A DNA stretch of 64,000 nt from NCBI GenBank assembly GCA_012026795.1, contig VEPM01000010.1, positions 1 to 64,000 on the forward strand, given 5' to 3'. A model generated the notes under the pieces. That model did no database searches and was not told the DNA's origin. It saw only the letters and a program-made list of their open reading frames with translations. The position numbers were made by a program, and so were the translations under genes. This document shows positions 1 through 64,000 of the stretch, one piece after another. How positions within the stretch are numbered: position 1 is the stretch's first letter; each line of letters starts with the position of its first letter. Source of the stretch: Candidatus Methanoperedens sp. Lineage in GTDB: Archaea; Halobacteriota; Methanosarcinia; Methanosarcinales; Methanoperedenaceae.

Positions 1-278
1 CTATACCAAGGTGATCAATGTTTTTACTCGAATATTCCATGCCGGTTGATTCTTATTTTGATTATATAAAATCAACGGGCACCATGTGCGGAATGTGGGG
101 TGTATGGTTATTTAGAAGGAAGTCGAATACATAAAAAAGATGTTACATGGAGTTCAGCCGTTTCACAAGAGCAACTGAACCCCAAGCGTCCGAAGGCATG
201 ATAAGATTAGCTTTGAATTTATTTAAAGCCAGCGCCGCGCCTGATGGGGAGCAAAGAAAATACAAAAGGAGAAATAAA

Positions 279-365
279 ATGGAAATAAAACAGAAAGAGT
301 ACAACCACCAGGGTTTGCATATACATATGCATAACCCTTTATTTTTTAGGGGCAGATCTACATGA
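279..365 (+). CDS. possible 28-residue peptide, unrecognised
   Basis: A short reading frame starts at an ATG preceded by a good ribosome-binding site (AAAGGAG, about 7 bases upstream) and ends just before 366. It contains a perfect-looking hairpin in its second half, so it could be a leader peptide or chance. Longer in-frame extension upstream to 147 has no ribosome-binding site and is composed of odd residues, so I do not believe it. The remainder of 1-459 holds no gene I can support. Confidence 0.2.
   Translation: MEIKQKEYNHQGLHIHMHNPLFFRGRST
310..338 (+). terminator. terminator-like hairpin followed by T-run
   Basis: The two arms AGGGTT-TGCATAT and ATATGCA-T-AACCCT pair over about 12-13 base pairs with one bulge and a two-base loop, and are followed by TTTATTTTTT. 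This is the shape of an intrinsic terminator, or of the end of a small mobile element. No gene that it would terminate is evident upstream within the window. Confidence 0.45.
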
Positions 366-412
366 ATATAAAATTTTTAATCTTTTTATTATTTATGATA
401 AATATCAATTTT

Positions 413-435
413 CCATCCTGTAAATCCTGTAGATC
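413..435. repeat. widespread ACAGGATTTACAGGATG-type motif
   Basis: On the minus strand this stretch reads as a repeated ACAGGAT unit (TACAGGATTTACAGGATG). From memory this motif recurs in intergenic DNA of many prokaryotes. Only this copy is seen in the window. Confidence 0.3.
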
Positions 436-459
436 AAAAAATCTCATGAACTCGTATCA

Positions 460-798
460 TTATCTGCTTATAACATCACTTCTCCAGAAAAGCCGATTTA
501 CCAGTATAACACCAAAAAATATCGTTAATATGCTTCCAAATTCTAATAATTCTACCAGATTCTCTGAAATCTGATTGCCAAGTAGACTGGTCGCTTTATA
601 GGATTCTCTTGCAACAATTAATAGAAGCCCGAAGCTTATAATTATAGTAGGATTTTTAAACTTATCCCCCTTGAGAAACATTATGGCCCTGATAATATCC
701 GGTTTCTTTATCATAAACCATATTATATACACTAACGAAATTAAATTAAATAAGCTGAGTGCAGCATTAATAATCTCAATATAAAAGTGAACTGTCAT
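460..798 (-). CDS. small three-helix membrane protein, unknown function
   Basis: About 112 residues with three hydrophobic segments (roughly residues 5-28, 50-65 and 85-103) separated by short charged loops. I chose the internal ATG at 798 because it has GAGGA four bases upstream; the frame is open back to a GTG at 819. No family recognised. It points the same way as the copper-ATPase group but lies about 110 bases downstream of it, so membership of that operon is uncertain. Confidence 0.5.
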   Translation of the reverse strand: MTVHFYIEIINAALSLFNLISLVYIIWFMIKKPDIIRAIMFLKGDKFKNPTIIISFGLLLIVARESYKATSLLGNQISENLVELLEFGSILTIFFGVILVNRLFWRSDVISR

Positions 799-905
799 AC
801 TATCCTCATAATACTGCACCCTTCATTTTGTCGTTTTTGTAGAGAATCGAATAAGAAATTTCCCCTCTACTTTACCTTCATGTAAAACTGAATATATATT
901 TGTTT

Positions 906-1124
906 TTATCCCTTTAGCTTTTTTTCAATTACTCCAGGCCATATCGAAGCTGATACTATCATCGAAAGAATGAACACATAAACCATCCCGGCATACACAT
1001 CGGTATAACTGTATTGAGCGGATGGGGCAACTTTCTGGATAGCTAATATATAAAATATTACCACGATCAATATCGATGTTACCGTACTTGCTATAATGCT
1101 ATAAAATCCTGTTTTGTTCTCCAT
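906..1124 (-). CDS. 72-residue membrane protein downstream of copA
   Basis: A small protein with two hydrophobic segments (about residues 8-29 and 45-63) and a basic C-terminus ending in EKKLKG. It starts three bases after the copA stop codon, and its GAGGTGA ribosome-binding site lies inside the last codons of copA, so the two are almost certainly co-transcribed and translationally coupled. A role alongside the copper ATPase is inferred from position only; no metal-binding Cys, His or Met cluster is visible in it. Confidence 0.65.
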   Translation of the reverse strand: MENKTGFYSIIASTVTSILIVVIFYILAIQKVAPSAQYSYTDVYAGMVYVFILSMIVSASIWPGVIEKKLKG

Positions 1125-1127
1125 GAT

Positions 1128-3893
1128 TCACCTCGAAAGTTTTATCCGTTTCATCAAAAGTGTGTTCATTGTCACGGAAACTGAGCTTGTAGCCATTGCT
1201 GCTGCTGCAAGCGCGGGATTGAGCAAAAACGGCGGATTCGTGAATGGATAGAGAATTCCTGCTGCTATGGGTATTCCTACAACGTTATAGAAGAAAGCCC
1301 AGAACAGGTTCTGCTTTATCTTTTTCAATGTAAGTTTGCTAAGGCGTATGGCCTTTGCCACATCGCGCACATCGCTCTTTATCAGGACAATTTGAGCCGA
1401 CTCGATCGCAACATCCGTACCGCTTCCGATAGCGATACCAACATCAGACTGCATGAGTGCTGGCGCATCGTTAATACCATCGCCGACCATCGCCACTTTT
1501 TTCCCTTCTGCCTGGAGTTTTTTTACCTGTGTTGCCTTTTCCTCTGGCAGCACTTCTGATAATACAACGTCGATACCTACCTGTTTTGCGATCGCATCAG
1601 CAGTACGCCTGTTATCTCCTGTGATCATGGCCACAGTAAATCCCATCTTATGAAGTTCATTCACTGCTTCTTTTGAATGCTCCTTCAGGGTATCCGCAAC
1701 AGCGATCATTCCCACAATTTCATTATCAGATGACACAAGCATGGCAGTTTTCCCCTGGGTTTCGAGTTCTTCCATCCTCTTATTCAGGGGTGCAATATCC
1801 ATATTATTCTCAGTCATCAGTTTGCGTGTGCCAACAAGTACCCGCTTTCCACCGGATTTTACTTCTATTCCTCTTCCCGGGATTGCCTTGAAGCTCTCTG
1901 CATCAGGGATTTCAATACCCCGTTCTTTTGCGCCTTTCAATATAGCCTCACCAAGCGGATGCTCTGAGCCTTTTTCCGCAATAGCAGCAAGTTTCAGGAT
2001 TTCAACTTCAGTCCCTTTAATGGCTATTACATCGGTAAGTGAAGGCTCACCTTTTGTAAGTGTCCCTGTTTTATCAAATACAATAGTATCAAGCTTCTGC
2101 GCACGCTCAAGCGCCTCGCCGCCCTTTATCAGGATACCGTTCTCGGCCCCTTTTCCAGTACCTACCATTATGGCGGTAGGCGTAGCAAGCCCCACTGCGC
2201 ACGGGCATGAGATGATCAGGACTGTTATGGAGATCAATAACGAGAAGAGAAAAGGTGAGGTCATTCCCATCCCGAATGTGGCCGGGACGTTGAAATATTC
2301 AAACCCGATAAAGAACCAGAAAAAGAACGTCAGAAGCGCAAGTACATGGACTGCAAGAATAAAATGCCCGGCAACAGTATCAGCGAGTTTCTGGATCGGT
2401 GCTTTCTGGGTCTGGGCGTCTTCTACCAATTTGATTATCTGGGCAAGTGCTGTATCAGCTCCAACTTTTGTTGCCCTGAATTTTATCATCCCGGTCTTGT
2501 TCATGGTGGCGCCGATAACTTCCGAACCTACTGTTTTTTCAACAGGTATGCTTTCCCCTGTCAGCATTGATTCATCAATTGCAGTAAGACCCTCCAATAC
2601 TATTCCATCAACGGGTATTTTCTCTCCAGGTCTAACGATCACAATATCATTGACCCTGACATTTTCTACAGGGATCTCTTTTTCTTCACCATTCACAAAG
2701 ATCCGGGCTGTCTTTGCACGTAAACCCATCAGCTTCCTTATTGCTTCTGATGTTTTTCCTTTTGTCAGTGCCTCAAGATACCGCCCCAGCACGATGAACA
2801 TGATAAGAAGTGCTGCAGTATCGTAATAAGTATGTTTGTATGCTTCACCAAGGTCAAAGAAAGTTGCTGCGACGCTAATGATGTACGCAGCCCCCGTCCC
2901 TGTTGCGATCAGGAGGTTCATGTCCGTGACGCCATGTTTTAAGCCTCTGTATGTTCCTTCAAAGAACTGGCGTCCTGGAAATAGCATTACGATTGTTGCA
3001 AGAATAAATAGCAGATAATCGTCTTTCAGTATTTCGGGAACAAATCCCCAGCCAAGGTTTCGCCCCATATCGCCAAGCGAAATCGGAATTGCAAGAACGA
3101 GCGCGATTATGAAATTGATCTTCTGTCTTTTTATCTCTGATTCTCTTGCTCTTTGCTCCCTGTCAGCCTCTGTCTTATCGACTTTTTCAGACGCTGTATA
3201 ACCAACACTTTCAATGGCTTTTATTATTTTCGGGATTGAAATAATTTCGGGATCATAATTGATCTTTGCCTGTTCAAGAGGAAAACTCACATTTACATAG
3301 GTTATACCGTTTGTTTTCTTAAGGGCTGTTTCTATATTAAGAGCGCATGAAGCGCAGTGCATCAATCCTATTTTTAACGTAATCTCCGACTTTGCAACCC
3401 CGTACCCGATGCCTTTAATGGCGTTTTCAAAAGCTGCCGGATTCACCTTTCCCGGATCATATTCGATCGTTGCTTTTTCAACCGAGAAATTGACTGTTGC
3501 TTTTTTTACCCCGTCCATCTTATTAAGAACTTTCTCGATATTCTGGGCGCATGAAGCGCATGTCATTCCTGTAAGTTTCAAAGTGGTTTTTTGTATCCCG
3601 CCGGATTTAGCTTCTTTTTTCACTAATGGCAAAGTGGAAGCCTGTGCCTGTTTAACGGGTGCAGGGACAGGACATGCTTCTTCTTCGTCAATGACTTCAT
3701 ACCCTGATGCTATGATCGTTTTTTTTATAGATTCAAGATCAGTGATAGAAGTATCATACGAAACCAGAACCAGTCCTTTTTTATAATCCGCTGAGGCTTT
3801 GGTGACCCCATTTACACTCTTTGCTGCTTCACTGACAGTTTTTTCGCAGTGCTCGCACATCATGCCTTTGATTTTTATTGAAACGTCTTCCAA
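1128..3893 (-). CDS. copA: copper-translocating P1B-type ATPase CopA
   Basis: A P1B-type ATPase of 921 residues that exports Cu(I) across the cytoplasmic membrane using ATP. Three N-terminal heavy-metal-associated domains are visible, with metal motifs GMMCEHC (about residue 10), GMTCASC (about 110) and GLMHCASC (about 180). The membrane CPC motif ([11 protein letters not shown], about 563) marks Cu/Ag specificity. The phosphorylation site DKTGTLTKG (about 607), the nucleotide-domain SEHPLGEAI, and the hinge GDGINDAP (about 805) are all intact. The start is a TTG with GGTGA about seven bases upstream. The length is normal for a three-HMA CopA. A 72-residue membrane protein follows within three bases. 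Confidence 0.95.
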
Positions 3894-3914
3894 TTTAATT
3901 CACCAGGTTTTTTG

Positions 3915-3935
3915 AATTTATATAATATTTATAAT
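3915..3935 (-). promoter_or_regulatory. probable TATA box for copA
   Basis: Read on the minus strand, an A/T-only stretch containing TTATATAAA lies about 25-40 bases before the copA start codon. This is the expected spacing for an archaeal promoter with a short leader. No BRE or repressor operator could be assigned with confidence. Confidence 0.35.
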
Positions 3936-4120
3936 ACTTAAATTATCTTATCTTTTATGTTTGTTTTGGTTGAAATATTGAAACTTTTTGATGCAGGTTG
4001 TTGTTTAACAATAAAAATAAAGCTTGAACTCTTACAGAACGTAAAATAATGTGTTGTTGAAATGGCTACTGCCAAAAAACGCCTGGAACGGAAAAAGTGA
4101 AAAAGTTTATAGAAAAGGTC

Positions 4121-4300
4121 CTATTTCCCGAAGACCTTCTTGACCTGGCCGGTCTTTTCCTGAATCTTGCCGACTACTTTTTCTGCTTTGCCTTCTGCTT
4201 CCATTTCGGGGTTGTCGAGGAGTTGCCCTGCAGTTTCCTTGATCTCACCCTTTATTTTGCGAGCCTTTCCTTTGACCTGATCTTTTGTACTGCTTTTCAT
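4121..4300 (-). CDS. CsbD-like small stress protein
   Basis: A 59-residue hydrophilic protein starting MKSSTKDQVKGKARKIKGE and ending with VKKVFGK. The pattern of K/E-rich helix with KGKA...GEIKETAG, then EAEGKAEKVVGKIQ, matches the CsbD-like family of small general-stress proteins, which in this family are usually 55-70 residues. The biochemical role of the family is unknown. It starts six bases after the stop codon of the cupredoxin lipoprotein gene, with GAGAGG from that gene's end as ribosome-binding site, so the two form an operon reading toward copA. Confidence 0.8.
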   Translation of the reverse strand: MKSSTKDQVKGKARKIKGEIKETAGQLLDNPEMEAEGKAEKVVGKIQEKTGQVKKVFGK

Positions 4301-4306
4301 AGTATA

Positions 4307-4684
4307 TTAACCTCTCACGATTACTTTTCCGCGAGGCATGCTTGGATGGTTTGTACAGCTATATTCAAAAGTTCCAGCTTGATTAAATTTATAACTGTAT
4401 GTTTTACCTGCACCGATACTTCCTGAATCGAATAAGCCTGATACTGAAGTTACTGTGTGTGGAGCACTATCATCATTCACCCAGGTTACAGTTGTTCCTA
4501 TTGGGACTTCTGCAGTATCGGGAACGAAATTAAAGTCTTTAATATTTACCTGTTGTTCGGTGGATGTCTGAGCCGGAGTTGTTGGTCCGGGTGTTGACGA
4601 TGCGGGTGTTACCGTAGTCGTTGAAGTACATCCGCTTATTAATACAAATATCACTAACAATCCACAAATCAATATCTTTTTCAT
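4307..4684 (-). CDS. cupredoxin (plastocyanin/amicyanin-like) lipoprotein
   Basis: A 125-residue secreted blue-copper-type protein. It has a signal peptide ending in the lipobox LISGC, then a Thr/Pro/Ser-rich linker (about residues 20-45), then a single cupredoxin domain. The copper ligands are visible: His in APHTV, and Cys, His and Met in YSCTNHPSM. This is the amicyanin/plastocyanin ligand order. I start at the ATG at 4684 because GAGGAGG lies six bases upstream; the in-frame TTG at 4699 overlaps that site. It would sit on the outer face of the membrane as an electron carrier or copper-binding protein. It is in an operon with the CsbD-like gene and near copA. Confidence 0.88.
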   Translation of the reverse strand: MKKILICGLLVIFVLISGCTSTTTVTPASSTPGPTTPAQTSTEQQVNIKDFNFVPDTAEVPIGTTVTWVNDDSAPHTVTSVSGLFDSGSIGAGKTYSYKFNQAGTFEYSCTNHPSMPRGKVIVRG

Positions 4685-4924
4685 AACTAACCTCCTCAAT
4701 ATGAATATTTGTACTAAATGAATATAATCTTTTCGCTTGTTTTGTTGAGTTTAAGAGGATTTGACTACCGGGACTGGAGATTGACGTTTTCAGGGTAAAT
4801 ACAAAGAAGCACCGTACAAATCAAAAATCAGCGCGCTCGAAAGAACAATGATCTTTTGCCAATCTCAGGACATCAAATGTACTCACATCAAGAAGCTCCG
4901 CTGTTTTCGGTGTCCTCCACCCTC

Positions 4925-4964
4925 CCCAATTCACCGGGCGCGCCGTCAGGGATGCGGCTGGAAG
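4925..4964. repeat. 40-bp GC-rich direct repeat, copy A
   Basis: This sequence matches 5718-5758 at about 38 of 41 aligned positions (two C/T differences and one single-base gap). Both copies contain a small hairpin (CGTC-AGG-GATG here, CGTC-AGG-GACG in the other copy), and the difference keeps pairing through a G-U pair. The copies lie in the same orientation on either side of the VapBC-like pair. On the minus strand, the DNA next to this copy encodes a short piece ending in LAKDHCSFERADF that may be a decayed antitoxin, but that is weak. Confidence 0.65.
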
Positions 4965-5001
4965 TAGCACTGAAGGCGGCAACCCAGGTGGAATGTTTGA
5001 C

Positions 5002-5412
5002 TTAAATAAACTCTAATAGTTCTTTTGTAGTGTAGATTTTTATATGATTTTGTTTTTGAAATCCTTTATCCTCGCTCCATACCCCATCAACTTTGGTTTT
5101 CATTGCAAGTGCTAAAAAAGGTGCATCATCAGGATCAATATCTTTCATGATATCTTTAGCCTGCACATAGCAATCGGCATATTCGTCTTTTGGATAAATG
5201 GTGATTCGGGAAAATAGCATGTCCATTACATATTGCATATCCTTTGATGCAAGTTTTGACTTCTTTTTGATAATATCGCTATGTTTTAAGATTTCAGTGA
5301 AAGTGTATTCTGGCGCCATAAATTCAATATTTGAATTTATCAGAATATGACGTCGAATAGAGTTGGATATGAGGGAGGATATTATAATATTGGTATCTAT
5401 TACCAGTCTCAT
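5002..5412 (-). CDS. PIN-domain ribonuclease toxin (VapC-like)
   Basis: A 136-residue PIN-domain protein, the family of Mg2+-dependent ribonucleases that act as toxins of VapBC modules. Acidic positions expected of a PIN fold are visible: Asp6 in VIDTNI, Glu in FTEIL (about 39), the DIDPDDAPFLALA block (about 93-105), and Asp in WSEDKGF (about 114). It starts nine bases after the stop of the ribbon-helix-helix-like gene, the usual antitoxin-first order. The target RNA cannot be told from sequence. The pair lies between two direct repeats, suggesting a mobile cassette. Confidence 0.85.
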   Translation of the reverse strand: MRLVIDTNIIISSLISNSIRRHILINSNIEFMAPEYTFTEILKHSDIIKKKSKLASKDMQYVMDMLFSRITIYPKDEYADCYVQAKDIMKDIDPDDAPFLALAMKTKVDGVWSEDKGFQKQNHIKIYTTKELLEFI

Positions 5413-5421
5413 TTTCCCAAC

Positions 5422-5646
5422 TCATTCGATGTCGTGTTGTTCCCGTATGGACTTTTTTATAAGTTTCCCTATCTCGGCAGCATCTTTCTCGGTCAATTCA
5501 CTTTTCTCCAATATAGTATCCACTAACTGGATTTTCCTGGCATACTCCCACATGGCATTTCTTGCAATGACACTCCATTTAATTTCATTGTGGTGTTTTA
5601 TGACTGTGTAGAGGTCGTCCGGGATAGATAATGTCATTGTTGGCAT
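5422..5646 (-). CDS. ribbon-helix-helix-like antitoxin (VapB-like)
   Basis: A 74-residue protein that begins TMTLSIPDDLYTVIKHH, a beta strand followed by helix typical of ribbon-helix-helix DNA-binding domains, with KWSVIARNAMWEYARK as the second helix. The acidic/basic C-terminal tail (about residues 45-74) would bind and neutralise the PIN toxin encoded nine bases downstream. Family members usually bind their own promoter and repress the operon; a TATA-like stretch (ATATATAT) lies directly upstream at about 5665-5680. Confidence 0.75.
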   Translation of the reverse strand: MPTMTLSIPDDLYTVIKHHNEIKWSVIARNAMWEYARKIQLVDTILEKSELTEKDAAEIGKLIKKSIREQHDIE

Positions 5647-5717
5647 AAATCATTATATGTGCAGACACATATATATGTATATTCTTTATGTGCGCCGTTT
5701 TGATAAAAGACACATAT

Positions 5718-5758
5718 CCCAATTCATCGGGCTGCGCCGTCAGGGACGCGGCTGGAAG
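5718..5758. repeat. 40-bp GC-rich direct repeat, copy B
   Basis: This is the second copy of the repeat at 4925-4964, in the same orientation, about 793 bases away. It is followed by a short self-complementary GGCGCGCC. The base composition is very different from the surrounding AT-rich DNA. Nothing else is recognised between 5647 and 5866. Confidence 0.65.
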
Positions 5759-5866
5759 ATGCACGGGAGGCGCGCCGGGCTTCCAACAACAACCACCACA
5801 AACTGCTAATAATATGGTAGCTGAAGACAAACCTAAATGGCGATGTTCTATGACATCATATATTGG

Positions 5867-8113
5867 TTATTTTATACTGTTAATAAATGTATAGTCAGAA
5901 GCTAATTCTTTGAATTTTCTAAAAATATCATCTTCTAAATAAGAATCTATAAAGACACATTTTCCATTTGTATATGAACACATGTATTGAAAGAACTGAT
6001 CACTATGTTCACTATGTCTAGTTTGCATTCCATAAACTTTGATTTTTTTGTCAACTAGATGCTTCACTTGTTGTTCCCAATCAATATTACTAGGACAATC
6101 TGAAAATGGATGAGGGTAGGAGTCACCAATAAAAAAAACGACTTTATTTGCTTGATTCGACCAATTTAAATTTGAGATAAAGAATAAAGCATCTTCATAC
6201 GCTTCAGGTGCATCTCCACCATTAGTCCTTTCTAAATTAGCTATGAAATCTATTATCACATTTACATTTTCTGATAATTTATACGGTTTTATAATATAAG
6301 GATCTGGCTTACTTTTATCATGATCTCCTATAGCGATTACGCCAATTCTTATCTTGTTATCAATTCTTACAATTTCCTGAATAAACCTAATAATAATTTT
6401 TTCAATATTAATAAGGATTTCATGCATACTTCCTGTAGTATCTATTGCAAAAACGATATCTTGAATACTATTTTCATTACCCTTGAATCTATCAAAAAAG
6501 GAGATTAGTGCCTTCTCAAATTCATTTTCTCTTTCACTACACGGACTAAGATCATCTATTAACGTCACATTACTGTAACGCCGCTCTACCATTTTTCTTA
6601 GCACTGGATACCTTTTAAGGTCTTCTGGAACGGAGAATGGACGATAATTTACGAGAAAACATCTTCCATTTTCATTACGAAGCAGAGGTATATAACGACG
6701 TGAAATAGTATCTTCAAGTGTTTCAAACAATTGATAACTTGCCCCTGCTTTACACTCGATTATCAATTCTGGCACTAATCTTTTCGAAGCAAATTTTTTC
6801 TCTTCCCCAGCAAATATGCTAAAATCAAAAGATTCATTTTGGCAAATAGTACGGCAGAATAGCCAATCGGGCATGGCACCAGATTTTTCCTTTTTCTCAA
6901 AAGGAGATAGCCAATTGGGTATGGCACCAGATTTAACTTTTTTCTCAAAAGGAAACATGAAATTAGAAAACTTGACCCCAGTATATACAGATAAACGACA
7001 AATTGAAGTGTCAATCCAAAGCACTGGATTAGAAAGGTTTCCTTGCCCATTGCCAGGAAGACACCAACAACCGTCATCTGTTAGATTGCTAATTGTTAAT
7101 TGATATGGATCGAAGCTGCGACATGCTTTAATCAGAATCCATAATTCATATAAATCGTTACGATATCGCCAGTATGGTAGCTTAAGAAATTCCTTGAGGT
7201 ATTCAACTTTGGCATTTTGAGAACTATAACACTTAGATAATACATCAAGAATTTTATCTAGACGATTAATTGTCCAAAGCTGCTCAGGTCTTTTAGAATT
7301 TTGACCTAGAAGGCAATCAGAAAGAGCTTTACCCAAATAAGTTGATTTTTTTTTGTGAATATCAATAAATTTTTCTATTGCACTCTTTAATTCAACCGGA
7401 AGTGGATGATTATGTTTGGTAGCTCTTTCATCATTATTCTTAATTTGATATAACTGATCAATAGAATCATTTTTCGCTTCTAGATTTTTCCTTATCCTTG
7501 TATCTATTTTGATTATATTTTCTAGGTATTTAGTGATTTTCTGGCATTTTTCTTTACATTGTTTCAAACAATCTGGTTTGCATTTTTTAGTTCCATCGGA
7601 AATACCATCACAAAAAACAATGATGTATGAATATTCTAGCTCCTTCTGAATTGAGAGTAATAAATCAATATCCCATATGTTTATGTCAATATTAGTAATT
7701 ATTTTTTGCCATTCTTTGGGCATATGTGACAAATCAATCGGAAATGTGACGTCTGATCCTATTCTTAGTTGAATTACTGATTTTGCAATACCAACAGAAT
7801 TCTTTTGAAAATTCAAGAAAGTATATATTTCCATTAGCATTTTTACAAATGGTTGAACTAATGTCGCAAGAAAACCAAAAAAATCATCTAATTTTATATT
7901 TTCAACAAGGTAAGTTTCGATTTCATCGCGCGTATATAATTCATTTGGAATATTAAAATGATTCCTAATCTCATTGAGAATTTCAATTTCGGGAGTTATT
8001 TTGCTTGTTTTTGATAATTTTTTTGTGGGAATCTCAAGTGATTCAAGAATTGCTTTGTACTCTATCGAAGAATTGGTAATAATCATCGCCTCCTTTTTTG
8101 TTTCATTATCCAA
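5867..8113 (-). CDS. large protein with possible PD-(D/E)XK nuclease and von Willebrand A domains
   Basis: A protein of up to 748 residues. The C-terminal part (about 550-740) is a von Willebrand A domain with an intact metal-binding DTTGSM near 558 and TNGGDAPEAYEDAL further on. The middle (about 300-500) has the order seen in restriction-like nucleases: YRNDLYELWILIKA, then PDWL (Asp about 416), then IIECKAG (Glu453-x-Lys455), then a YRPF strand. A five-Cys cluster (about 168-190) could bind metal. The start is a TTG at 8113; an ATG at 8086 with AAGGAGG only two bases away is an alternative. It lies downstream of the KwaA/KwaB-like pair on the same strand in AT-rich DNA. The nuclease call is inferred from motifs, not established. 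Confidence 0.6.
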   Translation of the reverse strand: MDNETKKEAMIITNSSIEYKAILESLEIPTKKLSKTSKITPEIEILNEIRNHFNIPNELYTRDEIETYLVENIKLDDFFGFLATLVQPFVKMLMEIYTFLNFQKNSVGIAKSVIQLRIGSDVTFPIDLSHMPKEWQKIITNIDINIWDIDLLLSIQKELEYSYIIVFCDGISDGTKKCKPDCLKQCKEKCQKITKYLENIIKIDTRIRKNLEAKNDSIDQLYQIKNNDERATKHNHPLPVELKSAIEKFIDIHKKKSTYLGKALSDCLLGQNSKRPEQLWTINRLDKILDVLSKCYSSQNAKVEYLKEFLKLPYWRYRNDLYELWILIKACRSFDPYQLTISNLTDDGCWCLPGNGQGNLSNPVLWIDTSICRLSVYTGVKFSNFMFPFEKKVKSGAIPNWLSPFEKKEKSGAMPDWLFCRTICQNESFDFSIFAGEEKKFASKRLVPELIIECKAGASYQLFETLEDTISRRYIPLLRNENGRCFLVNYRPFSVPEDLKRYPVLRKMVERRYSNVTLIDDLSPCSERENEFEKALISFFDRFKGNENSIQDIVFAIDTTGSMHEILINIEKIIIRFIQEIVRIDNKIRIGVIAIGDHDKSKPDPYIIKPYKLSENVNVIIDFIANLERTNGGDAPEAYEDALFFISNLNWSNQANKVVFFIGDSYPHPFSDCPSNIDWEQQVKHLVDKKIKVYGMQTRHSEHSDQFFQYMCSYTNGKCVFIDSYLEDDIFRKFKELASDYTFINSIK
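6861..6954 (-). repeat. 48-bp tandem duplication inside the vWA gene
   Basis: Two 46-base copies start at 6861 and 6909, a period of 48 bases, and match at about 40 of 46 positions. They encode two 16-residue units, FEKKVKSGAIPNWLSP and FEKKEKSGAMPDWLFC. The frame is kept. Only the second unit in the protein has Asp at the Pro-Asp position. Confidence 0.85.
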
Positions 8114-8151
8114 TAAAATCTGTTATATTATTTAAATTTATATTGTTTTTA

Positions 8152-8244
8152 TTATTCCACAAATTCAGAAAAAAATTGCGGATAATAATCTGCTTTCTTT
8201 GCAGGTTCTTCGCCTGTTCTTTTGGACATTCTGATTAATTGCAT
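8152..8244 (-). CDS. possible 30-residue peptide between kwaB-like and vWA genes
   Basis: A short frame beginning MQLIRMSKRTGEEPAK and ending FFSEFVE sits in the gap between the 418-residue protein and the vWA protein. A GGGAGG is present but about 17 bases before the ATG, which is too far for a convincing start. It may be chance. Confidence 0.2.
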   Translation of the reverse strand: MQLIRMSKRTGEEPAKKADYYPQFFSEFVE

Positions 8245-8301
8245 TTTTCCACTTAAATTAAACCTCCCTAAATTCTTTCGACGTACGCACGTTGGGGCAC
8301 A

Positions 8302-9558
8302 TTATGTCAGCTCTTCAAAATCTGAACTGATGCCTTCTCTATCAAGAAGGCAAGTTTTTGCAGTTCCATCTTTTATGATTTTCAGCAACCATCTCAATTG
8401 TTGAGGTCCTTCTGGAATTATTTTTATATTTCCATTTTTAATGTTATATGCTATTTTTTTAGCATTTAGTGCTCTTTTTATTGGATTATCATTAGCCGAC
8501 GTCAATTCTGTTTTTAATTTTAAAACACATTCTTTTAATCGAACAAAATTAGCAATATTATAACAATTTCTTTGAACTGCTGCTGTTGCTTTTGCATTGC
8601 TCCAATCTATAAAATCCATACCCTTTTTAAGTACATCATATGCATTTTTATAGCTTTCGAGATATTCATATAAATCTTCAAATTTCTTACTATTTGTAAT
8701 AAAAAAGAAGGAATGTGGATATATATTAAGCTCACCATTTTCAATTCTCGCATTAAATTCATCGGTTCTATCACCATCAATTTTTAGGTTTACCTTGGTT
8801 TTTTTATCGTTAATACTTATAGAAAGAAAATTTTTTTCTGTACATATTTTAATTGTATTATCTGAATCAATTTTTTCAATTTTTGCTGTTTCTACCCAAT
8901 CAAGACCGAAATGCTGTTTTAGAAATTCTGTGAGTCGATAGCTGTCGTTTCCAGGAATTTTATTCCAGCTAAACAAATATGAACCATCCACAAATGCAGT
9001 TATATCAAAATTATCATCTAGTAGCAAATAGTCTTTATTGTTTAAGAATTTAATTCTTTGCCTGTCATCCCAAAAATTAATAGAATATTGATTTTTCTTT
9101 ACATAGTAAGTTTGGCTTATAGATTTTAGAAGAATTATTTTTTTATCCCCAGATTGATTTAAATTAATCTCTATTATAAAAAATACGTTTTCAAATTTAT
9201 TTGTTTTTAAAAAGTCATGAATGTCTTTTGTTTCAACAGCATCTGATATGCGATTTGTTCTTCTTAAATCAGTTTCATTCATTATCTTATAGAACCAACC
9301 GCTATCATCATCACTTTTATTTAAATCCTTAATATTAAATCCTCCCTCCATATAATCAAATACTATTTGATGATAACTTTTTAATATTTTAATCAGTTCT
9401 AATTGGCTTTCCTCTGAGGATATGCTTAAATTTTTAGTTTTCCATATGCCTCCTTTTTTTTCCTTGCCATATAAGGTGACTAACGGTTCAATCATCCCAT
9501 TTGAAATTATATAGTGATACAATTCTTTCTCCAATTTTCCAATATCTTCTCTTGACAA
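8302..9558 (-). CDS. KwaB-like (DUF4868-like) protein of a candidate Kiwa system
   Basis: A soluble 418-residue protein. Residues about 125-200 form a strand-rich block (FFIIEINLNQSGDKKIILLK, then YLLLDDNFDITAFVDGSYLF), and the C-terminus has RWLLKIIKDG before the end. This pattern resembles the DUF4868 family of KwaB, the DNA-binding partner in the Kiwa anti-phage system, but the protein is about 100 residues longer than the typical KwaB of about 315. Translation starts at a TTG with a strong AAGGAGG seven bases upstream, and that site lies in the last codons of the preceding membrane-protein gene. The gene pair order (membrane protein, then this) is that of Kiwa. The family assignment is by pattern memory and needs a profile search. 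Confidence 0.5.
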   Translation of the reverse strand: MSREDIGKLEKELYHYIISNGMIEPLVTLYGKEKKGGIWKTKNLSISSEESQLELIKILKSYHQIVFDYMEGGFNIKDLNKSDDDSGWFYKIMNETDLRRTNRISDAVETKDIHDFLKTNKFENVFFIIEINLNQSGDKKIILLKSISQTYYVKKNQYSINFWDDRQRIKFLNNKDYLLLDDNFDITAFVDGSYLFSWNKIPGNDSYRLTEFLKQHFGLDWVETAKIEKIDSDNTIKICTEKNFLSISINDKKTKVNLKIDGDRTDEFNARIENGELNIYPHSFFFITNSKKFEDLYEYLESYKNAYDVLKKGMDFIDWSNAKATAAVQRNCYNIANFVRLKECVLKLKTELTSANDNPIKRALNAKKIAYNIKNGNIKIIPEGPQQLRWLLKIIKDGTAKTCLLDREGISSDFEELT

Positions 9559-9559
9559 T

Positions 9560-10159
9560 TCAAATCCTCCTTATAAAAAAGGTATTTTCATCAATTTTAT
9601 CTACAATAGTTTTACTAGCTATTGATGTTAGATTCAATTTTTTATCAGATAACAAAACGCCTTCAAATTCAATTCCTAATTCTTCATACTGAAAGTTTAT
9701 TTTATTTATAGAATACCCAGATAATACTAACATCGGATTTATTACAACTAGATTCGTATTAATATAAAAAATCAATATAAAAACTATTGTTGTGAGCATA
9801 GTAAGAAGTTTGACCCAATTATTTGCCGAAATGTATAATGAAAAAGAATCAGTTCCAAATAAAGGAATGACCATTGTAATCAGGTAAGAAATTATTTCTT
9901 GACTTCCGCTTGATACAGATTTAATATAGATAGTAATCTTGCTTTTTTTCGAACCAAATTCATAATTTTTCCTAAAAGAATGGATAGAAAACAATGAGAT
10001 CAAAATAAAAAGTATATAAATAATTATTATCACGACTATAGGATTTTTTGATTCATCTGATTTTAGGTTTAAATAATTATTAATTTCGCCCAAGAATAGA
10101 ATTAAAAAAAGTAGAAAATATGACGAGAAAAATAACATTATTTTGCCGATTATTTTCAT
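9560..10159 (-). CDS. KwaA-like four-helix membrane protein of a candidate Kiwa system
   Basis: A 199-residue protein with four hydrophobic segments (about 6-25, 42-62, 88-106 and 113-140) and a cytoplasmic tail of about 55 residues. The length, the four helices, and the motif INPMLVLSGY just after the last helix followed by a strand-rich tail fit KwaA, the membrane sensor of Kiwa defence systems. Its stop codon is one base from the start of the KwaB-like gene, so translation is coupled. The region is markedly AT-rich compared with flanking rli and copA, as expected for an acquired island. A generic small membrane protein is the alternative reading. Confidence 0.5.
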   Translation of the reverse strand: MKIIGKIMLFFSSYFLLFLILFLGEINNYLNLKSDESKNPIVVIIIIYILFILISLFSIHSFRKNYEFGSKKSKITIYIKSVSSGSQEIISYLITMVIPLFGTDSFSLYISANNWVKLLTMLTTIVFILIFYINTNLVVINPMLVLSGYSINKINFQYEELGIEFEGVLLSDKKLNLTSIASKTIVDKIDENTFFIRRI

Positions 10160-10370
10160 AATATCAATTCTATTTTAAAATTCAATGTACAAATAACTTT
10201 TTATTGTTAGTGACTGTTTCAATTTATATTGATGAATACAAATTAAATGATAAAATTGTATAAAGGTAACTACAATCCATCATAACCCCGGATTTAAAAA
10301 ATATATTGGCATCTCATGGCAATTACCAAACCCAAATTGAACCCATCCCCTAAAAATCATCCATCCCAAC

Positions 10371-12137
10371 CTATTTCTCCACACTATAATAATACTCCCC
10401 CTCTGCTTTCTGCGTCCTGTCAAGCTGGGAATCAAGCTTATTGACCCTTGGCCTCTTTGTTTCTTCATCGCGCCTGAACGTTATCCCGATACCCTTCAGG
10501 AACCTGTTCATGCCTTCGCGCATATCGAAAGGCCCGTGAACCTCGCCCCTTTTCATAGGTTCACCCTCAAAAACAAGAAGCCTGTCGCTTAACATATCGA
10601 TCATATAAATATCATGGTCAACGACCATCGCCGTCACTTTATTATTCTCGGCAAACCGCCTGATAACTTTCGTTGCCTGTACCCTCTGCTCAACATCAAG
10701 ATGCGCTGAAGGTTCATCCAGGAGATAAAGGTCTGCTGTGCGGGAAAGACATGCTGCTATTGCCACTCTCTGGAGTTCACCGCCGCTAAGATCATCAAGC
10801 GTCTGGTTCATGAGCCGCTCAATCTGGAGAGGCCTTGCGATCTCAGTCTGGTAATAACTTGAATCCACCTGTTTGCTGAGGGAGTGCAGGTAATCCGATA
10901 CCTGAATAGGGTCTTCGGCTTTGATATACTGGGGTTTGTAAGATACTGTAATATTCATATCTATCTTACCGCTTGTGGGCTGGATCTCACCTGCAAGGAT
11001 TTTAACAAATGTTGACTTACCGATACCGTTTGGTCCTACTATTCCGGTAACTTCACCTTTCCTTATTTCACCGCCTCTGGCTATAAGTTCAAACCCTCCG
11101 TCATATTTATTGGTGAATTGTTCGAATTTCATAAGTGATGTTACTTCTTTAGTTGCCTGGGGCGCATGCACATCGAACTTTATTGCTTCGGTCCTGATAC
11201 GTACATTCTCTTCGCGCAGGAATCCTTTCAGGTATTCATTTATCCCTATGCGCACACCCTTCGGATGGGTTATAACACCAAAAGCGCCTGGAGTACCATA
11301 TGCCACATGGACAACATCGGCAAGTAAATCCAGGATTGCAAGGTCATGTTCCACGACCATTACTGCTTTATTAGCTGCAAGTTCCCTTATGATCTGGGCT
11401 GCTTTTATCCTCTGGTAAATATCAAGATAAGGGCTTATTTCATCAATGAAATAAAAATCCGCATTTCTTGCCACACAGGCAGCAAGTGCAACTCTCTGGA
11501 GTTCACCGCCGCTTAACTCATCGATCTTCCGGTCTATAATATCGGAAATATCAAGTTTGGATATTAGTTCCTTAAGTACTCCCCTTTCATCCGTTTTTGA
11601 TAATAACTGGGATACTTTTCCCTTGAATTTCCTGGGGATCATGTCCACATATTGCGGTTTTTGTGATGTCCTGACCTTTCCCTGTGAAACGCCTTCAAGG
11701 TAATCATGAAGTGCAGAACCAGCATAATATTCCAGGATCTCTTCCCAGCCGATCTTTCCCCGGCCCAGGTTTGGCTTCAATGTTCCTGAGAGGATGTTTA
11801 TTGCAGTACTTTTTCCTATACCGTTAGGTCCAAGGATTCCTGTTACTTTCCCGATCGTTGGTCCGGGCAGGCCGTATAATGCAAAACCGTTCTTGCCGTA
11901 CCTGTGAGTAGCTTCTTCCAGTTTTTCCGGAAGCCCGATAATTATAATTGAACCGAATGGGCAGCGGTTAACACATATTCCGCATCCTGAGCATAACTCC
12001 TCTGATATGACGGGTTTTTCGTCCTCGCCAATAATAATTGTCTCATCGCCCGTCCTTACCCCCGGGCAGAACTTAATACACTGGAGCCCGCACATCTTTG
12101 GCTGGCACCTGTCACGGTCCAGAACAGCTAGTCTCAT
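10371..12137 (-). CDS. rli: ABCE1/Rli ribosome-recycling ATPase
   Basis: The archaeal homologue of ABCE1 (RNase L inhibitor), a cytoplasmic ATPase that splits ribosomes after termination. The N-terminus has a ferredoxin-like Fe-S domain with CQPKMCGLQCIKFCPG and CSGCGICVNRCPFG. Two ABC cassettes follow: Walker A GPNGIGKST appears in both, and the signature LSGGELQRVA appears in both, each followed by a Walker B (FIDEISPYL and LLDEPSAHLD). I start at the ATG at 12137 (MRLAVLDRD), which is the family N-terminus, not at 12152. It is the last gene of an argB-membrane protein-rli operon. Confidence 0.97.
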   Translation of the reverse strand: MRLAVLDRDRCQPKMCGLQCIKFCPGVRTGDETIIIGEDEKPVISEELCSGCGICVNRCPFGSIIIIGLPEKLEEATHRYGKNGFALYGLPGPTIGKVTGILGPNGIGKSTAINILSGTLKPNLGRGKIGWEEILEYYAGSALHDYLEGVSQGKVRTSQKPQYVDMIPRKFKGKVSQLLSKTDERGVLKELISKLDISDIIDRKIDELSGGELQRVALAACVARNADFYFIDEISPYLDIYQRIKAAQIIRELAANKAVMVVEHDLAILDLLADVVHVAYGTPGAFGVITHPKGVRIGINEYLKGFLREENVRIRTEAIKFDVHAPQATKEVTSLMKFEQFTNKYDGGFELIARGGEIRKGEVTGIVGPNGIGKSTFVKILAGEIQPTSGKIDMNITVSYKPQYIKAEDPIQVSDYLHSLSKQVDSSYYQTEIARPLQIERLMNQTLDDLSGGELQRVAIAACLSRTADLYLLDEPSAHLDVEQRVQATKVIRRFAENNKVTAMVVDHDIYMIDMLSDRLLVFEGEPMKRGEVHGPFDMREGMNRFLKGIGITFRRDEETKRPRVNKLDSQLDRTQKAEGEYYYSVEK

Positions 12138-12148
12138 AAAACACCAGG

Positions 12149-12502
12149 TCAATTATTCAATAACAGGGTCCAGAAAACCCAGAAATATATTATCGTAAAA
12201 AATTCCACATACAGCCAGTCCTTTGTTTCAAATTCCTTCACCCTGACACCGATTAAAGGATATCCCAATCTCTGGATATAATAAGAAAGAAGCAATACAA
12301 GTAAGAATACGGAAAACCATGAAACTCCTTTTGCACTCCCAAATTGGTATAAAAATAATACTGCAAAGAAAGCACTGATAAACGCTGGTGCAACTGTCTT
12401 TTTAATTCCTTCTATCAATAATCGCTTTCCTTCAACCGGGGTTATGATCCTGGCTGCTGGCTCTGTCTTCGCTTTTTTCTCTTTTTTCTCTGTTTCAGTC
12501 AC
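12149..12502 (-). CDS. small membrane protein, possibly EMC6-like
   Basis: A 117-residue protein with a charged Lys/Glu-rich N-terminus (first 20 residues) and three hydrophobic segments (about 38-53, 61-77 and 98-115). The size and three-helix layout are reminiscent of archaeal EMC6-like proteins, but I cannot confirm this by eye. It starts six bases after the argB stop and ends eleven bases before the rli start, so it sits inside that operon. Confidence 0.6.
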   Translation of the reverse strand: MTETEKKEKKAKTEPAARIITPVEGKRLLIEGIKKTVAPAFISAFFAVLFLYQFGSAKGVSWFSVFLLVLLLSYYIQRLGYPLIGVRVKEFETKDWLYVEFFTIIYFWVFWTLLLNN

Positions 12503-12508
12503 AATAAT

Positions 12509-13393
12509 TCACTCTTTTCTGTATATCATAGTCCCTATTCCTTCATTTGTGAACAATTCAATGAGCAGGGAATGCGGACTTGCACCATCAATAATATGTA
12601 CCTGCCTTACTCCGCCTTTTAACGCAGCAGCGCTTGACTTTATCTTTGGTATCATTCCACCGCTTATGATATTATCAGCAATAAGTGCTTCAATATCATC
12701 AAATGCTATTCTTGAAATGCGTGTTCCCGGATCTTTCTGGTCGCGCAGTATCCCCGGGACATCTGTGAGGGAAATAAGTTTTTTTGCACCGATAGCAGAT
12801 GCAATATCTCCTGCAACAGTATCTGCATTCACGTTAAGGTCATTTCCTTTTTCATCCATGGCAATAGGTGAAATGACAGGAATATATCCTTTTCCTGCAA
12901 GTATCATAACCAGTTCAGGATTAACGACCTCTGTTTCACCAACCCATCCCAGGTCTACATCTTTCTCCACTCCGCCCACTGTTACCCGCTGAAGAGCGAG
13001 CTTCTTTGCAACAATAAGCCTTCCGTCGCTGCCTGAGAGACCTACACCTTTTCCTCCATGCCTGCTGATAAGTGAGACTATTTTGCTATTCACATTTCCC
13101 ACAAGGACCATCCTTGCGATCTCCAGGGTTTCATCATCTGTTACCCTTAACCCGGCCACAAATTCAGGTTTTTTTCCCATGCGTTCCATTTTTTCGGTGA
13201 TCTCAGGCCCGCCGCCATGCACTATTACAGGGTGTATCCCTACATATTTCAGGAGGACAATATCTTGAATTATTTTTTCCATTATTATTGGATCAACAAT
13301 AGCATGCCCCCCCATCTTAATTAGCATGATTGAATCGTGGAACTCGCGGATATAGGGGAGGGCTTCTATAAGGATATCTTCTCGTTTAAGCAT
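12509..13393 (-). CDS. argB: acetylglutamate kinase
   Basis: N-acetyl-L-glutamate kinase, the second step of arginine biosynthesis, a cytoplasmic amino-acid-kinase-fold enzyme of 294 residues. Diagnostic stretches are IKMGGHAIVD near the N-terminus (phosphate-binding Lys-Met-Gly-Gly), VHGGGPEITE (about 60), FVAGLRVTD (about 80), LNVNADTVAGDIA and the C-terminal SGGMIPKIKSS. The ATG at 13393 is chosen over the adjacent TTG. It is the first gene of the operon with the small membrane protein and rli. Confidence 0.97.
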   Translation of the reverse strand: MLKREDILIEALPYIREFHDSIMLIKMGGHAIVDPIIMEKIIQDIVLLKYVGIHPVIVHGGGPEITEKMERMGKKPEFVAGLRVTDDETLEIARMVLVGNVNSKIVSLISRHGGKGVGLSGSDGRLIVAKKLALQRVTVGGVEKDVDLGWVGETEVVNPELVMILAGKGYIPVISPIAMDEKGNDLNVNADTVAGDIASAIGAKKLISLTDVPGILRDQKDPGTRISRIAFDDIEALIADNIISGGMIPKIKSSAAALKGGVRQVHIIDGASPHSLLIELFTNEGIGTMIYRKE

Positions 13394-13505
13394 CAAAGGC
13401 TAAAATGGGGATACGGATATTAAAAGTTATTCTTAATCCCGGAAAGAGAAAGGCTTAATATGAATGGAATTCGACTGTTAATATAGAAATAAAGGGTGTG
13501 AATAC

Positions 13506-13883
13506 TTGTTCAGGAGATTTCTGGAATCATATGTCGAAGTATGCAATAATATTGTGACTGAGGCAGCAAATTCAGTATTGATGTTTGAAGCAGGAGAGCA
13601 GGCGGCACTTAATATAAAAACATTGAAAATAGAGGACATTAGCAGGGAATTTGAAAAAGAAGGTATTACTATTTCGATCCAGCGATCGGAAAAAAAAGTC
13701 ATATTTCATGTAAAAGGTTTGCCTGTTATGGGAAACAAATGCAGATATTGCGATATTTTAAGAGGATTCTTCGGAGGATTATCAAGAAAACACATCGATA
13801 CAAGATACTATTGTAAAAAAGGCGAGGAATGCATCATTAAAGGTGATACTGAGTGTATTTTTATTGCGGAGCTGATCGAATGA
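13506..13883 (+). CDS. V4R-like domain protein
   Basis: A 125-residue protein with a C-terminal Cys pattern CRYCDILRG, YYCKKGEECIIKGDTECIF that matches the end of V4R (4-vinyl-reductase) domains, which are small-molecule or metal sensing modules, common in methanogens. The N-terminal helix-rich half resembles the same fold. It starts with TTG after GGGTG. It precedes an unrecognised 204-residue gene by 40 bases on the same strand, which may be its partner. Ligand unknown. Confidence 0.55.
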   Translation: MFRRFLESYVEVCNNIVTEAANSVLMFEAGEQAALNIKTLKIEDISREFEKEGITISIQRSEKKVIFHVKGLPVMGNKCRYCDILRGFFGGLSRKHIDTRYYCKKGEECIIKGDTECIFIAELIE

Positions 13884-13923
13884 ATACTTCGATCTTATGT
13901 TTTGATTTAACTTAGAGGAATAA

Positions 13924-14538
13924 ATGCCAAAAGATTTGATAGTGACCCTGAATGACCTTGAATATGAGATACTCAAGAAAATGAAGGTAGTTGAAGGGGA
14001 AGACGGGGAGAAACTCAGGAATCTTTTCAGGCTTTACGTTTCAACTGTACCTGAATTAAAATCTTCGGAATATGCTTTAAAGAGAGTTGAAAAAAAGGAA
14101 ATAATAGACGAACATCTCAAGAATATCTGGGCTGAATATGAACATACGGATTTTCCCACAGAAAAATGGGATGACGAAAAAATCAATAAACTTACTTCAG
14201 ACCTCATCGAAATTAATGCTCTTCTTAAAGCTGGCGAAAAACAGTATATACCATCTAATAAGTTCAGGAGCCTTTTTAAAATGCTGCTCCACGATATAAC
14301 GACTGAATCAAAGGATATGGATGAATATTCCGCTGCGTGTGTTGCAACCATCCAGTTATTGATGGAATTCAGCGTTGAAACACTCAGTAAGGAAACGATC
14401 CGGGATGGAACGATCTTTATCAATGAGGGATGGATGTTTGTATATGCAACTGCTATCAAGAATGCAAGGGAGTTTATGAAAACCAAAAAGTTGTTTCCGG
14501 AAGCAGAGGTGCCGGTTCAAACTATGAAACACTTTTAA
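13924..14538 (+). CDS. unrecognised 204-residue soluble protein
   Basis: A helix-rich, highly charged protein with no signal peptide or membrane segment. The start has GAGGAATAA just upstream of the ATG. Repeated Glu/Lys-rich helices dominate residues 1-110; the region from about 120 to 190 is more hydrophobic (CVATIQLLMEF, WMFVYATAIKNA). I recognise no family. It follows the V4R-like gene by 40 bases and converges on the PAS protein. Confidence 0.65.
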   Translation: MPKDLIVTLNDLEYEILKKMKVVEGEDGEKLRNLFRLYVSTVPELKSSEYALKRVEKKEIIDEHLKNIWAEYEHTDFPTEKWDDEKINKLTSDLIEINALLKAGEKQYIPSNKFRSLFKMLLHDITTESKDMDEYSAACVATIQLLMEFSVETLSKETIRDGTIFINEGWMFVYATAIKNAREFMKTKKLFPEAEVPVQTMKHF

Positions 14539-14568
14539 TACTTTTGACAGATCAATCCGCCGGACTTA

Positions 14569-15732
14569 TCATTTTTTCTTTTCAGTGATATCACGAATAT
14601 CAATTACTATAACTATGCCTTCACCAGTTTCAACAGGACTCATATTAATCTCAACAGGGAATTCACTTCCCGTCCTTCGCTTTGCAAAAGCACTCATATG
14701 AAGTGCCATTATTCTTGTTGAAGGATTATCAAAATACTCTGAACAATATTTTGCATGCTTGCTTTTGAAGCGATCAGGCAATAGCATTTCGTAGGAATTT
14801 CCTATCAATTCCAGACGCGAATAGCCAAATAATTTCTCAGTATGGGTATTGGTGAGAAGTATGTTGAAATCACGGTCAACTGCGATGATGGCATCAGGAG
14901 AACCGTCCATAAGCACCTGGAAATTCTTCTGTGCCCGTTTGCGATTGGTAATATCCATTACCATCCCTTCAATACCTGTGACCTTGCCAGCTGGATCCTC
15001 CAGTGCATGTGCATTTATTGAAACCCATATTTTGCTTCCATCCTTGCGGTAAATAATAGCTTCAAAATCAGAAACCGCACCCTGTGCCCGGATCGACCTT
15101 ACAAGATGCAGGCGCCTTCCAGGCTCCGCATATAGCTTTCGGACATCGGTGACACTTGCGATAAGTTCTTCTGCCGAATTATAGCCCAGGATATGCACGC
15201 ATGCCTTGTTTGCTGAAATTATGTGTCCGTCGATTGTTGTCTGGAAAATTCCTTCAGCAGCATTCTCAAAGATTCCCCTGTATTTTGCCTCACTTGCCCG
15301 AAGAGCTTCTTCCATCCGTTTATGTTGTGTCATATCGCGGACTGTACTCAAAACAATGATCCCGCTTTCTGTTTCAAGATATCCAAGCGCTATGTCAACC
15401 GGGAACTCTGTTCCATCCTTCTTCAAACCATAGAGCCCAAGCTCAACTCCCATAAGTCGTATACGGGGTTTTTCTATGAAATGTTTCAGGTGTTCATCAT
15501 GACGTTTCCTGAAGCGCTCCGGTATCAGGATGTCAACCGATCTATTGATGAGTTCTTTTTTAGCATATCCAAATAGATTCTCTGCCTGCGCATTTGCCTG
15601 TAAGATTATCCCTTTATTGTTAACAATGATTATGGCATCAGGGGAAAAATCGAATATACCCTTGAACAACATTTCCGGTTTAATTATATTTTCAGTAAAT
15701 ATATTTTCGTTTGTCTTATCTTCATCTTTCAT
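14569..15732 (-). CDS. PAS-only sensory protein (three PAS domains)
   Basis: A 387-residue protein containing three PAS domains: about 20-145 (FSPDAIIIVNNKG, with the linked PAC strand TVRDMTQHKR), about 147-270 (GIFENAAEGIFQT, PAC ending MDITNRKR) and about 270-385 (DGSPDAIIAVDRDF, PAC ending RDITEKKK). It stops right after the last PAC, so there is no kinase, GGDEF or HTH output domain. No transmembrane segment is visible, so it is probably cytoplasmic. It may be a truncated histidine kinase or work by protein-protein contact. Confidence 0.85.
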   Translation of the reverse strand: MKDEDKTNENIFTENIIKPEMLFKGIFDFSPDAIIIVNNKGIILQANAQAENLFGYAKKELINRSVDILIPERFRKRHDEHLKHFIEKPRIRLMGVELGLYGLKKDGTEFPVDIALGYLETESGIIVLSTVRDMTQHKRMEEALRASEAKYRGIFENAAEGIFQTTIDGHIISANKACVHILGYNSAEELIASVTDVRKLYAEPGRRLHLVRSIRAQGAVSDFEAIIYRKDGSKIWVSINAHALEDPAGKVTGIEGMVMDITNRKRAQKNFQVLMDGSPDAIIAVDRDFNILLTNTHTEKLFGYSRLELIGNSYEMLLPDRFKSKHAKYCSEYFDNPSTRIMALHMSAFAKRRTGSEFPVEINMSPVETGEGIVIVIDIRDITEKKK

Positions 15733-15902
15733 GTTTCCTCCCTGAAGAGACTTTTATTATCTTCTCTCTGAACATTTACAATATTATTTATTATCTGTTT
15801 GTTGATAAAACCATCAGATACTGATATTATCGAATAGTTTCACTCTGCTCTTGGATAGTGAATATATATTGATAGGGTCATCTTCCAACCGAGGTGAATA
15901 AT

Positions 15903-16028
15903 ATGGATTTGTTCTGGAGCGGCCTGGCAAGGCGTGCATCTGAATATACAAGGGTTGAGAGGAGAAGCCAGTTCAGCGGAGTTCATGAAATTGCCCTTCA
16001 AAGTTCAAAAATGGAAAACCAGGAATGA
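15903..16028 (+). CDS. possible 41-residue protein next to the TnpB remnant
   Basis: A frame starting MDLFWSGLARRASEYTR and ending KMENQE has a strong GAGGTGA ribosome-binding site seven bases upstream, better than most genes here. It ends where the TnpB remnant begins in another frame. It may be the intact beginning of a gene cut off by the insertion, or a chance frame. I recognise no family. Confidence 0.3.
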   Translation: MDLFWSGLARRASEYTRVERRSQFSGVHEIALQSSKMENQE

Positions 16029-16253
16029 AAATATACAGTGTTTTCCTATTTTTCAACAACCTGTCAGTAAGGGTACATGTATGTCCTGAATGTGGTTTGA
16101 TATTGAAGCGAGACCATGTTTCTGCAACCATAATAGGTAATAGAGGAACAACAACAGTACCTACGGACTGTGGGGAATTAAAGCCTGCGGAGAGCAGTCA
16201 ATGGACACTCAGAGATGCAGGAAGCCCCTCAATTTATTGAGGGGAGGATGTCA
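16025..16253 (+). pseudogene. C-terminal remnant of an IS605-type TnpB
   Basis: The last 71 residues of a TnpB (OrfB) are readable: LSVRVHVCPECGLILKRDH is the second half of the zinc ribbon plus the final RuvC region with its Asp, and the frame ends with DAGSPSIY. The first CxxC knuckle and everything upstream are missing. The transposon right-end hairpin follows directly. TnpB is the RNA-guided nuclease of IS200/IS605 elements; this copy cannot be active. Confidence 0.8.
16225..16244 (+). mobile_element. right-end hairpin of an IS605-type element
   Basis: CCCCTCAAT and ATTGAGGGG form a perfect nine-base-pair stem with a two-base loop, followed by AGGATGTCAC. This layout, overlapping the TnpB stop codon, is typical of the right end of IS605-family elements, where the hairpin serves transposition and forms the end of the guide RNA. 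No left end was found. Confidence 0.65.
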
Positions 16254-16290
16254 CAATAGTTTTATTACTCTTAAACGATTTATTAATTTA

Positions 16291-16694
16291 AAGCTCGGAA
16301 ATTTTTAAAAAGTGTTGGAGATAACTGAGGACTGAAAGATATTAGAGGAAAAGCAACCAGGTTCAACAACATAGCAGGTGTATACCGGCAATGGGGAAAG
16401 CTCCAGCTGGCGCTCGAATACTTCCAAAAAGCTCTGGAGATAGATGAGAAACTAAAGGATATCAGGGGAAAAGCAGCCAGGTTTAACAATATCGGTGGTG
16501 TGTACCTGCAATTGGGCAAACTTGCGCAGGCACTCGAATACTTTCAAAAAGCGCTGGGGATATATGAGGAACTGAAGGATATCAAAGGAAAAGCAACCAG
16601 TCTCAACAACATTGCATGCGTTACCAGGACTGGGGTATGCCGGAACAGGCACTTGAATATTTTCAAAAAGCGCTACAGATGGATGAGGAACTGA
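16291..16694 (+). pseudogene. decayed 5' part of a TPR-repeat gene
   Basis: The 120-base TPR units continue upstream of the open frame but are broken. At about 16306 a conserved CAA codon has become TAA; near 16331 one base is missing (GAGGACTG where other units have GAGGAACTG); and near 16617 the unit is one base shorter than its siblings, which shifts the frame. Two and a half units are affected. The array ends abruptly about 40 bases after the TnpB right end, suggesting that the original start was lost to that insertion or a linked deletion. Confidence 0.7.
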
Positions 16695-17473
16695 AGGATA
16701 CCAGAGGGAAAGCAACCAGACTTAGCAATATTGGTAGTGTTTATCAGGATCTGGGCAAATCTGAAAAAGCACTGGAATCTTTTTATAAAGCGTTGGAGAT
16801 AGCTGAAGAACTCAAGGATACCAGAGGAAAAGCAACAGACATCATCAACATCGCAGATGTGTACCAGGACCTGGGCAACCATGATAAAGCACTTGAATAC
16901 TTTCAAAAAGCGCTACAGATTGATGAGGAGCGAAAGGACATCAGAGGGAAAGCAATCAGGTTTAATAACATCGGAATTGTGTACCAGCAATGGGGCAAGC
17001 CTGAACAGGCGCTGGAATATTTCCAAAATGCGCTGGAAATGGATGAGGAACGCAAGGATATCAGGGGAAAAGCAACCAGGCTTAACAACATTGGAATTGT
17101 ATACCAGCAATGGGGCAAGCCCGATAGAGCACTGGAGTATTTTCAAAAGGCACTGGAGATAGCGCAGGAGCAAAAGGACATCAAAGGTATAGCAACCAGG
17201 CTTAACAACATCGCAGGTGCGTATCAGGACTGGGGCAAGCCTGAGCAGGCGCTTGAGTACTTTCAAAAAGCTCTGGAGATAGATGAGAATTTGAATGATA
17301 TCAGGGGAAAAGCAACCAGGCTTAATAGTATCGGAATTGTTTACCATGAATGGGGAAAACCCGGGAAAGCGCTGGAATACTATCAGAAGTCATTAAAGTT
17401 GTTTGAAGAACTCAAAGATCCTGAAAGTATTGATGATATTATGAAAAATATCAAAAATCTCAGGCTGAGTTAA
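16616..17473 (+). CDS. TPR tandem-repeat protein (intact 3' portion)
   Basis: A 285-residue open frame made almost wholly of near-identical 40-residue TPR units, with consensus GKATRLNNIGIVYQQWGKPE then QALEYFQKALEIDEE. About seven units lie in this frame, with a nucleotide period of 120 bases and high identity between units, implying recent expansion by recombination. TPR arrays of this type mediate protein-protein contact, often in kinesin-light-chain-like or NLR-like proteins. There is no good ribosome-binding site at 16616, and the frame joins a frameshifted upstream array, so this is probably the residue of a longer gene and may not be expressed. Confidence 0.6.
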   Translation: MRYQDWGMPEQALEYFQKALQMDEELKDTRGKATRLSNIGSVYQDLGKSEKALESFYKALEIAEELKDTRGKATDIINIADVYQDLGNHDKALEYFQKALQIDEERKDIRGKAIRFNNIGIVYQQWGKPEQALEYFQNALEMDEERKDIRGKATRLNNIGIVYQQWGKPDRALEYFQKALEIAQEQKDIKGIATRLNNIAGAYQDWGKPEQALEYFQKALEIDENLNDIRGKATRLNSIGIVYHEWGKPGKALEYYQKSLKLFEELKDPESIDDIMKNIKNLRLS

Positions 17474-17504
17474 TGAATATTATAAAATTTACCAGTAAAA
17501 AAGG

Positions 17505-18773
17505 TTACTGATCACCACAGATCAATTTCCCCAAAAACTTCGTGTACATCACGAGATCATCTACCCTTATATTCTCATCATCCGCATGTGCATTGCTTTC
17601 TGTCCTTCTCCCGATCCCGAAACAGCATGCAGGCAATCCTGTGACTTTGACAGCATATGCGACATCAAGACTTCCCTGCGCCCCTGCAAGACTAACCTGC
17701 CGTCCTGCGGTAACACTAGCAATATCCTGGACTTTCTTTACCCATGGATGGTTCATATCAGTGAGCATGGGCGCATATATCTCATCGCAGCTGTATTTGA
17801 GGCCTATTTCAGGATGTTTCAGCAAAACATTTGATATGGCACTATCGAATTCTTTGCATACATCATCAAAATTTTCTTCAGGAATAAAGCGCCTGTCACC
17901 CTTCATAGTACACTTATCAGGAACAATATTCTGCTTCACCCCCGCATTCATCAAGTTTATATTCAGGACAGGCATGAGAGTTTTTATCCCTGCTTTTTCT
18001 GATATCGCTAAACTTCCCGGGACTTTTGAGCGCCGCTTTTCCACTTTCTCTTTCAGGATCATTAGTTCATTCATTACAGGTATTGATTTTTCTATCGCGT
18101 TAACCCCCATGAAACTGCTGCCGCTGTGGTATGATTTCCCGAAAACATCTATCTGCCAGTCCACGTTCCCGTTGGACGCTATTGTAATATCATCGCTATC
18201 CCCATCCATACTCAGGAAATAATCCGCTTTGAGCTTTCCAAGGTCGGCAAGATAGCACAGGCCGGAATACGGCCCCATCTCTTCATCCGTTGTCAGGGTG
18301 ATATTAAGATTATATTCTGGCAAAATATCAAGTTCTTCCATTGCGCGAAGTACCGTAAAAAGAGCCGCAGGCCCACTTTTTGAATCTGCCACGCCGCGTC
18401 CGAAGATACGCCCCTCCTTTACTGTGCATTCAAACGGTGGTACGGTCCAGTTCTCACTTACCGGGACTACATCAAGATGAGTATTTATCAGCAGGGTCTT
18501 TTTTGCATCCACATTCTTTATTGCGCAAAGGTTGACCCTGTCCCCTGTAAGGTGAGTAAGCCTTGGATTCTTCTTCTCGAATAACTCGCGCGACATAAGT
18601 ATCTTCTCAACCTCAAAATCAAGTTCCTTTAGTTTCTGTGCTGCATAATCCATGGCCTTTTCGTAGTTTTCACCGGGCGGAACATGGGTCTTAAAGTGCA
18701 CAAGTTCATCGAGTGTTTTTATTGTCTCCTCTGTTCTGGATTCAAGATCGTCAGGTAATGTCGCCATTTGCAT
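17505..18773 (-). CDS. M20-family metallopeptidase/deacylase (ArgE/DapE-like)
   Basis: A 422-residue zinc amidohydrolase of the M20 family, which removes acyl groups or cleaves small peptides. The metal and catalytic residues are present: INTHLDVVP (His and Asp), GRGVADSKSG (bridging Asp), TTDEEMG (catalytic Glu pair), SMDGDSDD (Asp) and SNAHADDENI near the end (His). I set the start at 18773 or 18767 (MATLPDDL); the frame is open to 18875 but that would overlap the divergent GTPase gene and give an unlikely N-terminus. The precise substrate is not evident. Confidence 0.88.
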   Translation of the reverse strand: MQMATLPDDLESRTEETIKTLDELVHFKTHVPPGENYEKAMDYAAQKLKELDFEVEKILMSRELFEKKNPRLTHLTGDRVNLCAIKNVDAKKTLLINTHLDVVPVSENWTVPPFECTVKEGRIFGRGVADSKSGPAALFTVLRAMEELDILPEYNLNITLTTDEEMGPYSGLCYLADLGKLKADYFLSMDGDSDDITIASNGNVDWQIDVFGKSYHSGSSFMGVNAIEKSIPVMNELMILKEKVEKRRSKVPGSLAISEKAGIKTLMPVLNINLMNAGVKQNIVPDKCTMKGDRRFIPEENFDDVCKEFDSAISNVLLKHPEIGLKYSCDEIYAPMLTDMNHPWVKKVQDIASVTAGRQVSLAGAQGSLDVAYAVKVTGLPACCFGIGRRTESNAHADDENIRVDDLVMYTKFLGKLICGDQ

Positions 18774-18829
18774 CGAAAAGGTTTTTATTACCCAAATCCT
18801 TTTTGCCTTGTTTATAGCTATAAGACCCG

Positions 18830-19921
18830 ATGGCAATTGAAGAAGAAATAAGGGCAATCGAAGAAGAAATATCAAAAACTAAGTATAATAAAGCTACCGA
18901 AGGTCATATAGGCCGTCTTAAATCCAAGGTTGCACACCTTCGGGATGAAGTGCAAAAAAGAGCTTCTTCAAAATCCGGCGGGGAGGGTTTTTCAGTCAAG
19001 AAATCAGGCGATGCATCAGTTGTGCTTGTAGGATTCCCATCAGTAGGAAAAAGTACGCTCCTTAACAGTCTTACAGGAACGGAATCTACGGTTGCAGCTT
19101 ATGAATTTACTACTCTTGATGTAGTACCGGGGGCAATGGAACATAAAGGTGCAACGATCCAGGTACTTGATGTCCCCGGACTTGTAAGAGGTGCAGCCTC
19201 AGGCCGCGGACGCGGCAAGGAAGTCATTGCCGTAATAAGGAACGCCGACCTTGCGGTGATATTGCTGGATGTTTTCCAGCTTGTGCATTATGATGTACTT
19301 TTACAGGAATTATATGAGGCAGGGATTCGCGTTAATTCGAGACCTCCTGATATAACGATAAAGAAAAAAGCAAGAGGTGGCGTGACTATCAGTTCCACAG
19401 TTGACCTTGACCTTGATGAAGATACCATAAAAACAGTACTCGGGGAATACAGGATCCATAATGCAAATGTCCTGATACGCGAAAATATCACAATCGACCA
19501 GCTTATAGATGCTATCCTTGATAACAGGAAATACCTGCCCGGAACAGTAGTTATAAATAAGATCGATCTTGCAGATGAATATGCCCTTCGTGTCTGTAAA
19601 GAAAAATTCCCGGATGCACTTCTGATTTCAGCGGATAAGAAGGTCCATATCGAGGAACTTAAGGACAGGCTCTTTGAAAACCTCGGATTTATCAGGATCT
19701 TTATGAAGCCGCAGGGCAAGGCTGCTGATATGGAGGAAGCCCTGATTATAAGATACGGCGCCACGATCGGCGATGTGTGCGACAAGCTTCACCGCGATTT
19801 CAGGAAACGATTCAGGTATGCACAGATCTGGGGTACATCGGCAAAGCATGAAGGACAGCGCGCCGGACTTGACCATATAATGGATGATAATGATATCCTG
19901 ACGCTTGTTTTGAGGAGATGA
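18830..19921 (+). CDS. DRG-family GTPase with TGS domain
   Basis: A 363-residue Obg-related GTPase of the DRG/Rbg family, conserved in archaea and eukaryotes and linked to translating ribosomes. Visible elements are a coiled N-terminus (about 1-50), G1 GFPSVGKST (about 67), switch-I FTTLDVVPG, G3 DVPGLVRGAASGRGRGKEV, G4 NKID (about 246), and a C-terminal TGS domain (about 290-363) ending DNDILTLVLRR. Length is standard. The gene is divergent from the M20 peptidase and followed by Nudix and TFS genes. Confidence 0.95.
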   Translation: MAIEEEIRAIEEEISKTKYNKATEGHIGRLKSKVAHLRDEVQKRASSKSGGEGFSVKKSGDASVVLVGFPSVGKSTLLNSLTGTESTVAAYEFTTLDVVPGAMEHKGATIQVLDVPGLVRGAASGRGRGKEVIAVIRNADLAVILLDVFQLVHYDVLLQELYEAGIRVNSRPPDITIKKKARGGVTISSTVDLDLDEDTIKTVLGEYRIHNANVLIRENITIDQLIDAILDNRKYLPGTVVINKIDLADEYALRVCKEKFPDALLISADKKVHIEELKDRLFENLGFIRIFMKPQGKAADMEEALIIRYGATIGDVCDKLHRDFRKRFRYAQIWGTSAKHEGQRAGLDHIMDDNDILTLVLRR

Positions 19922-19952
19922 AGGACGAGACCTCCTGAAAAGGAGTTAATGC

Positions 19953-20390
19953 ATGAATACAAATAATAATAGATCTGTTCCTAAAACGCCACTCCTGACT
20001 GTGGATGCGCTGATAATTCATGAAGGGAAGCTTGTCCTTATACGGCGCCTGAATCCGCCGTTTAAAAACCAGTTCGCACTGCCGGGTGGATTTGTCGAGA
20101 TCGGGGAAACTGTGGAAGCAGCAGCTGTTCGTGAAGCAAAAGAAGAAACAGGGCTTGATATAGAACTTGTCAGGCTTCTTGGCGTATATTCTGACCCTTC
20201 TCGCGATCCGAGGGGGCATACTGTAACTGTATGTTATCTTGCAAGAGGTTTCGGAAAGCTTAAAGCTGGTTCGGATGCTAAAGATATAAGGCTTTTTGGA
20301 ATTAATGAAATACCCAAACTGGCATTTGATCATAATAAGATAATAGAAAACGCGAAGAGTGATATTAATGGAATTTTGTCCGAAATGTAA
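19953..20390 (+). CDS. Nudix hydrolase
   Basis: A 145-residue Nudix enzyme, hydrolysing nucleoside diphosphate-X compounds. The Nudix box is complete: GGFVEIGETVEAAAVREAKE followed by ETGLDIE. The GRDPRGHTVTVCYLARG-like segment after it is seen in ADP-ribose pyrophosphatases, so ADP-ribose is a reasonable guess. The start follows AAAAGGAG. Its end overlaps the TFS gene by 23 bases, implying co-transcription. Confidence 0.92.
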   Translation: MNTNNNRSVPKTPLLTVDALIIHEGKLVLIRRLNPPFKNQFALPGGFVEIGETVEAAAVREAKEETGLDIELVRLLGVYSDPSRDPRGHTVTVCYLARGFGKLKAGSDAKDIRLFGINEIPKLAFDHNKIIENAKSDINGILSEM

Positions 20391-20676
20391 AAGCATGATG
20401 ATGCCCGCCAAGAATATTTTTAAGTGCAGGAATATAAAGTGCGGGTTTGAAAAGAATATTAAGGAAAGCTTTGTTTCAACTACTGAAATGAAAGAAAGGG
20501 AAGTTACTGTTCTTGAAGAAAGGGAAATGGGAATGCCCACAACACGGGCAAGGTGCGAGGACTGCGGGAATGATACCGCATACTGGTGGCTGAGGCAGCT
20601 CCGTTCTGCCGATGAAAGCGAGGTCAGGTTCTTTCGATGCACGAAATGCGGGAAGACGTGGAGAGAGTATAATTAG
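20368..20676 (+). CDS. tfs: transcription cleavage factor TFS
   Basis: A 102-residue archaeal TFIIS homologue that rescues arrested RNA polymerase by stimulating transcript cleavage. Two zinc ribbons are visible: CPKC...CRNIKC at the N-terminus and CEDCG...CTKCG at the C-terminus, with the acidic tip RSADESEVRFFRC that reaches the polymerase active site. I start at the ATG at 20368 (MEFCPKC), which is the family N-terminus. It overlaps the Nudix gene by 23 bases. Confidence 0.96.
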   Translation: MEFCPKCKSMMMPAKNIFKCRNIKCGFEKNIKESFVSTTEMKEREVTVLEEREMGMPTTRARCEDCGNDTAYWWLRQLRSADESEVRFFRCTKCGKTWREYN

Positions 20677-20746
20677 AACATAATGTGAATTAAAAGGTTC
20701 AAAATCTGAATAAATCTTATTACCAATCCGGCCAATTCAACCCCTC

Positions 20747-21271
20747 ATGAAGCAAAAACTCACAGTTGACCTTGAGAAAGACCTGAAGCTCCCCGGAAAC
20801 GTATGGAGATTCGGGGACGATATTGACACGGATGCCGTTATTCCGGGCAAATATCTCACTATCAATAAACCTGATGAACTTGCCAGGCACGCTTTTGAAG
20901 GCGTGCGTCCCGAATTTGCGCGGGGTGTTAAAGCCGGGGACATCATTGTTGCAGGTTTTAATTTCGGATGCGGCTCATCGCGGGAACATGCGCCGCTTGC
21001 ATTAAAAGGCGCCATGGTTAAATGCATTATCGCAAAATCATTTGCACGGATATTTTTCAGGAATGCGATCAATATCGGATTACCACTTCTTGAGTGCCCT
21101 GATACTGATAAGATCGAAGAGGGCGATCATATCGAGGTTGATTTCGGATCAGGGTTGATCACCAATGTGACCAAAAAAGAAACCTACCAGGCAACACCGC
21201 TTCCTGATTTTGTGCGAGGCATAGTTGATGCGGGCGGCCTTATCGGGTATGCGCAGAAAATGATTGAGTGA
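20747..21271 (+). CDS. aconitase-superfamily small subunit (LeuD/HacB-like)
   Basis: A 174-residue swivel subunit of a two-subunit dehydratase of the isopropylmalate isomerase/homoaconitase group. Hallmarks are [32 protein letters not shown] and [14 protein letters not shown]. The substrate loop reads YLTI, which differs from both YLRT (homoaconitase small subunit of Methanocaldococcus) and YLVY (its isopropylmalate isomerase partner), so substrate assignment is open. A second paralogue with YLRT lies at 29563-30054. No large subunit is in the window. Confidence 0.88.
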   Translation: MKQKLTVDLEKDLKLPGNVWRFGDDIDTDAVIPGKYLTINKPDELARHAFEGVRPEFARGVKAGDIIVAGFNFGCGSSREHAPLALKGAMVKCIIAKSFARIFFRNAINIGLPLLECPDTDKIEEGDHIEVDFGSGLITNVTKKETYQATPLPDFVRGIVDAGGLIGYAQKMIE

Positions 21272-21338
21272 AAATAAAACCGAGAAGAACATTGTTGCTA
21301 CATTTTGCGACCTTTGCGGTTAATAAAGCTGATTTGTT

Positions 21339-21698
21339 ATGTTTATCAGGGATTTAAATGAATGTGAAGAATTCAGGGCCGGGGATAATTCAATCCTTCG
21401 CGAACTTTTACATCCCGACAGGGCAGAAATTGCAATCAATTATAGTCTTGCCCATGCGATCATAAAGCCGGGCCAGACATCCTTACCTCATAAATTAAAG
21501 ACAACTGAAGTATATTACATTCTTGAAGGGGAAGGTCTAATGCACATAAATGAGGAAAAACAAAAAGTCCATCAGGGTCATGCAATTTATATTCCACCGA
21601 ACTCCCTGCAATTCATCCAAAATACAGGTAAAAATGATCTGGTTTTCCTGTGCATAGTAGATCCTGCCTGGAAAAAAGAAGATGAAGTAATATATTAA
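21339..21698 (+). CDS. single-domain cupin protein
   Basis: A 119-residue small cupin barrel. The two cupin motifs are present: PGQTSLPHKLKTTEVYYILEG, with His and Glu metal ligands, and GHAIYIPPNSLQFIQN. Such proteins bind a divalent metal and may be isomerases, dioxygenase-like or sensors. No linked pathway gene identifies the substrate. It converges on the ABC ATPase gene with about ten bases between stops. Confidence 0.88.
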   Translation: MFIRDLNECEEFRAGDNSILRELLHPDRAEIAINYSLAHAIIKPGQTSLPHKLKTTEVYYILEGEGLMHINEEKQKVHQGHAIYIPPNSLQFIQNTGKNDLVFLCIVDPAWKKEDEVIY

Positions 21699-21707
21699 TT
21701 CAGCCAA

Positions 21708-22625
21708 TCAATGAGCAAGCTGCAGGAAAACGTCCTCAAGATTGGGCTGTGAAATCTCAATATTATTGATATGAACATCACAGAACTTCTTTAAGATATC
21801 ATTAAGTATGTACTCAATATTCTCTGCAACGATCACCACCCTTCCGTTCTCGGATTTAATATCCAGGATTTTCGGGATGTCATCCAGTGATGAAATTTCA
21901 AACCTGCCTTCATAATCAATAATTATCTTCTCGCCAAGTTTCATCTGCCTCTTCAGTTCACCGGGTGCGGCATTTGCGATTATTTCGCCATCCTTGATAA
22001 AAGCAATGCGCCCGCATAGCTGTTCAGCCTCTTTCATATAATGGGTTGTCAGGACAATAGTGATCCCTTTTTCGTCATGGATTTTTTTAATTAATTTGCG
22101 TATCTTTATAGCCATATCCGGGTCAAGACCGACAGTAGGTTCATCAAGGAACAGTAGGCGCGGATCGTTAAGAAGCGCTTTTGCAAGGGAAAGACGCTGT
22201 TTTGTACCTGTTGAAAGCGAATCAAATCTTGTATTCCTGAACTTCTCAAGTTCGAGCATACCAATTACATCATTTATGGATCCTTCCCTGTTTTCCAATC
22301 CGTAGAGCAATGCAAAATATTTGAGATTTTCATAAACCGTTAGGCTCCAGGGGAAATTTGGGTTTCCGCTGCTGATATTAACGATACATTTTACATTATT
22401 GGGATCTTTTAATGCATCGATACCGAAAACTTCCACTTTCCCGGAATCAGGTATCGACAGCGTTGAAAGTATGGAAATGAGCGTGGTTTTACCTGCCCCG
22501 TTCGGCCCGAGGACGCCAAATATCTCCCCTTCCCCGATATTGATGGAAACGTTCTTCAGTACCTCTTTTCTTCGATTTTGACTTTTATAATATTTGTATA
22601 TCCCTTCAGCCTTAACTGCAAGCAT
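21708..22625 (-). CDS. ABC transporter ATP-binding protein, DrrA/CcmA type
   Basis: A 305-residue ABC ATPase with Walker A GPNGAGKTT, a Q-loop, the signature LSTGTKQRLSLAKAL (Ser-Thr-Gly in place of the usual SGG), Walker B LLFLDEPTVGLDP and the H-loop TTHYMKEAEQL. The C-terminal extension of about 80 residues is typical of exporter ATPases of the DrrA/ABC-2 group. No ABC-2 permease gene is found on either side: the neighbours are a convergent cupin and an upstream sensor kinase. The permease must be elsewhere or absent. Confidence 0.92.
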   Translation of the reverse strand: MLAVKAEGIYKYYKSQNRRKEVLKNVSINIGEGEIFGVLGPNGAGKTTLISILSTLSIPDSGKVEVFGIDALKDPNNVKCIVNISSGNPNFPWSLTVYENLKYFALLYGLENREGSINDVIGMLELEKFRNTRFDSLSTGTKQRLSLAKALLNDPRLLFLDEPTVGLDPDMAIKIRKLIKKIHDEKGITIVLTTHYMKEAEQLCGRIAFIKDGEIIANAAPGELKRQMKLGEKIIIDYEGRFEISSLDDIPKILDIKSENGRVVIVAENIEYILNDILKKFCDVHINNIEISQPNLEDVFLQLAH

Positions 22626-22699
22626 GGATGTGATAATGAGCTATTATGAAATATAATTAGCTGATTTATTTTAATTAAAAAAATTTCGTCTTATAACTT

Positions 22700-24430
22700 T
22701 CATTTGTTGAATGTAAGAATGAATACACTCCCCTTCGATAGAGAGCTTTCAGCCCTGATGGAACCTCCATGATCCTCCATAATGGCTTTGCTAACTGTTA
22801 ACCCAAGCCCTGCGCCACCATATGAACGGGTGGAATTATTATCTACCTGATAAAATTTATCGAAAATTTTATCAATTTTATCCGGTGGTATACCAACGCC
22901 ATCATCTTTTACCCGCACTTCTATATAGTTCTCAAATTCAAAAGCTCTAATATCTACATTTCCGCCTTCATGGGTAAATTTCAGAGCATTACTTAAAAGA
23001 TTTATGAATACCTGAATAACCTTATCTTTGTCCGCATTGATTTTCGGAAGATCTTCTGGAATATCTGTTGTGATCTTCAATCTGTTTTTCTCATATTGAC
23101 TTCTTATGGTGCCAACGGCAGTATCAATAATATCATTCAGGTCCACTATTTCCATACTGTATTTCTGTTTGCCTGACTCAATTATGGAAATATCCAGCAG
23201 GTTGTTTACCAGGCGCGTTAGACGATCGATATTCCTTATTAAAATTTGTAATAATTCCTCCCTGGTACTTGCTTTTGAATCATTTTCCATTAGAATTTCT
23301 GAAGAAACTTTCATGGCAGTAAGCGGTGTTTTCAATTCATGTGATACCATTGACAGAAAATCTGATTTCAATTTATCAATTATCTTCAATTTTTCATTCG
23401 CATCCTGTAAAAGTTTGTTAGATTCATAAAGTTCGTCTGTCTTCTTTGCCACTTCACGTTCAAGAGATTTATTCCATCCAAAGAGTAATAAAATAATTGA
23501 AAAACTGCTCAATATAATAAAACCAACCGCTACCCCTATAAACAGATTCTGTTTTAAATATACCGAATTTATCAAGGAGTCAGCTTCCGAGACCGGGGAT
23601 ATCACGGCTATTGACCAGTTCTGATTGCGCCAGATGATGGGGGAATAGGCTATCAATTCCTTCTCATTTCCATTATCTTTGAAATAAAAGGGATCCGTAC
23701 TGTTCAAAGCGTCTGGATATTTTGTACCTTCTTGATACCTGTGAGAACTATCATATAATATCCCTCCAAGGTCATCGACCATGAGGACCTCCCATGGAGG
23801 ATTATAGTTTTTTAGGAATTTATCCGAGATATCTGAGATTGTCAGGATTGCAAGAATTTCACCTTTAAACGTATCTCCTTTGTAAACAGGGGTCCAGATG
23901 AAAGCTCCGAGTCCTCCCTCTAATAAATGCACAGGCCTTGTGATATTTGTCTTTCTTTTGTCTCTGACCCATTCAAAAGTATTTATCAGAACAGGTTCTG
24001 TTTCATTATCTTCCGGCCTTTTAAATTCATAAAGATCATATCCGAAAGGTGTATTTTCCCTGGGATACCCCATAGTAACTATACCACTTTCATTAATAAA
24101 CTCAAATACATAAATGCCGCTGGTATGGTTGTAAACATTCGCAAATTCGGTTAATATCGTATCTGGCGATCCATCAGAAATATGCAAAGCCGTTATTTCA
24201 ATAATTGTTGTTTTTTCGTTCAGGAATCCATTTAGCCCTGAAGAAATCTGTTTTGAAAGAAGTAGCTGTCTTTCACTAAACTGTTCCTGGATTATATTGT
24301 GGATCTCATCGTTTGATCTGATTCCAAGAAAAACAATAACTGTGACAGACAGTACACATGTGATTAAAACTATCAGCCAGTTTCGTTTAGTGTTCTGAAT
24401 GCGAGTTTTTCTATCATTTAACCTTTTCAT
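22700..24430 (-). CDS. membrane sensor histidine kinase with extracytoplasmic sensor
   Basis: A 576-residue kinase. The first membrane segment is at about 17-36, then an extracellular sensor region (about 40-285) that reads like a Cache-type fold, then the second membrane segment (about 295-318), a coiled linker, HisKA with SHELKTPLT (His about 364), and a HATPase domain with NLLSNALKFTHEGG, DDGVGIP and GGAGLGLTVSK. No response regulator is adjacent. The ligand is unknown. Confidence 0.9.
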   Translation of the reverse strand: MKRLNDRKTRIQNTKRNWLIVLITCVLSVTVIVFLGIRSNDEIHNIIQEQFSERQLLLSKQISSGLNGFLNEKTTIIEITALHISDGSPDTILTEFANVYNHTSGIYVFEFINESGIVTMGYPRENTPFGYDLYEFKRPEDNETEPVLINTFEWVRDKRKTNITRPVHLLEGGLGAFIWTPVYKGDTFKGEILAILTISDISDKFLKNYNPPWEVLMVDDLGGILYDSSHRYQEGTKYPDALNSTDPFYFKDNGNEKELIAYSPIIWRNQNWSIAVISPVSEADSLINSVYLKQNLFIGVAVGFIILSSFSIILLLFGWNKSLEREVAKKTDELYESNKLLQDANEKLKIIDKLKSDFLSMVSHELKTPLTAMKVSSEILMENDSKASTREELLQILIRNIDRLTRLVNNLLDISIIESGKQKYSMEIVDLNDIIDTAVGTIRSQYEKNRLKITTDIPEDLPKINADKDKVIQVFINLLSNALKFTHEGGNVDIRAFEFENYIEVRVKDDGVGIPPDKIDKIFDKFYQVDNNSTRSYGGAGLGLTVSKAIMEDHGGSIRAESSLSKGSVFILTFNK

Positions 24431-24608
24431 CTGAATTACCTAACACGTTTTTTAAAATGTGGTTTTGCATCACCTAAGACAAAAAGGATTACTTAACCTA
24501 CAATCCTTATATTTTTACTATGATATCCAAATCGTAGCCACAATCCTGGGTTAAACCACCAGCATTTCAGACTATCAGGATTCTATTTAAATCGATCGAT
24601 TCCAATCT

Positions 24609-27600
24609 CTATGATTTTGGAATCTCCACAACAAATACAGCTCCGCCTTCAGGATTATCTTCAACCCGGATCCTGCCATTATGAAGTTCAACAATTCTTC
24701 CTGCTATTGCTAGACCCAATCCTGAACCCTTTACGCCTTTCTTTTCATTCCTGTTGAATCTTTCGAAAATGAGTTTTTTTTCCGGATCTTTTATTCCCTC
24801 TCCAAAGTCTATAATCCTTACCGAACAGGAATTAGCCTCCTCTGTGCCTTTTACCACTATTCTTTTTCCCTGCGGGGCATATTTTATAGCATTTATTATA
24901 ATGTTTATAAAAATATCTTCAATAATCCTGTTAGCTTTAACAGGTAATCTGGTTTCCAGGTTATTTTCAATCCTCATCCCGGCATTTACCGCAAGCGGTG
25001 TAAGATTTTCAATAACCTCTGTGACAACAATTTTCAAATCCAGATCCTTAAATCCAATAGATTCCAGACTCTTAAGCTTTGAAAGCTTTGTGGCATTATC
25101 AATAAGCTCCATTCCTTTGACAAGATTTCGTTTAATGGTATTGAGGTAGGATTTTTTCCGGGGATTTTTTTCATCTTCAAGAAAAAGTTCAACATATCCA
25201 TTGGCCACATTAAGAGGATTCAAAAGGTCATGGTGCATGATATCAGTGAACAGTTCCTTCATGCGGTTGGACTCCACAAGTTCCTTGTTATATTTCCTGA
25301 TAGCTTCTTCAGTATGTTTGCGTTCTGTGATATCTATTATTATTCCCTGGTAATGGGTAATATTTCCGTTCTTTTCGCGCTCGATCACTGTCCTGTCATC
25401 GACCCAGTGGACTGACCCATTTTTTGCAATGATGCGATACTCCTGATGTAACCTGTCATCACCACTCTTTGAATGTTCATGCACCTGTCTGGATACTCTT
25501 TCCAGATCGTCATGATGAATAATGGATTCATAAAGAAGCGCACCTGAAAGGAATTCCTCGGCACTGTAACCAAACTGGACTATATTATTTGAGACAAAAT
25601 CGACTGGCCAGCCTTCCTCAGCCCTCCACCTGAAAAGAACTGTCTGGCTGTTCTCAACTACCAGGTTCGACAGGCGTAGCGCCTCCTCTGAACGCTCTCT
25701 TTCTGTGATATCTCTTGCGATCCCCTGGGTCCCTGTTACTTCCCCATTTTCATTTCTCAGTATCCTGATATTATGAAGGACATTAATTACCTTGCCGCTC
25801 TTTGAAATATACCTGTTCTCAAAATCGAAAACATCAGTGCCATTTTCTATCATTTCCCGGAATTTCTGGAAAGATTTCTCCCTATCCTCAGGATATATGT
25901 ATTTAGACCAGTGATGACCGATCACTTCTCCAGGAAGAGCTTCTAATATCCGCAATCCTGCATCATTCATGAAGATATGATTGCGCTTCTTATCCGTCAA
26001 ATAAATGATATCTGTAGTCAGTTCAACGAGATTCCTGTATTTTTCCTCTGATTGTTTGAGCTGCTCCTCCATATGCTTGCGTTTCGTAATGTCACGGACA
26101 TATTCGATTACGCCATTCATCTGTCCGGTAATCATATCATTAAGAGGATAACTGTAAATTTCCACCCATCCCACCTGCTTTCCTCCAGGTCCGTGTCTGG
26201 CAACTTCTCTATAAGCTGCTTTGCCGGTTTTGAGCGTTTCCCAGGCAGGACAAAGCTCACACCGCTCTTTTCTTTGGTGATATGCTTCATAGCATTTCTT
26301 TCCAATAAGCGGCACAGCATGCGGGTACCAGCTTTCAGCGGTCTTGTTAGCACTGATAATGTTCATGCCCTTATCGATTATTCCGATTCCATCCTGGATG
26401 CTTGAATAGATGCTTTCAAGGAATTTCTCTCCTTTACGAAGCTTCTCTTCAGTACGCTTACGCTCGGTAATGTCTGCTATTGCCGCAACAGCTCCAGAGT
26501 ATTTTCCATTCTCATCTGTAATAGGGGATGTTTCTAAACTTGTATATATTTTTGTTCCATCTTTCCGGATAAATTCAAAATCGTACTGTCCTTTGACTCC
26601 TTGCGAACGTCGTTCTAGATAGCGCATTGCATTCTCTTTCTCCTGTTCATCCATAAAAGAAAACACATGCTTTCCCAGCATCTCATCAACTGTATATCCG
26701 AGCATCTGTGCCATACGCGGGTTTACAAAAGTAGTGTTCCCATCTTTATCAAGCACCCAGATACCTTCCATTAATGTCTCTACCAGTCTGCGGTATTTCT
26801 CCTCACTCTCGCGCAGGGTTTGTTCCAGGCGCTTTTGTCCTGTTATTTCCCTGACAACCTTTATTCCTGCTATGATTTTCCCTTTAGAATCCCTTAAAGG
26901 AGATGAAGTAAGGTCATAATAAAAATCTCCCTTATCTGTGGAAACTTTTCTTTCCGACCTGTGGATCTTCCCATCCCTGAATGTCCTCTCAACCGGGCAA
27001 TCGTCACATATTTTTTCCTTGCCTTCATATGCTTTGTAACAAAGTTCACCTGTCTTGTTCCCGAACAGATCATTTTGAACATAGTTCTGGTATATTATTT
27101 TATAACCAGTATCCTGGATTATTATACCATCACCCAGTGCTGCAATGATAGCCTCGGATTTGTTTTTCTCCTCCTGCGCTTTTGCAAGAGCCGCATTTAA
27201 TGCCACCTCATTTCGCTTAATTTGTGAAATATCCCTTATAATCGCAAGAAGTACTTTACGACCTTTCAATTCCATTATATCTGCGTTGATCAATGCATAA
27301 TATTCCGATCCGTCTTTGCGTTTCAACCTGCCTTCCCAATCCCTCACCTTCCCTTTTTCTCTTAAAGAGTCCAGTAAAAGCTTTCGTTCTTCCAGATCAG
27401 CATAGGTTGCTCCAACACCAATTGCCCTGTATTCATCGAGAGAGAAGCCGCTCATCTCCTGCATGTTTTTATTGGCATCAATAATATTTCCTTCAAGGTC
27501 AGCTATCCCTATCCCGACAGGAGCCGAATCAAATAATAAACGATACTTGGCCTCTGATTCGCTAAGTGCTTTAATCACTTTTTTCCGCTCAATATCAGCG

Positions 27601-27695
27601 TTTTCAAGTGTACTCAGGCGCTCTTTTAAGCTGTTAAGTTCCTCGATTAACTGGCCTTTCGTTTTTCCTTTCATTTTTCCACTCGAAACGCACAT
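24609..27695 (-). CDS. multi-PAS cytoplasmic histidine kinase
   Basis: A 1028-residue sensor kinase with no membrane segment. After a short coiled coil I count six PAS domains (starting near residues 46, 182, 296, 420, 545 and 670), several followed by PAC strands ending in DITERK-type motifs. PAS2 and PAS4 contain Cys-rich stretches (CYKAYEGKEKICDDCPV, CYEAYHQRKERCELCP). The H-box is HHDLLNPL (about 822), a form common in archaeal kinases, and HATPase motifs NAIKYAPQGK and GSGLGLAI are intact. An alternative start is at 27674. It starts eight bases after aksF ends. Confidence 0.92.
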   Translation of the reverse strand: MCVSSGKMKGKTKGQLIEELNSLKERLSTLENADIERKKVIKALSESEAKYRLLFDSAPVGIGIADLEGNIIDANKNMQEMSGFSLDEYRAIGVGATYADLEERKLLLDSLREKGKVRDWEGRLKRKDGSEYYALINADIMELKGRKVLLAIIRDISQIKRNEVALNAALAKAQEEKNKSEAIIAALGDGIIIQDTGYKIIYQNYVQNDLFGNKTGELCYKAYEGKEKICDDCPVERTFRDGKIHRSERKVSTDKGDFYYDLTSSPLRDSKGKIIAGIKVVREITGQKRLEQTLRESEEKYRRLVETLMEGIWVLDKDGNTTFVNPRMAQMLGYTVDEMLGKHVFSFMDEQEKENAMRYLERRSQGVKGQYDFEFIRKDGTKIYTSLETSPITDENGKYSGAVAAIADITERKRTEEKLRKGEKFLESIYSSIQDGIGIIDKGMNIISANKTAESWYPHAVPLIGKKCYEAYHQRKERCELCPAWETLKTGKAAYREVARHGPGGKQVGWVEIYSYPLNDMITGQMNGVIEYVRDITKRKHMEEQLKQSEEKYRNLVELTTDIIYLTDKKRNHIFMNDAGLRILEALPGEVIGHHWSKYIYPEDREKSFQKFREMIENGTDVFDFENRYISKSGKVINVLHNIRILRNENGEVTGTQGIARDITERERSEEALRLSNLVVENSQTVLFRWRAEEGWPVDFVSNNIVQFGYSAEEFLSGALLYESIIHHDDLERVSRQVHEHSKSGDDRLHQEYRIIAKNGSVHWVDDRTVIEREKNGNITHYQGIIIDITERKHTEEAIRKYNKELVESNRMKELFTDIMHHDLLNPLNVANGYVELFLEDEKNPRKKSYLNTIKRNLVKGMELIDNATKLSKLKSLESIGFKDLDLKIVVTEVIENLTPLAVNAGMRIENNLETRLPVKANRIIEDIFINIIINAIKYAPQGKRIVVKGTEEANSCSVRIIDFGEGIKDPEKKLIFERFNRNEKKGVKGSGLGLAIAGRIVELHNGRIRVEDNPEGGAVFVVEIPKS

Positions 27696-27702
27696 GTTTC
27701 TT

Positions 27703-28686
27703 TCATCTAATCAATTTTGTGATTTCATTTGAAATATCAAGAGTAGAACAGGAACCTCCAAGGTCAGGAGTAACGATACCATTATCAAGAACATTATTTA
27801 CAGCCTGGCCTATTTTTGTTGCTTCCACGCCAAACCCTGCCCATTCAAGCATCATCTTGACGCTCAGTATGGCTGCTATAGGATTAGCAATGCCTTTTCC
27901 TGCAATATCGGGAGCGCTGCCATGTATGGGTTCAAAAAGCGCATATTTATCGCCGATATTGGCGCTGGGACACAGGCCCAGGCCGCCTACCATAGCCGCA
28001 GCTTCGTCGCTAAGTATGTCCCCGAAAAGATTTGTAGTCACTATCACATCATATTTCTCCGGATGCAGGATCATATCGTATGCCATGGCATCTACGAGCA
28101 TTTCATTATATACTATATCATTTTTTTTCGCAACGCCTGTGCAGACATCACGGAAAAACGAATCGGATTTCAAAACATTTGCTTTATGGACTATAGTTAA
28201 CTGCTTTTTCCTCATCTTTGCGATCCTGCATGCTTTTTCTGCGATTCTTGCACTGCCTTTGCGTGTAATTATTCTTGTGGAATATGCAACATCCTCATGC
28301 AGTTCTTCGACACCTGAGTACATGCCCTCCGTATTTTCCCTTACTATCACAAAATCGAATTTCTTTGCACAGGGTAATTTAACTTTTTCAAGAGGCGTGA
28401 AAGGACGGATATTTGCATACAGGTCGAGTTCTTTGCGCAACCGCACAAGAACGCTCTTATAATTGGGATCAGGCACAGTTGTAATAGCCCCGAAAAGAAC
28501 GCAATCGCACTGCTTGATGAGAGAAATATCATCATCATTGATAGCACTTCCCGTTTTTTCCCATTTGCCAAAACCAATCTCAAGAGGAACTTTCTCTATA
28601 TCAAGGCCGAAAACATCAAGTACTGATAATGCCGCAGGTAAGACTTCCTTCCCTATGCCATCACCGGGAATAATTGCGATTTTCAT
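27703..28686 (-). CDS. aksF: isopropylmalate/homoisocitrate dehydrogenase family (AksF-like)
   Basis: A 327-residue NAD(P)-dependent beta-decarboxylating dehydrogenase. It has IPGDGIGKEV at the N-terminus, LYANIRP, the RENTEGMYSGVEE substrate loop, KANVLKSDS, TTNLFGDILSDEAAAMVGGLG and GSAPDIAGKGIANP. The segment AITTVPDPNYKSVLVRLRKE resembles the homoisocitrate dehydrogenase AksF of methanogens more than LeuB, and a YLRT-type homoaconitase subunit is two genes upstream. That favours coenzyme B (or related) 2-oxoacid elongation. LeuB is the alternative. I start at the ATG at 28686 with AGGA upstream, since the longer frame would overlap the previous gene. Confidence 0.82.
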   Translation of the reverse strand: MKIAIIPGDGIGKEVLPAALSVLDVFGLDIEKVPLEIGFGKWEKTGSAINDDDISLIKQCDCVLFGAITTVPDPNYKSVLVRLRKELDLYANIRPFTPLEKVKLPCAKKFDFVIVRENTEGMYSGVEELHEDVAYSTRIITRKGSARIAEKACRIAKMRKKQLTIVHKANVLKSDSFFRDVCTGVAKKNDIVYNEMLVDAMAYDMILHPEKYDVIVTTNLFGDILSDEAAAMVGGLGLCPSANIGDKYALFEPIHGSAPDIAGKGIANPIAAILSVKMMLEWAGFGVEATKIGQAVNNVLDNGIVTPDLGGSCSTLDISNEITKLIR

Positions 28687-28705
28687 GTTTTTTCCTGGTT
28701 TTTCA

Positions 28706-29566
28706 TTATTTTTTTTCCTTGTTCTCGATATTACCATTCATTATCCTTACAAGCATCCTGATCGCATCCACAATATCGTATTCGGACGCGCCCCAGTGAA
28801 CTACGGCGCCGTCAATGCCATTAAGGTTCACCATACCTGATTTCTTGCTCTGGCAGCATCGTGTGATAAAAGGTTTTGTGGGCAGGTAAAGTTCTGTTTT
28901 AAGCGGACACATATTGATATGCTTATAAGTCAAATCGGGATAGCGAAGCTCAAATATCTGTTTTGATATATCACATCCCACAAGCATGGAGTTATCTTTG
29001 ATATCGGTATCGGTATCAAGGTATTTTCCTTTTAGTTCAGAGGCGTGACAGGGAAATACCACATTTTCACCTTCAAACTGGCGAAGGTCAATGAGTTTTG
29101 TCGAAAAACGAATATTCAGTTCTCCGAGTATACCGCTTCTAACAAGTCTCTGGATTGCAAAGTCAAGCCAGGGTGGTTCAGGTGGTGAGATATCAATTAT
29201 TTCTATTTCCATTACTTCATGCAGGCTCGGATCCCGGATAAAAGTCGTATGCCTGTCCATACCCTCAAAAATTACAGTATTTATGACACCTTTACATAAG
29301 GGAAGAGCGCATTCGATAAGCTTCGTCCTGTCATGGGAATCAAGTTTTTCCTTAAATTTTGTTATCTCTTTTCCACAGGCAATCAACTCAAGTGAGACCA
29401 GTTTTCTTAACAGTCCCTCGCCTTCACTTTTCACCTTATATATTTCGTAACCCGATGGAAGTTCGGCGATCAGGTATTCCGTAGTAAAATATATCGGCCC
29501 CCCGATCCTTCCTGTCGGATCGGTCCTGGTCATACCTACGCTTTTATAATCAGCCGGGAATATCAA
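28706..29566 (-). CDS. conserved-looking unknown protein in the hacB-aksF operon
   Basis: A 286-residue soluble protein. Cys residues in [23 protein letters not shown] and [10 protein letters not shown], plus [10 protein letters not shown] near the end, could form a metal or cofactor site. No signal peptide or membrane helix is visible. Its start overlaps the end of the hacB-like gene by four bases and its stop is about 20 bases before aksF, so it is encoded between two enzymes of one pathway. I do not recognise the family; a role in the same 2-oxoacid pathway is inferred from position. Confidence 0.75.
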
Positions 29567-30054
29567 GGAGTCACCTTTTTGCGATGTTCAACAAGTCCGC
29601 CATCAGCAAGTATCTCGCGCAGGAAATCCGGGAGTTTTGTGGCCGGATATGTTTTCCCATTATTTTTCACAATTCCTTTCTCAAGGTCGATCTCGATATT
29701 ATCCCCCTCTTCGCAATCAATCCTTGCTTCGATAATAGGCAATCCCACATTTATTGCGTTCCTGAAAAATATCCGGGCGAATGATTCGGCTACGATGCAC
29801 GCTATGCCTGCATATTTTAAAGCCAGGGGTGCCTGTTCCCTGGATGAGCCGCATCCGAAATTCTTTCCAGCTACGATTATGTCACCTTTTCGGACTTTTT
29901 GGGAAAATAACGGGTCGATCCCTTCCATAACATGGGACGCGAATACGTTCATATCAGTCGTGCGCAGGTATTTACCGGGAATTATAACATCGGTATCGAC
30001 ATTATCACCGAATTTCCAGGCTCTTCCCGATATAATATTGTTTTTGCCAGTCAT
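29563..30054 (-). CDS. hacB: homoaconitase small subunit (YLRT type)
   Basis: A 163-residue swivel subunit of the homoaconitase/isopropylmalate isomerase family, with [36 protein letters not shown] and [14 protein letters not shown]. The loop YLRT is the form reported for the homoaconitase small subunit of Methanocaldococcus (Arg26-Thr27), whereas isopropylmalate isomerase has YLVY. It therefore probably pairs with a HacA large subunit encoded elsewhere and acts in coenzyme B synthesis. First gene of an operon with the unknown protein and aksF. Confidence 0.85.
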
Positions 30055-30167
30055 TTACTGACAGTTTATTGTTTACAGCGAATATAAAAATTTTGGTAAA
30101 AGATATTATCAATGACAGTGATAAACACTAGGAAGTTAATCCGGCAAGTCAAGGTGGTTGAATTGTT

Positions 30168-30398
30168 GTGAAATTGAATTATATAATTTTAATATTAATA
30201 GTAATGATTTTGCTCAGTGGTTGCATTTCAAGAGAAAATATTCAAGCATTAGAAAAATACGATAAAACATCAGTTCCTGCTGTAACACTAGCCCCGATAA
30301 CTGTTACTGAATCAGAACCTTATAATACGTTTTTGCATATTGATTATATTGACAATATTCGTTTAATGAGGTGGACTTACAAAGGAATATGTCAGTGA
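30168..30398 (+). pseudogene. 5' fragment of a secreted polysaccharide-deacetylase-like lipoprotein
   Basis: A GTG start with AAGGTGG upstream opens a lipoprotein signal peptide (MILLSGCIS lipobox), a linker, and the first strand of a deacetylase-like domain (FLHIDYIDNIR), then the frame runs to a stop at 30398. The natural continuation lies in another frame from about 30371. A single-base change near 30365-30375 would join the two. Either the gene is inactivated or there is a sequence error here. Confidence 0.6.
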
Positions 30399-30955
30399 TT
30401 CTGGGCGTAATTCCTTTCACTCACATAGAGGATGATAAGATAATTTATGAGTATCTGTTATCAATCAAAGATAATCCTCATGTAGAAATTGCACAACATG
30501 GAACATATCATACTCAAAGTGAGATTTTTAATTTAACCGAAGATGAAACGTATAAATTAGCAAAAATAGGAAAAGACAAACTCTATGATCTACTGAAGAT
30601 AAATCCAGTAACTTTCATTCCACCGAATAATGAATACAATGATAATAGCACATTCCCATTAAGTGAACTGGGATTTAAGTATCTATCTGCGGGAAATCAG
30701 TATTGGGATAACCTATATGATACCCGTATGTATAGAGTGGGATATTCAACAGCAACAAAGTATGGTAATAACGGAGCTATTACTCCGGATACCCAAGTAA
30801 TTAGTGATTGTAAAGAAAGCTTAGATGCAACCAATTTTTGCTTAGTATTATTCCATCCGCAAGACTACGATAATAGAGGTCTTGATAGCTTTAAAAATAT
30901 ATTAGATGGACTATTAAAATTGAATGCAACAACAAAAACATTTGGAAGTAAGTAA
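30371..30955 (+). CDS. 3' fragment of a polysaccharide-deacetylase-like protein
   Basis: This frame encodes a NodB-like domain without its beginning. Readable elements are MSVILGVIPFTH, the motif EIAQHGTYHTQS (a metal-binding His-x3-His type site), PVTFIPPNNEYN and NFCLVLFHPQDYDN. Such domains deacetylate N-acetyl sugars in cell-surface polymers or are divergent relatives. The N-terminal lipoprotein part is in another frame at 30168-30398, so as it stands the protein lacks its export signal. Confidence 0.6.
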   Translation: MDLQRNMSVILGVIPFTHIEDDKIIYEYLLSIKDNPHVEIAQHGTYHTQSEIFNLTEDETYKLAKIGKDKLYDLLKINPVTFIPPNNEYNDNSTFPLSELGFKYLSAGNQYWDNLYDTRMYRVGYSTATKYGNNGAITPDTQVISDCKESLDATNFCLVLFHPQDYDNRGLDSFKNILDGLLKLNATTKTFGSK

Positions 30956-31002
30956 GAATCTTACTTACTACTCTTTTTTATCGAGGTTGAAAAGATGATT
31001 TC

Positions 31003-32433
31003 TCATCTTTTCTTCCTGGCCAGGAAATAAACCGCAGCCCCGATGATCACGATTACGATCACTGCGATAAGCCATGTCGGGGAACCTGATGGCGCCTTGC
31101 CTGGCGCTGTTCCTGCTGCTCCCGGCGCTCTGGTTGTACTTGAGCCTGATGTTGTTGCGGGGGCGATTGTTGCTGCAACTCCTGCTTTTGCAACTATTGC
31201 AAAGGGTGAGAAGGAGTTTGTCCTGCCCTCAAAGATCGAGTAGGTGTCATCCTTTGATACGAACTTTGTCTCAAGCTGTATCCAGTTGCTTCCATCCCAT
31301 TTCTCAAGAACTATTGCGCTGTTTTGAACGCTGTTCTCATTCATCCAGGAGTTTTCAACCCTGAATTTGATGAGAGCATCCCTGATATTCTTCGGAGTTG
31401 CAAAGCCCGCAGTTCCGACCCAGATATTAGCATTCTTATATACAAGTCCCTCAGGCGGGAAGCTCACAAGTGTCGAGGTATTCTTCAATACTTCTACTGA
31501 TGTGGTGATGATCCCCAGAGTGGTGTTGCCTGTTATATTGACATACATTAGCGGGTTCTTTTTATCAGTGAACCTATAGGTGGTAAGAGCATCTTTTGAT
31601 ATCTGCATATCATATTTCTCGATCACTTCGATATTTGATACATTCTCACCTGATCTGCCTCCGCCGCCTCCTCCACCGCCTCCCCCGCCAGAACTGCCAC
31701 TGTCCCCGCTGCCGGAAGGACCTGTGATAGATACTGTTCCGGATTCTGTTCCTCCCGGGATGGAAGAGATGGCATTTAATGTGAATGTGTTGGATGCGGC
31801 CGGAGAGGTCGCCCTTACGGTCCATGAACCTGACGTGGAGGCCCCTGGCGCAATAGAGCCAAGAGCATATGGATTAGTTCCGGAAGAAAGGCTCCATCCG
31901 GCTGGCAATACAAGTGTCACATTAACATTCGTGGCATCCGAAGCGCCAACGGAGGCGTCATTTGAAACAACATAGCTTACAGAAGCATAGCCTCCTGTTG
32001 CTATTGAAGATACATTTGAGGAGGCGGATATTGAAATGACCGGCCTGTCTTTTACGGTGACCGCGGAAGTTGAGGATCTTACCCCGTTACTCCCGTCGTC
32101 GCCTGATCCCGTGATAGTAAACGGAGCTGCGTTCGTTCCGGAGCTTGTTGCCGTTATCGTCCATGAGATTGCTTTTGTGCCATTGGTCGTGAACTGCAAT
32201 TGCTGGACAGGTGTCGGGATATTGAACAATCCCGAGTTATCTGTCAGTGTTACATCCACGGTCAGTGTTCCCGTCACAGTCGATGCAGTCACAGATGATG
32301 AAACTGTTATACTCTCATCCTTTACTACCGTACTATCATAACTGATCGCTCCAATAGTTATTGTCGCAACTGCCGATGATGCCGGGATCGCAAGAATCAA
32401 TAGCATCATGGATACGATAATTTGTTGTTTCAT
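31003..32433 (-). CDS. secreted PGF-pre-PGF domain protein with C-terminal membrane anchor
   Basis: A 476-residue surface protein with a signal peptide (about 1-22), Ig-like/CARDB-like repeats in the first half (about 25-230), a poly-Gly linker (about 240-260), a PGF-pre-PGF domain (about 265-420; NIEVIEKYD, VNITGNTT, NIWVG, IKFRVENSW), a Thr/Ala/Pro/Ser linker and a final helix with LARKKR. It lacks a clear PGF tripeptide before the helix, so it is probably held by this helix. The start at 32433 has GAGGA eight bases away; the alternative ATG at 32448 overlaps the upstream gene's stop. It is coupled to the giant gene before it. Confidence 0.85.
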   Translation of the reverse strand: MKQQIIVSMMLLILAIPASSAVATITIGAISYDSTVVKDESITVSSSVTASTVTGTLTVDVTLTDNSGLFNIPTPVQQLQFTTNGTKAISWTITATSSGTNAAPFTITGSGDDGSNGVRSSTSAVTVKDRPVISISASSNVSSIATGGYASVSYVVSNDASVGASDATNVNVTLVLPAGWSLSSGTNPYALGSIAPGASTSGSWTVRATSPAASNTFTLNAISSIPGGTESGTVSITGPSGSGDSGSSGGGGGGGGGGGRSGENVSNIEVIEKYDMQISKDALTTYRFTDKKNPLMYVNITGNTTLGIITTSVEVLKNTSTLVSFPPEGLVYKNANIWVGTAGFATPKNIRDALIKFRVENSWMNENSVQNSAIVLEKWDGSNWIQLETKFVSKDDTYSIFEGRTNSFSPFAIVAKAGVAATIAPATTSGSSTTRAPGAAGTAPGKAPSGSPTWLIAVIVIVIIGAAVYFLARKKR

Positions 32434-32444
32434 ACAGATCGTCC

Positions 32445-35400
32445 TCATTTTTCTCCTCCGCCGCCACCGCCACTGCCGCCAGGCCCTCCTTTGGGCGCAT
32501 CTTTATCCATTATATAGAAATTCTTCTTCAATGTCTCAGTCCTGCCTGCATTATCATTATCGGTCACATCAATGAATGCCGTGAATTCGCCGAAACTGAA
32601 GTCATGGCTTCCTCCTGCTTTTAGATCAGCCGGCATTTCGGAATCATTTACTCTTATCAGCCCTTCACCCTCGATGAGGGTAACATTGACATTAGCAATA
32701 TCCCATGTTTTCGGAAGGTCATCGAAGGGGCCTCTATTAAAAGAACCGCCAAAAGACATTTTTATCTTTGTTAAAACTGCGGTTCCATTGATGGGCGTGC
32801 CCTTGAAGTCTTTCGCAGCAACATAAAGTGTTATGCTGTCATTCTTATCGAAATCCTGCTTCTGGATAAATGTCATTGCCCTGAGAGTCCCATTGATCTT
32901 TATTGTTGGGATCGCCATGGGGTAGCTCTCCATGTTGCCTGTCCCGATGTCCCATGATCCCCTTTCTGACATGTTCACATAAATCGGATTCATCGGATCG
33001 AACATGCCCATAGGGAAAGCGTCGCCATATCCTCTTTCAGGTCCATACATATCATATGATGCAGGCGATTGCCCGCCCCAATCCTCCAGTTGTGTAAGAT
33101 CAGGGTCATCATCATACATGGCCTGTGTGGGGAAGTTGAAGCCATTGGGTATAGTATCGAACATTAATATCGAATACCTTTTATCGGAACTAATATTCCC
33201 TGCTGGCATGTTGCCGCCTCCACCACCCATTGTGGCAAGATCAGCACCTATATCCTCATCGCTGAATTTTCCTGTATAATAGATCGGGGCGTCTGCTCCC
33301 CATTGCGGTATGGGGAAAACCTGTGTGGTGCTATTGTTCAATAGAACCAGCCTTCCTCCCCATTCCGGAGCGGAGGCCGCATAATAATTATTCAGTTCAG
33401 GGATTGGTTCACCAATGCGGTAAACATTTGAACTTGAATTTGTGAGGTTCTCTACAAGCACACGGTCCATAGTATCTCTGCCAAATTGCATCCCATCAGC
33501 CGATGTGGGCGCTTTATCTTCATATCCATATACGAGGTAATCCATGGAATTGAAAGTCACTTTGTTAACCGAGCCGCGCATCTTCTCGAGTTCGCCATTT
33601 GCATTATAGTTATCCATCAATTCGCTCGCGGAGTTTACTTCTCCAACCAGGACCGGCCTGTTCAATCTCAAGACGACTGTATTGTTACTCTGATATATGG
33701 CTTCAACCGTGAAATCAAGACCGCCGATCCACCAATTCATGCCAGTGCTGAATGTCTGCACGATAGGTCCAGGGCCTCCTGGACTGCCGCCTGGCATTGT
33801 CCACGGCCATCCTTTATATGACATATTTATAGTGGTGCTGCCTGCCCCGATTGACGTAACGTTGAACAACCACATTTGATATTCATACATTCCAAGCCCC
33901 AGGATAAGATGATCACCTGTTTTATTGATCAACGTGACATTGTATGTGATCACATTCTTTGCACTGCTTGAATTGATCAAAGTTCCGTTCCCCGGATACA
34001 TGGTGGTTCCCCAGTCTGTGGAATAATTGAATCCTTGTGTAGTATTGTTGAAATACCATCTTTCAAAGGGATACTCAAGCTGGTATTTCGCACCATCATT
34101 CCACCACGTCCCTATGCCGCGCTGGAATTCGATCTCATCGCCAAAGCCAAGGAGCATGTTATTTCCGGGTAAGCCGTCTGAAGTAATATTATCGCTCAAT
34201 TTAGTTAGATCTATTCTTCCAGGAATACCCAGGGCTCCTGTTACCATGAAGTTCCTCAGTTCGAACCTGGGCATTTCCCAGAACATGTCTTCATCCGCCG
34301 TGGCATAGCTGCCGTCAATACTGGCATTGTAATAGATCATCCATGCCCCTGTCGGCATAGTATTGGCGGTCGAGTTTATTGATATTATGGTAAGTCCTTT
34401 TGAATCAGTCGTGCTATTGACCCCGGTAAGCGGATAATGTAACCTGCTCTCATCCATCAAGAAGTCTATTGATACATTGCTGCCTGATACAGGTGTCCCG
34501 TCCGGTTCCAGAACGAGGACAGGTATCTTGATGACAGAGCCGTTCGCAAATGTCCCGAGATTCATTCCACCCCAGCCTTTCCTGTATGTTGTGAAATCAA
34601 GCATATAAGCGCCTGATGTGTATTTATTGGAAAGCAGGTATATCGGGTCTCCTCCGAATTGTACACCGTTGCCTGAGCTTGCATCTATGTATGTTCCGGA
34701 TGAGAAGTTTGATATGTTGCTGATATAGACTTTATCATATATCCCGGCATCTACCGAATCCAGCATGAGGATATTGTACCTTTCATTGCCGTAATACTGG
34801 CCATCGCCGTCAAGATCGACATTTCTCCATTCCTCATCATAAATATTTCCCATAAGGAACTTTCCGGATTTGCTTCCTGCCATCACTGACGGGCTTACCA
34901 TGAGCCCATTTTTCAGGGTGTTTATGCCCTGCAATTTTATTGTGCCATCGGATGTAATCTCAGTTATCTCCCATGTCCTTCCTGTATAGTCGGTGAAGCT
35001 GTCACCCACGGACGCATTGAAGACCTGGGTCGTTGTATTGTCCGAAAGGTTGTAGTATTGGTCCCGTGGCTCACTCTGGTTTTCAAATTCCATATAAACC
35101 GTATTATTAACAGTATCAATGGCTGCCATTGCAAAGTACGGGACAAGACTGTGATTCCAGATATCTACGACCTGGTCATTACCATTACCCGCTATCATTG
35201 TGAACTCTCGCTCATCAGGGTTCCCACTGAAGTTCCTGCTGCTGGCTTTTCCTGCTGTAATTGCGCCGATCGATGTGAATTTATCCCTATTTGCAATGAT
35301 ATCGGAGGTAGCATTGATCGCGGTCGTATTTGTATGGAATTGGCCCCCGTTGATGGTTACTCGCATCAGCTCAGGGACTGTAACACTTGCAAGTTTTAAC

Positions 35401-38400
35401 TGGAACCAGAACTGGGTATATATTTCATTGTTCTGGTTGTCCTTTGCTTTAAGTATCATCGAATAACCGCCCTGGCCCCAGCCTGTTGTGTTGACTGAGA
35501 CGTTCATCCTGTTGACTGCCATTTGCTGGGTCGTTGTAATCTCCGCCATCTGCGACTTATTGCGATATATTGCCATCTGCATGCCTTCCTGCATCACCTT
35601 TTCAACAGTGATGTTGGTGATATTGTGCGAAATCGCACCGCCGAATTTATCACCTGATGCCACTACAGTAAAATTCAGGTAGCCTGATGTTGAAAATTCA
35701 TATTTCCCATAGGTATCTATCCATGCAATGAAGGGTGTCACATGTACCCATGCATATCCCACTTCAGTTGAAGAGCCGTCGTTCGCTTCGAACACGAATT
35801 CATAATCCCCGCCTTTAGAAAGGCCGGGATGTTCATAAGTATATGTTCCATTGATCTGTCCTATAAGGACATCAGTATCATTGAATACGGATGGCGGGGT
35901 CATCATTTCCCAATCGCCCATTGAGTTTATCCTGGTCAATGTCACATTTGCGCTCTTGTTCTGGAAATTGCTGTTAAAAGCATTCAAACTGAACTGGATC
36001 GGCTTATTTACGGCTGCATCCCATGAAGTTGAATATGCAAAGAAGATGAAATTGCGGACTTCGAACCAGCCATTTCCGTAATCTGTCACACCTTCCTGGG
36101 TGGTCATTTTAATCCTGACGTTATAAAAACCGGATTTCAATGTGCCTGTGGGATCAATTGTAACTGTTACCATGCCGTTGCTGTCTGTTGTGAATGAAGT
36201 CTGTGAGGAATTTAACGGCACATTTTCCCCTGTCATCCCATATCTCACGTTCTGGACTTCAATAGAAGCACCCGATACATTATTCCCGCTCATGTCTTCC
36301 ACATATACTGACAGGTTGATGTCGTCATTCCCGCCGAATGTTTTGAACATCCCGGTTCCTGTGTTATAGACCGGTCTTGCCATTATTGTATATGATTTTT
36401 CATCGAACCAGCCGTTCCCGATCACCGTTTTCGACGTCCCGTTGACTGTCGCGTTTATCCAGAACTTGACAAAGTGGAATCCCAGGTATGAATCATTGAC
36501 CTGGAATTTTAATGCCTTTACCTGTCCCATATATGGGATTTCGATAGTCTCCAGGGTGGAGTTCATCATAAACTGGGTTACGACATCGTCTGCGCTTTCG
36601 CTAAATACCTCCACAAGCCCTGCGTCATTTATCCTGTCCGCTGTCAGTTGTTCTCCAGTTGACGGATCAAAAGCCATTATGAGTAGCCTTGCATAAGCTC
36701 CTGGAGCTATCCTGGGATTGAACCAGCCATTCTTGTTGACGGGTTCACCGCGAACGAAAATATCCTGTACGGAAATACTGGTCTTTACTATTGTCCACTG
36801 TGTCAGGTTCACCTGTACAACAATATCGTATATGCCATTGGATGCAGGCGCTGTAAAGTTAATGATAGTTACGTTATCACCCATTTTCCGCTTGATCTCA
36901 TCCTGGACATCTACTGGCACATTCTTATATGAATAAAATGTTGTGAGATTCATGACAGCCCAGTTCGTATTTTCAGACTTTCCGCGATCATTCGTGATAT
37001 TCAATTTGAATTGTGAACGATCAAGACCACCTGTCATGTTATTGATGTCCAGCCTGATGCCATTTCCAAGGTCGGTCCCGGCAAGCAGGAGAAACGCTTC
37101 TTTTCCGGGTGCAAAACCATCGCTTTCATCGTTTTCTTTTGAAACGGCTTTCAGGAAGAGATCGTATGCTTTCAGGTTATAATTGGTATAGGCATATTGT
37201 GTCTGCGAGCCTATAACTGCTTTGTATTTTACGTTATACGTATCAAGAGGAGCATCGGCTGGAATAGTATAATTGGCCATATATGAGCCTGTAGAACTGT
37301 CATAGGCCAATGTAAGATTATAGCTCATAGATGGTCCTGAGATGGAAGCGGTCACCGCTGCAGTGGATATGGGTTCACCGCTTGACCTGTTCTTCAGGTA
37401 AGCAACTGCAATGAACGTTTCACTCCTGGAAAAAGTATGTTTGGCTTTATTCTCCTGGGAAAGCAGATCCCCGAACATTTCCACAGGATCTACTACAAAA
37501 GACAGGTGGCCGACATTTCCTGCAATAAGGTGATTGACACCTGCCTCTGTGGGTACGCTGATGTTTGTTGTCCCTATTCCGTTTATGTTCGTTGTCACGT
37601 TGGTCGTAGTGGAGGTGCCGTCGCTCTTAATGAAGTTCAGTGGAATGACTATGCTGTCAAGAGGGATATTTGTGGCGTTTATTGCAAGTAGTGTCACATT
37701 TACGGATTGGCCCCCTGAAAATGAGGGGACGACCGGACGGGCAAGAACTATCTGGGTTTCATTATGAATATAAATAATAGTATAGGTGCTGGTATTCAAT
37801 TTGATCTTTGAACCTTCTACAAGGTTTCCGACAACTGCATTCCCTGAGGTGTCTGATGTCAGGTTCATATCAGAATCATCGTCTAAATAGGCAATATTAT
37901 CATCAGAAACAAGGAAATAATATGTATTGCCATTAAAGCTGATATTTCCGCCGGTTTTTCCTGAAGCAAGCGGCCCGGTGATGTTCGGAATATTCAGGTC
38001 ATCTGAAAGCGGGACTGTAAGGACATTGCTTTCAGTCAGGACGATTTTTATGGTTTTGGGATCATTTATCCCAAGAACATTGAAATTAAGCCATGGAGAA
38101 ATTATACCTGATCCTGTATCAACAGCCGCGATCGTGTATTCCCCCGAACTCGAAGGCGCTGGTATTGTAGTGGAGAACAAACCGTCAACTGCGTAAATAG
38201 TTGTATTTGCGGTTTCATTTGCAGGTTCCGGAAATTGATCACCCTGCCAGATGACTATTTTTACCTGGCCAGATGAATTGCCATCGAGTATTTCCCCTGA
38301 AATACTTATGAGATCTCCTGAAGCGTATGTTCTTGAATCTATTCCGAATTTTTGAATTGATGTTGCTAAAGCCACAGGATTCATCAATATTAACATCACA

Positions 38401-38474
38401 AAAATAATCATAGCAAGTAAAACCGATCTTGGTATCATGCTATTCAAATGTGTTCTCTTACCATAACCTGTCAT
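32445..38474 (-). CDS. giant secreted surface protein (2009 residues)
   Basis: A very long, Asn/Thr/Ser-rich protein with many N-x-S/T sites, consistent with heavy glycosylation. The signal peptide is near residues 13-38 (start could be Met13, MIPRSVLLAM). The body is a chain of beta-sandwich modules; phrases such as NGWF(D/E)..., GxFSTTIPAPSSSG and AGLVEVFSES recur as Ig-like or carboxypeptidase-regulatory-like units. The C-terminus is a Gly-rich tail (GGPGGSGGGGGGEK) with no membrane helix. It overlaps the PGF-pre-PGF gene, so the two proteins are likely made together, with the second perhaps serving as anchor. Function unknown: S-layer, adhesin or sheath component. Confidence 0.85.
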   Translation of the reverse strand: MTGYGKRTHLNSMIPRSVLLAMIIFVMLILMNPVALATSIQKFGIDSRTYASGDLISISGEILDGNSSGQVKIVIWQGDQFPEPANETANTTIYAVDGLFSTTIPAPSSSGEYTIAAVDTGSGIISPWLNFNVLGINDPKTIKIVLTESNVLTVPLSDDLNIPNITGPLASGKTGGNISFNGNTYYFLVSDDNIAYLDDDSDMNLTSDTSGNAVVGNLVEGSKIKLNTSTYTIIYIHNETQIVLARPVVPSFSGGQSVNVTLLAINATNIPLDSIVIPLNFIKSDGTSTTTNVTTNINGIGTTNISVPTEAGVNHLIAGNVGHLSFVVDPVEMFGDLLSQENKAKHTFSRSETFIAVAYLKNRSSGEPISTAAVTASISGPSMSYNLTLAYDSSTGSYMANYTIPADAPLDTYNVKYKAVIGSQTQYAYTNYNLKAYDLFLKAVSKENDESDGFAPGKEAFLLLAGTDLGNGIRLDINNMTGGLDRSQFKLNITNDRGKSENTNWAVMNLTTFYSYKNVPVDVQDEIKRKMGDNVTIINFTAPASNGIYDIVVQVNLTQWTIVKTSISVQDIFVRGEPVNKNGWFNPRIAPGAYARLLIMAFDPSTGEQLTADRINDAGLVEVFSESADDVVTQFMMNSTLETIEIPYMGQVKALKFQVNDSYLGFHFVKFWINATVNGTSKTVIGNGWFDEKSYTIMARPVYNTGTGMFKTFGGNDDINLSVYVEDMSGNNVSGASIEVQNVRYGMTGENVPLNSSQTSFTTDSNGMVTVTIDPTGTLKSGFYNVRIKMTTQEGVTDYGNGWFEVRNFIFFAYSTSWDAAVNKPIQFSLNAFNSNFQNKSANVTLTRINSMGDWEMMTPPSVFNDTDVLIGQINGTYTYEHPGLSKGGDYEFVFEANDGSSTEVGYAWVHVTPFIAWIDTYGKYEFSTSGYLNFTVVASGDKFGGAISHNITNITVEKVMQEGMQMAIYRNKSQMAEITTTQQMAVNRMNVSVNTTGWGQGGYSMILKAKDNQNNEIYTQFWFQLKLASVTVPELMRVTINGGQFHTNTTAINATSDIIANRDKFTSIGAITAGKASSRNFSGNPDEREFTMIAGNGNDQVVDIWNHSLVPYFAMAAIDTVNNTVYMEFENQSEPRDQYYNLSDNTTTQVFNASVGDSFTDYTGRTWEITEITSDGTIKLQGINTLKNGLMVSPSVMAGSKSGKFLMGNIYDEEWRNVDLDGDGQYYGNERYNILMLDSVDAGIYDKVYISNISNFSSGTYIDASSGNGVQFGGDPIYLLSNKYTSGAYMLDFTTYRKGWGGMNLGTFANGSVIKIPVLVLEPDGTPVSGSNVSIDFLMDESRLHYPLTGVNSTTDSKGLTIISINSTANTMPTGAWMIYYNASIDGSYATADEDMFWEMPRFELRNFMVTGALGIPGRIDLTKLSDNITSDGLPGNNMLLGFGDEIEFQRGIGTWWNDGAKYQLEYPFERWYFNNTTQGFNYSTDWGTTMYPGNGTLINSSSAKNVITYNVTLINKTGDHLILGLGMYEYQMWLFNVTSIGAGSTTINMSYKGWPWTMPGGSPGGPGPIVQTFSTGMNWWIGGLDFTVEAIYQSNNTVVLRLNRPVLVGEVNSASELMDNYNANGELEKMRGSVNKVTFNSMDYLVYGYEDKAPTSADGMQFGRDTMDRVLVENLTNSSSNVYRIGEPIPELNNYYAASAPEWGGRLVLLNNSTTQVFPIPQWGADAPIYYTGKFSDEDIGADLATMGGGGGNMPAGNISSDKRYSILMFDTIPNGFNFPTQAMYDDDPDLTQLEDWGGQSPASYDMYGPERGYGDAFPMGMFDPMNPIYVNMSERGSWDIGTGNMESYPMAIPTIKINGTLRAMTFIQKQDFDKNDSITLYVAAKDFKGTPINGTAVLTKIKMSFGGSFNRGPFDDLPKTWDIANVNVTLIEGEGLIRVNDSEMPADLKAGGSHDFSFGEFTAFIDVTDNDNAGRTETLKKNFYIMDKDAPKGGPGGSGGGGGGEK

Positions 38475-38637
38475 AATAATACGTCCTCATCAGTCAAGTT
38501 TTTTTCATACTGTTCCATAAAGCCTTTTTAACGGTTAATGGGACATCATCACATCATAATAATTATGGTAATGATTAATAAAGTTATCGGTTATCTAACT
38601 AAAGCCTTCCATGAGTAGGTTGATATTGCCCGCTGTC

Positions 38638-41600
38638 TCATTTTCTCTGTTGCCTGGACAGGAAAAACACATAACACAATAATACCAGGGTACTAATTTC
38701 AAAGCCTGGCGCTTTCTTATCCGGACCTGCGACCAGCGTAACATTTTCAGCTGGACCGGGTTCCACATTTTTGAAAGATGAAGACGATGAAAATTGCGTT
38801 TCTGTGCCTCTTGTTCCTGTTATTGCAAAATTTGCAAATGACCGGGTACTGGCATCGTAATATGAATAAATGTTATCTTTTGTAACCTCATTTGTTTCAA
38901 GCTCTCTCCAATCGCTGCCATCCCACATGACCATTTTGATGTTTGTGATACTGTTGCTATCAAGCCATGAGTTCAATACCCTGAACCTGATAATACCTTC
39001 TTTTATATTTTTTGGCCTGTTAAAAGTTGATGATCCTACCCAGATATTAATATTTTTATATATATTTCCCGGGGGTTTATTCTTTACCATTGTTGAATTA
39101 GACCTGAGGACTTCTATGCTTGCAGTTATATCACCAAAACTGGTATTACCTGTAATATTAACAAACATTACAGGATTGCTGTTGTTCTTGAACATGTAGG
39201 AAGTCACTTTGTCTTTATAGATCGACAGGTCGTATTTTTCAGTTACTTCGATATTGGAATAATTTTCACCTGAAGCGCCGCCCCCGCCTCCACCTCCGCC
39301 TCCGCCGCCTGATGAAACGGTTTGCTGTGATGGCGGTGTATAAAGGTTGCCACCTATTGCAAATTCGCTAAGGTTTGTAAGGTTGGCCCAGACAAAATTA
39401 TTGATAGTATCTACGCCAGCATCATTTACGTATGAAGGTGAACCCGGGCCGGAAAGTTTATCCCACAGGGATGAGGTGGTATTCCACCTGTATAATCGTA
39501 AAGAACTCTCCACAAAAGAGCTTACATCTGCATTCGTATAATTTACTGAGAGAACTACATACGTCAGGTTATTCCGGATTTCCTGGCTTGCATTTACAAG
39601 CACATATATGCCGGGATTTGTGATATTAAGTTCCGGTGATGAGATATTTACCCGCGATTGTGTAATGTTTATTGCGCCATAGCTTGTGTTATAGGTGAAT
39701 AAGCGCAGCGTTGTGTTGGATGCGGGAGCATATACTACAGTATCATTATTTGCGTTTGTTTCCACACTTGTATTAATTGTCATGAGAACAGTAACGAATT
39801 GTTTTATCCGGGTGCTGTTCGTGTTCCCTGTAGTATCGTTCGCAATTATGGTTACATTAAAGCGGCCGTATTGTACTGTATCAGTGAAATTGTAATAGGA
39901 TAAATTGCCATTGCCAGGATTCATAGGATAATTTATTGACGTGCCATTCGGATATGTCACACGTGAGAAAACTTCACTTGCATTGACTTCACTTCCCAGG
40001 TCGCCAGAAGTGATGTTCGCTGTAATATTTACGGAGTCTGTTACATTCACAAATACTGATGAAACGGAAACATCAGTTACTGAAGGGGGTGTGTTGTCAA
40101 CTGAAACGTTAATGTACTCGCTGCTATTGATGTTGCTTGCATTATCGGAAAATAGGACATTCAGGGAATAATTCCCATCATCTACTGATCTATCTAATGT
40201 TACATTTCCCTTCCAGAAACCTGAATTGTTAGTGAGCGTTATTATTCCTGTGTTGTTTATTAAAGACACATTCACAGATGCATTTTTCAGACCTGATGAA
40301 GTGGAGTTGACTGAAGGATCGACCGCAGAGATATTTAGCTGTATTATGCCGCCTGTTTTTGCTGCTGTACCGCGCTGGTAGGAGACCGGGTTGATGGTTA
40401 CATACGGGGCTTTTGTATCTACAATAAAAGACCATGAATAAATCAGCGATTTTGAGTCGTTATTTGTGGCATTTATTGATATATTAACCCGTCCATCGCT
40501 ATAAGGAACAGTCGTTACATTCTGTATCCTGTATCCATTAGATATGGGAGTATTTGAAAAAGAGACATAAGAACCATTAATTATCATTTCTGTTGAGGAA
40601 AGGTTCACTCCTGAAACAGTATCGGTTATGTTTACTGCTACATTTGTAGTGTTGTTATTCGTGTATGAATTATTAGTGGGGAACTCATTGCTTGCAGAAG
40701 GAGGAAGAAAATCCAGTGCCCCTGAAATTACAAGAGCAAAGGGCTGGGGTCCCTGGGGAATATTTGTCCCATTTATTCTTATTGTGTATAGCCCAAGCGG
40801 TGGGGATACCAGTTCGACCTGTTCTACATTGTTCCTGATATCCGGCGCACCATTCCCGTAATACGTCCCATTGGGGCCTGTTACTGTCAGGTCAAGGTTA
40901 TTCACGAGTGTAATACCTGCATAAGGAACTCCAGGATAATCTGACCATACAAGAGTTACTCTAAATGGCTCGGAGCTATTGCTGATTTCGTAACTTACAT
41001 TCCAGTATTGCCAAGTGCTCAGTCCTGTGCTATTATCATAATATCGCATAATTCGCGGCAATGCCGGGAACAGGGAATTTTCGATATCCACACGCCCCCA
41101 GCCCTGGGCATTCTTTGGCAAACTCATATTAATAGCACCATTTATTAGTGTTGCTTTTATCAGTGCGGCGCTAGGTGAAATGGACTTGTTGTTAACATAA
41201 TACTGCCTTACAAGTGCTGCTGTGCCTGCAACTATCGGCGTTGCCATGCTTGTGCCGCTGTCATACGCATAATATGAATCAAAAACACCCCAGGAATATG
41301 AAGCACTTGGTTTGCTTGACCGTGTAGAAATAACATAAGTTCCTGGCGCCACGACATCCGGTTTTATCCTGTTATCATCAGTGAATCCCCTACTGCTAAA
41401 GTAAGCAATGTCATTCACATTGTCAGAGTAAAATCCTCCTTCAATCCTGAGATTCTCTGATGCCCCAACCGCAATTGCATTTTTTGCAGTAGCCGGAGGA
41501 AGAACCGTATTACCTCCTGAAACCCCTTCATTTCCCGCTGCAAAAACAATAAGCATATCAGGATTATCCCACATGAAACTATCAACATATTGAGAATCAG

Positions 41601-42729
41601 AAATGTAATCACCAAATGGTGGATCGAATAGATCACTTAATCCCCAACTGTTACTATGAATTTTTGCTCCATCATTGTATGCTTCCTGAAAAAGTGAGGA
41701 AAGGTCAATAGGGAAAATCAACTTCCCATTCATTGAGGGATTTGGCCCATCATACTCCATAGCTTGAAATACAAGGCGAGCTTCAGGCGCCATACCTGTA
41801 TATTTACCATTTGATTGTGAACCGTTTCCAAGAATTGATCCTGTGACATGAGTTCCATGACCATTATTATCCTCTGCACCGCTATCTCCGTAGGCAGACC
41901 ACCAGGCATGCAAAGCTGCAATCCTTCCTTCAATATCATCGTGCATCGTTGCATCGTTAACTCCCATATCCAGCCCGGTATCAGCCACAGCCACGATCTG
42001 CCCCGCGCCAGTCAACCCATGCGTATTCCTGACAGAATATGCTGTTGTTATATTGGCCGCAACATCATTCATAAGAACAGGCTGCACATATTTTTCTATC
42101 CAGCTCACCCCGTTTATCCGTGCAACATCAGGAACCTTCGTTTTTGTTATCCTGACCCTGATCCTGTCCCCTGAATTACTGATTATTTCGCCGCCAAGTC
42201 CTGTTGTTTCATCCGATACACGCTGGTTATCCGCGGCATCAAACAGGAGAACCGTAATATTTTCATTTACTGGCTCTTGTCCCATAATTCCGGATGATGA
42301 GGAAAGCGCGGGGCTTATCCTGTATCCTGGCTCATATATCCCGACCCACTTCACCGGATCCAGCGCCTCCACCTGTGATTTTACAGATGAATTCATCATG
42401 ACTATAAAAGCATTATTGGGAACATAATCATACAGGACTGCGCCCGAAGCGCGCAAAGCCTGCTTCCACTCCTCTTTTGTGTATCCTTTGAATTGTACGA
42501 GATAGTACCCATTCTCATCAATTTGATTTTGCGAAATAGCAGTATTCTGAACAACTTTTGAGGGCTGCGGGAGGGATGTATCAATTCTTGCGTTCTTTAA
42601 GAGAATAGCATTGTTATCGTCGCGATCTAAATTATCCGGAACCGGACTTGAGCTTGCAGATATAATTAAAATTATCAGGAAGAAAGATATTATTAATGTT
42701 ATTGTTAATGTTTTTTTATAATTTGACAT
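38638..42729 (-). CDS. secreted subtilisin-like protease with PGF-pre-PGF domain and PGF-CTERM-like tail
   Basis: A 1363-residue S8-family protease. After a signal peptide (about 8-27) and a propeptide-like region, the catalytic Asp (VAVADTGLDMG, about 249), His (NNGHGTHVTG, about 292), oxyanion Asn (FAAGNEG, about 399) and Ser (GTSMATPIVAG, about 491) are intact. A P-domain-like sandwich (about 580-670), several Ig-like repeats, a poly-Gly linker and a PGF-pre-PGF domain follow. The C-terminus APGFEISTLVLLCYVFFL plus basic end matches a PGF-CTERM sorting signal, processed by an archaeosortase. It should be anchored on the outer surface. Confidence 0.92.
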   Translation of the reverse strand: MSNYKKTLTITLIISFFLIILIISASSSPVPDNLDRDDNNAILLKNARIDTSLPQPSKVVQNTAISQNQIDENGYYLVQFKGYTKEEWKQALRASGAVLYDYVPNNAFIVMMNSSVKSQVEALDPVKWVGIYEPGYRISPALSSSSGIMGQEPVNENITVLLFDAADNQRVSDETTGLGGEIISNSGDRIRVRITKTKVPDVARINGVSWIEKYVQPVLMNDVAANITTAYSVRNTHGLTGAGQIVAVADTGLDMGVNDATMHDDIEGRIAALHAWWSAYGDSGAEDNNGHGTHVTGSILGNGSQSNGKYTGMAPEARLVFQAMEYDGPNPSMNGKLIFPIDLSSLFQEAYNDGAKIHSNSWGLSDLFDPPFGDYISDSQYVDSFMWDNPDMLIVFAAGNEGVSGGNTVLPPATAKNAIAVGASENLRIEGGFYSDNVNDIAYFSSRGFTDDNRIKPDVVAPGTYVISTRSSKPSASYSWGVFDSYYAYDSGTSMATPIVAGTAALVRQYYVNNKSISPSAALIKATLINGAINMSLPKNAQGWGRVDIENSLFPALPRIMRYYDNSTGLSTWQYWNVSYEISNSSEPFRVTLVWSDYPGVPYAGITLVNNLDLTVTGPNGTYYGNGAPDIRNNVEQVELVSPPLGLYTIRINGTNIPQGPQPFALVISGALDFLPPSASNEFPTNNSYTNNNTTNVAVNITDTVSGVNLSSTEMIINGSYVSFSNTPISNGYRIQNVTTVPYSDGRVNISINATNNDSKSLIYSWSFIVDTKAPYVTINPVSYQRGTAAKTGGIIQLNISAVDPSVNSTSSGLKNASVNVSLINNTGIITLTNNSGFWKGNVTLDRSVDDGNYSLNVLFSDNASNINSSEYINVSVDNTPPSVTDVSVSSVFVNVTDSVNITANITSGDLGSEVNASEVFSRVTYPNGTSINYPMNPGNGNLSYYNFTDTVQYGRFNVTIIANDTTGNTNSTRIKQFVTVLMTINTSVETNANNDTVVYAPASNTTLRLFTYNTSYGAINITQSRVNISSPELNITNPGIYVLVNASQEIRNNLTYVVLSVNYTNADVSSFVESSLRLYRWNTTSSLWDKLSGPGSPSYVNDAGVDTINNFVWANLTNLSEFAIGGNLYTPPSQQTVSSGGGGGGGGGGGASGENYSNIEVTEKYDLSIYKDKVTSYMFKNNSNPVMFVNITGNTSFGDITASIEVLRSNSTMVKNKPPGNIYKNINIWVGSSTFNRPKNIKEGIIRFRVLNSWLDSNSITNIKMVMWDGSDWRELETNEVTKDNIYSYYDASTRSFANFAITGTRGTETQFSSSSSFKNVEPGPAENVTLVAGPDKKAPGFEISTLVLLCYVFFLSRQQRK

Positions 42730-42936
42730 TAAAATCCCTCCAGTTAATCAATGATAATAACTATGATAATTACCAATTAATGATGTTCTTTCCCCTTAAT
42801 AATCTTATGCAACATTTTTTCAATCTTTCAGAACGTTTAACAATTAATCCTGTATGCGATCAATCAGAATAACAAAAACCAGTTTTCTTTCAGGCGCGCT
42901 AATTTTTGATGCTTTTGTTTCATCTGGCATATTAAC

Positions 42937-42963
42937 CACAGATGAACACAGATTAACACAGAT
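42937..42963. repeat. CCACAGATGAACACAGAT-type interspersed motif
   Basis: A direct-repeat-like run (CACAGATGAACACAGATTAA then CACAGAT) lies in the 400-base gap between the subtilase and nop5. From memory this motif recurs in intergenic DNA of methanogens and many bacteria. The rest of 42730-43130 is AT-rich, probably holding the divergent promoters, and I see no gene in it. Confidence 0.35.
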
Positions 42964-43130
42964 AAGCGTCATGATTTTGGGCGCGCAACAATTTATATAT
43001 CTGTGGTTCCTTTATTCATTGACCATAATAACTATATTTATTATATATAAAATATGTAAATGTTGTGTTTATTCCAAACGTAATTTCATAATTATGAAAG
43101 TTTTAGTACTTTCAGGTAAGATACAGGCCC

Positions 43131-44030
43131 ATGCAAATTCGAACATGGTTCGGTATTTTCAATGTAGAAAATAACACCATCATAAGTGCCGAAATATTCC
43201 CGAAAGACCTTTCTTCAATCACTAAACGACTCCTCCATGAACCCCTCCTGTTAAGAGGAAATGTCGCAGGTTCGGACCTTCGCAGACTGGCTATAAAATA
43301 TGGTTTTGCAGGTTCGGGTGATGAATATGATAAATTGCTCCATGAACTCGAAATCATGCTTGCAAAAGAACAGGTTGCTCAAACCGTGACACCCGACAGG
43401 CGGATAATCGCTGCTGTTGAAGCTATCGATGATCTTAATGAGACAGGTAACGTCCTTTCAGAAAGATTGAAGGAATGGTACATCATGAATTTTGAGGATA
43501 CGATTTTGAAAGGTGAAGAACTTGCCCGAAAAATTATTGAGATGGACGAACAGGGAAGAGCCGCTGACCTGGAAATAATGCAAAGCTTCTCTTTGAGCCT
43601 TGTGGCATTGTATGAAACACGAAACCGTATCGAAGAATACCTGAAAGAAAACATGCCGCTGATAGCGCCAAATATAACAAGTATCACAGGACATATACTC
43701 GGGGCGCGCCTGTTAAGTATCGCAGGGAGCCTTGAAAAGCTTGCTTCCATGCCTTCTGGCACGATACAGGTAATAGGTGCGAACAATGCGCTTTTCAAAC
43801 ACCTGAAGGGTAAAGCCCCATCACCGAAACATGGTGTTATTTTCAGGCATCCGATCATCAATACTGCCCCAAAATGGCAGCGCGGGAAGATCGCACGGGT
43901 GCTTGCAGCTAAAATATCCCTTGCTTCAAGATATGACCTTTATTCAGGCGATGTAAAAGAAGATTTGCAGCGGGAATTAATGTTAAAGGTTGATGCTATC
44001 AGGAAAAAACCTACAAGGCAAAAGAAATAA
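43131..44030 (+). CDS. nop5: C/D-box RNP core protein Nop5
   Basis: A 299-residue archaeal Nop5 (Nop56/58), the scaffold of C/D-box sRNP complexes that guide 2'-O-methylation of rRNA. After an N-terminal domain that binds fibrillarin (about 1-110) comes a coiled-coil (about 110-170) and the NOP domain with APNITSITGHILGARLLSIAG, ASMPSGTIQVIGA and PKHGVIFRHPIIN. The basic tail (RKKPTRQKK) is usual. Fibrillarin, which is normally next to nop5, is not downstream here: the next gene converges and is cooS. Confidence 0.95.
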   Translation: MQIRTWFGIFNVENNTIISAEIFPKDLSSITKRLLHEPLLLRGNVAGSDLRRLAIKYGFAGSGDEYDKLLHELEIMLAKEQVAQTVTPDRRIIAAVEAIDDLNETGNVLSERLKEWYIMNFEDTILKGEELARKIIEMDEQGRAADLEIMQSFSLSLVALYETRNRIEEYLKENMPLIAPNITSITGHILGARLLSIAGSLEKLASMPSGTIQVIGANNALFKHLKGKAPSPKHGVIFRHPIINTAPKWQRGKIARVLAAKISLASRYDLYSGDVKEDLQRELMLKVDAIRKKPTRQKK

Positions 44031-44036
44031 TTACTA

Positions 44037-46046
44037 TTAATATGTCGGCAGGGGTATCGGATTTTGAGGATTAGGGGATTTATTCTGGGAGATCGAAATA
44101 TCCTTTTTATCTAGCTGCTGTGAGCCATGTATGCCAATATCCGAACACAGACCCAGCTTTTTCCTTGCATTCCCTATGCGTAAAAGAAGCAGTTGCGATG
44201 CTTTTATCGGGTCTTCTTCAATAATGAACCCTGCGCCAAATATTTCCTCTGATTTCCGGGTCAGTAAAGTAACAACTTCGGGTCCTCCAAGAATTGGCGG
44301 GGCTCTCCCCAGGTGAACCGTAATGCCCAGCGCTACTGTGCCTGCTCCTATTGCAGCGGCCTTTTCAGCCACCCAGTCGGAAGCTGATGCAGCTATAGGC
44401 AGGTCTTTTAATGATATTCCCATCCTCTGTGCAAGTGCAATTGCCAGGATGATCGCCCTTGAATTGTCAACGCAACTCCCGAAATGCCATACAGGAGGAA
44501 GCGGCTTCCCTGCTACATCACCAAGCGATTTCAATACTCTTTTTAATTTATCGCCTGCAAATTCCATTGTAGCATCAGGTGTAAGAAGTCCTCCTCTTGC
44601 ACATGACTGCGCAGCGCATCCTGTTGAGAAAACAAGTACGTTCTGCTTTAGTAATTCTTTTACGATTATCACCTGGCTGGATTCGGTCATTTCCGGGCTT
44701 ATGCAGCCTGCCATAAGAACAATCCCGTTTATATCTCCTGACTTTATATGTTCTATTAATGGTCTGAACGGGTCTTGCGGATTTATTGTAGCAAGAACAC
44801 CAAGAATATTCTCAACCGAGAAACCTGCCATCAGGTCATGAGACTTTTCTTCTGGCAGGAAGATTTTATGCCCCCTTTTCGGGAAATTCTCAATCGCTGC
44901 ATTAAGGATGCTTTTTGCAGCGTCATCTGCATTTTCTTCATCGAAAGGTATATGGTATGCGGTTTTGAATCTTGCTTCTTTCATAGTTGATATGATCTTT
45001 GTATGAAAATGCTTTGCAACATTCTCAATATTGGGATAAATACACTGGACATCAACGACTAAGGCTTCGGCAATTCCTGTGGCGATTATAAGTTCCTGGT
45101 GAATATTGCTTCCTGCAATCGGAATTCCATGTCTCATCAATGCATCATTCCCCGTGCAGCAGCAGCCCACTACATTTATGCCGCTGGCACCAAGGGATCT
45201 TGCTTTTTCAACGAGTCCGGGGTCATCTGAAAATTCAATGATCTTCTCTGAAAGCAGCGGGACATGACCCTGGATTACCACATTCACTTTATCTTTTTCA
45301 AGCACATTAAAGCCGATCTTTGAAGAGACTATTTTTGGTGTGCCAAAAAGCACATCCTGTAATTCCGCACTTATGATAAGTGATGAAATATCAGCTATAC
45401 CCAGCCTTGCCGCATGGAGTACGAACCCTGTGGGATCAGCCATAGTGCCCATAGAGGTTTCATGCCCGGAATCGAGCAATTCCCTTCCAACCGACCCTGG
45501 CATTACTCCAAGATTTGAAAGATTCCTGATAACATCGGGAGGATAATATGACATGGCAAACCTCATATATTTTTCATCGCCCATGATATCGGATATTGCC
45601 AGTTCTGCGACAGTTGTACCCATGGCTTTGACCCCATGTTCGCTGCAATTGATTTTCCTTGCGACCGATTCTAATTTCATCGGTTCTTTTATCCTGAATG
45701 ATGTATTGTTCCGGATTGTCTTGAGTAATGTTGATGCCACATGCAGGGCATGGGATGAATGTGCAGCAGTACCTCTTCCTATCATCATGAGAAGATTTCG
45801 TGCCACAATAGTATCAGCACTTGCACCACATGTTCCTTTTAAGGAACGGCCTGAAATCCTGCATGGTCCCAGCATACATTGCTTGCAGCATATCCCTCTT
45901 GAACCGAAATTACATTTTGCTTTCTTGCATTCCCCGGCACCATAATTTCCATTCCTGTCAAAAATGGTTTCTATTCCCAGCACATGTGCGTGCCTGATCA
46001 TTTCATTTGTTGCATTATCCGGATTTTTTAGATCATTATTTTTCAT
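44037..46046 (-). CDS. cooS: monofunctional Ni-Fe carbon monoxide dehydrogenase CooS
   Basis: A 669-residue anaerobic CO dehydrogenase catalytic subunit, oxidising CO to CO2 at a Ni-Fe-S C-cluster. The D- and B-cluster Cys occur in GECKKAKCNFGSRGICC and KQCMLGPCRI. The C-cluster ligands occur in GHVPLL (His), GCCCTGND, VDVQCIYPN, MAGCISPE, STGCAAQSCARGG and FGSCVDNSR, and the catalytic Lys is in VAEKAAAIG. I start at 46046 (MKNNDLKNP); the frame is open to 46094. No cooF, ACS subunit or hydrogenase gene is adjacent, so the electron acceptor is unknown. A CooT-like gene is at 63715. Confidence 0.95.
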   Translation of the reverse strand: MKNNDLKNPDNATNEMIRHAHVLGIETIFDRNGNYGAGECKKAKCNFGSRGICCKQCMLGPCRISGRSLKGTCGASADTIVARNLLMMIGRGTAAHSSHALHVASTLLKTIRNNTSFRIKEPMKLESVARKINCSEHGVKAMGTTVAELAISDIMGDEKYMRFAMSYYPPDVIRNLSNLGVMPGSVGRELLDSGHETSMGTMADPTGFVLHAARLGIADISSLIISAELQDVLFGTPKIVSSKIGFNVLEKDKVNVVIQGHVPLLSEKIIEFSDDPGLVEKARSLGASGINVVGCCCTGNDALMRHGIPIAGSNIHQELIIATGIAEALVVDVQCIYPNIENVAKHFHTKIISTMKEARFKTAYHIPFDEENADDAAKSILNAAIENFPKRGHKIFLPEEKSHDLMAGFSVENILGVLATINPQDPFRPLIEHIKSGDINGIVLMAGCISPEMTESSQVIIVKELLKQNVLVFSTGCAAQSCARGGLLTPDATMEFAGDKLKRVLKSLGDVAGKPLPPVWHFGSCVDNSRAIILAIALAQRMGISLKDLPIAASASDWVAEKAAAIGAGTVALGITVHLGRAPPILGGPEVVTLLTRKSEEIFGAGFIIEEDPIKASQLLLLRIGNARKKLGLCSDIGIHGSQQLDKKDISISQNKSPNPQNPIPLPTY

Positions 46047-46212
46047 GGTAATTTCAAAATATCTGTTAAAATTAAAACGTATTTTAAAGACCATATAGGT
46101 GCTACATGCATATCATGCTTATTATGATGATGTGTAAAAATAAAACAAATATCATGTTACTTTTATGACTGAAAACAAAATTTGAAGTATATTAAGATCA
46201 TTCAATTATCCT

Positions 46213-47154
46213 ATGAGCCTGATAGTAATAGCAATCGGTGGAAACGCAATATTAAATCCGGAAAAAGGAAATCCAGAAGAGCAACAGGAACTGATAAACC
46301 GGACATGCAGGGAGATCGCCCGGATAATCAGTGAAGGCTATGAAGTAATTTTGACGCACGGCAACGGTCCCCAGATTGGAAATATCCTGGCGATGCAGGA
46401 AGAATGCGGGCTTGTTCATCCCCAGCCTCTTGATACCTGTGGCGCCCAGACACAGGGTATGCTTGGTTATTCACTGCAGCAATCTCTTACTAACATGTTA
46501 TCGGAAATCGGGATCAGAAAAGAGGTAGTGACAATCCTGACACAGGTGATAGTTGATGGATCATGCGGTTCATTTCAGAATCCCACAAAGCCGATCGGTC
46601 TTTATTATCCTGAAGACAGAGCAAAAATGATGATGGCACGGGGCATTAAGATGATACACGATAAAAAAGGATACCGCAGGGTCGTTCCTTCACCATTACC
46701 GCTTGAAATTGTAGAAGAAATTGCTATCATGAAGCTCATTTACGAAGGTGTACTGGTTATTGCAGCAGGCGGGGGAGGTATCCCCGTTATCCGGAAAAAC
46801 GGTTTACTTGCAGGGGTTGAAGCCGTAATTGATAAAGACATGACAGCAAGCCTGATGGCAAAAGATGTCGGTGCAGACACTTTATTGATCCTTACGGATG
46901 TTGAAAATGCAGCATTGAATTATGGGAAAAGCAACCAGGTCGACCTTCATGAAATAACAATTTCGCAGGGCGAGCAATACATAAAAGAGGGACATTTCGG
47001 AAAAGGGAGCATGGAACCAAAAGTCCTTGCAGCTATCGGGTTCATAAAATCGGGCGGAAAATCTGCGATCATATCAAGCCTTGATAAGGCACTTGATGCG
47101 CTGGCAGGAAAAGCCGGGACGAGAGTTATTGCTACTGAATTAAATCTTCGATAA
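46213..47154 (+). CDS. arcC: carbamate kinase
   Basis: A 313-residue amino-acid-kinase-fold enzyme that reversibly makes ATP from carbamoyl phosphate. Characteristic stretches are VIAIGGNAIL, HGNGPQIGN, DTCGAQTQGMLGYSLQQ, VVPSPLPLEIVE, AAGGGGIPVI, DKDMTASLMAKDVGAD and the final GSMEPKVLAAIGFI. The gene stands alone and diverges from cooS; the 3' end overlaps the convergent Fic gene by 23 bases. In archaea it may serve carbamoyl phosphate turnover. Confidence 0.95.
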   Translation: MSLIVIAIGGNAILNPEKGNPEEQQELINRTCREIARIISEGYEVILTHGNGPQIGNILAMQEECGLVHPQPLDTCGAQTQGMLGYSLQQSLTNMLSEIGIRKEVVTILTQVIVDGSCGSFQNPTKPIGLYYPEDRAKMMMARGIKMIHDKKGYRRVVPSPLPLEIVEEIAIMKLIYEGVLVIAAGGGGIPVIRKNGLLAGVEAVIDKDMTASLMAKDVGADTLLILTDVENAALNYGKSNQVDLHEITISQGEQYIKEGHFGKGSMEPKVLAAIGFIKSGGKSAIISSLDKALDALAGKAGTRVIATELNLR

Positions 47155-48460
47155 TCTCATCAAATCCTTTTGAGCGATAATATACCAATTTCTTTTTTCC
47201 TGATGTTGTTTTTTCTAAAAGTCCCTTATCTTGTAAATACAGAATATCTTTTCTTGCTGTTTCATAAGCAGTGTTAAATTTATTTTGCATTTCCTTTATT
47301 GTAAATGTAAATTTAGGATTATCTGATAAATATTTTAATATGTAAATTTGTCTTTCATTGATGTTTTTTATTTTCCTGAAATCATAAAGTTCGGTTTTTT
47401 CCTGTATTTTCTGTGCAATATAATTTTTAAGATCCTGGAATGCTGATTCTGTTGTTTTCAGCTGATATTTTATGAAATAGGTTAAATCATTTTCATCAAA
47501 TTCAGTAAACAAATATGCTCTTGCATATTGTGCACGAGATTTAATGATAATTCTTGAAATAGACATATACTCTATTAACCAATAATTCCTTGAAAGCAGG
47601 TACCAATAGAAAATTGCTCTTGCAGTCCTTCCATTCCCATCTACAAATGGATGGATGTACCCGATCAAGAAATGCAATATGCAAGCCCTGATTATTGGAT
47701 GTACAAATCTGATCTCATCACTTTCATTGGCAAAATGACAAAATTCATTCATCAAGTGTTCAATATTTTGATGGTCCGGCGGGTGATAAACAATATCTCC
47801 TTTTACATTAACAACAGAAATATCATTTGTAGCCCGATATTTACCTTCATTATCCGGATCATCCAGGGTATCTTTTGTGATAGAAGCATGAATTTCGAGA
47901 ATTAATTCAGATGTAAGTTTTTTATTTTTTAATGGTTTTATTTTTTTAATGGTATTGTAATTATTCAGGATCATTTGTTCAGATCTATTTCCTGGCTTTC
48001 TTTCCTGTCTTAGCATCGATTTGGCATGTTCCCTGGTAGTAACCGCCCCCTCCAGCTGGCTTGAAGCAATTGCTTCTTCCATAATTGAATCGATCAAATA
48101 CTGTTTCTTATTTTCTTCCGGAATAATATCCCCTTCAAGTTTTCCCCCTAAGTTAAGATCAAATTCATGTAATTTTTTATTAATATATGATGTCAGGTTA
48201 TATTTAAATTCAAATCCTTTAATATCACTTAATTTGATTATATCAGGGTGAGAATTTCTCTGGATTTTAGTAATTTTCCATAAAATTTCGGGTTTGATTT
48301 GTTGAGAAATTGTTTTATGCTTTAATTCTGACCAGTACAAATACCTATCATAGATATCTAAAATCGCTTGCCTGTATTCATTGTTCTCCAGATATTTTTT
48401 AATCTCATCAAATTCATTTTCTTCAATTTTTGATGATGGTGGTTTCTCAGGAATTTTCAT
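47132..48460 (-). CDS. Fic-domain AMP-transferase with N-terminal inhibitory motif
   Basis: A 442-residue Fic protein, expected to transfer AMP (or a related group) from a nucleotide to a target protein. The active-site loop HPFVDGNGRTAR is complete (His about 268). The inhibitory (S/T)xxxE(G/N) motif is present as SSQLEG (about 132), before the Fic core, which makes it an autoinhibited class II protein. The C-terminal 90 residues read as a winged helix (YETARKDILYLQDKGLLEK), suggesting DNA binding or autoregulation. Its 3' end overlaps arcC on the other strand. Confidence 0.9.
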   Translation of the reverse strand: MKIPEKPPSSKIEENEFDEIKKYLENNEYRQAILDIYDRYLYWSELKHKTISQQIKPEILWKITKIQRNSHPDIIKLSDIKGFEFKYNLTSYINKKLHEFDLNLGGKLEGDIIPEENKKQYLIDSIMEEAIASSQLEGAVTTREHAKSMLRQERKPGNRSEQMILNNYNTIKKIKPLKNKKLTSELILEIHASITKDTLDDPDNEGKYRATNDISVVNVKGDIVYHPPDHQNIEHLMNEFCHFANESDEIRFVHPIIRACILHFLIGYIHPFVDGNGRTARAIFYWYLLSRNYWLIEYMSISRIIIKSRAQYARAYLFTEFDENDLTYFIKYQLKTTESAFQDLKNYIAQKIQEKTELYDFRKIKNINERQIYILKYLSDNPKFTFTIKEMQNKFNTAYETARKDILYLQDKGLLEKTTSGKKKLVYYRSKGFDEIIEDLIQ

Positions 48461-48524
48461 GTTTACTACTAATTACTATTTTAGGCAATATTAGTAATTA
48501 ATAGTAATAAATGTTTGTTATTCG

Positions 48525-50399
48525 TCATCCGAACTTCACAACAGGACACGACCATGTGCATTTCCCGCAACGGGTACATTTCTCACTTATCCTTGCAGTC
48601 CCGTTTACGCTTATTGCCCGCGCCGCGCACTTGCCCACGCACACGCCGCACCCTGTGCATAACACTGCCCGCCTTATTGATATTTGCGCAAGTTGTATTA
48701 ATTCCCTGGCTTCATCTTCATTCCCGCCTCGTGCAACCACTGTCCCGCTTGCATATACATGAACATTATTCTCATTTTGTGAAGCAAGGATCACTCCTTC
48801 AATTGAATTTGTTTCACCGATCATGGTCATGAAGCCTGATTCTTCAATAAGTGAAAGATTCAAAGGAGTTCCGAAACTACCTTCTGCCGTGATTCCTCCT
48901 GCTTTGCAGGGGCGGTATCCCGCAGCCAATGTGAATTGGGCGGGTTTTTTTTCATTTTCCGGGACAATGTTTATCCCCAACTTTTGCGCTATCATACCAA
49001 TTGATTTAGGGAGTACCTGCCAGCGCCAGAAACCGTATTTTACCCATTCATCGGACAATCCGTTACGGGAGGCATAACTTTTAAGATATTTTTCAAGCTT
49101 TTCACTTAATTCAGGATGTATCCGGGACAATCGCGAGAAATCAGCCATGCTTGCTGAAGGGCAAAGCCAGCATCCGATCCTGTCAAATCCCTCTTCGTAC
49201 AATGGGTTGTATTTTGCTTTTTTCCAGAAAAGGTAGAGCCACACGTGAAGCGCAGTCCAGTTCTGGATAGGGGTGGCTCCTATCTGGTTTCCGACAGAAG
49301 GGTTTTTCCATATATGCTCACTGTCGGCCCTGATCTGGCTCTCATATTTTCGCTGCCCGATGAATGTGAGGCAGCCATTCTCATAGTTTTGTTCTATGAC
49401 CTGCGTGATCGCCCCGAGTTTGCAGACTTTGCAGCACCATCTTGCTTCCACGGTCGGAGGCCCGAAATTATCTATGGATTGCCAGAATGAATCACCTGAT
49501 GAATGGATTTTTAATGGTAAAAAAAGCTCCTTTGCTGTTTGCCTGACATTTTCTACGGTTTCAGGGAATTCCAGGCCAGTATCAGCGAACAGGATATCAA
49601 AATCAGTTGAGGTATCACGCACAAGAAGCAGCGTGACAAGACTGTCTTTCCCGCCTGAATATGAAACAGTCACAGGTCTTTTCTGGGTTTCAATCACATT
49701 TTTTATAAAACTGTGAGCTTTTTCTTCACGTGTTCGAAGAATATGGATATTCGCCTGGACTGCATCATCCCAGGTTTTTGCCTGTTCTGTGGGTTGCTCC
49801 ATAGCGCGCGGTTTATCGTGCCACCGTGTTTTAACGGCAATGCCTTTTTCATGAGTAAGCATCCTCCGGGCGCTCATCCTTGCCCTTCCGGTAGCAATCA
49901 CTTCATTTTCAGGAGTCAGGATAATTACCTCATCCTCTTCTACGATACCGGGGTTTGCCTCGTTAACGCCGGGTGCAAGCACAGATGCACCTTTCATAAT
50001 AAAATTAACAGCCCCTTTATCGATAACTACGCATTTTGTCCCGTTCGCAAGACGCCCTGCTCCCTCAAGCCTTGGAATGAATACCCAGTTCGTTTTTTCA
50101 AGTTCAAATCTGATAGAACCCATGACTGCGCCGTCAAAAATCACTTCATCCATCCTGTCTTCATAAGGAGCCTTGTTCAGGACTACAAGATGGCCTTCAG
50201 GGATTAGTTTAATGCCGAATTGTTTTTCTGTTGTGCTGTTGATGAGATTTATATCGTATGGAAAAGCCGGCCTGATGTCACCCGGAGGCGTTATTTCAAT
50301 TTTTTTTGTGGCCTGGCCGCAGGCACAGGTTTTCCCGAGTACCGGAAGATTGCAGGAAGGACACCAGTATAGCAGGAGTTCGCCAAGATAATGGGGCAT
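48525..50399 (-). CDS. PUA-PAPS reductase-like-ferredoxin fusion protein
   Basis: A 624-residue protein of a type found in methanogens. It begins with a zinc-ribbon-like CPSCNLPVLGKTCACG, followed by a PUA-like RNA-binding region (about 90-190), then a PP-loop adenylyl/PAPS-reductase domain (VSYSGGKDSL, about 245; later DRIGCWLCPSASMADF), and ends with two ferredoxin motifs, CTGCGVCVGKC and CTRCGKCTWSC. This could be a sulfonucleotide reductase or an RNA thiolation enzyme that uses ferredoxin-type electrons. The exact reaction is not known from sequence. Confidence 0.85.
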   Translation of the reverse strand: MPHYLGELLLYWCPSCNLPVLGKTCACGQATKKIEITPPGDIRPAFPYDINLINSTTEKQFGIKLIPEGHLVVLNKAPYEDRMDEVIFDGAVMGSIRFELEKTNWVFIPRLEGAGRLANGTKCVVIDKGAVNFIMKGASVLAPGVNEANPGIVEEDEVIILTPENEVIATGRARMSARRMLTHEKGIAVKTRWHDKPRAMEQPTEQAKTWDDAVQANIHILRTREEKAHSFIKNVIETQKRPVTVSYSGGKDSLVTLLLVRDTSTDFDILFADTGLEFPETVENVRQTAKELFLPLKIHSSGDSFWQSIDNFGPPTVEARWCCKVCKLGAITQVIEQNYENGCLTFIGQRKYESQIRADSEHIWKNPSVGNQIGATPIQNWTALHVWLYLFWKKAKYNPLYEEGFDRIGCWLCPSASMADFSRLSRIHPELSEKLEKYLKSYASRNGLSDEWVKYGFWRWQVLPKSIGMIAQKLGINIVPENEKKPAQFTLAAGYRPCKAGGITAEGSFGTPLNLSLIEESGFMTMIGETNSIEGVILASQNENNVHVYASGTVVARGGNEDEARELIQLAQISIRRAVLCTGCGVCVGKCAARAISVNGTARISEKCTRCGKCTWSCPVVKFG

Positions 50400-50481
50400 G
50401 GTTCCTCATTTGGTGATGGTAGTATATATATGGTGATACAGGCAACAATTTTTATAAATAATACATTATAAAATAAAAATT

Positions 50482-51210
50482 TTATTGCTTCTCTCCCCGT
50501 ATCGTTATCACTGTCTGTCTGATGGGCAGGATCTTCCCCGACTTACCTACGGCTTCCTCAACGATTCGTTGCAACCCGAAACAGCAGGGGACTTCCATAT
50601 TAACAAGCGTAATACTTTTAATATTGTTTTTCTTGATAAGCTCTGTCAGCTTTTCGACATAGTATTGTGCATCATCAAGCTTCGGACATCCGATTATCAA
50701 CGACTTTCCTTTGAGGAAGTCTGAATGGAAATTGGGATATGCGAAAGGTACGCAGTCCGCAGCTACGAGCAGGTCAGCGTCTTTAAAATACGATGCATCC
50801 GGTGAAACAAGCATAAGCTGCACAGGCCACTGTCTCAATTCTGCATTTTGCCGCCCCTGGGCTACAGGAGCCTTTTTCTCGCTTCTCAAATCCATTGCCA
50901 TACTTCCGGGACAGCCGCATGGGATATTCTTTTCGGCTTTCTTTTCAGCTTTCTTCCCAACAATTTCGGGCGAAGCCTTGAGGTGTTTTTTTACTGCTTC
51001 TTCATCAAATTCGGGCGCGTTCCTTTTTATTATGGTGATCGCATCCTGCGGGCAGTGTCCCAGGCAAGCACCGAGGCCATCGCAAAACCTGTCATCGACC
51101 AGTTTTGCTTTCCCGTTGATCAACTTTATCGCACCTTCAGCACAGTTAGGAATACACAAACCGCAGCCGGTACATTTCTCCTCATCTATAAAAACAATAT
51201 CTCTATTCAT
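50482..51210 (-). CDS. 4Fe-4S ferredoxin-domain protein, possible redox partner or sensor
   Basis: A 242-residue cytoplasmic protein with two ferredoxin motifs at the N-terminus (CTGCGLCIPNC at about 14 and CDGLGACLGHCPQ at about 43), a CGCPGSMAMDL motif (about 98) and further Cys (AADCVPF, IIGCPKL, VPCCFG). The type is often found near hybrid-cluster protein genes in anaerobes, but no such gene is here. It is divergent from a Cys-rich Lrp-like regulator, 123 bases away, which probably controls it. Confidence 0.8.
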   Translation of the reverse strand: MNRDIVFIDEEKCTGCGLCIPNCAEGAIKLINGKAKLVDDRFCDGLGACLGHCPQDAITIIKRNAPEFDEEAVKKHLKASPEIVGKKAEKKAEKNIPCGCPGSMAMDLRSEKKAPVAQGRQNAELRQWPVQLMLVSPDASYFKDADLLVAADCVPFAYPNFHSDFLKGKSLIIGCPKLDDAQYYVEKLTELIKKNNIKSITLVNMEVPCCFGLQRIVEEAVGKSGKILPIRQTVITIRGEKQ

Positions 51211-51333
51211 ATTATCAGGTAATAATTGATTTTATAACTTATAAGGATTTTGGTTATAAATAATAAGAATATATAAGTATTTTATAGTAAATTATAGAAA
51301 ACTATATAATATTCAATGTAAATATGAGAATCA
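51211..51333. promoter_or_regulatory. divergent promoter region, AT-rich with TTATAA repeats
   Basis: This 123-base gap between the ferredoxin gene and the regulator carries several TTATAA units, the small palindrome CTTATAAG (about 51237) and a CTATATAAT box about 30 bases before the regulator start. It is a good place for a shared operator. The operator itself was not defined. Confidence 0.4.
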
Positions 51334-51912
51334 ATGAAACAATTCCTTGACCTTGATAAAAGAGACCGGGAAATATTATCCCTTCTTGAAAAATACCCTG
51401 AAATGCCCCAGAGTGAAATGGCAGAAAAACTCAAAATATCCCAGCCATCCGTTAGCGCAAGGATTCACAAATTAAAAAAAAATGGCGCTCTCTCGCATAT
51501 CGTGGGAATGAACCTGAAAAAAGTGAACCTGTATATGGCAAAGGTAGATGTAATAGCAAATAACACTTCGTCTGTTCTTGATATTTTTAAGGATTGCCCA
51601 TATTTCCTAAACGGTCTTATCGTTTCGGGAAAACATAACTTATGCCTTTTCTTCGTTGGCGAGGACATCGCCACCCTGGAAGCAATTGTTGACGGCCATC
51701 TCAGGGGCAATCCCCTGGTCAGGGCTGCTGAGGTCAGTATCGTCATAGCAACAATGAAAGACTTTGTAATGCCAATAAAAATGAATTTTGAGTCCAGCGA
51801 TACGCCTCCCTGCGGTAATGGATGTAACTGCAAAGACTGTAGCCATCATATATCGAACCGCTGCATGGGGTGCCCGGTGACAAACAGTTATAGCGGAAAT
51901 ATCTGGAAGTGA
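51334..51912 (+). CDS. Lrp/AsnC-type regulator with C-terminal Cys-rich tail
   Basis: A 192-residue protein with a winged helix-turn-helix (residues about 1-55; LLEKYPEMPQSEMAEKLKIS then QPSVSARIHKLKK), an Lrp-like effector-binding region (about 65-150), and a tail with the pattern CxxxCxCxxC-x7-CxxC (about 159-182; CGNGCNCKDCSHHISNRCMGC). The tail could bind an Fe-S cluster or a metal and make binding redox- or metal-dependent. It is divergent from the 4Fe-4S gene. This fits a sensor-regulator of an iron-sulfur or oxidative response; the ligand is not known. Confidence 0.85.
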   Translation: MKQFLDLDKRDREILSLLEKYPEMPQSEMAEKLKISQPSVSARIHKLKKNGALSHIVGMNLKKVNLYMAKVDVIANNTSSVLDIFKDCPYFLNGLIVSGKHNLCLFFVGEDIATLEAIVDGHLRGNPLVRAAEVSIVIATMKDFVMPIKMNFESSDTPPCGNGCNCKDCSHHISNRCMGCPVTNSYSGNIWK

Positions 51913-52010
51913 ATGTTTCGGGAAGTGGGGCTGTTAGTTAACACCTCCTGTTGACCGGTAATTTAATATATGATTGATTCAAATTTTAATAAATACCGGT
52001 AGGTGAAATA

Positions 52011-54353
52011 ATGGGTGAAAACGATAGTGGCATTTCTTCTAAAACATCTGAGGATGTCAGGGAAGAAGGCCGGAATTTAGAAGCTAATTTTGATAATATT
52101 CCTGAGAGCAAAAGAAATGAGCTGTTGCTAAGGCTGTCGGAAAAAAATGAAGCTGTTATTTTTGTTGTTAATATTTTATATGCATACTTTGACAAGTTGC
52201 CTGAGAATTTAAGAAATGAATTATTGCTAAAATTCTCCAAAAATGATAAGTTCGTATCCAATGTTGAACAGATTGTATCAACCTATTTCGACAAAATCAG
52301 TGGGGATATACGGAATTTGATTTCAGAAAATATCCGGGTTCTCTTTCCATTACAAGCTATGGCCAGAAAGCCCACCTTAACGAGAGCCAAACCGCCAGAG
52401 CGGGAAGTATATGCGGAACCACAGTTAGATCTGCCAGAAGTACCGCCAAAGTATGCAAAAGAGTGGGCATCCAAAAAGAGTGATCTTGGCACGGATCGGA
52501 TTGGTTCGCCTATCGATAGAAAGATAGACCTCCGCAAACCAATCAGCAAGGTCTTTCCAGTCGAACCTTCGCTGCGATATGCCGATTTTACCTTCATTTA
52601 CGCTGAAGGAAGCAAACATGGCCAGGAAGTACCAAAGGGGCACACGCTGCAAACAGGGCAGGAGTATAAATTGGAAGTAGCAGTGCGGGCCAAGATAAAA
52701 GGTATCCCTTTTAAAGGAGAAAAAAGGGCTCCTATCCAGGAACCCGGACAGGAGCAAAATGTAACTATTATGGTAACAGCAGCAACGGAACATGAAGATT
52801 ACATTATGATTAAAGATCAAACCCAGACACTGATTCTCCCTCCTCGCGGTGACTCCGTAGAGAATGCCATTTTCCATGTCATACCATTAAAGGAGTCTGA
52901 CAGTAAGAACGACTTAACCCAGATCAGAATCCGTCTTTATTATGAATTCAATCTAATTGAGGTTGTTATGATATACGCCGAAGTCGTTGGCGGGTTTGAT
53001 GATTCAACCCGGTCACGATTTGGGTTGGACGAACCATTTTGGCTTGAACAGGAAAGACGGGAGCTTGATTACCGGGACTTTGATAAGATCGTGCCCAGGG
53101 ATTTGCATATTGACATCAATAAAAAGGGAGAGAGCTTTTCATTCACGTTTGCCTTCTTCAAATCTCCAGACCAAAAAATTGTTTTAACAGCTTCGGCTTA
53201 CATCCCTACACCAGACCTGGAAGACCTCCTGTTAAACATACGAAATATATGGTACGACATTGCGATGAGCAATACTTTTACATCTGGACTGAAAGGAGAA
53301 AAGGATGATTTCATTGCGAGCGTTCGCAGGCTTGCCAGAGCAGGTCAAACTCTCTGGACAAAACTGTTCTTGCTTGAAAAAGACACCTCAATATACAGGA
53401 TAGGTAAGTGGTTAAAAAACCATACTGTCAGGGAGGGAGGTATCGTTCAAATTTCCCTTCATCAGGATGCTGCAAGCTTTGTGTTCCCATGGGCCTTGCT
53501 CTATGACAGGGATATATCGGGTAAAGATTATGAACTCCCGGATCTTGAGGGCTTCTGGGGACTCAGATATTGCATAGAACAGCAGTTGCCCAATAGAAAT
53601 AAAGGGACAGATGAGCCTGTTAAGATTGCAGACAGGCTCAAGCTCGGGTTCATGCTGTGGGAAGCCTTCAGGAATGCAGACAAAGAAATATCGTTTTTGG
53701 AAAAACTAAAGGCAAGAAGCGCAGGTAGCCTTGAAATCACTCCTCCCATCACAGAAGCAGATGATTGTATGAAACTATTGAACAAATGTGATGCTCATAT
53801 TCTCTACTTCTACACTCATGGCTATACCCGGCACCGCCGGGCTGACATCGGTGGAGGATTGAATCTTGATTTATTTATCAGGCGGTATGAGAGTCTGGAT
53901 AAGAACTCACCCTTGCTTGAGACCTACAGACTATTGTATGAAAGCATAAAGAAAAAAAAATTCGAACCAGATAGTTCTTGGATCGAGCTGTCCAATGGGA
54001 AGCTGTATCTTGAAGAGCTTTACAGGATTCAAGATCTCCATTTCCAGTCCCATCCTTTCGTTATATTGAATATGTGCGAATCCGCACAGATAACTCCATC
54101 TTTATCGGACAGCTTTATTCATTTTTTCCTCACGAGCGGCGCCAGTGGGGTAATAGGGACAGAATGTCCTATGACTGTAGAATTTGCACATCCGTTTGCA
54201 GAAAAATTCCTGGGGGACTTTCTAGCCGGGGGACAGGCTGGCAGTGTTTTACTGAACGCCCGGCGATATTTCATGGAACTCAATAATCCTCTCGGCCTTG
54301 CATACACGCTATTCGGCCCGGTGACCGTGCGCTTTGAGCCGCCAAGATTTTGA
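52011..54353 (+). CDS. CHAT-domain caspase-like protease
   Basis: A 780-residue protein. The N-terminus (about 25-110) has two 33-residue helical repeats of the form FD-IPE-RNELLL-S, followed by a third partial unit. A beta-sandwich-like region follows (about 180-330). The C-terminal part is a CHAT domain: FYTHG holds His603 and ILNMCES holds Cys689, the dyad of caspase-like proteases. SGASGVIGTECPM and FAEKFLGDFLAGG close the fold. CHAT proteases act in cell-death and phage-conflict systems. The next gene encodes a small protein with a membrane hairpin, 52 bases downstream, which may be its substrate. Confidence 0.88.
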   Translation: MGENDSGISSKTSEDVREEGRNLEANFDNIPESKRNELLLRLSEKNEAVIFVVNILYAYFDKLPENLRNELLLKFSKNDKFVSNVEQIVSTYFDKISGDIRNLISENIRVLFPLQAMARKPTLTRAKPPEREVYAEPQLDLPEVPPKYAKEWASKKSDLGTDRIGSPIDRKIDLRKPISKVFPVEPSLRYADFTFIYAEGSKHGQEVPKGHTLQTGQEYKLEVAVRAKIKGIPFKGEKRAPIQEPGQEQNVTIMVTAATEHEDYIMIKDQTQTLILPPRGDSVENAIFHVIPLKESDSKNDLTQIRIRLYYEFNLIEVVMIYAEVVGGFDDSTRSRFGLDEPFWLEQERRELDYRDFDKIVPRDLHIDINKKGESFSFTFAFFKSPDQKIVLTASAYIPTPDLEDLLLNIRNIWYDIAMSNTFTSGLKGEKDDFIASVRRLARAGQTLWTKLFLLEKDTSIYRIGKWLKNHTVREGGIVQISLHQDAASFVFPWALLYDRDISGKDYELPDLEGFWGLRYCIEQQLPNRNKGTDEPVKIADRLKLGFMLWEAFRNADKEISFLEKLKARSAGSLEITPPITEADDCMKLLNKCDAHILYFYTHGYTRHRRADIGGGLNLDLFIRRYESLDKNSPLLETYRLLYESIKKKKFEPDSSWIELSNGKLYLEELYRIQDLHFQSHPFVILNMCESAQITPSLSDSFIHFFLTSGASGVIGTECPMTVEFAHPFAEKFLGDFLAGGQAGSVLLNARRYFMELNNPLGLAYTLFGPVTVRFEPPRF

Positions 54354-54405
54354 TGTATGGAAAACTATAAATTGATGGCAGTATTAGTTGTTTATGGGGT
54401 AAAAT

Positions 54406-54873
54406 ATGGTAGATTTATCAAAACAAGCTGAGCCGGCAGTTCAGAAATTGTTGAAATCCGATGAGGAACAGCTATACGAAAAACTAGGGATCCGCGCAAA
54501 AGCCATAGCGCAAGACCCGACAAAGGGCAGTTCGTTCGAACCTCAGGTCACCTATGACAAGGCACAGATGGGGCTCAAGGAAGATGTGATGGAGTTCGGG
54601 CAGCGGCTATTCAACCGCCTGGACCTGGAGGCATACAAGCTCATCTGTGGCTCTGAGACAGAAGATACGAACGATAGAAAAGACCTGATAAAAGCTTTCA
54701 GTACCAACGATGAAGCGACTATAGCAGCAGCCCTATCGGCTCTTCTAGTGACAAATCTAGGATTGGCTCCTGCCATTGCCGCCGTTGTAGCTGTAATACT
54801 TGTCAAGCGATTTTTCCGCCCGGTGTATGAAGAATTCTGCCAGACATGGAAAAAAAATCTTCCGACGGTATGA
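54406..54873 (+). CDS. small protein with hydrophobic hairpin, partner of the CHAT protease
   Basis: A 155-residue protein. The first 100 residues are helical and polar; from about 106 to 138 there is a strongly hydrophobic stretch (ATIAAALSALLVTNLGLAPA then IAAVVAVILV) that could insert in a membrane as one or two helices, followed by a basic Lys-Arg-Phe-Phe segment. The start lies 52 bases after the CHAT gene on the same strand. The layout recalls protease/pore-former pairs, but no gasdermin fold can be recognised by eye. Function is inferred from position. Confidence 0.65.
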   Translation: MVDLSKQAEPAVQKLLKSDEEQLYEKLGIRAKAIAQDPTKGSSFEPQVTYDKAQMGLKEDVMEFGQRLFNRLDLEAYKLICGSETEDTNDRKDLIKAFSTNDEATIAAALSALLVTNLGLAPAIAAVVAVILVKRFFRPVYEEFCQTWKKNLPTV

Positions 54874-55057
54874 CCTTGCCGGTGTTAGCAATATAATTAT
54901 ACGAAGCCAATTTTTGAAACCTGAAAATCTAAGCGCCAAAACCAATAAAAGCAAACTATATTGCTTATTGAATACATGTTTTATTTGGAGCCGTTGGTAT
55001 GATTGTTACGAAAATCAGGATAACATTTGACAATCGTACCTGGGGTGAAGTGATACT

Positions 55058-56809
55058 ATGGTAATTAACAGGCTAACATGGAAAATAGGCGGAAAAGCAG
55101 GAGAGGGAATTATGGCTACAGGTATGATATTCTCACAATCATGCTGTCGCGGCGGTCTTCATGTGTATGATATCAGTGAATATCCTTCACTTATAAAAGG
55201 CGGACATAATAATTTGCAGGTGAGAGTGGAAGACCAGGAGATATTTTCCCAGTTAAAATCAGTAAATATATTAATTGCCCTGAATAAAGAAACGATATTA
55301 TTGCATAAGGGTGAGCTTGTAAACGGCGCGGGAATCATCTATGATAGCTCTGAAGCCATAGAACCGAAGGAAATAAATGACAATATCCGGCTCTACCCGA
55401 TCCCGTTTAATAATATAATCAAGGAAATCGGAGCGCAGGTGATAATGAAAAATAATGTTGCCCTGGGGGCATCTATAGCACTTATAGATTATGATTTTGG
55501 AATTGTTGAGGAAGTTATAAAGGATAACTTCAAAAGAAAAGGTGATAAGGTAATCAATGAAAATACAAAAGCAGCAAGAGCGGGTTACGATTATATCAAG
55601 AATAATTTCAAGAATGATTTTGAATACAAGCTTGAGACGATAGGAAAACCGGGGCGTATGATCCTTACAGGCAATGATGCAATATGTATGGGCGCAATAA
55701 ATGCAGGATGCAAGTTCTATGCCGCATATCCTATGACTCCTGCATCTTCTATTTTGCATTTCATGGCAGCCCAGGAGCGAAGGTTCAATATCGTTGTCAA
55801 GCACACAGAAGATGAGATATCGGCAATTAACATGGCAATAGGTGCCGGCTTTACAGGTGTAAGGGCAATGACCGGTACATCAGGCGGGGGTTTCTGTCTC
55901 ATGACCGAAGGATACGGGCTTGCAGGAATGCTTGAAGTCCCGGTAGTAATAATCCTGTCAATGCGCCCGGGGCCAAGCACGGGAATGCCCACATGGTCCG
56001 AGCAGGGGGATCTGAAATTCGCCCTCAATGCTTCGCAGGGTGATTTCCCGCGGCCCATAGTTGTTCCCGGGGATGTCGAGGAAAGTTTTTATCTGACACA
56101 GGTAGCATTCAACATCGCAGAAAAATACCAGACCCCTGTAATTGTTTTAAGCGATAAGAACCTTGCAGAAAGCCACAAGTCAACCGATAAGTTTGATACA
56201 AAAAGAATAACCATAGACCGTGGAAGTTATGCATCTCCCACTGATCTTGCCGCATCTCCTGAAACCTCTTTTTTTAAGAGGTATAAATATACGGAAAACG
56301 GTATTTCCCCGAGAACAATTCCCGGCATGAAAAAGGGAATATACACGGCTTCAAGCGATGAACATGATGAAGAAGGAAACATCAGGGAAGACATCGATGT
56401 CAGGATAAAAATGGTGCAAAAAAGAGCGCGAAAAATGGATATTCTTGCAAAAGAAATAAAACAGCCCGAACTGGTCGGGTCACATGATGCAGAGGTCACG
56501 ATAATTGCAACAGGTTCCACAAAAGGCCCGATAAAAGAGGCTATGATATTGCTTGAAAAGGAAGGCGTCAGAGTGAATTTTCTCCAGGTAGTATATTTGA
56601 ATCCGTTCCCGTCTGAAAAGGTCTCAGAGGTTCTGGGATCTGCAAAAAAGACGGTGGTGGTGGAAAACAATTTCTCAGGACAATTTGCTGATATTATCAG
56701 GGAGAGAACGGGTAAGGATGTGGATAAAAGGATCCTGAAATATGACGGGAGGCCGTTTTATCCTGAAGACATATTCACTGAAGTAAAAGAGGTGGTAACA
56801 CATGGTTAA
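55058..56809 (+). CDS. korA: 2-oxoacid:ferredoxin oxidoreductase, fused gamma-alpha subunit
   Basis: A 583-residue subunit of a pyruvate/2-oxoacid:ferredoxin oxidoreductase. The N-terminal 190 residues are the gamma domain (KIGGKAGEGIMATGMIFSQ, RGGLHVYDISEYPSLIKGGH). The alpha domain follows (GNDAICMGAINAGCKFYAAY, PMTPASSI, TGTSGGGFCLMTEG, WSEQGDLKFAL). This gamma-alpha fusion is the 2-oxoglutarate- or indolepyruvate-like group; the exact 2-oxoacid is not determined. The beta subunit starts inside its stop codon region, overlapping by eight bases. Confidence 0.92.
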   Translation: MVINRLTWKIGGKAGEGIMATGMIFSQSCCRGGLHVYDISEYPSLIKGGHNNLQVRVEDQEIFSQLKSVNILIALNKETILLHKGELVNGAGIIYDSSEAIEPKEINDNIRLYPIPFNNIIKEIGAQVIMKNNVALGASIALIDYDFGIVEEVIKDNFKRKGDKVINENTKAARAGYDYIKNNFKNDFEYKLETIGKPGRMILTGNDAICMGAINAGCKFYAAYPMTPASSILHFMAAQERRFNIVVKHTEDEISAINMAIGAGFTGVRAMTGTSGGGFCLMTEGYGLAGMLEVPVVIILSMRPGPSTGMPTWSEQGDLKFALNASQGDFPRPIVVPGDVEESFYLTQVAFNIAEKYQTPVIVLSDKNLAESHKSTDKFDTKRITIDRGSYASPTDLAASPETSFFKRYKYTENGISPRTIPGMKKGIYTASSDEHDEEGNIREDIDVRIKMVQKRARKMDILAKEIKQPELVGSHDAEVTIIATGSTKGPIKEAMILLEKEGVRVNFLQVVYLNPFPSEKVSEVLGSAKKTVVVENNFSGQFADIIRERTGKDVDKRILKYDGRPFYPEDIFTEVKEVVTHG

Positions 56810-57668
56810 TATGGTTAAAATGACGGACTTAAATGTTATCGAGAGGCCAAACTGGTGTCCCGGATGTGCCAATTTCGGGATATTAATTGCGCTAAAAGGG
56901 GCTATTGTCGAACTCAACATAGAGCCGGAAAATATAGCAATGATATCGGGTATAGGATGCTCTGGAAAACTGCCTCACTGGATACGAACATACGGCCTTC
57001 ACGGGATACATGGAAGGGCATTGCCTGTGGCGACAGCAATAAAGCTTTCAAATAACGGACTGGCAGTGTTCACAGTGGGAGGAGACGGCGATGGGTACGG
57101 GATTGGCATGTGTCATTTTATCCATACGATGCGAAGGAATATCGATATGACCTATATCGTCCACAATAATATGATATATGGCCTTACCACAGGGCAGACC
57201 TCACCAACAAGTGAAAAGGGAGTGAGAACGAAATCCACACCATCAGGCGTAATCGAAGTACCTGTTAACCCGATAGCCCTTGCTATTTCCGCAGGGGCGA
57301 CTTTTGTTGCGCGAAGTTTTGGGGGCGATGTCAAACATCTCCAGAAAACCATCCTTGCTGCTGTCAGGCACAGGGGCCTGTCTTTCATAGATGTACTTCA
57401 GCCCTGTGTGAGCTTTAACTTTATCAATACTTATGACTGGTACAAGCAGCGGATCTATGATATCCAGGATGCGGGGCATGATAAGGCAGATAAAATCAAG
57501 GCTTTGATAAAGTCGCAGGAATGGGGTGAGCATATACCGATCGGGATATTTTATGAAGTGCTATCGCCAACTTATGAGGATGAACTGCCGCAGATAAAGG
57601 ATACACCGCTTGTGAAGCAGCCTATCGATAATATTGATATAAGCGGGCTTATGGATGATTTTACGTAA
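56802..57668 (+). CDS. korB: 2-oxoacid:ferredoxin oxidoreductase beta subunit
   Basis: A 288-residue TPP-binding subunit. The Fe-S and TPP motifs are NWCPGCANFGIL (Cys pair), GIGCSGKLPHW, HGRALPVATAIKLSN, VGGDGDGYGIG and the Mg-binding NNMIYGLTTGQ-(T)SPTS. LQPCVSFN provides another Cys. It pairs with the gamma-alpha fusion that overlaps its start. No separate delta (ferredoxin-like) subunit is encoded nearby, so the complex is probably two-subunit and passes electrons directly to ferredoxin. Confidence 0.95.
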   Translation: MVNMVKMTDLNVIERPNWCPGCANFGILIALKGAIVELNIEPENIAMISGIGCSGKLPHWIRTYGLHGIHGRALPVATAIKLSNNGLAVFTVGGDGDGYGIGMCHFIHTMRRNIDMTYIVHNNMIYGLTTGQTSPTSEKGVRTKSTPSGVIEVPVNPIALAISAGATFVARSFGGDVKHLQKTILAAVRHRGLSFIDVLQPCVSFNFINTYDWYKQRIYDIQDAGHDKADKIKALIKSQEWGEHIPIGIFYEVLSPTYEDELPQIKDTPLVKQPIDNIDISGLMDDFT

Positions 57669-57727
57669 AGATTTAAATCGTAAGCGTTGCTTTTAATAGC
57701 ATATAAATATTTCAGGAGAGTATAATA

Positions 57728-57835
57728 ATGCAATTGCAAAACGCTGATATTGAAAAAAGGCTCAGAAAAAAGACTGAGTTTGGTCATATCAGGGGTTACC
57801 TAATATTTTTGTCCCACAGTCCCAACATAAGATAG
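57728..57835 (+). CDS. possible 35-residue peptide upstream of fprA
   Basis: A short frame MQLQNADIEKRLRKKTEF, ending in SHSPNIR, has a good AGGAGAG eight bases before its ATG. It lies in the 230-base gap between korB and the flavoprotein gene. It may be a leader, a decayed gene, or chance. No family is recognised. Confidence 0.25.
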   Translation: MQLQNADIEKRLRKKTEFGHIRGYLIFLSHSPNIR

Positions 57836-57902
57836 TATTTAATAGAATAAACTCTAAAATGTCAATACAGCAATCTATTATCAAAAAATCGGAGTGATAC
57901 AT

Positions 57903-59105
57903 ATGACAGTGGAATTAAAAGAAGGCGTTTACTGGGTTGGAGTTGTTGACTGGAATATCAAGCAGTTTCACGGTCACGAATATTCAACACACAGGGGCAC
58001 GACGTATAATGCATACCTTATAATTGACGAAAAAGTAGCTCTCGTGGACACGGTATGGGGTCCTTATTCACAGGAGATGATAAAGAACATTGAACAGATC
58101 ATCGATGTAAAAAAGATCGATTACGTGATCGCAAACCATGCCGAGGTTGACCATTCCGGGGGACTTCCTGAATTGATGAAGCTTATCCCTGATGCTACCG
58201 TAGTCGTTTCGGAAAAAGGAAGAGAGAGTATTCCAAAACATTATCATGAAGACTGGAATTTCAAGGTCGTAAAGACTGGTGACAGCATAAGCCTCGGGAA
58301 AAACAGCCTCGTTTTCGTAGCTGCGCCAATGCTTCACTGGCCTGACAGCATGTTCACATATCTCACAGGTAAAAATATACTCATGCCAAACGATGCCTTC
58401 GGCATGCATTTTGCATCATCTTCCCGTTTCAATGATGAGGTCGATGAGATAGAGGTGTACCAGGAAGCAATAAAATTCTATGCAAATATCCTCACGCCTT
58501 TCAGTGATCTTGTTATCAGGAAAATAGATGAGTTCAAGAAATTGAACATCCCGGTGGATATTATTGCGCCCAGTCACGGAATAATCTGGAGGAAAGACCC
58601 TCTTCAGATAGTAAATAAATATTATGAATGGGCACAGGGAAAAAACGATGGCTCAGTTGTAATCATATATGATACAATGTGGAAAGCCACAGAAAAAATG
58701 GGGGAAGCCATTGCGCAGGGACTCGAAAAAGAAGGTGTGAATTATAAATTTTTCAATATGGCAGTATGCGACAGGAACGATGTACTTACAGAGATTTTTA
58801 AGACAAAAGGTATTATTATCGGTTCACCAACATTGAATAGTGGTCTTTTGCCAACTATAAAGCCAATACTCGAAGACCTTAAGGGATTGAAGTTCAAGAA
58901 TAAAGTTGGCGCAGCTTTCGGATCTTACGGTTGGAGCGGTGAAAATGTCAGGCAAATCGAGGAAACGCTTGAAAAAGCAAAGATAAAAATCCTCCAGGAA
59001 GGTATAAAATTCAAATGGCAGCCTTCAAAAGAGGAACTTGATAAATGCGTGGAATTCGGAAGGCAGTTCGCGCAAAAAATGAAAGTTAATGTACAATCTT
59101 CGTAA
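57903..59105 (+). CDS. fprA: A-type flavoprotein FprA (F420H2 oxidase-like)
   Basis: A 400-residue diiron flavoprotein. The metallo-beta-lactamase-like domain carries HAEVDH; with the ATG at 57903 (GGAGTGAT upstream) the ligands fall at His79, Glu81 and Asp83, the family numbering. Further ligands are in LHWPDS, NDAFG and SHGIIW. The C-terminal flavodoxin domain has IYDTMWKATEKM, SPTLNSGLLP and FGSYGWSGEN. In methanogens the family reduces O2 to water with F420H2 as donor and protects against oxygen; NO reduction is the alternative. Confidence 0.95.
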   Translation: MTVELKEGVYWVGVVDWNIKQFHGHEYSTHRGTTYNAYLIIDEKVALVDTVWGPYSQEMIKNIEQIIDVKKIDYVIANHAEVDHSGGLPELMKLIPDATVVVSEKGRESIPKHYHEDWNFKVVKTGDSISLGKNSLVFVAAPMLHWPDSMFTYLTGKNILMPNDAFGMHFASSSRFNDEVDEIEVYQEAIKFYANILTPFSDLVIRKIDEFKKLNIPVDIIAPSHGIIWRKDPLQIVNKYYEWAQGKNDGSVVIIYDTMWKATEKMGEAIAQGLEKEGVNYKFFNMAVCDRNDVLTEIFKTKGIIIGSPTLNSGLLPTIKPILEDLKGLKFKNKVGAAFGSYGWSGENVRQIEETLEKAKIKILQEGIKFKWQPSKEELDKCVEFGRQFAQKMKVNVQSS

Positions 59106-59958
59106 TATCTATTTCAAGTATATCCTCTGCGCCAAGTGCCTTGAGCCTGGGTATCAGGATATTGATCTCGCTCTTACTTACAACGGTTTCAACCGCATAG
59201 TAATCAGATTTATAGAGTTTTGAGACCGTTGGCCTTTTCATTGCGGGTAGACCACTTACAACTGCATCAAGCCTGTCTTCAGGGACATTCATCACTATGA
59301 AAACCTTGCCGCGCGCTTCAAGTACTGCCTGCAAAAGGATCCGTATCTCTTCGATCTCTTTTCTTTTTACAGGGTCTTTCATTGATTTCTTATTTGCGAT
59401 GAGTTTTGTATTTGATTCAAGAATGGTATCCACGATCTTTAACCCGTTTTTCCGCAGAGTCGATCCTGTTTCTGTCAGATCCACAATTACATCCACAAGT
59501 TCAGGGACTTTTGCTTCAGTCGCGCCATAGGAATAACGAAGATCCACTGCTATTCCAAGCTTATCAAAAAATTTCTTCGTGAGGTTTGGGTATTCAGTCG
59601 AAACCCTGCTCCCGGGTTTAATATCCTTTGCGCTCCTGATATCCTTTTCATTCGGGACAGCAATAACGATCCTGACAATACCTTCACCCATCTTGCTGTA
59701 GAACATATCTGCGACTTCCACAACATCAGAATCGGATTCCATGACCCAGTCCTTTCCGGAGATACCCAGGTCAAAATAACCTTCTTCAACATATTTTGGG
59801 ATTTCCTGGGGACGCAGTATCTTGACTTTCCTTATCCGCGGGTCTTTTACTGCTGGATTATACTCACGGTCAGTTTTTCTAATCTCAAGATCTGCTTGTT
59901 TGAATAAAAGGAGAGTCTGTTCTTCAAGACTACCCTTTGGGAGAGCGATGTCTAACAT
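59086..59958 (-). CDS. hisG: ATP phosphoribosyltransferase, long form
   Basis: A 290-residue HisG, the first enzyme of histidine biosynthesis. The N-terminal part has IALPKGSLEEQTL, GYFDLGISGKDWV, SRVSTEYPNLTKKF and the PRPP loop VDLTETGSTLRKNGL. The C-terminal 80 residues (from about 210) are the regulatory domain found in the long form, which responds to histidine. The 3' end overlaps the fprA gene by 20 bases on the opposite strand. It begins about 30 bases beyond the end of the hsp20 gene, on the same strand. Confidence 0.96.
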   Translation of the reverse strand: MLDIALPKGSLEEQTLLLFKQADLEIRKTDREYNPAVKDPRIRKVKILRPQEIPKYVEEGYFDLGISGKDWVMESDSDVVEVADMFYSKMGEGIVRIVIAVPNEKDIRSAKDIKPGSRVSTEYPNLTKKFFDKLGIAVDLRYSYGATEAKVPELVDVIVDLTETGSTLRKNGLKIVDTILESNTKLIANKKSMKDPVKRKEIEEIRILLQAVLEARGKVFIVMNVPEDRLDAVVSGLPAMKRPTVSKLYKSDYYAVETVVSKSEINILIPRLKALGAEDILEIDITKIVH

Positions 59959-59989
59959 AATAATTCGGATTCCTTAATGGAGTCACGGA

Positions 59990-60439
59990 TTAAAAGCTTT
60001 GCTGACTATTCCTGCTCTTCTTAATATGTTTAGTCTTATTGAATATAATTTCAAGAATTCCGTTCTTGTATGTGGTTTTGATTCCGGTTTTGTTAATCCT
60101 TGCAGGCAATTCTACCATTTCATTTACTAAATTTTCCGGATTATTTACATAAATCCCAAGAGCTTTTCCCGAAAATGTTAATGTAATGTCTTTTGGTTTA
60201 ATTCCCGCAAGTCCTATCAAAACATATATCTTTTTTTCAGTTTCAAGTACATCAACAGGCGTTTTGTCTTTATTTACTATAAAAACATCTCCCGGATTAG
60301 CAGCCATTACCGGTATAATGTTAACAGATATGCAGATGTTTACCGGCTTTTTGTTCGAGATTTCCATATCATTCATGATCTCATTTAATGTTTCTTCCAA
60401 TTTTTCAATGAATTCCTTGAAATCATTTATTTTTTTCAT
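59990..60439 (-). CDS. Hsp20/alpha-crystallin-like small heat-shock protein
   Basis: A 149-residue protein. The alpha-crystallin domain occupies about residues 55-140 (VLETEKKIYVLIGLAGIKP, DITLTFSGKALGIYV, TTYKNGILEIIFNK). A long acidic helix precedes it. The chaperone role is that of the family: holding unfolded proteins. It starts about 20 bases after the cdc48 stop on the same strand, so the two may be co-transcribed, fitting a protein quality-control unit. Confidence 0.85.
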   Translation of the reverse strand: MKKINDFKEFIEKLEETLNEIMNDMEISNKKPVNICISVNIIPVMAANPGDVFIVNKDKTPVDVLETEKKIYVLIGLAGIKPKDITLTFSGKALGIYVNNPENLVNEMVELPARINKTGIKTTYKNGILEIIFNKTKHIKKSRNSQQSF

Positions 60440-60456
60440 GTTTATATCTTATATCT

Positions 60457-62670
<2,214 letters not shown>

Positions 62671-62750
62671 TTATATTTTTGTCGTGATAATACTTAAATT
62701 CATGCGTCTTTATTTTATATGTGAATTACGCATTAAGAGTCGCACTACAA

Positions 62751-63638
62751 TCAAACATCAAGCATCAAAAATCCATAGAATAGTTTTGTCTCTATCTCAC
62801 TAAATCCTTCCAGATCATCCTTTTCTATTGTAACACCGTTTAATGCTTCCAGCGCCCCCTCAGTTATTGAGGTTTCATGAAGTTGGATAGTATCCGCTGT
62901 TATTTTACCAAGAATCCTGCTGTTTCGTCCTACTCTGACTTTTCCTTTTGTTGAAATAAGATTCCCATGGATTGTGCAACTTTTACCCACGGTGATATCG
63001 CCCGAAGTTCGGATGCTTCCAAACAATGTATCATGGTTTCCCATAGACATTGATCTTGATCTGAAATTCCCGAGCAGGCGGCAATAGCTTCCAACTGTTG
63101 CGCGCGTATTGGCTCTTATTGTATTAAGATCAATTTTTGCCCTGTTCGGGATTGATAATATTTTATTCTCCGGTGTATTATCCGAGAAAAGCTCTTCGAG
63201 CGCTTTTTCCACTTCTTCTTCACTGCCAAGCTGCAAAAGCGCCATCAAATAAAAGAAAATGAACATTACAACAGGGAGAGGCTGGCGTACTACCAGCCAT
63301 CCTTTTACATCATACCCTCCATCGATCTTTACATCATTCCCAACATCAAGATTTCCTGCAGCAAAGAGTTTTCCTGATATTTTGACAAATTCCCCGAGGT
63401 ATGCATCAGATTTTGTCCTGACTTCACCCTGTATCTCTGACCACATATCGATGCGGACATCATCCCTGGAAATGACATTCCCATTGATCTTGACATGCTC
63501 ACCAGCGACGATCAGGTTAGCGATCAGGCCGTAGCCCAGTTCAGCATAATTTCCCACAATAATATCTCCCTGGACAACGATAGAGTGTTCTTCCATGACA
63601 GTATGATCGGGTATTATGAGTCCTTTCAGTTCAGCCAA
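62751..63638 (-). CDS. bactofilin-like polymer-forming protein with one membrane segment
   Basis: A 295-residue protein with many short beta-strand repeats typical of bactofilin/DapH-like right-handed beta-helices (INGNVISRDDVRID, VGKSCTIHGNLIST, ILGKITADTIQL). One hydrophobic segment lies in the middle (PVVMFIFFYLMALLQL), followed by a charged linker. The start is a TTG at 63638 with TGGAGG nine bases upstream; the frame is open to 63797 but that would overlap the CooT-like gene on the other strand. Such proteins make cell-shape or membrane scaffolds in bacteria; the archaeal role is not known. Confidence 0.75.
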   Translation of the reverse strand: MAELKGLIIPDHTVMEEHSIVVQGDIIVGNYAELGYGLIANLIVAGEHVKINGNVISRDDVRIDMWSEIQGEVRTKSDAYLGEFVKISGKLFAAGNLDVGNDVKIDGGYDVKGWLVVRQPLPVVMFIFFYLMALLQLGSEEEVEKALEELFSDNTPENKILSIPNRAKIDLNTIRANTRATVGSYCRLLGNFRSRSMSMGNHDTLFGSIRTSGDITVGKSCTIHGNLISTKGKVRVGRNSRILGKITADTIQLHETSITEGALEALNGVTIEKDDLEGFSEIETKLFYGFLMLDV

Positions 63639-63714
63639 AAGCCTAAAGCCTCCACACTCTGTATAGTTGCAGGGTATGATAAATATTAATATCAAATAGA
63701 CCGATTTAACACTC

Positions 63715-63888
63715 ATGTGTGAACTAAAAGTAATTCTTAAAGGAAAAACGATCATGGAAGATGTGGTGCGAATCACACAGGAAAGGGAAAATATCATACT
63801 CCAGAGCCTGCTTGGTGAGAGTAAGACCGTTCGTGGCAGGATTGTGGATGTTAATATTACAAAACAGGAAGCTACAATAGAATGTTAA
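63715..63888 (+). CDS. CooT-like small nickel-binding protein
   Basis: A 57-residue protein beginning MCELKVILKG and ending QEATIEC. CooT proteins are about 60-70 residues long, form a small barrel and bind nickel through Cys2; here Cys2 is conserved. In archaea they are often labelled predicted RNA-binding proteins. The gene diverges from the bactofilin-like gene. A solitary cooS lies 17 kb away; a link to nickel insertion is inferred. Confidence 0.75.
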   Translation: MCELKVILKGKTIMEDVVRITQERENIILQSLLGESKTVRGRIVDVNITKQEATIEC

Positions 63889-63938
63889 AAAAATACAGCA
63901 AGTAATATTTAAAATTATTGGAGCAAACGGATGTTTCT

Positions 63939-64000
63939 ATGGATTTAGAAGGGTATGCAAAAAGGTTTTTAGATAAAGGTGAGAATGAAATTAATATCAA
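63939..64000 (+). CDS. start of an unrecognised gene, cut by the window end
   Basis: Only the first 20 codons are visible (MDLEGYAKRFLDKGENEIN). A GGAG lies about 20 bases upstream. It follows the CooT-like gene by 50 bases on the same strand, which suggests one operon, but the family cannot be named from so little. Confidence 0.5.
   Translation, partial: MDLEGYAKRFLDKGENEINI

Follow-up and report, generated by a model that had tools for sequence, protein, structure and literature searches.

The 64,000-nucleotide stretch of Candidatus Methanoperedens DNA analyzed here (hereafter, the window) very probably contains a Kiwa-like gene pair in which the kwaB partner carries an in-frame, protein-coding, non-autonomous insertion of the IS66 type that was presumably moved in trans. 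An earlier note on this DNA had proposed a Kiwa-type defence pair at positions 8302-10159. Judging from sequence comparisons, this locus indeed appears to be a Kiwa-like kwaA-kwaB pair, with KwaA well supported and KwaB recognized through uninterrupted homologues, whereas the 418-aa second protein is itself unmatched.

Both open reading frames of the claimed pair are present on the minus strand. The kwaA-like gene (9560..10159) starts with ATG and encodes a membrane protein of 199 aa, and a one-base gap separates its TGA stop from the TTG start of the kwaB-like gene (8302..9558), which encodes 418 aa with the in-frame insertion at residues 194-280. The AAGGAGG ribosome-binding-type site that the two genes were said to share is found on the same strand (9566..9572), within the last codons of the kwaA-like gene and 7 bases upstream of the TTG, and the AT-richness of the locus is borne out as well, with a windowed GC content of 0.23-0.31 over 8.0-10.25 kb vs 0.43-0.48 over 10.5-12.2 kb. 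The profile check suggested for the 199-aa protein places it in the KwaA family: the PADLOC KwaA profile matches at 4.2e-16 and the solved KwaA structure 9mrg at 6e-4 in a PDB search, and the NCBIfam KwaA score is 64.5 bits, below the curated cut-off of 100 bits. The four helices attributed to this protein did not emerge from a crude hydropathy test, which gives three strong membrane windows (3-21, 41-59 and 122-140). KwaA-family matches are found in 17 of 185 genomes of the order, and no close KwaA relatives were found in viral contigs. According to the published description (PMC12904381), Kiwa acts through KwaA tetramers and KwaB dimers, with DNA binding without cutting.

Several features of the neighbourhood are worth recording. 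On the strand of the kwaB-like gene and some 190 bases downstream of it lies a gene for a 748-aa protein (5867-8113, minus strand) whose C terminus holds a von Willebrand A domain (Pfam VWA_4, 7e-7) and whose N-terminal part is without assignment; it was rejected as a third component of the system because it does not adjoin the pair in the homologous locus L002. A PIN-domain gene (PF10130, 6.6e-28; 5002-5646, minus strand), preceded by a 74-aa gene with which it resembles a toxin-antitoxin pair, belongs to the same AT-rich island as kwaA-kwaB. Elsewhere, the KwaA-KwaB pairs in seven loci (L023, L024, L026, L035, L036, L038 and L039) adjoin genes that, by sequence reading, appear to encode type I restriction specificity subunits, as would be expected within a defence island.

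The insertion itself is a 262-bp protein-coding, MITE-like element (8719..8980, minus strand; Y-L-F-S-W ... L-N-I-Y), which encodes a module of 87 aa, residues 194-280 of the 418-aa protein. It is bounded by a left terminal inverted repeat ATATTTGTTTAGCT (8967..8980, minus strand; family consensus GTATTTGTTTAGCT), which matches the right end at 11 of 14 positions, and a right terminal inverted repeat with the reverse complement ATATATATTAAGCT (8719..8732, minus strand; family consensus GTATATGTTTAGCT). Outside these are the two 8-bp target-site duplications, both decayed and matching at 3 of 8 positions, namely GATGGTTC on the left (8981..8988, minus strand) and CCACATTC on the right (8711..8718, minus strand). 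In the kwaB of the related genome G013 (L002), the duplication, read by eye, is TCACAATC/TCTCAATC, with 7 of 8 positions matching.

The family behind this copy comprises 148 distinct instances, 127 of them full-length (the 21 partial ones were excluded from the count of full elements), and removal of 26 same-site repeats from the 127 leaves 101 non-orthologous copies. Copies start with GTATTTGTTTAGCTGGGA and finish with GGTAAGCTAAACATATAC, which form a 14-base inverted repeat with one mismatch in the consensus; in the 101 copies, the ends are identical at a mean of 9.8 of 14 bases. The left and right flanks of these copies match over exactly 8 bp: each of positions 0-7 shows 47-59% agreement against the expected 28-40%, and the adjacent positions are at background. 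Perfect 8/8 duplications occur in 6 of the 101 copies vs 0.09 expected, and duplications with at least 6 of 8 matches in 32 vs 2.4 expected. The modal length, 262 bp, is shared by 71 of the 101 copies and, since the element together with its duplication adds 262+8=270 bases, that is, 90 codons, the host frame is kept. In all 71 copies of this length the module frame is open, and in 52 it is the sole open frame of six. We regard the element as an IS66-type MITE that reads as one open frame from end to end. An intein was considered and rejected: the hallmarks of inteins are a splicing nucleophile at position 1 and a terminal His-Asn, whereas the module begins with Tyr-Leu-Phe and ends with Asn-Ile-Tyr, so that the intein end residues are absent.

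What could have moved such an element is suggested by the end pattern GTATNTGTTTAGCT, which occurs 45 times in the 31 genomes of the genus vs a single occurrence for the reversed control. Two of these occurrences bound a 1615-bp element in a relative: its 14-bp ends are identical, its duplication is perfect at 8/8 (AAAAAAAC), and it encodes a transposase of 451 aa that belongs to the IS66 family (PF03050, DDE_Tnp_IS66; E 4.7e-29). A search with this transposase retrieved two more complete elements, of 1464 and 1466 bp, with ends that read GTATTTGTATAGCT or differ from it by one change and with duplications GCCTTATT and GATTTTTT, both 8/8, as well as two fragments; overall, matching elements are found in 5 of the 31 genus genomes. 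The module protein and the transposase protein are unrelated and, therefore, the link to IS66 rests on the 14-bp ends and the length of the duplication. Lone 14-base ends were also seen outside the module (L212, L214, L217, L220, L222 and L223), several of them continuing with IS66-type transposon-end bases; these may be decayed transposon remnants or contig-edge copies.

The module is by no means peculiar to kwaB. Searching 60 relatives with the 418-aa protein yields matches in 46, almost all of them to residues ~189-285 only, and the open frames that host the module range from 114 to 7205 aa. In the genus of the window, 30 of 31 genomes have at least two module matches, and the window's own genome has 16 further ones, most of which have diverged from the window copy (25-61% identity), in hosts that, by sequence reading, include a TPR protein, a patatin, a subtilase, lipoproteins and three neighbouring tail/baseplate-like genes, among others. 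Across the family, the element interrupts kwaB, patatin, DNA primase, CDC48, Cas3, HsdR and other genes in frame; 11 of the 19 hosts scanned have a Pfam match, Cas3, HsdR, KAP NTPases, an S-layer protein and a helicase among them, and a TIR domain is matched below threshold. Contig L085 holds two copies, each in a gene of its own, with a DNA identity of 98%, and a third at 92-93%; between copies that differ in both genome and host, identity is as high as 88%. Such similarity between copies at separate sites suggests, indirectly, mobility by transposition. For the window's own genome, local mobility is at most a possibility, given that a search for an intact transposase relative had 0 matches there at 1e-20; the copies in that genome are mostly divergent, and the duplication of the window copy has decayed to 3/8.

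Within one genus, patatin homologues are filled at one site in 5 cases and aligned empty in 14, with a difference of 89-90 residues; some of these homologues are paralogues (genome G000 has one filled and one empty), and three (L318, L323 and L325) that were excluded by a motif filter split like the empty ones. The CDC48 homologue from an ANME-2 record aligns with residues 5-377 and 387-725 of the solved archaeal VCP-like ATPase 5g4f, leaving over query residues 374-467, which places the module between positions 377 and 387 of that structure; the DNA primase small subunit is likewise split, with a further unaligned stretch. In a sample of 392 genomes from the phylum, 48 have module matches. 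Module-bearing records belong to Candidatus Methanoperedens, ANME-2, Methanosarcina, Methanophagales/ANME-1 and Altiarchaeota-type archaea, and three bins labelled bacterial, which may be contaminated, also hold the module; no relatives were found in collections of plasmids, phages or viral contigs.

Some individual arrangements deserve mention. The three neighbouring tail/baseplate-like genes (L062, contig G000:C8, 3164-11173, minus strand) each have a module copy of their own, and contig G007:C14 looks similar. Tandem copies occur within one host gene at L059:2281-3819 and L122:3676-4689, the second copy in L059 lying inside or directly behind the first. At a decayed copy in L066 (G000:C14, 2240-4272, minus strand), stops split the host gene in two, and a similar-looking protein, intact at 827 aa and with several modules, is seen in L009. 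Many genomes of family f10 share a ~1050-aa protein with one module copy, apparently an old insertion inherited in a Methanophagales-type lineage.

The association of the element with reading frames is close. In a first census, 126 of 128 copies are stop-free and 14 are not open over 20 codons on both sides, these being nine with fewer than 20 open codons upstream (L005, L004, L240, L259, L258, L260, L243, L306 and L300), one at a contig edge (L256), two with a short right side (L003 and the truncated L219) and two with stops (L066 and L301). A second census avoided the bias of protein searching by taking its loci from DNA similarity or from the end pattern and included 111 distinct copies, each with 150 or more positions, in regions that span most of the DNA-search matches. 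By this count, 110 of 111 copies are stop-free, 98 are open for at least 20 codons on both sides (compared with 25% of random positions), 110 are open for at least 40 codons on at least one side, and none is closed on both sides or isolated outside a reading frame. Selection against gene-breaking insertions would account for the fact that copies within genes are not out of frame, but not for the lack of intergenic copies.

The protein product has the features of a folded domain. The AlphaFold2 model of the module (75 rows; pLDDT 94.2, pTM 0.82) consists of two helices and a sheet, with six strands in all and one near each end; from the order of the strands and the tolerance of the insertion sites, we infer that the two ends are probably adjacent in space. 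The fold has no PDB match below E 0.001, and the module belongs to no Pfam family (23 copies searched, best E 0.0082). A frataxin-like identity was considered and is not claimed (E 0.06, TM about 0.4, VIA Z 4.4). In simple pairwise estimates, the omega of the insert is 0.12-0.58, plus one value of 0.9, in ten same-site pairs and 0.28-1.14 in ten different-site pairs, three of the latter at 0.99-1.14; for kwaB, the insert is at 0.28 vs 0.50 for the host, and for patatin, at 0.36-0.9 vs 0.14-0.29. These values suggest that constraint on the inserted module at the level of protein is moderate to weak but, the pairwise omega being mixed, we claim neither a purely selfish nor a purely useful element.

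So could the module be a beneficial accessory domain that ordinary recombination disseminated and host selection maintained, rather than a transposon passenger? The nearly universal lack of stops (126 of 128 copies) and the almost invariable in-frame position, same-site omega values that lie below 1 for every one of the ten pairs, the confident predicted fold and the constraint on the kwaB insert, which is not weaker than that on its host, are all compatible with this possibility. We nevertheless consider it rather unlikely, because it leaves aside the exact 8-bp target duplications and inverted ends, the autonomous transposons with the same ends, and the fact that unrelated hosts contain near-identical copies, 3 of the 10 different-site pairs having an omega close to 1. 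The duplications, the matching transposons and the near-identical copies indicate that the module moves as DNA, although it may be of use once inserted.

The identity of the host protein in the window requires separate consideration. Profile searches with the 418-aa protein, whole or in two pieces, retrieved neither DUF4868/KwaB nor any other family, contrary to what had been anticipated; the LLKIIKDG segment pointed out in the earlier note is present. Among the 60 relatives, a full-length homologue was found in one other genome only (G013, L002; 65%), and the genome contigs searched contain no close relatives; matches to the first 188 residues beyond the window and G013 are weak (E 0.006 and above), and the two such loci that were inspected were dropped. 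In other relatives, genes adjoining KwaA encode uninterrupted homologues, L030 (337 aa) and L032 (342 aa), which are 43-44% identical to the 418-aa protein and, when aligned to it, differ by the absence of the module alone, which sits between '..NFDITAFVDGS' and 'HSFFFIT..'; thus, kwaB is represented by 2 filled and 2 empty homologues. L030 matches the PADLOC KwaB profile PDLC00237 at 4.2e-5 over residues 159-235, around the insertion point, and L032 has no match to the PADLOC KwaB profile. Because the match of L030 spans the insertion point, the interrupted protein is probably for that reason invisible to profiles. When the uninterrupted homologues are compared, profile to profile, with six KwaB proteins, the result is 3.6e-6 (2.7e-6 with the interrupted proteins included), and decoy comparisons reach 0.064 and 0.49; the profile of L030 and L032 finds no solved KwaB. 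The model of the 418-aa protein, built from a four-row alignment, has a pLDDT of 56.7 and, at this low confidence, no PDB match below 0.001.

The second gene might accordingly be viewed as an unrelated partner of a KwaA-like membrane protein rather than a KwaB, given that the 418-aa protein and L032 lack a KwaB/DUF4868 match and that the profile of the uninterrupted pair misses the solved KwaB. This appears quite improbable in the face of the match of L030 to PDLC00237, the clear separation of the profile-profile score from both decoys, and a gene order that is the same as in other KwaA-KwaB loci. The uninterrupted homologues match KwaB and, therefore, we regard the pair as Kiwa-like; as the 418-aa protein has no KwaB profile match of its own, it is filed as such and not as a proven Kiwa. 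That this protein is a native long KwaB with a lineage-specific domain of its own, as implied by the earlier note and suggested by the occurrence of the long form at the same site in two genomes, is very hard to reconcile with the presence of the same module in dozens of unrelated proteins and with two KwaA partners of the same subfamily that lack it. The excess of about 100 residues over the usual KwaB, remarked upon in the earlier note, is real, but its cause, a transposon-derived insertion, had been missed; similarly, the strand-rich block exists but belongs to the six strands of the inserted 87-aa module, not to KwaB. An assembly artefact or chimera, a concern inasmuch as many of these genomes are metagenome bins, can be practically dismissed, the same module recurring across scores of contigs that come from many independently produced assemblies, near-complete two-contig genomes among them, along with target duplications, which assembly errors do not make.

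A simple scenario for the in-frame, trans-mobilized insertion would be as follows. An IS66-family transposase, such as those found in relatives, would act in trans to move the 262-bp element; upon landing in the right phase and orientation, the element would endow the host protein with a compact domain. The first and last strands of the module would close the loop at the insertion point, so that folding of the host protein is probably preserved. The low-confidence model of the kwaB product has the insertion point between two strands, and KwaB may thus still act with KwaA. The inserted module would then be kept under moderate to weak constraint at the protein level. More generally, and tentatively, as a proposition that we find somewhat less than probable, the element could be a transposable protein domain of archaea, foldable and frame-neutral, the spread of which is tied to reading frames by targeting, by translation-coupled insertion or by selection at the protein level.

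If true, methane-cycling archaea would have this one domain scattered through their genomes, in proteins with essential, surface and defence roles. The element as described shows how a folded domain can get into the interior of many unrelated proteins, some of them essential, with the frame unbroken, a form of protein evolution by transposition. The insertion is probably also the reason that defence genes like the window's KwaB escape profile searches, and the family supplies natural examples of positions at which an 87-aa insertion appears to be tolerated. The presence of module relatives in records of Methanosarcina, a genus with genetic tools, makes tests possible.

How do these observations relate to known systems? 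The pair resembles Kiwa in KwaA membership, gene order and the size of the insert-free partner, and differs in that the KwaB subfamily is divergent and the window copy carries an insertion. With IS66 insertion sequences in their single-transposase form, the element shares the terminal repeat GTATTTGT[T/A]TAGCT and the 8-bp duplication, whereas it lacks a transposase and encodes a protein unrelated to one. Archaeal MITEs, for example, those of Haloquadratum walsbyi, where an ISH2-type MITE family carries an ORF, are likewise non-autonomous, with inverted ends and target duplications, but the available portion of the source describes none as extending host reading frames (PMC3119063). We found no archaeal counterpart of an in-frame coding element in the open-access papers searched. 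PARCEL repeats are also mobile, repeat-coding DNA within ORFs but consist of 25-residue tandem amphipathic repeats rather than a single 87-aa domain with target duplications (PMC2996958). The nearest precedent, compared by description, is the Rickettsia palindromic elements: according to a review (PMC10969869), these are short, mobile, ORF-bearing elements of ~150 bp that occur in frame in unrelated protein genes, nearly half of the first-reported ones being located in ORFs, and Rickettsia, with these shorter elements, is singled out as a case of protein evolution by transposition. By the same comparison of descriptions, the archaeal element differs in its length of 262 bp, its 8-bp duplications and IS66-type ends, its restriction to reading frames (0 of 111 copies outside them), and its compact predicted fold.
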